Origin: an uncultured Porphyromonadaceae bacterium | GTDB lineage: Bacteria > Bacteroidota > Bacteroidia > Bacteroidales > Muribaculaceae | Length of the DNA stretch: 36,252 nucleotides | Direction: 5' to 3' | Assembly (NCBI GenBank): GCA_947176295.1 | Contig: CAMWQB010000013.1 | Location: 1-36,252, forward strand | Shown: positions 1 to 36,252 of the stretch, piece by piece | Position numbering within the stretch: the first letter of the stretch is position 1 | Layout: every line of letters begins with the position of its first letter | Program-made: the position numbers and the translations under genes | The notes under the pieces: model-generated | What the model was told of the DNA's origin: nothing | The model's input: the letters and a program-made list of their open reading frames with translations, nothing else | Database searches by the model: none

Positions 1-1
1 A

Positions 2-1276
2 CCTTACATCGTGCAGCTGACATCGAATGTGGCATCGGCAGCGCATGTGGAGTTTCACGCGAGAATTCTGGCCCAGAAGTATCTGGCACGCGAACTGATA
101 AGCTTCGCATCGGAAGTGGAGAACCATGCTTTCGACGAGAGCAATGATGTGGATGACCTTCTGCAGGAAGCTGAGAGCAAGATTTTCGATCTCTCGCAGC
201 GGAATGTGAAGAAAGAGGTAACTCAAATAGATCCCGTAATCGATGAGGCTATCAAACAGATAGAGGCCGCTTCGAACCGTGCTTCGGGTCTTTCGGGCCT
301 TGCAACGGGATTCAATGACCTTGACAAGATAACAGCCGGATGGCAGAATTCCGATCTGGTGATTATCGCCGCCCGACCTGCGATGGGCAAAACCGCATTC
401 GTGCTGTCGATGGCCAAGAACATGGCAGTGAACTTCAACACACCTCTTGCTTTCTTCTCACTGGAAATGAGCAATCTTCAGCTGGTGAACCGCCTTTTGC
501 AGAATGTGTGTGAAATCGATGGTGCAAAAATCAAGACCGGCGATCTGACGCCACTTGAATGGAGCCAGGTATCGAGCCGCAGTACGATGCTCCGAGGGGT
601 TCCTCTATACATCGACGATACTCCTTCGCTTTCGATTCTTGAGCTACGAACAAAGGCCAGAAGGCTCGTCCGCGAGAAGGGCGTAAAAATTATTATTATT
701 GATTATCTGCAACTTATGAATGCCTCGGGGATGAAATTCGGGTCGCGAGAGCAGGAGGTTTCAATGATTTCGCGCTCGCTGAAGCAATTGGCCAAGGAGC
801 TGAACATTCCGATCATCGCTCTTTCACAGCTGAACCGCTCGGTGGAGTCGCGCACGAACGACAACAAGCGGCCTCAGCTCTCCGACCTTCGAGAATCGGG
901 CGCCATCGAGCAGGATGCTGACATGGTGTGCTTTATCCACCGGCCGGAGTACTATCTAAAGTCGGGCGAGGATGCGGCGGGCAACGATATCCGAGGCAAG
1001 GCTGAATTCATTATCGCCAAGCATCGTTCGGGCGCAGTAGGGGATGTGGATATGCGCTTCCGCGGAAAATATGCGCGATTCGAGAACTGGGGCACAGACA
1101 TTGGCGACGCGGGTGGCGCGTTCACGCGCAGGGCGTCGAAGTTCAACGACGGCGACATGCCCGGCGGCGACCCCTTGGCAGCTTCCGACGACGTGTCGAG
1201 ATTGGGGGGCACCATGCCGAATCAACCGGCCGGGAATGAAGACTTCCTGAAAGGCGGCGAAGAAATGCCCTTCTGA
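2..1276 (+). CDS. dnaB: Replicative DNA helicase DnaB, 5'-truncated by the window edge
   Basis: Hexameric helicase that unwinds DNA at the replication fork and recruits primase. The reading frame is open from base 2 and begins inside the protein (PYIVQLTS..., the end of the N-terminal domain and start of the linker), so the N-terminus lies outside the window; the GTG at base 11 is not a real start. The RecA-like C-terminal domain is complete. Counting from that GTG, Walker A is ARPAMGKT at about residues 121-128, the Walker B strand IIIIDYLQL is near residue 230, and the QLNRSVE and ESGAIEQDAD motifs typical of DnaB follow. The C-terminal tail is Gly/Asp-rich and low in complexity. It stops with TGA at 1274-1276. 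No convincing terminator is visible in the 104 bases before the next gene, which is convergent. Confidence 0.97.
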   Translation, partial: PYIVQLTSNVASAAHVEFHARILAQKYLARELISFASEVENHAFDESNDVDDLLQEAESKIFDLSQRNVKKEVTQIDPVIDEAIKQIEAASNRASGLSGLATGFNDLDKITAGWQNSDLVIIAARPAMGKTAFVLSMAKNMAVNFNTPLAFFSLEMSNLQLVNRLLQNVCEIDGAKIKTGDLTPLEWSQVSSRSTMLRGVPLYIDDTPSLSILELRTKARRLVREKGVKIIIIDYLQLMNASGMKFGSREQEVSMISRSLKQLAKELNIPIIALSQLNRSVESRTNDNKRPQLSDLRESGAIEQDADMVCFIHRPEYYLKSGEDAAGNDIRGKAEFIIAKHRSGAVGDVDMRFRGKYARFENWGTDIGDAGGAFTRRASKFNDGDMPGGDPLAASDDVSRLGGTMPNQPAGNEDFLKGGEEMPF

Positions 1277-1380
1277 GGTTTACGGATTTAGGAATCTATT
1301 TGCGCGAATTTCTAAATTACTCTTATTTTGCGATACCCAATAAGAAACCCCTCAAAGTGGAAAAACGATGAAAGTCCAAC

Positions 1381-2274
1381 TTAATTGGGATAGTCTTCCA
1401 AAGGTGGCAGATTCATTTCTTTCCGCAACTCGTTTACTTTGTCCGTGTCTTCGATTTTCCACAGAACCATCTCTTTAGTTGACGCATTCTTTCTAACTCT
1501 TTGAGTACCGTAACGTTGCGGTTTTCCGGCATACATTTGTTGACGATCATACATCTTTGCAAATAATTCCTTTGGCAACTCATTATCTTTGGCTGCCGCT
1601 TCAAATATAGCAATATATTTCTCTATGATTTCCGGCCGAGCGTGTTGGATGACAAAGAACAAAGCTTGATTGGCAGTCCCTACTTTCGCCTTTGGAATCC
1701 AACCTTTCGTATCAAGCAGTTCGATGGTCTTACATAGATTAATACTGTCATTTCTTTTCATGTCCTGCCACAGTCGACTTAATTCGTCCTTATTAGCCGG
1801 ATCGGTTTTAGAGAGCCGAATCAATCGTCCTCGCGAATTTTGGTCAGAATGATATATTTCCAGCAGAGAATTTCTTAAAGGGATATCATATTCGGTCATG
1901 GTTTTTGCCAGCCTCCGTTCATTTTCGTCTTGATGAGCATCCCATTGCGACAACAATCTACAGTCTTCCAGCGGATCTGAGACTGAAATTCGTTCATCAA
2001 AAAACATAGAGTCTGCGTCAAGAGCATATGCCACTAATTCTAAGGCAAGTGTATCTTTATCACACTTAGCGGCAGCTATTGCAGCGTTCATGGCTGAGCC
2101 GGATTTCATGATGCTCATATTATTTTCAAACATATCCATATACTCATTCAGAGCTTCTGAATATTTGAACTCAGAGAGTAATGAGTCTGCGCGAAAACTG
2201 GCTGAGTTTTGTGCATGTATTTGAGTAATTGATACAATTAAAAACACCAATAAAATTAATCTGATTTCTTTCAT
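1381..2274 (-). CDS. Secreted DUF6624-family protein
   Basis: 297 residues. An N-terminal hydrophobic stretch (about residues 4-20) ending in IHAQ looks like a signal peptide, so the protein is probably periplasmic or surface-associated. The C-terminal half carries the pattern I associate with DUF6624: a GWI/GWP segment, VGT-A, a VIQHA block, then DRQQMYAGKPQRYGTQ near residues 240-260. The biochemical function of that family is unknown to me. The start lies one base after the stop of the upstream lipoprotein gene on the same strand, so the two are almost certainly co-transcribed and probably translationally coupled. Base composition is more AT-rich than dnaB or the mla operon, hinting at an accessory origin. 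Family assignment is from remembered motifs, not a search. Confidence 0.8.
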   Translation of the reverse strand: MKEIRLILLVFLIVSITQIHAQNSASFRADSLLSEFKYSEALNEYMDMFENNMSIMKSGSAMNAAIAAAKCDKDTLALELVAYALDADSMFFDERISVSDPLEDCRLLSQWDAHQDENERRLAKTMTEYDIPLRNSLLEIYHSDQNSRGRLIRLSKTDPANKDELSRLWQDMKRNDSINLCKTIELLDTKGWIPKAKVGTANQALFFVIQHARPEIIEKYIAIFEAAAKDNELPKELFAKMYDRQQMYAGKPQRYGTQRVRKNASTKEMVLWKIEDTDKVNELRKEMNLPPLEDYPN

Positions 2275-2275
2275 G

Positions 2276-2866
2276 CTATTTTTGATTTGTCAAGGATAAT
2301 CTAAGGTTTTCTACTGCGGTATTTCGCGACCATTGAAGAAGATTTGAAATTTTTCCGACATTGCCCAAGTTTCCAAAGTCCACATTCATAAAAGTACCTC
2401 TTGGGAATTCATTCCACCACTTACCTCCTTTGGGAATGGATGCCCAAATTTGAAATACAGCAATATTTTGGTCCTTGTATGGAATGTGTTGAAGTAGCAC
2501 CATCCGGTTATCCTTTGGACTAGGTTTTAATGGTTTGACTTGGTGATATGTGGTAAATAAAAGTCCACGAGCAGGCTGGTAGAACAATATCGAATCAACT
2601 TGAATTTCGGGAAACCGGGTAATTCCGTAGGCAAGATAATCAGCTAATTTTGGAAAATTTTCGATCTGCCGGAGTGGCTGAAATAAAGTGGTGTCCTTTA
2701 TCATCCATTCATTACCAAATGCCAATTCTAAGCCAGACGTGCTTATGGTATTACCGTTCCGCGTATCAACATACCACTGTTGATTTGAGAATGCAGGCAG
2801 CTTATGTGTAGAGCATGAAACAAGAGCCAATGCTCCCAAAGCGATCAATAAAATAAACTCTATCAT
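2276..2866 (-). CDS. Hypothetical lipoprotein
   Basis: I place the start at ATG 2866-2864, giving 196 residues. The longer frame up to 2920 would begin inside the terminator hairpin of the preceding gene. From this start the protein has a hydrophobic signal with a lipobox-like ALVSC, Cys about residue 18, so it should be lipid-anchored after export. The rest is soluble, with no domain I recognise; the C-terminal part (QHIPYKDQNIAVFQIWASIPKG and following) reads like a beta-rich globular fold. It is followed after one base by the DUF6624 gene, forming a two-gene unit. The segment upstream on the minus strand contains TAATTTTA, a near match to the Bacteroidetes -7 box. Function unknown. Confidence 0.75.
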   Translation of the reverse strand: MIEFILLIALGALALVSCSTHKLPAFSNQQWYVDTRNGNTISTSGLELAFGNEWMIKDTTLFQPLRQIENFPKLADYLAYGITRFPEIQVDSILFYQPARGLLFTTYHQVKPLKPSPKDNRMVLLQHIPYKDQNIAVFQIWASIPKGGKWWNEFPRGTFMNVDFGNLGNVGKISNLLQWSRNTAVENLRLSLTNQK

Positions 2867-2900
2867 AACATGATATATTAGGCGTGTAAAATTACAGACA

Positions 2901-2934
2901 TTAAAAATAAAAACTCTCAAACTAAGTTGAGAGT
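2901..2934 (-). terminator. Intrinsic terminator of the Crp-like gene
   Basis: Perfect 8-bp stem, ACTCTCAA at 2913-2920 with TTGAGAGT at 2927-2934, and a 6-base loop. Read on the minus strand it is followed by TTTTATTTTTAA. It lies 9 bases after the stop of the Crp-like gene and upstream of the lipoprotein gene, separating the two minus-strand units. Confidence 0.85.
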
Positions 2935-2942
2935 CGATGATT

Positions 2943-3521
2943 TTAATACTGTTCGCTATCGTTTTTTCGCAACCTACTTAGGTAAGTAGGGGTAATGTTA
3001 AGGAACGAAGCGATGTCTTTTAAGGAGAAAATCGAAAAAATTTCTTCGTGTTTTTCGACAAGTTCATCGTATCGCTCTTTAGCTGATTTTATATAGAGGT
3101 CGATATATCGGTAATAAGTGGTATCGAAAAGAGCCATACTACTCTCGGAGATAATTCTATATAATCCGGGATCCGATTTCATCAGCCTACCTATATCCCG
3201 TGCCGAGATACAATAAATCTCGCAGGGAGTAACCGCGACGATTGAAACTCGCGATTTTTTGCCGTAAAGAGAAAACGGGAAATCTGCGACAAATTCACCT
3301 GCGAACTCCAACCCGACAACCTTTTCGGTGCCGTCGGGGGCATAAACGACATATTTCAGAGAGCCTGACTTTATATATCCTAAATATTTTGCAATCCGCC
3401 CTTCTTCGGCAAACAGTTCTCCTTTATCATATTGGCGTAACACTCCCTGTTCGACACATAGGTTGCGCCAAAAATCGGTGTCGATGTTCTCGTAATATGT
3501 GTTGAAGTAGGAGGATTTCAC
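2943..3521 (-). CDS. Crp/Fnr-family transcriptional regulator
   Basis: Predicted DNA-binding regulator of about 192 residues. It has an N-terminal cyclic-nucleotide-binding-like beta-barrel (GELFAEEGRIAKYLGYIKSG...) and a C-terminal helix-turn-helix in which FSLKDIASFLNITPTYLSR matches the usual IAxxLxITpxxLSR recognition region. The effector cannot be told from sequence. The frame is open up to 3692, but a perfect -7 box (3569-3576) makes the first two ATGs unusable or almost leaderless. I therefore choose GTG 3521, just before KSSYFNTYYENIDTDFW, which matches the length of Bacteroidales relatives; ATG 3560 is the alternative. It has its own terminator. Targets could include the adjacent lipoprotein/DUF6624 pair, which is inference only. 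Confidence 0.85.
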   Translation of the reverse strand: MKSSYFNTYYENIDTDFWRNLCVEQGVLRQYDKGELFAEEGRIAKYLGYIKSGSLKYVVYAPDGTEKVVGLEFAGEFVADFPFSLYGKKSRVSIVAVTPCEIYCISARDIGRLMKSDPGLYRIISESSMALFDTTYYRYIDLYIKSAKERYDELVEKHEEIFSIFSLKDIASFLNITPTYLSRLRKNDSEQY

Positions 3522-3568
3522 TATACAGATGGTCTTACAAGAATGTCGTAGAGCATTCATACCCTTTC

Positions 3569-3576
3569 CAAAGGTA
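3569..3576 (-). promoter_or_regulatory. Predicted -7 promoter box for the Crp-like gene
   Basis: CAAAGGTA on the plus strand, i.e. TACCTTTG on the minus strand, a perfect match to the Bacteroidetes -7 consensus TAnnTTTG. Transcription would start near 3563. This argues that translation begins at GTG 3521 rather than at ATG 3560 or further upstream. No good -33 TTTG is visible. Confidence 0.6.
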
Positions 3577-3652
3577 AGAAATTCTAATGAAATGCCTGAA
3601 ATTATTTTGAATGAGTTTACGCGATTTAGCAGGATTAAGCGGGATGGATTTA

Positions 3653-3705
3653 TGGCCTTTCGGTGCCTAGGCTGGCCGCAGGTTGAGGACAAGCTGCTCT
3701 CCTTT
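3653..3705. repeat. Intergenic repeat, copy 1 (shares blocks with 35869-35943)
   Basis: Shares in the same order TGGCCT (3653-3658), CGCAGGTTG (3677-3685) and an exact 18-mer GACAAGCTGCTCTCCTTT (3688-3705) with a second intergenic site 32 kb away. Both copies lie just after the stop codon of a minus-strand gene (here the PH-domain gene). An 8-bp inverted pair, CCTAGGCT (3666-3673) and AGCCTAGG (3717-3724), surrounds the core of this copy only. I read it as a dispersed intergenic element; its nature is unknown. Confidence 0.55.
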
Positions 3706-3732
3706 CGCAGGCAGGAAGCCTAGGATCCCGGG

Positions 3733-4215
3733 CTATTTTTTAAGTTCGGTTGTGAGGGCTTTGACGATGGCGGGGGCATTCCGGCAGCCGAGGAGGTATT
3801 TGCGACCGTTGCGGAGCTCGACGAGGAAGCAGTCGGATGCTTTGCCATAGTAGGCGAAGTATTTGCCGACAGGGCGTTCGAAAAACCAGCCCCAGTAACC
3901 GAACATTCCTCCGCTGCCGCAGAGGCGACGTTCGGCCATGGTGGGCTGATGAAGGTGTACGGATTTGATTTCGGATACGGGAATGTCCTTGATGCAAAGG
4001 GAGCGATGTATGGAAAGGGTGTCGGCTGATAGGGAAATATACATGGGGGCGTACCAGAGGCAGGCGAGACACCAGATGACGAGACATGCAGAGAAGATTA
4101 TCGATATGGTTTCGAGGCCACGGGATAGGAGGTGGAGGATGAGAGAGCACAAAAAGAGGAAGACGATGCATGTCCAAACTATCGAACCGGCTGAAATGAC
4201 AACTTTTTCTTTCAT
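3733..4215 (-). CDS. Small membrane protein with bacterial PH-like domain
   Basis: 160 residues: two N-terminal membrane segments (about residues 8-28 and 36-56) followed by a soluble domain that looks like a bacterial pleckstrin-homology (DUF304/bPH_5-type) fold. Features supporting that reading are the ISLSADTLSIHRSLCIKDIPVSEI segment, a Gly/aromatic loop GMFGYWGWF, and a final strand-helix with ELRNGRKYLLGCRNAP. Such proteins sit in the inner membrane; their role is generally unassigned. The start ATG at 4213-4215 is divergent from mlaE, 91 bases away. The dispersed repeat copy lies just downstream of its stop. Confidence 0.75.
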   Translation of the reverse strand: MKEKVVISAGSIVWTCIVFLFLCSLILHLLSRGLETISIIFSACLVIWCLACLWYAPMYISLSADTLSIHRSLCIKDIPVSEIKSVHLHQPTMAERRLCGSGGMFGYWGWFFERPVGKYFAYYGKASDCFLVELRNGRKYLLGCRNAPAIVKALTTELKK

Positions 4216-4276
4216 AATGGAGAATATTTTTTCTTAATTAGACGATGGGGGTAAGCTAAAATTACAAGAAAATATG

Positions 4277-4284
4277 TAATTTTG
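4277..4284 (+). promoter_or_regulatory. Predicted -7 box for the mlaE operon
   Basis: TAATTTTG matches TAnnTTTG and lies 22 bases before the mlaE ATG. No clear -33 TTTG is present at the usual distance. Confidence 0.5.
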
Positions 4285-4306
4285 CAAATAAATAAAGCAA
4301 GACTAC

Positions 4307-5056
4307 ATGTTACTATCCGATTCGATCGCTAATTTCGGGCGCTACTGCATGTTTTTGGGCCGAGTTTTTTCGTGGCCTGACAAGATAAGCATCTCTCTGC
4401 GCCGCATTGTAACGGAGATTTCGAAGCTGGGCGTAGATTCGATTCCGCTTGTGATAATCATCTCGGTGTTTATGGGCGCTGTGTGTACGATACAGATGCA
4501 GCTGAACGTAACGTCGCCCCTGATGCCGGCGTATTCGGTCGGCCTGGCCACTCGCGACATCGTTCTGCTTGAGTTCTCCAATTCAATTTTGTGTCTGATT
4601 CTTGCTGGTAAGGTCGGGTCGAACATAGTGTCGGAAATAGGCACAATGCGCGTAACAGAGCAGATCGATGCGCTTGAGATAATGGGAATAAATTCGGCCA
4701 ATTATCTCGTGATGCCTAAAATTGTGGGCTTTGTTCTGTTTATGCCGATTCTGGACATTATATGCATGGGGACCTCTTTTGTGGGAGGCTATCTCGTAAC
4801 GGTATTTACGGACCTGATTCCGTCGTCGCGTTATATATACGGCTTACAGGCGATGTTCCAGGAATGGTATGTGTGGTATGGCCTGATCAAGTCGACGGTG
4901 TTTGCATTCATCATCGCTTCGGTGGCCTCGTTCTTCGGCTACAACGTGAAGGGCGGAGCCCTGCAGGTGGGCAAGGCGAGCACGGACGGTGTAGTTGTGA
5001 GCAGTATCTTCATTCTTTTGTTTGACGTAATCCTGACGAAACTCCTGCTGCAATGA
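4307..5056 (+). CDS. mlaE: MlaE/YrbE-family ABC transporter permease
   Basis: Inner-membrane permease of the MlaFE type, which moves phospholipid or related lipid between inner and outer membranes. 249 residues with several hydrophobic segments. Family hallmarks are the amphipathic N-terminal region, the central GKVGSNIVSEIGTMRVTEQIDALEIMG block (the conserved EQIDAL coupling motif) and the closing GGALQVGKAST segment. Its stop overlaps the start of mlaF in an ATGA arrangement (5053-5056), implying translational coupling. An MCE substrate-binding protein (MlaD) is not encoded next to it in this window. Substrate is inferred from family only. Confidence 0.92.
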   Translation: MLLSDSIANFGRYCMFLGRVFSWPDKISISLRRIVTEISKLGVDSIPLVIIISVFMGAVCTIQMQLNVTSPLMPAYSVGLATRDIVLLEFSNSILCLILAGKVGSNIVSEIGTMRVTEQIDALEIMGINSANYLVMPKIVGFVLFMPILDIICMGTSFVGGYLVTVFTDLIPSSRYIYGLQAMFQEWYVWYGLIKSTVFAFIIASVASFFGYNVKGGALQVGKASTDGVVVSSIFILLFDVILTKLLLQ

Positions 5057-5835
5057 TAGAAGTAAAGAACTTAGTGAAATCGTTCGACGGTCGGACGGTG
5101 CTCCACGATGTGAGCGCGACGTTCGAGACCGGGAAAACGAACCTTATCATAGGCCAAAGCGGCTCGGGCAAGACAGTGATGCTCAAGTGTCTGGTAGGGC
5201 TTCTGCGTCCGGATTCGGGCCAGATTCTTTTTGACGGCCGGAATACGCTGGACTTCTCGGCTGAGCAAATGAAGGAGCTACGCAAGGAAATAGGGATGCT
5301 CTTCCAGGGGTCGGCTCTGTTTGATTCGGAGACAGTGCTGGACAATGTGATGTTCCCTCTGGTGATGTTCACGAGCATGAGCAAGCCCGAGATGCTTGAG
5401 AGGGCGATGTTCTGCCTTGAACGCGTGAATTTGCACGGGGCGGAGAATAAATATCCGTCGGAAATATCGGGCGGCATGCAGAAGCGTGTTGCTATTGCCC
5501 GCGCTATAGCGCTGAATCCGCGTTATCTCTTCTGCGATGAACCGAACTCGGGTCTTGATCCCAAGACGTCGATTCTGATAGATGAGCTCTTGAGCGACAT
5601 CACGCACGAGTACAACATAACGACGGTGATCAACACTCACGATATGAACTCGGTGCTTGGCATTGGCGAGAATATCATATTTATCAACAAGGGCTACCGC
5701 GAATGGGTGGGCGACATGAGCCAGATCTATACGGCTTCGAACGAGGCTCTGAATGATTTCGTATTTGCAACGCGTCTATTCAGCGAACTGCGCGACTATG
5801 TGGCGACGCACGGCCACCCGACGGCAAAGAGATGA
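5053..5835 (+). CDS. mlaF: MlaF-type ABC transporter ATP-binding protein
   Basis: 260-residue ATPase partner of the preceding permease. All ABC motifs are visible: Walker A GQSGSGKT at about residues 34-41, a Q-loop in MLFQGSALF, signature SGGMQKR, Walker B with the D-loop (FCDEPNSGLDP) and the switch histidine in INTHDM. The start overlaps the mlaE stop (ATGA), and its own stop overlaps the start of holB the same way (5832-5835), so the three genes are translated as a chain. Energises lipid transport by the MlaE-like permease, by family knowledge. Confidence 0.93.
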   Translation: MIEVKNLVKSFDGRTVLHDVSATFETGKTNLIIGQSGSGKTVMLKCLVGLLRPDSGQILFDGRNTLDFSAEQMKELRKEIGMLFQGSALFDSETVLDNVMFPLVMFTSMSKPEMLERAMFCLERVNLHGAENKYPSEISGGMQKRVAIARAIALNPRYLFCDEPNSGLDPKTSILIDELLSDITHEYNITTVINTHDMNSVLGIGENIIFINKGYREWVGDMSQIYTASNEALNDFVFATRLFSELRDYVATHGHPTAKR

Positions 5836-6956
5836 AATTCAGCGATATTCCCGGGCATGAGGAGGAAAAGCGCCGGCTACGAGAACTCGTAGACACGGGG
5901 CGGGTGCCTCATGCGCTTCTGCTTGAGGGTCCGAGCGGGAGCGGGAAATTCGCTCTTGCGCGCGCCTACGTGCAATATCTACACTGCCAAAATAGGGAGA
6001 ATGGCGACAGCTGCGGCCACTGCCCGGCGTGCCGGCAACATGAAAGTTTCAACCATGCCGATACGCTGTTTACGTTTCCGGTGGCCAAACGCGGAAGCGG
6101 CAAACCGACCTTGTCGGAGGACTGGCTGAGCGAGTTCAGGGAATTTATCACGGAGAGCCCTTTCATGGATTTTGACAAGTGGCTCACGGCGCTTGATTCG
6201 CCGACATCACAGCCACAGATTTTTGTGGAAGAAGGGTCGGAGCTGATTAGGAAACTCAACTACAAGGCGCGGTCGTCGGAATATAAGGCGGTGCTTCTGT
6301 GGCTACCGGAGCGTCTGCATCCGAGCACGGCTAACAAGCTGCTGAAACTTATAGAGGAGCCCTACTCCGACACCATATTCGTGCTGACGAGCGACAAGCC
6401 GTCGGAGATACTGCCCACAATCTATTCGCGAACGCAACGTATCTTCGTGCGGAGATATGCGGATGAGGATGTGGAAAGCTTCCTGGTGCATACGGGTGTG
6501 GATCCAGCGGTTGCGGGAGAGCTTGCCCGCATGGCGGAAGGGAGCCTGACGGAGGCGCTGAAGCTTAGTTCGTCGGCCGATGACGGGATGCAGATGCTTG
6601 CTATCTTCGCGGACCTGATGCGCAAAGGCTTCAAACGCGACCTTCCGGCATTACGGAAATGGGCCAACGACATGAGCACGAAGGGGCGGGAAAGACAGGT
6701 GCGCTTTGTGGACTACTGCGCACGGCTGATGAGGGAGAATCTGATGCTGCATACCTCGGCCGGGAAATACGTAACGACGATGACACCGGAGGAGGCAAAG
6801 TTCAGCGTCCGGTTCCACCCGTTCGTGAACGAGCGAAATGTGATAGCTCTCTTTGACGCTATGAACGATGCGAGGCGGGATATACTCGCCAACGGCAATT
6901 CGAAGATGGTGTTTTTTGACCTTGCAATAAAGATATTGATGCAAATACGGAAGTGA
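5832..6956 (+). CDS. holB: DNA polymerase III delta' subunit (clamp loader)
   Basis: 374 residues, clamp-loader AAA+ subunit. The N-terminus holds a P-loop-like GPSGSGKF in which the usual Thr/Ser after Lys is Phe, as expected for the non-hydrolysing delta' subunit. A zinc-binding cysteine cluster follows (C-x8-C-x2-C-x2-C, roughly residues 52-66). The segment STANKLLKLIEEP is the conserved delta' motif, and ILPTIYSRTQRI corresponds to the sensor-1 SRxQ region. The C-terminal third is less conserved helical sequence. It overlaps mlaF by four bases (ATGA) and is followed after 13 bases by the AddB-like gene. Confidence 0.9.
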   Translation: MKFSDIPGHEEEKRRLRELVDTGRVPHALLLEGPSGSGKFALARAYVQYLHCQNRENGDSCGHCPACRQHESFNHADTLFTFPVAKRGSGKPTLSEDWLSEFREFITESPFMDFDKWLTALDSPTSQPQIFVEEGSELIRKLNYKARSSEYKAVLLWLPERLHPSTANKLLKLIEEPYSDTIFVLTSDKPSEILPTIYSRTQRIFVRRYADEDVESFLVHTGVDPAVAGELARMAEGSLTEALKLSSSADDGMQMLAIFADLMRKGFKRDLPALRKWANDMSTKGRERQVRFVDYCARLMRENLMLHTSAGKYVTTMTPEEAKFSVRFHPFVNERNVIALFDAMNDARRDILANGNSKMVFFDLAIKILMQIRK

Positions 6957-6969
6957 GGAGGGCGGCTGC

Positions 6970-9900
6970 ATGGACAAGAAATTTCTGCGGCAGGTAGCCG
7001 CTTACTACGGGCGCAAAGACCCGCGGGAACTCGGGGGATATACGTTCGTAACGCCGAACAAGCGATCGGCGATGTTTCTCAAACGCTATCTCCGCGACAC
7101 TCTGAGCGGCGAGGGTCCGGTTCTGCTGCCGAGGTTCGCAACCTTCAGCAGGATGCTCACCCACTTTGCCGACTATGGGGAGGGAGGACGCAACGAGCTG
7201 TTGTTCACGCTCTATGAGAGCGTGAGAGAGGTATATGCGGAAGCAGGACGGCCTGACGGCCCCGGGAGCTTCGACTCGTTTATCTTCTGGGGGGATATGA
7301 TGCTGAGCGACTTCAACGAGATAGATACGTCGCTGGCGGATGCCGGTGCGCTATTCAAGAACATACGCAATATCAAGGAAATCCAAAGCGACTTCCTTGA
7401 CGAGGACCAGAAGGAAATCGTGCGTCGCCTCTGGGGCGAGAGCCGTCTGACGCGCGAAAGCGGGTCGATACAAGATGGCGACTCGGAATTTTGGCTGCAC
7501 TTGTCGGGGACACCCGAAGACGATGGGATGCGCAACAGTTTCAAGAGCTTGTGGGATCTCCAGGGACGTATCTACGAGACCTTCCACCGGAAGCTGCGGG
7601 AAAAGGAGACAGGTACGACAGGCTCGACGGCAAGGGCAGCGTGGAAACGCATCAAGCACATCAGTGCCGACGAGCTTCCCTACCCCACGCGCTATGTGTT
7701 TGTGGGGTTCGGAGATCCGACAGCCGTGGAGACGCTTGTGATGAAGCGTTTCCACGACATAGGTATAGCAGATTTTTTTTGGGATATACGTCGCACACAA
7801 TCCCTTTTGGGCGAAAACGGGCCAACAAACAAATCAATTGCGCGCATCGCGGCAATGTCGAAGGAGTTCCATGAGCCTGAGGATTTTGAAGCATATCCGG
7901 AACGCACTTCAGGGACACCGGATATAGAAGTGATTGCGGTGCCGTCGAAAACGGCTCAGGCCAAGGCTGTGCATAATATACTGAAGGAATTGATCGCCGC
8001 AGGGGTGATGGATACGAGCAATCCCGTGAATACAGCCATTGTGCTTCCTGACGAAAACCTTCTTATGCCTGTGCTGTTTTCGCTGCCCGAAGAAATCGAG
8101 GCCATCAACATAACGATGGGCGTACCCTACTCCACGACTACATTCGCCAAACTCTTCGAAAGTATAATCATGATGCAGCGGAGAGCGCATGATACAGGGG
8201 GGGAAACTACGTTTTTCTATGAGGATGTGGTGTCGGTTCTGGGCCATCCTCATATACGGCTCCTTTGCGGGGAAGCTGTGGACAAGGTGCTGAAGCACAT
8301 CGATGACGAACACGTGTTCAATGTTTCGCCGGCGCTTGTGTCCGAAGCTGACGAGGAGCTTGGGGAAGTCATATTCAAATCGGTGAGCGGCCGGGACGCC
8401 GAGGGCGTTGCCGCCTACCTTACGCGTCTTATCGACTGGCTGAGCCAGGGTCTGGAAGGGACTGCGGCTAAAAAGCGCGGAGAGATGCTCGAAACAAAAC
8501 TTCTGGGGCATTTCCGACGGGAGGTGAACGATATAATGGCCTTGGTGCGCGAAACGGGAGTGGAGATGAACGAACGGTCGTTCTTCATTCTTTTGGACCG
8601 CATGTTTTCCACGGCCCAGATAGGCGTGAATGGCAAGCCTCTTCAGGGCCTGCAGATCATGGGAGTGCTTGAGACGCGTGCTCTCGACTTTGACAATGTG
8701 ATAATCCTGTCGATGAACGAAGGAGCGTTTCCTCGGAAGCAATACGGAAAGACCATGATTCCCAATGCTCTGAGAATGGCCTACGGGCTTCCTGAACTGA
8801 ATGCGGGCGAAGGAGCGTATGCCTATTGTTTCTATCGCCTTATAGCGGGAGCGGAGCGGGTGAAGCTTCTATATGATTCGCGTACGGGTGTGAACGGCGC
8901 GGGAGAGGAAAGCCGCTATATATCGCAGCTGAGGTATCTATTGTCCGAGCCTGAGGTGCGGACACGTGTATTATCACTTCCTGCAAGTTTCTCTCAAGGG
9001 CGGACCATAAGTGTGCGCAAGGAAGGTGAAGTTGCCAAAGCCCTTGAAGCATTTCGAGGCGGAGGGAACAAGTATCTGTCGGCCTCGAGCCTGAAAACGT
9101 ATCTTAGCTGTCCGCTTCAGTTCTATCTGTCGAATGTTGCGGGGCTGCGCCCGGACACGGAGATGGTGAATTACCTGACCGCCGCAGAGTACGGGCAGAT
9201 ATTCCATAGAGTATTCCAAAATCTCTACAAGGACTACGAAGGTGGGCGGCTTGTGAGAGAAGAGGACATCGACCGCTGGCTGAAGGCTCCGGAGCAGTAT
9301 ATCCGCCCCCTTATCGACGATGCGATATTCGAGTTCCGGCATCCACGACGCTACAGGGATAAGCGCCCCGCCCCGGCCCAGACATCGGAGGAGCAGACGG
9401 TTGCCGAGGCAATCTTCCGAATGATTCAAAAACTTCTGCGTCTGGAAGCGGAAATTTTTACTCCGGGAAGCGAAGGGTTCAAGTACATCAAGGGCGAACT
9501 TGAAGTGAAAGGCCCGTGGCAGATAAGCCAAGAACGGAATGTGAATTTCCGTATGTTCATCGACCGAGCCGATGAGCCGTCGGCCGGGAAACTGCGGTTC
9601 ATCGACTACAAAACCGGCTCGGATGCTACGACCGTGGACATCGAACAACTCACCAATCCGAAGTATGGGGTGAACAGCGGTGCCGTTTTTCAGCTGCTGA
9701 CTTATTGCGAGGCCTATAAGGACATGGCGCATTTCGACGGGCCTATACAACCGATGGTGTACAGCATCCGACAGGCTTACTCCGGCAAGGCGCTCGAGCC
9801 CATACGCTACGGTAAGGGAAGAGGCGAAAAACAGATTCTTAGCGACTATAGGGATGTGTCGGGAACATTCCGTCCGATGCTGAATGAGCTTGTGAACGAA

Positions 9901-10005
9901 ATTTTCGACGAGACGAAGGCCTTCGAGCAGTGCCCCGAAGCACAAGGATGCTCGGGATTCTGCCCCTTCCTCGCTCTGTGCGGAAGGACACCCAAAGCGT
10001 GGTAG
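6970..10005 (+). CDS. AddB-like PD-(D/E)XK nuclease / inactivated-helicase protein
   Basis: 1011 residues. The N-terminus has the PNKRSAMFLKRYL segment typical of AddB-type proteins, followed by an inactivated SF1 helicase-like region. The C-terminal third is a RecB-like nuclease domain with FIDRAD (about residue 863) and IDYKTG (D879, K881) catalytic motifs. One cysteine in LKTYLSCPLQFY (about residue 713) and three in CPEAQGCSGFCPFLALCG (about 988-1006 region) match the iron-sulfur cluster pattern of AddB/Cas4-like nucleases. Likely role is double-strand break end processing with an AddA-type helicase, but no AddA gene lies beside it here. It is within the mlaE-DUF488 operon, 8 bases before hemW. 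Confidence 0.87.
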   Translation: MDKKFLRQVAAYYGRKDPRELGGYTFVTPNKRSAMFLKRYLRDTLSGEGPVLLPRFATFSRMLTHFADYGEGGRNELLFTLYESVREVYAEAGRPDGPGSFDSFIFWGDMMLSDFNEIDTSLADAGALFKNIRNIKEIQSDFLDEDQKEIVRRLWGESRLTRESGSIQDGDSEFWLHLSGTPEDDGMRNSFKSLWDLQGRIYETFHRKLREKETGTTGSTARAAWKRIKHISADELPYPTRYVFVGFGDPTAVETLVMKRFHDIGIADFFWDIRRTQSLLGENGPTNKSIARIAAMSKEFHEPEDFEAYPERTSGTPDIEVIAVPSKTAQAKAVHNILKELIAAGVMDTSNPVNTAIVLPDENLLMPVLFSLPEEIEAINITMGVPYSTTTFAKLFESIIMMQRRAHDTGGETTFFYEDVVSVLGHPHIRLLCGEAVDKVLKHIDDEHVFNVSPALVSEADEELGEVIFKSVSGRDAEGVAAYLTRLIDWLSQGLEGTAAKKRGEMLETKLLGHFRREVNDIMALVRETGVEMNERSFFILLDRMFSTAQIGVNGKPLQGLQIMGVLETRALDFDNVIILSMNEGAFPRKQYGKTMIPNALRMAYGLPELNAGEGAYAYCFYRLIAGAERVKLLYDSRTGVNGAGEESRYISQLRYLLSEPEVRTRVLSLPASFSQGRTISVRKEGEVAKALEAFRGGGNKYLSASSLKTYLSCPLQFYLSNVAGLRPDTEMVNYLTAAEYGQIFHRVFQNLYKDYEGGRLVREEDIDRWLKAPEQYIRPLIDDAIFEFRHPRRYRDKRPAPAQTSEEQTVAEAIFRMIQKLLRLEAEIFTPGSEGFKYIKGELEVKGPWQISQERNVNFRMFIDRADEPSAGKLRFIDYKTGSDATTVDIEQLTNPKYGVNSGAVFQLLTYCEAYKDMAHFDGPIQPMVYSIRQAYSGKALEPIRYGKGRGEKQILSDYRDVSGTFRPMLNELVNEIFDETKAFEQCPEAQGCSGFCPFLALCGRTPKAW

Positions 10006-10013
10006 AGACCGGT

Positions 10014-11123
10014 ATGATTTACGTGCATATTCCATTCTGCCACAGCAAGTGCGCTTACTGCGATTTCTATTCCACGCCCGACCGCAGACGAATGGGCGCG
10101 GTGGTTGACCGCATCCTTGAAGAGTATGAACTTCGCAAAGCCGAACTCGGAGAGGAGCCGTCGCGGACCTTGTATTTCGGTGGCGGGACACCATCGATTC
10201 TGCCACCCGAGCTATTCGAGCGACTTGCCGAAGGACTCTATCGCATCGGGGAAATATCGGAGTTTACTATCGAGGTGAATCCGGAGGACGTGAGCAAGGA
10301 GATAACCGCACACTGGCGGGCTTGCGGAGTGAACCGTGTGAGCATGGGAATTCAAAGTTTTATCGATGATGAGCTGAATGCTGTGGGGCGCCGGCACACA
10401 GGAGAGGATGCATTGAATGCGATAGACACTCTTCGCGAAGGGGGAATTGAAAATCTGAGCTGCGACCTGATATATGGCCTGCCCGGGCAAACAGCCGAGA
10501 GCTGGGCACGCAGCATTGACCTGCTCCTAAGGGAGAGACCGGAACATGTGTCGGCATATTGCCTTACCTACGAGCCCGGCACACGGCTGACGAGAAGGCT
10601 TGAGGCGGGACTAATCGAGGAAGCGTCTGAAGCCTTGGTTGAAAAGATGTATTCCATTCTCTGCGAGAAGATGAGAAGTGCGGGATATGAACACTACGAA
10701 ATATCAAATTTCGCACGGCAGGGGTATCGCTCGAAGCATAATTCCGGCTACTGGACGGGGCAACCGTATCTCGGTCTCGGCCCCGGGGCTCATTCGCTGG
10801 ACAAAGATGGCGTGAGGCGCTTCAATCCATCGGACGTGAGGGCTTACACCGCGGCGAACGAACCGTTCCCGATATGTATTATTGACGAAGAAGACGAAAC
10901 AGCCAGGCTGAACGATATTTTGATAACTGCGCTTCGGACTTCGGAGGGTCTGCACACGAACAGTTTGCCGGCACACCTGCAAAATGAACTATTGGCAGGG
11001 GCAGAGAGTTTTATCCGCAGTGGCGAGCTCAAGGCCGAGGGCTGTCGCCTCTACATTCCCGAAGAGGCCATGTTGCGCAGCGACAGCATCCTGCGGGAAC
11101 TATTGTTTGATAATTCGGTGTAA
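10014..11123 (+). CDS. hemW: Radical SAM heme chaperone HemW-like protein
   Basis: 369 residues. The radical SAM cluster motif CHSKCAYC (CxxxCxxC) sits a few residues after the start MIYVHIPF, and GGGTPS is the glycine-rich SAM-contact motif. The C-terminal half contains EHYEISNFAR and the HNSGYW/GLGPGAHS segment characteristic of the HemW (formerly HemN-like) family. I place the start at ATG 10014 because the open frame upstream (to 9930) merely overlaps the preceding gene and adds non-conserved residues. HemW is thought to be a heme chaperone rather than a coproporphyrinogen oxidase. It lies 8 bases after the nuclease gene and 21 before the DUF488 gene. Confidence 0.9.
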   Translation: MIYVHIPFCHSKCAYCDFYSTPDRRRMGAVVDRILEEYELRKAELGEEPSRTLYFGGGTPSILPPELFERLAEGLYRIGEISEFTIEVNPEDVSKEITAHWRACGVNRVSMGIQSFIDDELNAVGRRHTGEDALNAIDTLREGGIENLSCDLIYGLPGQTAESWARSIDLLLRERPEHVSAYCLTYEPGTRLTRRLEAGLIEEASEALVEKMYSILCEKMRSAGYEHYEISNFARQGYRSKHNSGYWTGQPYLGLGPGAHSLDKDGVRRFNPSDVRAYTAANEPFPICIIDEEDETARLNDILITALRTSEGLHTNSLPAHLQNELLAGAESFIRSGELKAEGCRLYIPEEAMLRSDSILRELLFDNSV

Positions 11124-11144
11124 TTACGGAGAAAAAATAAGGCA

Positions 11145-11495
11145 ATGAAACAGGAAATAAAGCTTAAACGCGCATACGATCCGGCAGAGCCGGAAGACGG
11201 CTACAGAGTCTATATCGACAGGCTATGGCCCCGTGGCCTCTCTCACGAAACCTTCCACTATGATTTATGGGACAAGGATGTAGCACCTACGAGCGAGCTG
11301 AGGGAATGGTTTCATGCCGACCCTGAGAACAGATGGCCGGAATTCAGGAGCAAATATAAAACGGAACTGAGCTCGAATCCTGCATTTGCATCTCTGAAGA
11401 CAGAAATTGCCGACAAGCCAGTTGTAACACTCCTCTATTCGTCACACGACAGGGAACACAACAATGCCGTTGTTGTAGGTGAACTTCTGGGCTGA
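11145..11495 (+). CDS. DUF488-family protein
   Basis: 116 residues, with the DUF488 (COG3189-type) pattern: KRAYDP near the N-terminus, then YIDRLWPRGL (about residues 23-32), KDVAPTSELREWF, and LLYSSHDREHNNA at the C-terminus. Small cytoplasmic protein of unknown biochemical function. Probably the last gene of the operon that begins with mlaE, since the gap to hemW is only 21 bases and a fresh promoter appears downstream. Confidence 0.88.
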   Translation: MKQEIKLKRAYDPAEPEDGYRVYIDRLWPRGLSHETFHYDLWDKDVAPTSELREWFHADPENRWPEFRSKYKTELSSNPAFASLKTEIADKPVVTLLYSSHDREHNNAVVVGELLG

Positions 11496-11531
11496 AACGT
11501 AGATTCATAAGCTATATTTTCTCGTGTTGAG

Positions 11532-11562
11532 TTGCATGGGTGAAGTAAAATAATTAATTTTG
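11532..11562 (+). promoter_or_regulatory. Predicted promoter of the MATE transporter gene
   Basis: TTG at 11532-11534 and TAATTTTG at 11555-11562, separated by 20 bases, match the Bacteroidetes -33/-7 arrangement. Transcription would begin near 11568, leaving a leader of about 75 bases before the ATG at 11642. Confidence 0.65.
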
Positions 11563-11567
11563 CGCCG

Positions 11568-11641
11568 CTCATCGGAGGGTCTGTAGCCGCAACTATCTGA
11601 CCGGATAAGATGCCGGGTGCGCCCGGATAAATATCAAGACT
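11568..11641 (+). other. Structured 5' leader of the MATE gene, identity unknown
   Basis: The leader holds a perfect 5-bp GC hairpin (CCGGG 11613-11617, CCCGG 11622-11626, TGCG loop). An upstream CCGG at 11601-11604 could pair instead with CCGG inside the same hairpin, so two exclusive structures are possible. It does not fit a riboswitch class I can recognise. Confidence 0.3.
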
Positions 11642-12982
11642 ATGGATAAGACGAACCGGGCCTCCGGCCTCGACTATGCTAAGGGCTCGATTCCAGGCCT
11701 CTTTATGAAGGTGTTTCTGCCGACGCTGGCAGGAATGATATTCAATGCTCTTATCACGATAATCGACGGAGTGTTTGTGGGTCGGGGTGTAGGCCCGGAC
11801 GGAATTGCGGCCGTGAACATCATCGCCCCACTTTTTATGATTACCACGGGAATAGGCCTGATGTTCGGCATAGGCGGATCGGTAACCGCCGGAATCGCAC
11901 TTGCTTCGAAGGACAATATCAAGGCCAACCGGATAATGACTTCGTCTTTCGTTTTTTCGACGGCTATTATCGCCCTGCTTGTGCTTGGGGCTTTCGTGTT
12001 TACCGATGGCGTGGCCTCATTGCTGGGGAGCTCCGAGCGACTGATGGACAAGACCACGGGGTATCTTCTGTATCTTCTTCCCGGCATCATCCCTCTGATG
12101 TGGCAGAGCATTGGAATGATGGTGATCCGTCTTGACGGTTCGCCGAAATATGCGATGCTGTGCAATGCCATACCTGCGGTTTTGAACGTGGTGCTCGACT
12201 GGTGGTTTGTATTTCCGTTAGGAATGGGGGTGAGGGGCGCGGCCCTTGCCACGTCAATTTCATGCATAGTCGGAGGAACTATGGCTTTGGCATATTTCAG
12301 ATGGTCGTATGTTCTGAAGTTTACAAGGCATCTTGAAGGGAGCTTGCGGATGGTCAAGAATCAAATTGTGATCGGTTCGTCGGCTTTTATTACCGAGATA
12401 GCGATGTCGGTGATGATGTTTACGGGCAATATCGTGTTTATGCGATTTTACGGAGAGGCCGGAGTGGCGGCATACTCAATAGCATGCTATCTGTTCCCGC
12501 TAATTTTCATGATCAACAATGCGGTGGCCCAGTCGGCCCAACCTATCATAAGCGTTAACTACGGCTGCGGGGACAGAAGGCGCGTGCGGGAGGGGCTGCG
12601 CGTGAGCCTTCGGGCTGCCGTGATATGCGGAATTCTGGCCAGTCTGGGCATTGGTGTAGGAGCCAAGGCGATTGTGGAGATGTTTATCCCTGCAAGCAGT
12701 GAGGCGGGACAGCTGGCTGTGGGCGGTCTGCCTATTTATTCGACGGCGGCAATATTCTTTGCTATAAACATAGCATTCATAGGCTTCTATCAGAGCATCG
12801 AAAAATCGATGACTGCGCTGGTGCTGACATTGCTGCGGGGAATAATAATTCTTGTGCCTATGTTTTTAGTGTTGCCGGCAGTGTTTCCTGCATGGGGAAT
12901 GTGGGGGACTATCCCGGCAACGGAGATGATAACGCTTGGCATTACTCTGGGAACTTACAGACGACTATGCAAGCAGGGATAA
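11642..12982 (+). CDS. MATE-family efflux transporter
   Basis: 446 residues, about twelve membrane segments in two homologous halves, the expected size for a MATE (multidrug and toxin extrusion) antiporter. The N-terminal FLPTLAGMIFNALITIIDGVFVGRGVG region and the repeat in the second half (ITEIAMSVMMFTGNIVFMRFYGEAGVAAYSI) are typical of the DinF/MepA-like branch common in Bacteroidales. It would expel a drug or metabolite in exchange for Na+ or H+; substrate not deducible. It has its own promoter and a structured leader and stands between the mla operon and purL. Confidence 0.92.
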   Translation: MDKTNRASGLDYAKGSIPGLFMKVFLPTLAGMIFNALITIIDGVFVGRGVGPDGIAAVNIIAPLFMITTGIGLMFGIGGSVTAGIALASKDNIKANRIMTSSFVFSTAIIALLVLGAFVFTDGVASLLGSSERLMDKTTGYLLYLLPGIIPLMWQSIGMMVIRLDGSPKYAMLCNAIPAVLNVVLDWWFVFPLGMGVRGAALATSISCIVGGTMALAYFRWSYVLKFTRHLEGSLRMVKNQIVIGSSAFITEIAMSVMMFTGNIVFMRFYGEAGVAAYSIACYLFPLIFMINNAVAQSAQPIISVNYGCGDRRRVREGLRVSLRAAVICGILASLGIGVGAKAIVEMFIPASSEAGQLAVGGLPIYSTAAIFFAINIAFIGFYQSIEKSMTALVLTLLRGIIILVPMFLVLPAVFPAWGMWGTIPATEMITLGITLGTYRRLCKQG

Positions 12983-13047
12983 GCCCGAGGAGCTGATGGC
13001 GGCGCTGTGTGTTAAGAAATACTAAACATACGGGCGAAGAATACTTT

Positions 13048-13079
13048 TTTGGGGAGAGAGAAATTTTTTCGTAACTTTG
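13048..13079 (+). promoter_or_regulatory. Predicted purL promoter
   Basis: TTTG at 13048-13051 and TAACTTTG at 13072-13079 with a 20-base spacer, a near-ideal Bacteroidetes promoter. The implied transcription start near 13085 excludes the TTG start at 13087 and supports ATG 13126. Confidence 0.75.
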
Positions 13080-13125
13080 CAGAGAATTGCAAAACCGATT
13101 TACACATTTCCAGCCACCGCAAAAT

Positions 13126-16845
<3,720 letters not shown>

Positions 16846-16854
16846 TACCCCTAA

Positions 16855-16908
16855 CGAAGCTCAGAGCCCCGGCCCGCAAGGGCGGCTCCGAGCTTCGCTT
16901 ATTTTTTT
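16855..16908 (+). terminator. Terminator after purL
   Basis: Long GC-rich hairpin: 16855-16868 pairs with 16884-16897 (14 bp, one mismatch), extended by an inner GCCC/GGGC stem closed by a GCAA tetraloop. It is followed by a run of seven T at 16902-16908. Confidence 0.88.
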
Positions 16909-16983
16909 CCCAAGACAGGTTCCAATAGACAGACAAAAAGAGTAATCATTTTTCCAATTAATTTCTGACACACACTCAACATT

Positions 16984-18417
16984 ATGGGCGGTTTCTTCGG
17001 TGTAATAAAAAAGAACAAGGCCTGCGTCAACGAGCTTTTCTATGGCGTGGACTACAATTCGCATCTCGGCACACGACGCGCAGGCATGGCAACTTTCGAC
17101 AAAGAAAAATGCCACTTTGCGCGCCAAATCCACAATATTGAAAATTCGTATTTCAGGACGAAATTCGAGGCTGATCTCCCCGACTTCAAGGGCGAGAGCG
17201 GCATCGGTGTTATCTCGGACACGGATGCTCAGCCTATAATCGTGAACACGCGGTTGGGCAAATTCGCCATCGTTACCGTGGCGAGAGTGACGAATATTCC
17301 TGAAATCGAGAATAAGCTTCTGTCCAAGGGTATCCATTTCTGCGAACACTCCCGCGATACTGTGAATCCTACGGAACTTATCGCCGCCCTCATAGCCGAA
17401 GGCAAGGACCTGACGGACGGACTTCGCCACGTGCAGGACACTGTGAAAGGATCGTGCTCCATGCTGGTGCTTACGGAGGGCGCGCTCATTGCTGCCCGCG
17501 ACCGGCTTGGGCGTACGCCAATCGCAATCGGCTATAACGAGAAGGAAGAAAGCTATGCCGCATCGTCGGAGACGTCGGCCTTCGCCAATCTCGGCTACAA
17601 ACATATTTACGACCTCGGACCTGCGGAGATTGTGCGCATCACTCCTGAAAACGGAATCGAACAACTGCAGGCTCCCGGTAAGGAAATGCAAATCTGCGCG
17701 TTTCTCTGGACCTATTACGGGTACCCTCCTTGCAGCTACGAAGGACGGAACGTGGATGAAATGCGCTATGAGTGCGGACGAATCATGGGGAATAAGTGCA
17801 AGAGCATGGACAGCGATCTCGACTTCGTGAGCCCGGTTCCAGATTCGGGTACGGGAATGGCTCTGGGATATGCCTCCGGGGCCGGTAAGCCCTATCTTCG
17901 CGGCCTGGTGAAATATACTCCGACATGGCCCCGCAGCTTTACGCCCGGGACGCAGGAACGCCGCGAACTGGTGGCTAAAATGAAGCTGATTGCGAATGGC
18001 GACCTCCTGAAGGGAAAAAGCGTGGCTTTCTGCGACGATTCGATCGTTCGAGGCACCCAACTGCGCGACAACGTGAAGGATGTGCGCGACGCGGGCGCGC
18101 GGGCCGTTCATATCCGCATAAGTTGTCCGCCTCTGATTTATCCATGCGATTTCATCAATTTCACGAGCTCGCGCGGCCCGATGGAATTGATAGCGCGTCG
18201 GGTGATTGAACATCTCGAACCCAATCCGTCGGCCGAGGCGCTCAAGGAATATGCCACGGCCGGGACGGAGAGATATAAGGCAATGGTGGAGGAAATCCGT
18301 AAGGACCTTGGCCTTGACTCGCTAAAATTCAGCTCTATCGAAGACCTTGTGAAGGCTATCGGCCTCCCACGAGAGAGAGTATGCACGCACTGCTTCGACG
18401 GGACAAGCCACTTCTAA
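16984..18417 (+). CDS. PurF-like amidophosphoribosyltransferase lacking the catalytic cysteine
   Basis: 477 residues. Canonical PurF makes phosphoribosylamine from PRPP using ammonia released by an N-terminal Ntn-type glutaminase whose nucleophile is the first Cys of the mature protein (CGVFGI). Here the protein begins MGGFFGV: Gly stands where Cys should be. Other glutaminase residues also look lost: the HRGQES segment reads HLGTRRAG (about 27-34), the HxRY segment is missing after GIG (about 73-75), and the HNGNL loop reads TVARVTN (about 98-104). The phosphoribosyltransferase half is well kept: PVPDSGTGMALGY (about 284-296) and the PRPP loop CDDSIVRGT (about 350-358), plus a CTHCFDG tail. 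So PRPP binding is likely and glutamine hydrolysis unlikely. It follows the purL terminator and has no strong own promoter that I can see. Confidence 0.85.
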   Translation: MGGFFGVIKKNKACVNELFYGVDYNSHLGTRRAGMATFDKEKCHFARQIHNIENSYFRTKFEADLPDFKGESGIGVISDTDAQPIIVNTRLGKFAIVTVARVTNIPEIENKLLSKGIHFCEHSRDTVNPTELIAALIAEGKDLTDGLRHVQDTVKGSCSMLVLTEGALIAARDRLGRTPIAIGYNEKEESYAASSETSAFANLGYKHIYDLGPAEIVRITPENGIEQLQAPGKEMQICAFLWTYYGYPPCSYEGRNVDEMRYECGRIMGNKCKSMDSDLDFVSPVPDSGTGMALGYASGAGKPYLRGLVKYTPTWPRSFTPGTQERRELVAKMKLIANGDLLKGKSVAFCDDSIVRGTQLRDNVKDVRDAGARAVHIRISCPPLIYPCDFINFTSSRGPMELIARRVIEHLEPNPSAEALKEYATAGTERYKAMVEEIRKDLGLDSLKFSSIEDLVKAIGLPRERVCTHCFDGTSHF

Positions 18418-18470
18418 AAGGCTCTGATGACAAAGTTTAACACTAAAACCGAAAGGTAATTTGCTGAAAA

Positions 18471-18502
18471 TTTGGCTAAAAAACTTTAAATTGTTATCTT
18501 TG
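18471..18502 (+). promoter_or_regulatory. Predicted promoter of the etfBA operon
   Basis: TTTG at 18471-18474 and TATCTTTG at 18495-18502 with a 20-base spacer match the Bacteroidetes consensus. Transcription would begin near 18508, about 48 bases before etfB. Confidence 0.72.
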
Positions 18503-18555
18503 TAGCCGCATAAAAGTTGCCTCAGACAATTAATAAACCTCAAACATAAGTAATT

Positions 18556-19431
18556 ATGAGCTTAAACATCATTGTACTTGCCAAACAGGTGCCTGATACG
18601 CGCAACGTAGGCAAGGATGCGATGAAGGAAGACGGCACAATCAACCGTGCCGCATTGCCTGCAATCTTTAACCCTGAAGACCTGAATGCCCTTGAACAGG
18701 CTCTCCGCCTGAAGGAAGCCAACCCCGGATCGAAAGTAACGATCCTGACGATGGGCCTTCCTCGCGCAGCCGAGGTGATCCGCGAAGCGATTTTCCGCGG
18801 GGCCGACGACGGCATTGTGCTGACAGACCGTGCCCTCGGCGGCGCCGACACGCTTGCCACAAGCTACTCTCTGGCTCAGGCCGTGAAGAAGTTCGGCAAG
18901 TACGACATTATCCTGGGTGGCCGTCAGGCAATCGACGGCGACACGGCTCAGGTGGGCCCGCAGATTGCCGAGAAGCTGGGTATTCCTCAAGTAACGTATG
19001 CCGAAGAAATCCTTGAGCTTAAGGATGGCTACGTGGTTGTGAAACGCCGTCTTGAGCACGGCGTTGAAACGGTGAAGGCTCCTCTTCCCTGTGTAGTAAC
19101 GGTCAATGGCTCGGCTGCTCCCTGCCGTCCGCGCAACGCCAAGCGCGTTATGCAATACAAGCGTGCAGCTTCGCCTTCGGAACTCAAGGCTATGGCTCCC
19201 GAAGCGGCTGCTCTGGTGGAGAAGCGTCCGGAACTGCAGCTACAGGAGTGGGGCGCGGCTTTCGTGGAAGCAGACCCCGAACAGATCGGCCTTCCCGGCT
19301 CGCCTACCAAAGTGAAGTCGATCGAGAATGTAGTGTTCACGGCTAAGGAAAGCCGCAACATCAGCGGGTCGGACGACGCCGAACTCGAGAGCCTCATCAA
19401 AGAACTTATCACCAATCACACTATCGGCTAA
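18556..19431 (+). CDS. etfB: Electron transfer flavoprotein, beta subunit
   Basis: 291 residues, FixA/EtfB family. Opens with NIIVLAKQVPDTRN, typical of EtfB, and carries the nucleotide-binding GGADTLATSY and GRQAIDGDTAQVGPQIAEKL segments (roughly residues 95-140). With EtfA it forms an FAD-binding heterodimer that passes electrons from acyl-CoA dehydrogenase to the respiratory quinone pool or a bifurcating partner. It is first in a three-gene operon; its TAA shares a base with an ATG of the next frame (19429-19433), although I prefer a later etfA start. Confidence 0.93.
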   Translation: MSLNIIVLAKQVPDTRNVGKDAMKEDGTINRAALPAIFNPEDLNALEQALRLKEANPGSKVTILTMGLPRAAEVIREAIFRGADDGIVLTDRALGGADTLATSYSLAQAVKKFGKYDIILGGRQAIDGDTAQVGPQIAEKLGIPQVTYAEEILELKDGYVVVKRRLEHGVETVKAPLPCVVTVNGSAAPCRPRNAKRVMQYKRAASPSELKAMAPEAAALVEKRPELQLQEWGAAFVEADPEQIGLPGSPTKVKSIENVVFTAKESRNISGSDDAELESLIKELITNHTIG

Positions 19432-19469
19432 TGCCGGGAATATCTCCTTCCAAAACTGACACAACAGCT

Positions 19470-20498
19470 ATGGCAGACAAGAACAACCTTATCGTATATT
19501 GCGAATATGAGGACGGGCACGTTGCAGACGTGAGCCTTGAACTCCTCACCAAAGGCCGCGTGCTGGCCAACCGCCTGGGCGTGAAGCTCGAAGCTATCGT
19601 GATTGGCGACAAACTCGACGGAGTGGAAGATCAAATCTTCCCCTACGGAGCTGACACGGTATATAAAATGGAGGATGCACGCCTGTATCCTTACACCTCG
19701 AATCCCCACGCAGCGGCTCTCATCAATCTTTTCAAGGAAATCGAGCCACAGGTGTGCCTGATGGGTGCAACCTGCATCGGTCGCGACCTGGGTCCTCGCG
19801 TAAGCTCATGCCTTCACAGCGGCCTTACGGCTGACTGCACGGCTCTCGAAATCGGCGACCACAAGGATGCCAAGACCGGTAAGGAATATAAGGATCTGCT
19901 TCTTCAGATCCGCCCGGCTTTCGGCGGCAATATCGTTGCTACGATCGTGAATCCGGAGCATCGTCCTCAGATGGCAACCGTGCGCGAGGGTGTGATGAAA
20001 AAAGAGATTTTCGACCCTGCGCACAAGGGTGAGGTGGTGAATCTCGATCCGAAAAAGTATGTTGCCGATACGGACTATGTGGTGGAAATCATCGATCGCC
20101 ACATCGAGAAGTCGAAGGTGAACATCAAGAACTCTCCCATCATCGTGGCCGGTGGCTATGGTGTGGGCAGCAAGGAAAACTTCAAGCTGCTTTATGACCT
20201 GGCTCAGACCCTTGGCGCCGAGGTAGGGGCATCGCGTGCGGCGGTTGACGCAGGATTTATCGAACATGAGCGTCAGATTGGCCAAACGGGAGTAACCGTT
20301 CGTCCGAAGCTCTACATCGCCTGCGGCATCTCGGGCCAGATCCAGCACATCGCCGGCATGCAGGAGAGTTCGATAATCATCTCCATCAACAACGATCCCA
20401 ATGCGCCGATCAATAAAATTGCAGATTTCGTGATCACCGGCGACATGGAAGAGGTTGTGCCCAAGCTCATCAAGTACTACAAGAAAAACTCCAAGTAA
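19470..20498 (+). CDS. etfA: Electron transfer flavoprotein, alpha subunit
   Basis: 342 residues from ATG 19470 (MADKNNLIVYCEYEDGHVADVSLELL), which begins where family members begin. The frame is open from ATG 19431, which overlaps the etfB stop and would add 13 non-conserved residues; that alternative cannot be excluded. The C-terminal FAD-binding domain is clear: VAGGYGVGSKENF (about 220-232), SRAAVDAGF, and GISGQIQHIAGMQESSIIISINNDPNAPI, which binds FAD phosphate and adenine. Partner of EtfB; four bases (20499-20501 plus stop spacing) separate it from the dehydrogenase gene. Confidence 0.92.
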   Translation: MADKNNLIVYCEYEDGHVADVSLELLTKGRVLANRLGVKLEAIVIGDKLDGVEDQIFPYGADTVYKMEDARLYPYTSNPHAAALINLFKEIEPQVCLMGATCIGRDLGPRVSSCLHSGLTADCTALEIGDHKDAKTGKEYKDLLLQIRPAFGGNIVATIVNPEHRPQMATVREGVMKKEIFDPAHKGEVVNLDPKKYVADTDYVVEIIDRHIEKSKVNIKNSPIIVAGGYGVGSKENFKLLYDLAQTLGAEVGASRAAVDAGFIEHERQIGQTGVTVRPKLYIACGISGQIQHIAGMQESSIIISINNDPNAPINKIADFVITGDMEEVVPKLIKYYKKNSK

Positions 20499-20501
20499 AC
20501 A

Positions 20502-22214
20502 ATGGCAAACTTTTATACCGATAATCCTGATCTGAAGCACCACCTGACGCATCCTATGATGCAGAAAATCGTGGAGCTCAAGGAACGCAACTATACTGAA
20601 GCCGAAAAATACGACTATGCTCCTCTGAACTATGAGGATGCAATGGACAACTACGAGCGCACGCTCGAAATCGTAGGCGAAATCTGCGGCGACGTGATCG
20701 CTCCGAATGCTGAGGGCGTGGACCATCAGGGACCGCGCGTTGAAAACAACCGCGTGATCTATGCTGACGGCACGAAGGAGAACCTGGAGGTTTGCCGCAA
20801 GGCCGGCCTTATGGGTATGGCTATGCCCCGCCGCTTCGGGGGACTGAATTTCCCGATCACTCCTTACATTATGGCTGCAGATATCGTGAGCCGCGCTGAC
20901 ACGGGCTTTGAGAACCTCTGGGGGCTGCAGGACTGCGCCGAGACGCTCTATGAATTCGGCAACGACGACCAGCGCTCGCGCTACATTCCCCGCGTATGCG
21001 CCGGTGAGACCATGAGTATGGACCTCACAGAGCCTGATGCAGGCTCTGACCTTCAGAGCGTGATGCTGAAGGCTACGCAGAAGGAAGACGGGACGTGGGT
21101 GCTGAACGGCGTGAAACGTTTCATCACCAATGGCGACTCGGACATCCATCTGGTGCTGGCCCGCTCGGAAGCAGGGACGAAGGATGGCCGCGGCCTGTCG
21201 ATGTTTATTTACGACAAGCGCAATGGCGGCGTGGACGTGCGCCGCATTGAGAACAAGATGGGCATCAAGGGTTCGCCGACTTGCGAACTTACGTATAAAA
21301 ATGCTCCGGCAGAACTCTGCGGCTCGACCCGCATGGGCCTGATCAAGTATGTGATGGCGCTGATGAACGGTGCTCGTCTCGGCATTGCTGCACAGAGCGT
21401 GGGTGTGAGCGAAATCTGCTACCGTGAGGCTCTGGCTTACGCTAAGGAGCGTAAGCAGTTCGGCAAGGCTATCATTGAATTCCCGGCGGTTTCTGAGATG
21501 CTGGCAGTGATTAAGGCTAAGCTTGACGCAAGCCGCTCGCTGCTGTACGAGACGGCCCGCTATGTGGACCTCTACAAGGCTCTCGAGGATATTGAGCGCG
21601 AACGCAAGCTCACTCCCGAGGAGAAGGCTGAGCTTAAGGGCTACCGCAAGTTTGCTGATGCTCTGACGCCGATGAGCAAGGGTATGAGCTCGGAATACTG
21701 CAACCAAAATGCATATGATTGCATCCAGATCCATGGCGGGTCGGGCTTCATGAAGGACTATGCTTGTGAACGCGTATATCGCGACGCTCGCATTACGTCG
21801 ATTTATGAGGGCACGACGCAGCTGCAGGTGGTGGCTGCTATCCGCCACGTGACCACGGGCACGTATAAGTCTCTCATCGACGGCTACGCTGCCACAGAGT
21901 TCAAGGCTGAGCTGCAGCCTATGGCTGAGAACCTGAAGCGCCTGACGGCCCTATATGAGGAGGCCATCGCTGCTGTAAGCGCAGTTGGCAAGCCCGAATA
22001 TATGGACTTCATGGCTCGTCGCCTCGTCGAAATGGCCGGCAATGTCGTAATGAGCTATCTGCTGCTTCTGGATGCGAACCGCAACGAGAGCTTCATGGCA
22101 AGCGCTCAGGTCTACAACAAGATTGCTGATGCTGAGGTGAGCAAACATTCGGAGTTCATCAAGAACTTCAAGCCTGAACAGCTGGCATTCTACGGCGTGG
22201 AAGCCCAGGCCTGA
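20502..22214 (+). CDS. Acyl-CoA dehydrogenase family protein
   Basis: 570 residues, an FAD enzyme of the acyl-CoA dehydrogenase superfamily, longer than the usual 380 because of N- and C-terminal extensions common in the Bacteroidales version. Visible motifs are MSMDLTEPDAGSDLQSV (flavin and substrate loop, near residue 170), RKQFGKAIIEFPAV, and IYEGTTQLQ with the likely catalytic base Glu at about residue 436. The extra C-terminal 100 residues are helical. Co-transcribed with its electron acceptor EtfBA, so the operon forms a complete oxidation module. Whether it acts as a dehydrogenase or as an enoyl-CoA reductase in vivo cannot be read from sequence. Confidence 0.92.
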   Translation: MANFYTDNPDLKHHLTHPMMQKIVELKERNYTEAEKYDYAPLNYEDAMDNYERTLEIVGEICGDVIAPNAEGVDHQGPRVENNRVIYADGTKENLEVCRKAGLMGMAMPRRFGGLNFPITPYIMAADIVSRADTGFENLWGLQDCAETLYEFGNDDQRSRYIPRVCAGETMSMDLTEPDAGSDLQSVMLKATQKEDGTWVLNGVKRFITNGDSDIHLVLARSEAGTKDGRGLSMFIYDKRNGGVDVRRIENKMGIKGSPTCELTYKNAPAELCGSTRMGLIKYVMALMNGARLGIAAQSVGVSEICYREALAYAKERKQFGKAIIEFPAVSEMLAVIKAKLDASRSLLYETARYVDLYKALEDIERERKLTPEEKAELKGYRKFADALTPMSKGMSSEYCNQNAYDCIQIHGGSGFMKDYACERVYRDARITSIYEGTTQLQVVAAIRHVTTGTYKSLIDGYAATEFKAELQPMAENLKRLTALYEEAIAAVSAVGKPEYMDFMARRLVEMAGNVVMSYLLLLDANRNESFMASAQVYNKIADAEVSKHSEFIKNFKPEQLAFYGVEAQA

Positions 22215-22234
22215 CACCGAACCTATAATCATCC

Positions 22235-22282
22235 AAAAATTAGGCGAAGCCCCCTACTCTACGGGCTTCGCCTAATTTTTTT
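22235..22282. terminator. Strong bidirectional terminator after the acyl-CoA dehydrogenase gene
   Basis: Perfect 18-bp stem, AAAAATTAGGCGAAGCCC (22235-22252) with its complement at 22263-22280, a 10-base loop, and a T run on the plus strand. The A run on the left arm makes it equally good for leftward transcripts, so it would also stop transcription from the inward-facing promoter at 22423. Confidence 0.93.
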
Positions 22283-22390
22283 GGAGGAGGATATTTTTGG
22301 ACAGAAATTAAATCAACGTAGGACGTCTATCTTAATTTATTAACAATTTTCCTCCAACCCTCTCAGGGTTTAACTATATAAGATATACGC

Positions 22391-22407
22391 ATCTCTTTGT
22401 AAGAGAT
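22391..22407 (+). repeat. Left inverted repeat of a putative invertible promoter
   Basis: ATCTCTTTGTAAGAGAT. This is itself a 7-3-7 near-palindrome, and it is the exact reverse complement of 22574-22590. The asymmetric centre TGT (ACA in the other copy) shows that the two copies are in opposite orientation, as expected for recombinase crossover sites. Confidence 0.8.
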
Positions 22408-22573
22408 AAGCGTTTAGACGTACAAAGGTAATACAATAATTCGTAATATAGCCAATATAGGATATAAAAAAGCAATTAATTGTAATATCTAAAGGTTACC
22501 ACTTCTTGTTTAGTAACAGGAAGTCGAGTTTCTTGTTTGCAGCTTAGTTTTTAATTATTTGAGATGATTCAAA
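22408..22573. promoter_or_regulatory. Putative invertible DNA segment carrying a promoter (current orientation OFF)
   Basis: 166 AT-rich bases with no coding potential, bounded by 17-bp inverted repeats. It contains CAAAGGTA at 22423-22430, i.e. a perfect -7 box TACCTTTG on the minus strand, with TTG (minus) at 22455-22453, 22 bases upstream. In this orientation the promoter points left into a bidirectional terminator. Inversion would put TACCTTTG on the plus strand at 22551-22558, about 68 bases before the ATG at 22626. I see no consensus promoter facing right in the present orientation. Size, repeat geometry and position upstream of glycan genes all match known Bacteroides phase-variable promoters. 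No recombinase gene is in this window, so it would act from elsewhere. Confidence 0.72.
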
Positions 22574-22596
22574 ATCTCTTACAAAGAGATTTTGAA
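22568..22596 (+). repeat. Right inverted repeat of the putative invertible promoter
   Basis: The core 22574-22590 is the exact inverse of 22391-22407. This copy has a longer palindrome: TTCAAAATCTCTT (22568-22580) pairs perfectly with 22584-22596 around an ACA centre, so it also forms a 13-bp hairpin in any leader transcript. Confidence 0.8.
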
Positions 22597-22625
22597 ATTC
22601 AATCACAATTAATAATTCAAATTTT

Positions 22626-22721
22626 ATGGACGAAGTTAAACTTCCGATCATTGCTCTTGTGATCCCATGTTATAATGAAGAATTGGCTCAACCTGAAACC
22701 ATAAAAGATTTATTATCATGA
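22626..22721 (+). pseudogene. N-terminal remnant of a GT2 glycosyltransferase (or GT2-derived leader peptide)
   Basis: A 31-codon frame whose product opens MDEVKLPIIALVIPCYNEE and continues LAQPETIKDLLS. This is unmistakably the start of a family-2 glycosyltransferase of the polyprenyl-phosphate (GtrB/Dpm1-like) type, in which VIPCYNEEE..LPETI is the first strand and nucleotide-binding loop. It ends there with TGA at 22719-22721, so the catalytic DxD region and the membrane anchors are gone. The stop overlaps the ATG of the next gene (ATGA, 22718-22721), the usual arrangement between real operon partners. Most likely an internal deletion removed the body of the gene and kept the start and the translational coupling. 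It lies 30 bases past the right inverted repeat. Confidence 0.75.
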
Positions 22722-24352
22722 ATAATATCGCAATTACCATCAAAAATATTTTATATATACTACTTATTTTAATATCAACAATTCCGGGATATTATCTTGT
22801 AAAGTATGGCCTCCACTTCACGGATGAACCATATCAGATAATGAACACAATGGATATACACCGGAGCCCCTTAGCTCCACTTACGAGTTGGTTTGGGGGG
22901 CTTCTTGGACAGTTGACGGACTATAGATGGCTATCTTACCGTTATCTTGCGGTTACACTCAACAATCTGTCTATTATTGTGGCGGGATTATATATGTATT
23001 ATCGTGTAAGATCCATATCACTTACGGCAATTACATGCTCCATAGCAATTATATTATCAGGATTAAGCAGAAGCTATCATAATCTTTTTGGTTGGGATAG
23101 TTTTACAGCATTTTTTATTGTAGTCTTAATAGTGTGCATGCTATTATTTATAGAGCATCCAAATTTTATCCGCTTGTTTTCGGTAGCAGTAGTGTCGGTT
23201 TTAACAACATTGGTTAGAATACCCAATATCGTATGCTTTCCGATAATTATAGCTGTTACGGTCTTTATGTCTTCCAAAATATATTCAGTTCAGAATCCCG
23301 GAATTAGTCGAAAATATATAATAAGTTATATATTTCAATTTGCTGTTTTATTATTTGTTATTATCACATTATTATACCATTCCATCCATATATACATCTA
23401 CGATATAAAGTTCAATTCAATCTCATCTCATTCTGCATCTTCTTTATTAGGAGTATTTATACATTCATTTATCAGGTATTCTCTTTCAATAATGGCCTTT
23501 GGAATGGTGGTTATTGTTCTTTCATGGTTTAGGAAGAGAATGGCCTCAGAAGAAACTATATTTTGGAAAAACCATTTCAAAATACTTAGTCTATTTGCCA
23601 TTGTTTGGCTATATTCAGTTGTCCACTACCTCCCTAACGTTATAAACGTCCCAGAATATGATGTAGTATGGATACTACTGGCATTAGTATATTTACTAAT
23701 CGCTTTCTATCTAAATAAATCCTTCAAAAAACTCCTATCAATAGTCGTCATTCTAATATTTGGAAGTATCTGTTTTATTGGAAGCAATAATGGATTTGTT
23801 AAATTTCCGGCGTTTCTTCTTATACCTTTCACCACAACATTTCTAATACAGAATACAAGTCAATCAAAAATAAGATACTTTTTAATTATAGCTATTCTAC
23901 CATTACTAATTACATATGCTCAAACAATACCAAATATAGCATTTCAGGATGACGGCTTCAAATATTCTGATACTATGGTAAAAGAAGGGAGAGCATCCGG
24001 ATTATATACATCTTCGCAAAAAGCCTCCGTTGTTGAGGATATACAGAAGCTTAATAAAATATTGACGAGCCACCGGATTGTCGTAGGAGAGGGTTATGAC
24101 CGATTTGTATATGAATATATCTTAAATTGTCCCAACTCTTATTTGCGTCATGATTGGACTTTAGGCGCTAAAAACCTTGACAAGCAAGAATATGTTTATT
24201 GGCTAGAAAAGAGAATGTCCGAAATGGACGACTATGCGATCGTGTATATTAAACGCGAAAATGGGTCATCTTCTATTGTTGAAGAATTTCTGGATAAAAA
24301 TTTTAAAAATAAATCAGAATACAATTCATTCATCGTTTATTTACCAAATTAG
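22718..24352 (+). CDS. Polytopic GT-C-like membrane protein, probable glycosyltransferase
   Basis: 544 residues with roughly eleven to thirteen hydrophobic segments and a soluble C-terminal domain of about 140 residues. After the first membrane helix there is FTDEPYQIMNTMDIHRSPLAP, whose acidic pair DEP in the first periplasmic loop is what GT-C enzymes (ArnT/PMT/GT39-like) use for catalysis. I infer that it transfers a sugar from a polyprenyl-phosphate donor to a surface glycan; the acceptor is unknown. Its start overlaps the stop of the GT2 remnant. Base composition is strikingly AT-rich compared with the housekeeping genes on either side, suggesting horizontal acquisition. Expression should depend on the invertible promoter upstream. 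Confidence 0.72.
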   Translation: MNNIAITIKNILYILLILISTIPGYYLVKYGLHFTDEPYQIMNTMDIHRSPLAPLTSWFGGLLGQLTDYRWLSYRYLAVTLNNLSIIVAGLYMYYRVRSISLTAITCSIAIILSGLSRSYHNLFGWDSFTAFFIVVLIVCMLLFIEHPNFIRLFSVAVVSVLTTLVRIPNIVCFPIIIAVTVFMSSKIYSVQNPGISRKYIISYIFQFAVLLFVIITLLYHSIHIYIYDIKFNSISSHSASSLLGVFIHSFIRYSLSIMAFGMVVIVLSWFRKRMASEETIFWKNHFKILSLFAIVWLYSVVHYLPNVINVPEYDVVWILLALVYLLIAFYLNKSFKKLLSIVVILIFGSICFIGSNNGFVKFPAFLLIPFTTTFLIQNTSQSKIRYFLIIAILPLLITYAQTIPNIAFQDDGFKYSDTMVKEGRASGLYTSSQKASVVEDIQKLNKILTSHRIVVGEGYDRFVYEYILNCPNSYLRHDWTLGAKNLDKQEYVYWLEKRMSEMDDYAIVYIKRENGSSSIVEEFLDKNFKNKSEYNSFIVYLPN

Positions 24353-24386
24353 CAAACAGGTTGTTCGTAATATTACATAAAAATTT

Positions 24387-24423
24387 AACAGGGTAGAGTT
24401 CTATAGGATTACTCTACCCTGTT
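24387..24423. terminator. Bidirectional terminator between convergent glycan genes
   Basis: AACAGGGTAGAGT (24387-24399) pairs perfectly with 24411-24423 around an 11-base loop. Flanking AAATTT and TTTAATTT extend the stem with one mismatch and give T-rich ends on both strands. It serves the plus gene ending at 24352 and the minus gene ending at 24454. Confidence 0.85.
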
Positions 24424-24453
24424 TAATTTGATGTCCTTAAAAATATTCTCAGG

Positions 24454-25425
24454 TCAATTTGTTTGTTTGAGGGAAGTGAAGTCTTTCAGGTTTATGCGTT
24501 TGCCGTCGATTTCGCGGATGAAGTAGTTTGGTCTGTTTTTTGTCTCGTTGAAGATGCGGGCAATGTATTCTCCCATTATGCCAAGTGTCAATAATATGAT
24601 GCCTCCGAGGAAGAGTATGGTTACCATAAGAGTCGGGAATCCGGCGACCGCCTCTCCTACTATAAGCGTCTTCACAAGGATAAACACCAGATACAGTAGG
24701 GCGAACATCGATACGATTGAACCAAGGATCGTTGCGAACCTCAGAGGAACCGTGGTATAGGAGGTGATGCCTTCTATGGCAAAACCGAGAAGCTTAAAGA
24801 AGTTCCATTTCGTCTCTCCTGCTTCGCGGTCGCCCTGCTCAAAGGGTACGTCTGTCTTCTTGAAACCTATGTAGCAGTACAGTCCTTTTGTATAGCGGTT
24901 TGTTTCGCGAAGCTGACGCAATGCATTTATGCATGATCTGTCAAGCAGGCGGAAATCTCCGACGTTCTCAAGGATTGGTATTCTGGTCGTTTTCTGAAGG
25001 AGCTTGTAATACATGAGGGAGAGTTTCTTGCGTAGCCATGGTTCCTTTCCGCGTGTTATGCGGCGTCCATAGACGTCATCAAATCCTTTCTCCCATTCGG
25101 CTACCATCTCCGGTATTACCTCCGGGGGATGCTGAAGGTCGGCATCCATAATGACGGTACAGTCTCCTGATACGACATCGAAGCCTGCCATCATGGCCGT
25201 CTCTTTGCCGTAATTGCGAGAAAGATCCACAAAATGGAAGCGGGGATCGCGCTCATGCATTTGCAATGCGAGCAGAGCAGTGTTATCCGAGCTTCCGTCA
25301 TTGACCATGACTATTTCCCATTCATAGTCGGGATGGGAGTTCATCAATGACGAAAGTCGTTCGTACAAGGCGGGAAGAACTTCCTGCTCATTGTACATTG
25401 GAACAAGTATCGATACTTTCTTCAT
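24454..25425 (-). CDS. Polyprenyl-phosphate glycosyltransferase, GT2 (GtrB/DPM1-like)
   Basis: 323 residues. N-terminal cytoplasmic GT2 domain: VSILVPMYNEQEVLPALYERL, VNDGSSDNT (about 42-49), and the metal-binding DAD of VIMDADLQHPPE (about 94-96). The acceptor-side QGDREAGETKW region follows, then two C-terminal membrane helices (about 230-255 and 262-285) and the tail GEYIARIFNETKNRPNYFI. This is the layout of enzymes that load a sugar onto undecaprenyl phosphate at the inner face of the membrane. Its start overlaps the end of the 592-residue gene by 38 bases, so the two form one unit. It may also supply donor to the plus-strand GT-C-like protein, whose own GT2 is decayed (inference). Confidence 0.92.
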   Translation of the reverse strand: MKKVSILVPMYNEQEVLPALYERLSSLMNSHPDYEWEIVMVNDGSSDNTALLALQMHERDPRFHFVDLSRNYGKETAMMAGFDVVSGDCTVIMDADLQHPPEVIPEMVAEWEKGFDDVYGRRITRGKEPWLRKKLSLMYYKLLQKTTRIPILENVGDFRLLDRSCINALRQLRETNRYTKGLYCYIGFKKTDVPFEQGDREAGETKWNFFKLLGFAIEGITSYTTVPLRFATILGSIVSMFALLYLVFILVKTLIVGEAVAGFPTLMVTILFLGGIILLTLGIMGEYIARIFNETKNRPNYFIREIDGKRINLKDFTSLKQTN

Positions 25426-27166
25426 GTCCTTTTTGTCTTCGTATTTCTATGTCTTTAATTTTTCGGGAACCGATTTCGACACCGACCATTCCTTCTTGAG
25501 AAATCAGAATTGTGGTTGTGTCTACCGGGATACATACTTGATTATAATCAACGCTAGGCCGTTTTAAAATTTTATGTATCATCTCTGAAATATTTGAACG
25601 GCTAACGCGCTGAGTTATTACTACAGAGTCTCCTAACGAGGGAGCAAATGAATCAAACCAAAGATATGTATCTCCTTGATATACGTTAGTTTGATTATCG
25701 ACCGGCTTATTATGAGAAATGAATGATTTTGAATTATTATATGCTTGTATGTCTGAGGGCTCTAAGAGGCGAATCGGTTTCATCCCCTTCATATAATGCC
25801 AGTTGAGAGTTTTCATCAACCAATAATCTCGTGTGGAGGATGTGAACCAATTGGAAAGGAACGGGTCTACATCAGAGGGTATATGAATATCCGGTATGGC
25901 AAGAACTCCGGTTGGAGATGCTATGTATTCGTTGACGAATGCATGATATATCCTTTTTAATTCGTGCTGTGTGGAGATAAGCCGGTATTGATGAAATCCA
26001 AAACATATCAAGCCTATTACAACAAAGGAATTTACGTAGGAACGATTAATAGAATTAATCGGGAAATATTGTAAAAGCTTGAAAAATAGGATGGCGGAGT
26101 AAAATGAGATACCGTTAAAAGATTGTGGAAGAGTATTTGCGACCATTCCGAAGGCAATGGCAATAAACAAAATAGTCCACTCAAGCTGACTATCTTTGAA
26201 GAATTCCTTTAATTTTGAATGGTTGTAATAACGCAAGGAAACTAATCCAATAATCAGAATCCAAAAGAGGTATGTCCCAATAAGAAGATTAATACCGGAC
26301 CAAATACTCCAAATAAGCCCCGGACGAGTGCCCAATCGAACAAAATTTCCGGGAGCAAGGATTAAAATGGCAGTTCCGATCCAAAGAGATAATGTCAGAC
26401 ACCACTCGGATGGGGTCAATTTCTTCCAATTACGAATTACATAAAAGAATACACCTCCGGAAAGGGGCAATGAAAAGGCTTCCTGGCTCCAACCTGTAAT
26501 AAACCCGATTAGGACTAATAGTATAAGAGAAAATAAATTAGAAGTCTTATTAGGGTAGCGGTGGGATTTAAACAATAACAGATAGGAAAGAACCAAGACC
26601 ATTGGGAAGAGGTAGTTCAAGCCACCTGCAATGGGATACCATACTCTACTATTATTTTGATATAAGTATAAATATGTTATGGCTACGAGAAACCATGTCA
26701 GAGCATTGATGCGTCCTTTTTTCTGTGCAGTATAATACATGAAAAGAATCATGATTGACAGAAGGAGGACGCCGAGAAAAATTGAGTAAGATGTCTGTCC
26801 CCATGGGCCGGCAAACATTTGGACAAGAATATGAATTAATGTTCTGCCGTTCGAATAAAAGTATTGGACAGCTTGTGAACGGATCGCATCGCCCAAATTC
26901 GCGACCAAGACAGAATAATCATTGCTGCCCAAAGGATTCGCGTCCAAAACATAGCGATATAACAGATCGTCGCTAATAGGCTCGACAAACAGAGCGCGTA
27001 AAACTATTGAAACTGAAGAGACCAAGCAAATTCCAATTATCAGAATTATACTAAATTTATCAACTCGACTAATGCATGATAAGGATTGCTTCTTGCATGA
27101 GGACGGCAGGCCATTATCCTGATCAAGAATGCCATTTTCCTCACAGGGGGGGGTATCTTGCTTCAT
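25388..27166 (-). CDS. Polytopic membrane protein, DUF6056-like, probable glycan-modifying transferase
   Basis: 592 residues with about ten membrane segments. Motifs are PISDDLLYRY soon after the first helix (SDD about 65-67), then YFYSNGRTLIH and SRVWYPIAGGLNYLFP. That DD...NGR...W-P--GG-NY pattern is what I associate with DUF6056 and with GtrC-like O-antigen glucosyltransferases; the acidic pair could be catalytic. The soluble C-terminal 120 residues are beta-rich. It is followed by the GT2 gene with a 38-base overlap, the GtrB-GtrC arrangement of surface-glycan modification systems. A good promoter lies at 27212-27242. Low GC. The family name is from memory; the acceptor is unknown. Confidence 0.7.
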   Translation of the reverse strand: MKQDTPPCEENGILDQDNGLPSSCKKQSLSCISRVDKFSIILIIGICLVSSVSIVLRALFVEPISDDLLYRYVLDANPLGSNDYSVLVANLGDAIRSQAVQYFYSNGRTLIHILVQMFAGPWGQTSYSIFLGVLLLSIMILFMYYTAQKKGRINALTWFLVAITYLYLYQNNSRVWYPIAGGLNYLFPMVLVLSYLLLFKSHRYPNKTSNLFSLILLVLIGFITGWSQEAFSLPLSGGVFFYVIRNWKKLTPSEWCLTLSLWIGTAILILAPGNFVRLGTRPGLIWSIWSGINLLIGTYLFWILIIGLVSLRYYNHSKLKEFFKDSQLEWTILFIAIAFGMVANTLPQSFNGISFYSAILFFKLLQYFPINSINRSYVNSFVVIGLICFGFHQYRLISTQHELKRIYHAFVNEYIASPTGVLAIPDIHIPSDVDPFLSNWFTSSTRDYWLMKTLNWHYMKGMKPIRLLEPSDIQAYNNSKSFISHNKPVDNQTNVYQGDTYLWFDSFAPSLGDSVVITQRVSRSNISEMIHKILKRPSVDYNQVCIPVDTTTILISQEGMVGVEIGSRKIKDIEIRRQKGHEESIDTCSNVQ

Positions 27167-27211
27167 ATCAATAAGTTATAATCTTAACGCGATTTGTATT
27201 TATTTTAAATG

Positions 27212-27242
27212 CAAAGGTAGGAAATATTTGTGGCATAACAAA
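27212..27242 (-). promoter_or_regulatory. Predicted promoter for the minus-strand glycan pair
   Basis: On the minus strand, TTTG (27242-27239) and TACCTTTG (27219-27212) are 19 bases apart, an almost ideal Bacteroidetes promoter. It ends 46 bases before the start codon at 27166. Unlike the promoter at 22423, it is not flanked by inverted repeats that I can see. Confidence 0.75.
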
Positions 27243-27369
27243 ATTATAGTATTGTTTATTTGGTTTTTAAGCATCGATTATATGTGGATTTTCTTGAATA
27301 TTCGAATAGAAAAGTGAACTCGTGGTATAAGAATTATGTTATTTTTTAAACACTTAAATTAATCGAAAA

Positions 27370-28230
27370 ATGGGCAAGGTTGTTTCTTTGAGGAGGATTG
27401 GCGGGGTGGTTGAGAATAATATACGGGGGGGATTCTTTTGTCGCTGTGAGATGAGCAGCGATATGCTTGGTGTGCAGAAGGTGTTCCTTGTGTATCTGCC
27501 GGAGGATTATGATGAGGCTGTGGAACGGCGGTATCCGGTGCTCTATCTTTTCCATCAGGCCGGCGGTACGGAGGAGACTTGGGCGCGTGCGGGACACGTA
27601 AAGGAGATTTTGAATGATTCTGTCCGCTCGGGCATGGGCGTGCCTATGATTGTTGTGATGCCGGATGCGAGCGGTGAGGATGAGCATCATCTGGGTAAAC
27701 ATTTGGGATATTTCAGCGTGCCGGGGTGGGACTATGAAAGTTTTTTCCATAATGAGCTTATCCCGGCGGTGGATGCGAATTTCCGCACTATCGCGGACAA
27801 GGGGCACCGGGCTATTGCGGGGATTTCGATGGGCGGGGAGGCAGCGGTGTCGTACGCTCAGAAGTATAGCCGCTATTACGGGACGGCCTGCAGCATCAGC
27901 GGAATTGTGGGCAAGCCGGAGCAGAGCCAGCTTAAGTCTACGGACCCTGACTATGCCCGGTCTCTGTTGGCTAACAATCCGTCGGCGTTTGTAAAGGATG
28001 CAACGGCGGAGCAGGTGGAGGAGCTGAAGAGTGTGAGATGGTATGCCGATTGCGGGGATAATGACTATTTTTACGAAGGGAACATCGAATTTTTCTTAAA
28101 CATGAGGGAGAAAGGTGTTCCTATAGATTTCAGGATGAGGAGCGGGGTGCATGGATTCTATTATTGGATTACGGGAATGCCGGCGGTGCTACAATTCGTG
28201 AGCATGGGGTTTGCTCTGCAGAATTCCTGA
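27370..28230 (+). CDS. Alpha/beta-hydrolase esterase (esterase D / PF00756-like)
   Basis: 286 residues. The nucleophile elbow GISMGG puts the catalytic Ser at about residue 153; Asp230 or Asp232 in ADCGDNDYF and His261 in GVHGFYYW complete a plausible triad. YPVLYLFHQAGGTEETW supplies the oxyanion-hole strand. The overall shape matches tributyrin/feruloyl-esterase-like family members. Such proteins in Bacteroidales often carry a signal peptide; this one begins MGKVVSLRRIGG and has none, so it should be cytoplasmic. Substrate unknown. It stands alone, divergent from the glycan unit. No consensus promoter is obvious in front of it. Confidence 0.83.
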   Translation: MGKVVSLRRIGGVVENNIRGGFFCRCEMSSDMLGVQKVFLVYLPEDYDEAVERRYPVLYLFHQAGGTEETWARAGHVKEILNDSVRSGMGVPMIVVMPDASGEDEHHLGKHLGYFSVPGWDYESFFHNELIPAVDANFRTIADKGHRAIAGISMGGEAAVSYAQKYSRYYGTACSISGIVGKPEQSQLKSTDPDYARSLLANNPSAFVKDATAEQVEELKSVRWYADCGDNDYFYEGNIEFFLNMREKGVPIDFRMRSGVHGFYYWITGMPAVLQFVSMGFALQNS

Positions 28231-28295
28231 TTTTCCAAAATTTTTCGACAAATCCGCTTGTGATATAACTTTTGGTGAAGAAAAACGTTGTAATT

Positions 28296-28324
28296 TATGA
28301 GGATCGGCTCTGCGGGCCCTCATA
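28296..28324 (+). other. Hairpin in the leader of the META-domain gene
   Basis: TATGAGG (28296-28302) pairs perfectly with CCTCATA (28318-28324) around a 15-base GC-rich loop. It is followed by AAACTT rather than a T run, so it is not a good terminator. It lies 37 bases before the ATG and may be a leader structure. Confidence 0.3.
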
Positions 28325-28360
28325 AAACTTATACTAAACATCTAACACTGAACGAAAATT

Positions 28361-29254
28361 ATGCAAATTCATCATCTTACAGGCACGGCACTTGCCTTAC
28401 TTATCTTTGCAGGCACGGCCTTTGCCATGCCTTCGGCTTCAACAAAAAAGGAAAAGGGCCAGCTTCCGGAGGCTCTCCGTCAGGAAGTTTCAAATTATAC
28501 GACCGCAGGATATACTCAGACTGCAGGGACGCTGACACACGATGACATCAATGGCGAATGGCAGCTTGCTACGATCAATTCTAAAACGGTAACGGAAGAG
28601 GAGGATGTGCCATATATCTTTTTCGACACCAAGACCGGACGGTTCTATGCCAATAATGGCTGCAATACCGTGAACGGGGCTTTTAAGCTGGAGAACGGGA
28701 ATATCACGTTCAGCCATGTGGCGTCGACTCTGATGTATTGCGCCGATACGCCCTACGAGACGGCTTTCAATTCGGCTGTGAATGACGAATCAACTTTGGT
28801 AACAACTCCTGTCTATCGTATCGGGGCGGATGCGTATCTTACGCTTACGAATACTTCGGGTAAGCCTCTTATGACTTTACGCAAGAAGAACATGGAATTT
28901 CTTAACGGCAACTGGCAGATAACGATGGCCGATGGGTTGAAAATCGACGACGAGGAGGCTACTGTATTTTTTGATATCCGCGAGCTTAAGCTGCACGGCA
29001 ATACGGGATGCAATTTCGTGAACGGCACAATCTACATCGATCCTCAAAGGCCTAATGCCATTGACATCTCGAATATGGGCATCACTCGCCGCGGCTGCCC
29101 CAAGACGGAACAGGAGCGAGCAATAATGGTTGCGCTTGAGAGTGCTTTCACTGCAGCCGAGGGTTCGACGCCAGATACGGCTGTGCTAATCGACAAGAGC
29201 GGCAAGACTATCATGAGCCTCACCCGCAGCAATGCGCCTGTAGAGGTGGAATAA
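28361..29254 (+). CDS. Secreted protein with two META (HslJ-like) domains
   Basis: 297 residues. Signal peptide at residues 1 to about 23, cleaved near TAFA-MP. Two META-type repeats follow. The first starts at DINGEWQLATING-like sequence (about 60-150) with GCNTVNGAFKL, and the second at LNGNWQI (about 180-285) with GCNFVNGTIYI. Each GCN-x-VNG motif is the hallmark of the HslJ/META fold. In E. coli HslJ is linked to novobiocin resistance and heat shock; the function in Bacteroidales is undefined. The cysteine pairs (one in GCN, one in MYCADT or RRGCPKT) could form disulfides in each repeat. Confidence 0.82.
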   Translation: MQIHHLTGTALALLIFAGTAFAMPSASTKKEKGQLPEALRQEVSNYTTAGYTQTAGTLTHDDINGEWQLATINSKTVTEEEDVPYIFFDTKTGRFYANNGCNTVNGAFKLENGNITFSHVASTLMYCADTPYETAFNSAVNDESTLVTTPVYRIGADAYLTLTNTSGKPLMTLRKKNMEFLNGNWQITMADGLKIDDEEATVFFDIRELKLHGNTGCNFVNGTIYIDPQRPNAIDISNMGITRRGCPKTEQERAIMVALESAFTAAEGSTPDTAVLIDKSGKTIMSLTRSNAPVEVE

Positions 29255-29668
29255 TCAATCTTTCTGACGTAAAACACACCGAACGGCGGGGGGTGCGACA
29301 AAAAATGCAATGGCTACCCCGGTCCAGTCGGCAAGAATATCGAGGAACTCAGCACTCCGAGTAGTGGTGAGTTCCTTTTGCAATATTTCATCTGCCACAC
29401 AAAAGAGGGCAAGCCCGAGAGCAAATCTGAGAAGTGTTTGCACGGGGATGGGGCCTGTATTTCCCCGACGGAGCATGAGCCGGCGGGTGTCGAAGACAAG
29501 GGCTCCGAAGAGGCCACCCATCATTACGGCATGTATCAACTTGTCGAGATGCGGGATGAGGGGGAGGTCGTCGGCAAATTCGGGGTCGGGCCAGAGGGTG
29601 GCGTATAGGACGACGGCCAAAGTGAGAAAAGACGGCCAATAGGCTTTAAGAATGTTAATGTGTTTCAT
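29255..29668 (-). CDS. VanZ-like membrane protein
   Basis: 137 residues from ATG 29668. The longer frame to 29689 would run into the predicted -7 box. Four hydrophobic segments with the VanZ-like pattern: LPLIPHLDKLIHAVMMGGLFGAL (the conserved DKxxH-x-x-x-F/MG motif), a central helix ending in DEILQ, and SAEFLDILADWTGVAIAFF (the DxxxDxxG motif). VanZ proteins are associated with teicoplanin resistance in enterococci, but the broader family is a common small membrane protein of unknown role. It shares its stop region with the META gene (convergent, one base apart). Confidence 0.83.
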   Translation of the reverse strand: MKHINILKAYWPSFLTLAVVLYATLWPDPEFADDLPLIPHLDKLIHAVMMGGLFGALVFDTRRLMLRRGNTGPIPVQTLLRFALGLALFCVADEILQKELTTTRSAEFLDILADWTGVAIAFFVAPPAVRCVLRQKD

Positions 29669-29676
29669 AAAACACA

Positions 29677-29684
29677 CAAAGGTA
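29677..29684 (-). promoter_or_regulatory. Predicted -7 box for the VanZ-like gene
   Basis: TACCTTTG on the minus strand, 9 bases before the chosen ATG at 29668. The short leader is unusual but possible, and no -33 box is seen. Confidence 0.45.
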
Positions 29685-29705
29685 CACAATGTGGGAAATA
29701 TTTGC

Positions 29706-29713
29706 TAATTTTG
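29706..29713 (+). promoter_or_regulatory. Predicted -7 box for the surface lipoprotein gene
   Basis: TAATTTTG, matching TAnnTTTG, 18 bases before ATG 29732. It excludes the upstream ATG at 29660 as the start. It is divergent from the VanZ-like promoter. Confidence 0.5.
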
Positions 29714-29731
29714 CAGAAAGAAAAAATTGCT

Positions 29732-30637
29732 ATGAGAGAAACGATATTACATATCAGCGCAGCGTTTATGCTGCTTGTGTGCGGGGCATGCGGGTCGGAT
29801 GAGCCTAAGGAAAATCCGGGTAATGAAAAACCTGTTGCCACTGCGGGGTATGTTGACGTGGAGATACTTGAATACGCGCCTGCACCGGGCCAGTTCATAA
29901 ACGAGATGCCTGAATTCATTGCCGGAATGAATGCATCGGCCATGCTGGAAAGGGCCAATCGATCGATTTCGAACGGCGAGCTCGTATCGTTGGGCGCCTG
30001 GGGCGGCTCTATCGTTTATAAACTTGGGAAATCCATTGCCAACAAGGATGGCGGGGACTTCCGGATTGTGGGGAATTCATACTATTCGTACACGGTGGAC
30101 GGGGTGCAATGCGGAAGCAGCGAACCGGGGATTGTGTATGTGATGAAGGACAGCAACGGGAACGGGAGGCCGGACGACGGATGGTATGAACTCCAGGGGT
30201 CTCACAGCGACATGGCCAAGACGGCCAGCGTAGCGTACAGCGAACGCCAACTTACGGACGATACGTTTGACCTCTATGTGAGCGGCCCCGGCTCGGAATC
30301 CCAGCACTGGACGAGCGACCCCGAGTATCACCCTCACAGCTACATGCCACTGTGGCTTACACAAGCAGAGTTGAGGTTTGACGGACGAATGCTCCCTGCC
30401 AACGGACAGAAGCTTGATAACGGCCAGTACACTCAGGAATGCTATACGGGCTATGCGGATTCTCAGCCCAACAATAGTTCCGCTTCCGAGCTGGATATTT
30501 CCGCAGCCCGCGGCCTGAATGGCGAGCCCGTGGAACTTGACAGAATCGATTTCATAAAGGTGCAGACAGGCGTTCTTCAGTTCAACGGCCACCTTGGCGA
30601 ATGTTCTACGGAAGTAGGACGCATCCAGGTACTATAA
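29732..30637 (+). CDS. Surface lipoprotein ('cell surface protein' family)
   Basis: 301 residues from ATG 29732. A signal segment ends in LVCGAC with Cys about residue 20, followed by GSDEPKE, so it is probably lipid-anchored; acidic residues just after Cys are compatible with surface export in Bacteroidetes. The body reads like a beta-sandwich: YAPAPGQFINEMPEF, LGAWGGSIVYKLG, SSEPGIVYVMKDSNGNGRPDDGWYELQG (a calcium-loop-like DSNGNGRPDD) and a C-terminal HLGECSTEVG. I have seen this pattern in Bacteroidales proteins called simply 'cell surface protein', sometimes near TonB-dependent receptors; none is present here. Ligand unknown. It overlaps the convergent LytM-like gene by six bases. Confidence 0.72.
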   Translation: MRETILHISAAFMLLVCGACGSDEPKENPGNEKPVATAGYVDVEILEYAPAPGQFINEMPEFIAGMNASAMLERANRSISNGELVSLGAWGGSIVYKLGKSIANKDGGDFRIVGNSYYSYTVDGVQCGSSEPGIVYVMKDSNGNGRPDDGWYELQGSHSDMAKTASVAYSERQLTDDTFDLYVSGPGSESQHWTSDPEYHPHSYMPLWLTQAELRFDGRMLPANGQKLDNGQYTQECYTGYADSQPNNSSASELDISAARGLNGEPVELDRIDFIKVQTGVLQFNGHLGECSTEVGRIQVL

Positions 30638-31492
30638 GTGAATATAGTCTTCCGGGTTGAGGGCGGCGCCTTTGTGCCACAGTTCGAAAGAGATTACGCC
30701 ATCAGGCGGGGCAGCATGGCCGATTCGCTGTCCGCGGCTAATGCTTTCGCCTCTCTCGACAAAGACATCTTTCAAGCCGCCGTAGACGCTGAGAAAGTCG
30801 TTTGGGTGCTGGACGATGACGGAGCTCAAGCCTCCTAAACCGGGGATGACGGCAATCACGGAACCTTTGTAAACGGCAGTAGCGGGAGTGGTCCTACCGG
30901 TTGAGATTTCCAATACGGACCCGGAAGTTTCGCGAATATGAGAGGCCATTGTTCCGACGGGGGAAGAGAAATCCATGCCTTCGGCGGCGATAGGGGCGAG
31001 AACGGAAACATTGAAGCGCGAGGCTGATTCGTATTCTTTTACAAATCTCTTTTCGTCCTCACGGGCGGCAATTGCAGCCGAATCGAGGACGGATGCTCCG
31101 AGGGGCATCGCCGGGACTGTGTCGCTTACGGGGCGGCCTGAAAGGATGTCGGTGATCTTAGTATTGTAGACAGCTCTCTGCTCCACTACCCTTTCCAAAG
31201 AGTCGAGACGCAATGAGGCTTCGATATATCCGGCACGAATGTCTTTTTCGATTTTCAGGGGCAGCAGATTGCGCATTGGTGTGAAGGCAAAAACTACAAA
31301 AATCAAGGCGGCCACAGCGGCGACGAATGCAATTGTAGCCAGCCACATGCGGGAGCGTGACATGCGGATGCTCCACACGCGATTGAAAGTATTTTCCTTA
31401 ATGAAATCCAAGCGATAGCATCGGGGATTCCGAACTTTTCGAGAGCGCTTCGAGTGTATAGAGAGCTTGTCTATGATCTTTTTGTAGTCCAT
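30632..31492 (-). CDS. LytM/M23-like membrane protein lacking catalytic residues
   Basis: 286 residues: a cytoplasmic N-terminal 45, one membrane helix (about 50-70), a coiled region with ASLRLDSLERVVEQ, then a C-terminal LytM (M23 peptidase) fold. Functional M23 enzymes bind zinc through HxxxD and HxH. Here the first motif is absent (the region reads SGSVLEISTGR), the usual VYAHL reads VYGGL, and the usual HLHFE reads VISFELWH. So it should not hydrolyse peptidoglycan; like EnvC or NlpD it may regulate an amidase or scaffold the divisome (inference). The start codon at 31492 is 23 bases after the HsdR-like gene on the same strand. Confidence 0.82.
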   Translation of the reverse strand: MDYKKIIDKLSIHSKRSRKVRNPRCYRLDFIKENTFNRVWSIRMSRSRMWLATIAFVAAVAALIFVVFAFTPMRNLLPLKIEKDIRAGYIEASLRLDSLERVVEQRAVYNTKITDILSGRPVSDTVPAMPLGASVLDSAAIAAREDEKRFVKEYESASRFNVSVLAPIAAEGMDFSSPVGTMASHIRETSGSVLEISTGRTTPATAVYKGSVIAVIPGLGGLSSVIVQHPNDFLSVYGGLKDVFVERGESISRGQRIGHAAPPDGVISFELWHKGAALNPEDYIHL

Positions 31493-31515
31493 TGCGATGG
31501 CAAATTTAGTGTTTT

Positions 31516-31917
31516 CTATGCAACTGTGATGGTGTCGTGGAGCATGTCCACAAATTTAGCCACTTGAGCAGCTTTGTTGGGAAAATATTTAAGGAGAGGA
31601 TCGCGGAAAACACGATTGTTGCGGAAGACCGTCTTTTCCATGTCGCCGTTCATGCAGACATAGTTCAAGATGTTGTTGATAAATTCTTCCTGATCGGCGG
31701 TGAGCGTATTAGCAGAAATAAACTCGGTGAAAAGAGCGATAGCCTTTTGACGATCAAGACCAACGACCTTGCGGATAAATGCGGCTACAGGAATGTCGGC
31801 TGTCATTTTTTCGCGTTTAAGATATCGTTCGTAGTCCTCTTTGCTTCCGAGTTCTTGCCACAATATACGTTCCAGTTCGTCAATGTCTTCACTTGTCAGG
31901 TATTCGAGATTCAGCAT
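31516..31917 (-). CDS. Stand-alone HsdR C-terminal domain (EcoEI_R_C-like)
   Basis: 133 residues. The sequence matches the extreme C-terminal domain of type I restriction HsdR subunits: a helical ERILWQELGSKEDYERYL segment, then IPVAAFIRKVVGLDRQKAIALF (about 42-63) and LTADQEEFINNILNYVCMNGDM (about 72-94), which resemble the GLDRxAA--AF and LTxxQ--FI--II--L--NG blocks of EcoEI-type HsdR. The nuclease and both helicase/translocase domains, which should take up several hundred residues before it, are missing. The gene starts cleanly at its own ATG 12 bases after the hsdS stop, with no frameshift or stop in it, so it looks maintained rather than decaying. In full HsdR this domain helps dock onto the methyltransferase; that role here is inference. 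Confidence 0.77.
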   Translation of the reverse strand: MLNLEYLTSEDIDELERILWQELGSKEDYERYLKREKMTADIPVAAFIRKVVGLDRQKAIALFTEFISANTLTADQEEFINNILNYVCMNGDMEKTVFRNNRVFRDPLLKYFPNKAAQVAKFVDMLHDTITVA

Positions 31918-31929
31918 AAGCGGAGAGTT

Positions 31930-33027
31930 TTAATTAAACCAATAGTCCATGCGGCTGTCGAGAAGGGTTTGCAGTTCGGCGATGGTCTGCTCGACGGCTT
32001 TCTTCTGCGCCTCAATCGCCTCAATCCGCTCCGCAAATTTCTCTTGAAGGGGAAGCGGGGGAACGGGCAGAGCAAATTCTCTCAGTAACTTAAGTGATAA
32101 AAACTTTTGACTAACGCCTTTATTATTATATTTTATATATTGTAAAAAAAGATTGGATTTAAGAATATAAAGAATGTATTTATTTGAAATATCATACCCT
32201 TGAAATTTTATTAAAGCAACATTCTTTATACAAAATCGTTTATTGCTTAAATTTATAACAGGATTTCCTATAGTTCCAATCATTGGCATTAAAATATCGC
32301 CAATATCAACTCTTGACCTAAAATCAATAAAATTAGCATCGTCAATCGAAATCAGATTAGCATTATCAAAGTCAACATAGCCTCTACTTAAATTCTTAGA
32401 TGTAATCAAAGGAATCCCATCTATAACATATTTTGGTGAGTCATGTGTCCCATCTCTAACGTCAAGTAGCTTACCAAGTTTTTTAACTTCCCAGCTTTTG
32501 GGGTTGGTAATCGGATCGCCGAAGAAGTCGTAGAAAAGAGATTGAGCGAGAGTGTCGAGGTTGCGAAGCAACTCACGGCAATCGTCTATCGTCTCGTTTA
32601 TCTTGTCAAACTCCGCCACAATCTGCTGCTGAAGCGCCATATGTGGAAGAGGGAAGGTTGCCTCTTTAATAAGTTTGAAATGGCGAGAATAACCTAATGA
32701 GGGAATATTATACCATTTTAGAAAATGATATAAGAATTTCGCACAGATACAATCTTTGGGAGATATAATCTTCACTCCATCGGCTCCAACTACAAAATCG
32801 CAATCAACATATTTAAGAACGCGGCTGTGATCGCCAAAAATTACAACCGGTCCGTTATGTGGGGTAATATCATTCAAATTATCCCAATATCCGGAAATAT
32901 AAGATTCTTCCTGCGATATTATCGGTACAAGCCCTTCGTGCATATACTCAGATTTATCAACCTTAATTCGAGGTGTAATCAAGGATGCTATATCTTTAAA
33001 GGGTTGATACTCCCAGTTATGCTTCAT
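31930..33027 (-). CDS. hsdS: Type I restriction-modification specificity subunit HsdS
   Basis: 365 residues from ATG 33027, which overlaps the end of hsdM by 11 bases; an upstream ATG at 33039 is possible. Two target-recognition domains, residues about 1-125 and 175-310, are each followed by a conserved helical spacer: PLPHMALQQQIVAEFDKINETIDDCRELL and PVPPLPLQEKFAERIEAIEAQKKAVEQ. It should recognise a bipartite DNA site and recruit two HsdM. The second recognition domain is markedly AT-rich relative to hsdM, consistent with domain exchange by recombination. The site cannot be predicted. Confidence 0.93.
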   Translation of the reverse strand: MKHNWEYQPFKDIASLITPRIKVDKSEYMHEGLVPIISQEESYISGYWDNLNDITPHNGPVVIFGDHSRVLKYVDCDFVVGADGVKIISPKDCICAKFLYHFLKWYNIPSLGYSRHFKLIKEATFPLPHMALQQQIVAEFDKINETIDDCRELLRNLDTLAQSLFYDFFGDPITNPKSWEVKKLGKLLDVRDGTHDSPKYVIDGIPLITSKNLSRGYVDFDNANLISIDDANFIDFRSRVDIGDILMPMIGTIGNPVINLSNKRFCIKNVALIKFQGYDISNKYILYILKSNLFLQYIKYNNKGVSQKFLSLKLLREFALPVPPLPLQEKFAERIEAIEAQKKAVEQTIAELQTLLDSRMDYWFN

Positions 33028-34561
33028 GGTCGGAGGCAATTAGAGATTGAAGTGAAGCAATGCCGTCTGTAATTTTTTCGGCGAGGGTGGCGGCGCGACT
33101 GATAAGTACTTCGGGAGCTGCGTATTCTATGACTTCGCGGATTGTCTCTTTGTAGGTGTTGAAGGCGAGGTCGTAGTCGTGCTCGCGGATTTCGTCGAGG
33201 GGCACGAGGAATGATTGGTCGGTGCGCGTGCGGGATTGTTCTGGGGATTCGGACGCACCGGGGTGCGTCCCTACATGGGCGTGGAAACGGGCTATGATGT
33301 CGGGGATGTCGTTGTCGGATATGGGATTGCGCTTGTCGTCAAGGGAGAAGCCGTCGGCTTTCATGTCGTAGAACCACACTTTGTCGGTGCCTCCTGCGCC
33401 TCCGGTTTTTGTGAAAATCAGGATAGCGGTTGAGACGCCGGCGTATGGTTTGAATACTCCTGAGGGCATGGAGATTACGGCTTCGAGGCGGTTGCCGTCG
33501 ACAATAGCGCGACGGATGGCTTTATGAGCATTTGAAGTGCCGGTCAAAACGCCGTCGGGGACGATGGAGGCGCATCGACCGCCCATGGCGAGCGAGCGCA
33601 AGAAAAGCGAGAGGAAGAGAAGTTCGGTTTTCTTGGTTTTTGCTGTGGTAAGAAGCGACTTGGATACTGCTTCGTAGTCGAGATTACCGGCAAACGGAGG
33701 ATTGGCGAGAATGAGGGTGTAACGGTCGGTATCGGTGTTGTCGCTCGAAAGCGAATCGCGGAAAGCGACATCGGGGTTGTTGATGTCGTGGAGCATGAGG
33801 TTCATGGCACCTATGCGGAGCATTGTCTGGTCGGTGTCGAAGCCGTGAAGCATCGAGCGGCGGAAGTGGTCGTCGTTGTGCTGCTTCATGAGCTCGGCTC
33901 GGTAGTGTTCTTTAATATATTTAGCGGTCTCGACGATAAAGCCGGCGCTGCCCATTGCGGGGTCGCAAACGGTGTCGTTGAGCGTGGGGCGCATAAGCTC
34001 CACCATCATACGGATAATGTGGCGCGGAGTGCGGAACTGACCGTTTTTCCCGCTTGCAGCCATTTTGCCGAGAATATATTCGTAGACGTCGCCCATCGTG
34101 TCGCGGTCGTTCATTTCGAGGGTGTCGATACCGTCGACGATTTTAACGAGGGCGCGCGGGGAGGCGATGAGGAAGAAGGCATTACCCATGAATCGCGAAT
34201 AGGCGGAATCTTCCCCTCTATTGAGAGTCTTGACATAGGGAAATACGTTGCGCTGAATATGGCGAAACATCTTTTCGGGATCGAAATGCTTGAATACGTG
34301 CCAGCGCAGATCGTTGACGGGAATATCTTCGCCGGTGTCGGGGTTATGCCATGAACCGTAGGCGAAAGTGTCGTCGGATGCATGAGGTATATCGAGTTGA
34401 TTGTCTATGGCCTCTCGCTGCAACTGAGCATCATCGAGCATTTTCATGAAAAAAAGATATGTCATTTGCTCGAGCACCGACATTGGGTTGGTGATACCTG
34501 CGCTCTCCCAAAAGGTGTTCCAGATTTGGTCGATCTGATTTTTTATCTGTCCAGTAATCAT
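33017..34561 (-). CDS. hsdM: Type I restriction-modification methyltransferase HsdM
   Basis: 514 residues from ATG 34561; the ATG at 34591 lies inside the predicted -7 box and is not credible. N6-adenine methyltransferase. An N-terminal HsdM_N helical domain (about 1-140) is followed by the catalytic domain with the SAM-binding motif DPAMGSAGF (about 200-208) and the catalytic NPPF (about 287-290). The QSRTRTDQSF and YDLAFNTYKE segments near the C-terminus are typical. A 20-bp palindrome (33251-33270) sits in frame just before QSRTRTD and appears to add about ten residues. hsdS overlaps the 3' end. The system has no complete HsdR in this window, so it likely acts as a methyltransferase only. 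Confidence 0.95.
   Translation of the reverse strand: MITGQIKNQIDQIWNTFWESAGITNPMSVLEQMTYLFFMKMLDDAQLQREAIDNQLDIPHASDDTFAYGSWHNPDTGEDIPVNDLRWHVFKHFDPEKMFRHIQRNVFPYVKTLNRGEDSAYSRFMGNAFFLIASPRALVKIVDGIDTLEMNDRDTMGDVYEYILGKMAASGKNGQFRTPRHIIRMMVELMRPTLNDTVCDPAMGSAGFIVETAKYIKEHYRAELMKQHNDDHFRRSMLHGFDTDQTMLRIGAMNLMLHDINNPDVAFRDSLSSDNTDTDRYTLILANPPFAGNLDYEAVSKSLLTTAKTKKTELLFLSLFLRSLAMGGRCASIVPDGVLTGTSNAHKAIRRAIVDGNRLEAVISMPSGVFKPYAGVSTAILIFTKTGGAGGTDKVWFYDMKADGFSLDDKRNPISDNDIPDIIARFHAHVGTHPGASESPEQSRTRTDQSFLVPLDEIREHDYDLAFNTYKETIREVIEYAAPEVLISRAATLAEKITDGIASLQSLIASDHEA
33251..33270 (+). repeat. Palindromic repeat inserted in frame within hsdM
   Basis: GGACGCACC (33251-33259) and GGTGCGTCC (33262-33270) form a perfect 9-bp hairpin with a two-base loop. 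It encodes part of VGTHPGASESPE in HsdM, where relatives as I remember them go almost directly from RFHN or RFHA to RTRT. It resembles dispersed REP-type palindromes seen in intergenic DNA of this order. Confidence 0.55.
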
Positions 34562-34588
34562 TGCCTGAATAATATATGCGGTCGTATA

Positions 34589-34596
34589 CAAAGGTA
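34589..34596 (-). promoter_or_regulatory. Predicted -7 box for the hsdM-hsdS unit
   Basis: TACCTTTG on the minus strand (plus-strand CAAAGGTA), 27 bases before ATG 34561. It overlaps the alternative ATG at 34591 and so decides the start of hsdM. The -33 region is only TTTCC. Confidence 0.6.
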
Positions 34597-34748
34597 TAAA
34601 TTATTTTGGAAACCCGGAGGCTGCTGAAATGAGAAAAGAGAAAAAGCGTGAAGGATTTTTTTTGCTTATAGGCAGGGGAATGAACAATTCGGGTGGGGCG
34701 GGTGTTTGAAAGGAAATTAATACTTAACCCGCTAATCAATCGTAGAAG

Positions 34749-35810
34749 ATGAAACTGAAGAAATTATTAGGGACTGCGCTTATAGCGTCTGCGGCCCTGA
34801 CTATGGCTGCTCCTGAAGGAAATGCTTGCTCGCGAGTTGTTTACCTTGGCGACAATAATGATATTATTCTTGTGGGCCGCACGCTTGACTGGCGTACGCC
34901 TATTCCGACGAATATATATGTGTACCCTCAGGGGATGAAGAAACAGAGCATGCCTTCGGGCCCGATGCTGAAGTGGACGTCTAGATACGGGTCGGTCCTG
35001 GCTGTGGGATATGACGGGGGCGTTACGGAGGGTATGAACGAGGCGGGCCTGGTGATGAACGGTCTTTTCTGCAAGGGTTCGGTCTACAAGGAGGCTGTTG
35101 GCCCAGATGATAATACTCCTGTTATGAGCCTGGCTGTGCTGGTGAGCTATTTCCTTGATAATTTCACTACGGTGGACGAGGCTGAAGCGTGGCTGAAAGC
35201 AAATGAGTTCAATATTTTCGGAAAGACGTTTGACGGCGGGACGGTGTCGCTGCTCCACTGGGCACTGACGGACCGGACGGGGAATACGCTCCTTCTGGAA
35301 TATGACGGCGGGGATCTACGCCTGTTCAAGGGCCGCGACCTGCAGGTTCTGACGAATGATCCTCAGCACGAGGCTATGGAGGCTATCAATAATTACTGGA
35401 AGGGCGTGAACGGGGTGAATATGCTACCGGGCACGGTGCGTAGTGCTGACCGCTATGTGCGAGCTTCGTTCTTTATCCATCATGTTCCGACTAATTTCGA
35501 GTATCCGGAAGCTTTCGCAGCGCTGAACAGCATTATGGGAACGGTGAGTGTCCCTTATGGGTATGAAATCGAGGGTGAGCCTAATGTGTCGTCGACACAA
35601 TGGACTTCATTCGCGGACCTGACGGGTGGGAAATATTACTTCCGCTTCGCTAATAATCAGGGGGCTTTCTATATCGACCTGGGCCGTCTGCGCCTCAATC
35701 CGGGTGCTCCGGTGCTTAAGCTTGACACGTCGGCTCCGGGGCGTCTGGAGTTTTTCGGGGATGTGAATTCTCACCTGAAAAAATCGGAACCGTTCACTCC
35801 GATGTGGTAA
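34749..35810 (+). CDS. Choloylglycine hydrolase (linear amide C-N hydrolase) family enzyme
   Basis: 353 residues. The signal peptide is predicted to be cleaved after Ala26, exposing Cys27 as the new N-terminal Ntn nucleophile (mature CSRVVYLGD). The rest of the active site is visible: Arg44 and Asp47 in VGRTLDW, Asn203 in VLTNDP, and an Arg in PGTVRSADRYVR (231 or 235). This set matches bile salt hydrolases and penicillin V acylases, so a cleaved amide such as a conjugated bile salt or an acyl-homoserine-lactone-like compound is plausible; the true substrate cannot be told. Being exported, it would act in the periplasm. It has its own terminator at 35838-35867 and is divergent from hsdM. Confidence 0.88.
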   Translation: MKLKKLLGTALIASAALTMAAPEGNACSRVVYLGDNNDIILVGRTLDWRTPIPTNIYVYPQGMKKQSMPSGPMLKWTSRYGSVLAVGYDGGVTEGMNEAGLVMNGLFCKGSVYKEAVGPDDNTPVMSLAVLVSYFLDNFTTVDEAEAWLKANEFNIFGKTFDGGTVSLLHWALTDRTGNTLLLEYDGGDLRLFKGRDLQVLTNDPQHEAMEAINNYWKGVNGVNMLPGTVRSADRYVRASFFIHHVPTNFEYPEAFAALNSIMGTVSVPYGYEIEGEPNVSSTQWTSFADLTGGKYYFRFANNQGAFYIDLGRLRLNPGAPVLKLDTSAPGRLEFFGDVNSHLKKSEPFTPMW

Positions 35811-35837
35811 TATCGGATTTGAAAATATATTTGAGTG

Positions 35838-35867
35838 GCTGCGCCGGAGAATGGCGCAGCTTTTTTT
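35838..35867 (+). terminator. Terminator of the choloylglycine-hydrolase-family gene
   Basis: GCTGCGCC (35838-35845) and GGCGCAGC (35853-35860), a perfect 8-bp GC-rich stem with a 7-base loop, followed by seven T (35861-35867), 27 bases after the stop codon. Confidence 0.92.
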
Positions 35868-35868
35868 G

Positions 35869-35943
35869 TGGCCTCTGGTTTGGGCGCAGGTTGGGGTTAT
35901 TGCCGTAAGGCGCTTGCTTTAGCAAGACAAGCTGCTCTCCTTT
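35869..35943. repeat. Intergenic repeat, copy 2 (shares blocks with 3653-3705)
   Basis: Contains, in the same order as copy 1, TGGCCT (35869-35874), CGCAGGTTG (35885-35893) and the exact 18-mer GACAAGCTGCTCTCCTTT (35926-35943). An additional 30 bases, including a small CTTGC/GCAAG hairpin, lie between the last two blocks. The 18-mer abuts the stop codon of the flippase-like gene. Confidence 0.55.
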
Positions 35944-36252
35944 TTATTTTAGGTGGTGGAGGACTTCGGACTGGATTTTGGAGCCGGCTAATTTGTTGAT
36001 GAGGAGATAGAGGGCGAGGCCTGTGAGGATTTCGATGATGAGGCGACCTCCGGAATAGGGGTAGAGGTGGCCGAAGAAGGACATGACGGGAGCTATTAGG
36101 GCTGCCTGGGCGGCGTACGGGGCGAGGTCGAGGATGAAGGCCCGGCGGGATGCGCCTATGGCATGGCAGGTGAAGAGAAGGGTGGCGAGCCATGCGAGGA
36201 TTGTGGCTATGACTTGGCCCCAAAGGAGGTATTCGAGGCCGAGGACGGGATG
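35944..36252 (-). CDS. C-terminal part of a flippase-like polysaccharide biosynthesis protein (partial)
   Basis: The minus-strand frame is open from the window edge (first codon 36252-36250) to TAA at 35946-35944: 102 residues, no start inside the window. The product reads HPVLGLEYLLWGQVIA at its first visible residues, followed by further hydrophobic helices and a DLAPYAAQAA segment, ending in IQSEVLHHLK. The GQVI helix, a helix after a short basic loop (ASRRAF), the D-L-x-P turn and two final helices match the C-terminus of Wzx-type lipopolysaccharide or polysaccharide flippases (MOP superfamily) as I know them in Bacteroidales. Codons here are rich in C-ending forms. The reading frame in the other phase at 35897-36223 is a shadow. 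Direction runs out of the window, so neighbours are unknown. Confidence 0.7.
   Translation of the reverse strand, partial: HPVLGLEYLLWGQVIATILAWLATLLFTCHAIGASRRAFILDLAPYAAQAALIAPVMSFFGHLYPYSGGRLIIEILTGLALYLLINKLAGSKIQSEVLHHLK

Follow-up and report, generated by a model that had tools for sequence, protein, structure and literature searches.

The DNA analysed here, called the window, is a stretch of 36,252 nucleotides from an uncultured member of the Muribaculaceae, probably a gut bacterium, and the locus of interest (22391-22590) lies between an acyl-CoA dehydrogenase gene and two right-hand reading frames. The features of this region are as follows.

20502..22214, plus strand: acyl-CoA dehydrogenase gene (Pfam PF12186/PF00441/PF02770), convergent with the OFF promoter and not its target
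22235..22280, no strand: intrinsic-terminator-like hairpin (18-bp perfect arms and fold score), which would stop the OFF transcript
22391..22407, no strand: putative left recombination site, ATCTCTT-TGT-AAGAGAT, exact reverse complement of the right site and member of the site family described below
22408..22573, no strand: putative invertible segment of 166 bp
22423..22430, minus strand: -7 box TACCTTTG (TAnnTTTG) of a leftward promoter, which leaves the right-hand gene OFF; the only exact TAnnTTTG in 22301-22740
22452..22455, minus strand: possible -33 element TTGG, 21 nt upstream of the -7 box, imperfect (3 of the 4 letters of TTTG)
22574..22590, no strand: putative right recombination site, ATCTCTT-ACA-AAGAGAT, exact inverted copy of the left site and member of the same family
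22626..22721, plus strand: 31-aa ORF, from its sequence perhaps what is left of the N-terminus of a family-2 glycosyltransferase, with an ATGA overlap with the next start
22718..24352, plus strand: 544-aa membrane protein, GT-C-glycosyltransferase-like (from the ORF, an alignment and weak PMT_2 matches), the gene that inversion would switch ON

The two 17-mers are 100% complementary with 166 nt between them, and no ORF of 80 aa or more lies inside, in agreement with a first-pass annotation of this DNA, which had described exact inverted repeats enclosing no genes. When the 17-mer was sought in the whole window with up to 3 mismatches, 4 matches were found where 0.16 were expected, a number reached in 0 of 100 shuffles of the window, and all of them are the two copies, each read on both strands. 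The same annotation saw each repeat as a near-palindrome with an asymmetric TGT/ACA centre, and the letters bear this out (arms ATCTCTT and AAGAGAT), the palindrome of the right site reaching, in the present orientation, 22568-22596 with 13-bp arms. Because each repeat is itself a palindrome (ATCTCTT-NNN-AAGAGAT), three centre bases, TGT/ACA, decide whether the pair is inverted or direct, and the inverted reading would be a weak one from the letters of the window by themselves.

The minus-strand consensus promoter that had been placed between the repeats is present (TAnnTTTG at 22423-22430), 15 bp inside the repeat. It is aimed left, the orientation that had been called OFF, at a hairpin on the path of the leftward transcript, whose perfect arms (22235-22252 and 22263-22280) are flanked by A/T runs and which has a fold z-score of -6.33. 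As written, no exact TAnnTTTG in 22301-22740 faces the gene at 22718, and computation of the positions agrees with the earlier prediction that inversion would move the -7 box to 22551-22558, facing this membrane-protein gene.

The first of the right-hand frames had been read as a GT2 remnant. The small ORF is there, and its GT2 identity is an assignment by eye: it has no Pfam match, and a comparison with PDB sequences (E up to 10) gave three matches, one of them the N-terminus of an undecaprenyl-phosphate sugar transferase (ArnC-type) at a non-significant E of 1.6. For the 544-aa protein, too, no Pfam model scores above its cut-off. Nine sequences of its family were aligned (8 of the 11 other matches in the genus were used); D36-E37, W126, R167 and H238 are invariant in them, and two of the nine match PMT_2 weakly. 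An acidic residue pair is a trait of GT-C enzymes, and the invariant D36-E37 together with the PMT_2 matches suggests that the protein may be a GT-C membrane glycosyltransferase. The GT-C-like target gene of the first-pass annotation thus stands as an open frame of 544 aa, its GT-C assignment being a weak one. The structure predicted for the protein, made without an alignment, has a pLDDT of 45.8, too low to be of use, and the best match of the family profile in the PDB has an E of 0.86. Matches to the target were found in 9 of the 49 genus genomes, that of the window included, the others at 23-29% identity, and there is no orthologue in the 49 genomes, nor was one found by a protein scan of genome contigs; on these grounds, the search for orthologous loci by way of GT-C homologues was given up. 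Convergent to the target gene, at 24454-27166, lie a GT2 gene and a gene for a DUF6056 membrane protein (Pfam), the latter without significant similarity to the 544-aa target, and at 31930-34591 neighbouring ORFs resemble, by eye, the S and M subunits of a type I restriction-modification system.

The repeats belong to a family of sites. A survey of 49 genomes of the genus, that of the window included, found 104 sites with at most 1 mismatch, against 9 for a reversed control pattern. The repeat pair, sought in relatives as the first-pass annotation had proposed, is present as the exact 17-mer pair in two genus genomes (G012:C34 and G027:C67; genomes, contigs and loci are cited here by G, C and L numbers), and pairs with other centres are found in many. 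Among the genus loci whose sequence was read, 32 invertons with 33 inverted site combinations were recognised by a finder in which the two sites had to agree within 2 of 17 letters; with the exception of the L067 pair, the -7 box is always found 29-32 nt from one of the outer repeat edges. The aligned sites give ATCTCT[T/A]NNN[A/T]AGAGAT with a variable centre, the near-invariance of the arms being in part a result of selecting the sites by their arms. An exact pair of this kind occurs in 5 of 393 genomes drawn from the order, the window genome included, so it is widespread but not common there, and none was found in 2.9 million viral contigs.

A scan with free centres (ATCTCTTNNNAAGAGAT-146..176-ATCTCTTNNNAAGAGAT, which allows 163-193 from start to start) over 84,980 genomes found 114 stretches, with start-to-start distances of 163-192 (183 in the window). 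Going by their organism titles, we take these stretches to be from Bacteroidales, save three titled Clostridium (L195, L207, L240), of which L195 and L240 share sites with contigs C11 and C19 of genus genome G019. The centres were compared in 82 pairs from 80 of the 114 stretches, and they are inverted-identical in 82 of 82 and direct-identical in none; when they were re-dealt, 6.1 matched pairs were expected, with a maximum of 15 in 10,000 shuffles. Since the centres had been left free, this result removes the doubt over inverted versus direct repeats. An outward promoter box lies inside one repeat only in 75 of the 82 pairs, its TTTG end mostly 13-15 bp inside, with which the window box is in line; the box is missing in the other 7.

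Strand exchange by tyrosine recombinases needs matched centres, as in lox- or FRT-type sites. An operator pair or a transposon end has no such need, so the centre rule favours recombination sites. If the palindromes were instead operators of a dimeric transcription factor on a fixed leftward promoter, without inversion, their near-perfect symmetry and operator-like size would be accounted for, as would the position of one site directly downstream of the promoter box; yet such operators would not require the inverted-matched centres of all 82 pairs, leftward transcription would run into nothing but a terminator, two plasmid records have a segment with similar sites in opposite orientations (see below), and a recombinase match lies within 128 bp of a site in 11 of the 77 site loci, where 0.015 would be expected within 200 bp. 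The operator explanation was rejected on the matched centres and is very improbable. Equally, a small non-autonomous, MITE-like transposable element with 17-bp ends would have terminal inverted repeats and a short non-coding interior, as seen here, but the inside is not repeated, since a 240-bp query has no match in the genome apart from itself and its palindrome, and the inside sequences differ among invertons (84 of 97 oriented segments are left once close copies are removed) while the promoter placement is kept. A MITE was rejected for this lack of repetition and this divergence, and we give it hardly any weight.

Duplicates were treated differently in these comparisons: the homologue comparison dropped eight loci, six being genus-genome contigs, plus L204 and L207, which were removed without good ground (L204 has a different site), the segment alignment dropped seven (the six genus duplicates and L207), and the test of 82 centres kept all. 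The 84 non-redundant segments are weakly conserved in a fixed register (AAA, TGAT..CAA and TTA, about 10 bp apart) at their promoter-distal end, some 13-37 bp from the repeat there, perhaps as a binding site of the arm or accessory type. From 31 sequences an internal element had been noted; tested as TGATnnnCA, it is in register in only 8 of the 84. One locus (L092, G044:C2) has three sites, at 9891, 10098 and 10132, two of which have one and the same centre and form a direct repeat at a distance of 34 bp: the outer repeat is doubled. Two other invertons (L086 9978-10172, G040:C10; L203 5873-6065) lie between divergent homologous genes, 77% and 36% identical, respectively, and here the promoter would alternate between two genes, rather than switch one ON and OFF.

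Several observations on the family bear on flipping itself. Of 77 site loci, 12 are no more than 200 bp from the end of a contig, against 2.15 expected (p ~5e-6, in a test that uses rounded genome sizes and contig numbers, leaves out G025:C246 and includes G000:C65:10371, a site with 2 mismatches), an excess that is expected if both orientations are present among the reads. The promoter is directed at a first gene in some genomes and away from its homologue in others, with 26 crossed against 160 same-state comparisons, part of the 26 being distant or paralogous; examples are L092/L212 (68% identity, DUF3575-like by eye) and L229/L248 (60% identity, UpxY-like by eye). In relatives on the pMMCAT plasmids, two invertons follow a recombinase that is 48% identical to the protein encoded on contig C18 of the window genome (see below), with UpxY annotated downstream. 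Between NZ_CP072238.1 and NZ_CP072253.1 a 216-bp segment is exactly inverted, with 0 mismatches, the compared parts of its flanks being identical save one base, and the other inverton is unchanged between the same two records. The pMMCAT sites (TTTTCTC-CAT-AAGAGAAA) have 3-4 mismatches to the arms of the window family, so the plasmid inversion supports the enzyme family and not the exact site of the window. On one pMMCAT plasmid (L285 2160-3489, NZ_CP072233.1) a transposase-bearing insertion separates the recombinase gene from the invertons.

A search of the genome for the 17-mer at other promoters had been suggested with the original annotation, and no further exact copy exists in the window's genome; what was found, with 2 mismatches allowed in the palindrome, is a second pair with another centre on contig C65, at 10371 and 10556, with inverted AAAC/GTTT centres, a spacing similar to that of the window pair and the same promoter placement. 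With relaxed arms, the whole genome has only these two pairs, and the reversed control pattern finds 0. The C65 promoter box faces away from a 225-aa gene, after which comes a GYF/FtsK-type ATPase gene (Pfam). The 225-aa gene is likewise promoter-away in G019, and in G034 its orthologue (70%) faces the promoter, the contig there beginning 39 bp ahead of the site. The inverton stands before an operon (L011, G000:C65, 2001-10572) that has, besides the GYF/FtsK-type ATPase gene, genes for ThiF/E1-like and JAB-like proteins by eye, and the operon is possibly a phase-variable secretion or ubiquitin-like system.

The annotation had also called for a search for an Mpi-type or tyrosine recombinase. 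The genome has five tyrosine-recombinase (PF00589) matches, none of them on contigs C13 or C65, so that a recombinase adjoins neither pair, and one of the five is the genome's only match to the recombinase family found beside the sites in relatives.

C18:29370-30689: candidate recombinase, Arm-DNA-bind_5 (PF17293), SAM_5 (PF13102) and Phage_integrase (PF00589)

Its ORF is open and the invariant residues are present. R288, K314, R387, H410 and Y419, residues of the types with catalytic roles in tyrosine recombinases, are invariant in 9 of 9 aligned recombinases. All nine also have YxxR (A1, position 384 of L017:1450-2772:-) at a place where HxxR is the usual motif of tyrosine recombinases. NCBIfam gives the C18 protein no name, its matches being limited to models of the Xer and integron-integrase types, far below their cut-offs. 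A match to this family occurs in 20 of the 21 genomes with a pair, against 17 of the 28 others (Fisher p 0.007), the 20 including G044, whose match carries an internal stop; G043 has a pair and no recombinase match at E <= 1e-40. When any site with at most 1 mismatch is counted, the figures are 31 of 39 against 6 of 10 genomes (p 0.23, not significant). No site was found near the C18 gene, the best matches in the surrounding 3.4 kb having 4 mismatches, so its recombinase would act in trans. Through the adjacency of its family to sites in relatives, the C18 protein is likely to be cognate to the sites, and it would probably be the enzyme that acts in trans on the window pair and also on the C65 pair. 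The Mpi-type alternative was not borne out: serine recombinases (PF00239) have 0 matches in the window genome (93.8% complete), in a search that was positive in 10 of 14 control genomes, the single Bacteroides control not among these, and it is relatives of the C18 tyrosine recombinase that adjoin the sites.

We conclude with high confidence that 22391-22590 is a promoter inverton that would be flipped by a tyrosine recombinase and would switch the gene at 22718. The recombinase would bind the common arms (ATCTCTT/AAGAGAT) of both sites and pair them, and strand exchange would take place in the asymmetric TGT/ACA centre; with the two centres inverted, the outcome would be a flip of the 166 bp between them. 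In the orientation written here (OFF), the promoter would fire left into the terminator. After inversion (ON), transcription from the box at 22551-22558 would start with a leader of about 60 nt and run through the right site into the small ORF and then the GT-C-like gene. The earlier claim of a phase-variable promoter for a glycan-modification gene is thus supported, by the site family and the recombinase, in its inverton part, while its glycan target remains weakly assigned. It is also conceivable, although improbable, that this is a former inverton now frozen OFF, its sites remaining with an enzyme inactive here and its downstream genes in decay (the GT2 remnant). The short ORF ahead of the target may be such a remnant, the contig has no recombinase gene and the assembly has a single orientation; against this, both 17-mers are exact and the -7 box is undamaged, the target still has an open frame of 544 aa, and the gene for the genome's only recombinase of the family is likewise open, with its invariant residues.

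The inverton of the window is a further case of a known Bacteroidales kind, its motif ATCTCTTNNNAAGAGAT being compared with the published systems by description rather than by motif letters. Bacteroidales promoter invertons with tyrosine invertases, TAnnTTTG boxes and UpxY or polysaccharide targets are well known (PMC4747536, PMC8748976, PMC11892184, PMC13114119). Among the closest is Tsr19 (BF2766) of Bacteroides fragilis, where one tyrosine enzyme inverts a local and a distant promoter, with a polysaccharide target, and where the local promoter is mostly OFF in culture (PMC4747536). It shares with the window a short invertible promoter between inverted repeats and a tyrosine recombinase, and the C18 enzyme would act in trans as Tsr19 does on its distant promoter, but neither pair of the window genome has a recombinase beside it (PMC4747536). 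An invertase clade associated with invertible promoters with a -7 TAnnTTTG has been described on ICEs and on plasmid pMMCAT (PMC8748976). The pMMCAT loci have a related invertase and the same site plan as the window; unlike the ATCTCTT/AAGAGAT of the window family, their arms are TTTTCTC/AAGAGAAA-like, and the ICE and pMMCAT loci are on mobile elements, whereas the window pair is on a chromosomal-looking contig (PMC8748976). A survey of the hCom2 community sorted Bacteroidota invertons into inverted-repeat groups, with invertase groups 102/103, UpxY targets and nearby tyrosine invertases that are mostly not themselves regulated, and our family resembles these groups, by description, in being defined by its repeats and in having TAnnTTTG-like promoters, UpxY-like targets and tyrosine invertases (PMC11892184). 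The Mpi-controlled capsule promoters, inverted by a serine invertase at the repeat ARACGTTCGTN, are similar in length to the window segment (183-186 bp in B. intestinalis), but the window repeat is ATCTCTTTGTAAGAGAT and not that core, and for these different letters and the absence of PF00239 from the genome an Mpi or serine invertase was rejected (PMC8375218). One literature search on the motif letters gave only unrelated papers, and in searches on invertons or phase variation in Muribaculaceae no title among the matches listed pointed to a paper on this topic.

What we had least expected is that the centre rule goes together with few recombinases: centres match within a pair and mostly differ between the invertons of one genome. 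It is tempting to read the centre as an address code, in which one trans-acting tyrosine recombinase would read the common arms at several promoters and the pair-matched centre would decide which sites join, a possibility to which we give somewhat less than an even chance. Variant lox or FRT spacers act as address codes in engineered systems. If this were true, each promoter would flip on its own, and the window genome would have one family recombinase and two addresses, TTTGTAA and TAAACAA. In a test on 32 invertons, 19 of the 21 comparisons within a genome show different centres (among the remaining invertons of the genus genomes, 12 are single), but the 7-nt centre is shared in 2 of 21 comparisons within a genome against 13 of 475 between genomes, which gives no sign of selection for different centres within genomes. 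Moreover, Phocaeicola massiliensis DSM 17679 has at least 8 pairs, and all 8 listed have ACT/AGT centres (L169, L170, L172, L200, L213, L238, L246). This common centre and the missing within-genome excess of different ones count against an address function. In 7 of the 8 listed pairs of P. massiliensis the promoter-away gene encodes a protein of 165-168 aa (MDYLFL/MEYLFL...).

In the bacterium of the window, whose genus-mates include MAGs titled Muribaculaceae (L182, L223), the finding puts a probable ON/OFF switch before a gene that may act on surface sugars. It also provides a searchable site family, ATCTCT[T/A]NNN[A/T]AGAGAT in pairs 163-192 bp apart from start to start, in several Bacteroidales genera, and the centre rule, without exception in the 82 pairs, is a testable statement of what such recombinases need, namely common arms and a matched centre. 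If the centres are addresses, they would offer ready-made orthogonal sites for gut Bacteroidales, and the choice of partner could be tested with a single recombinase.
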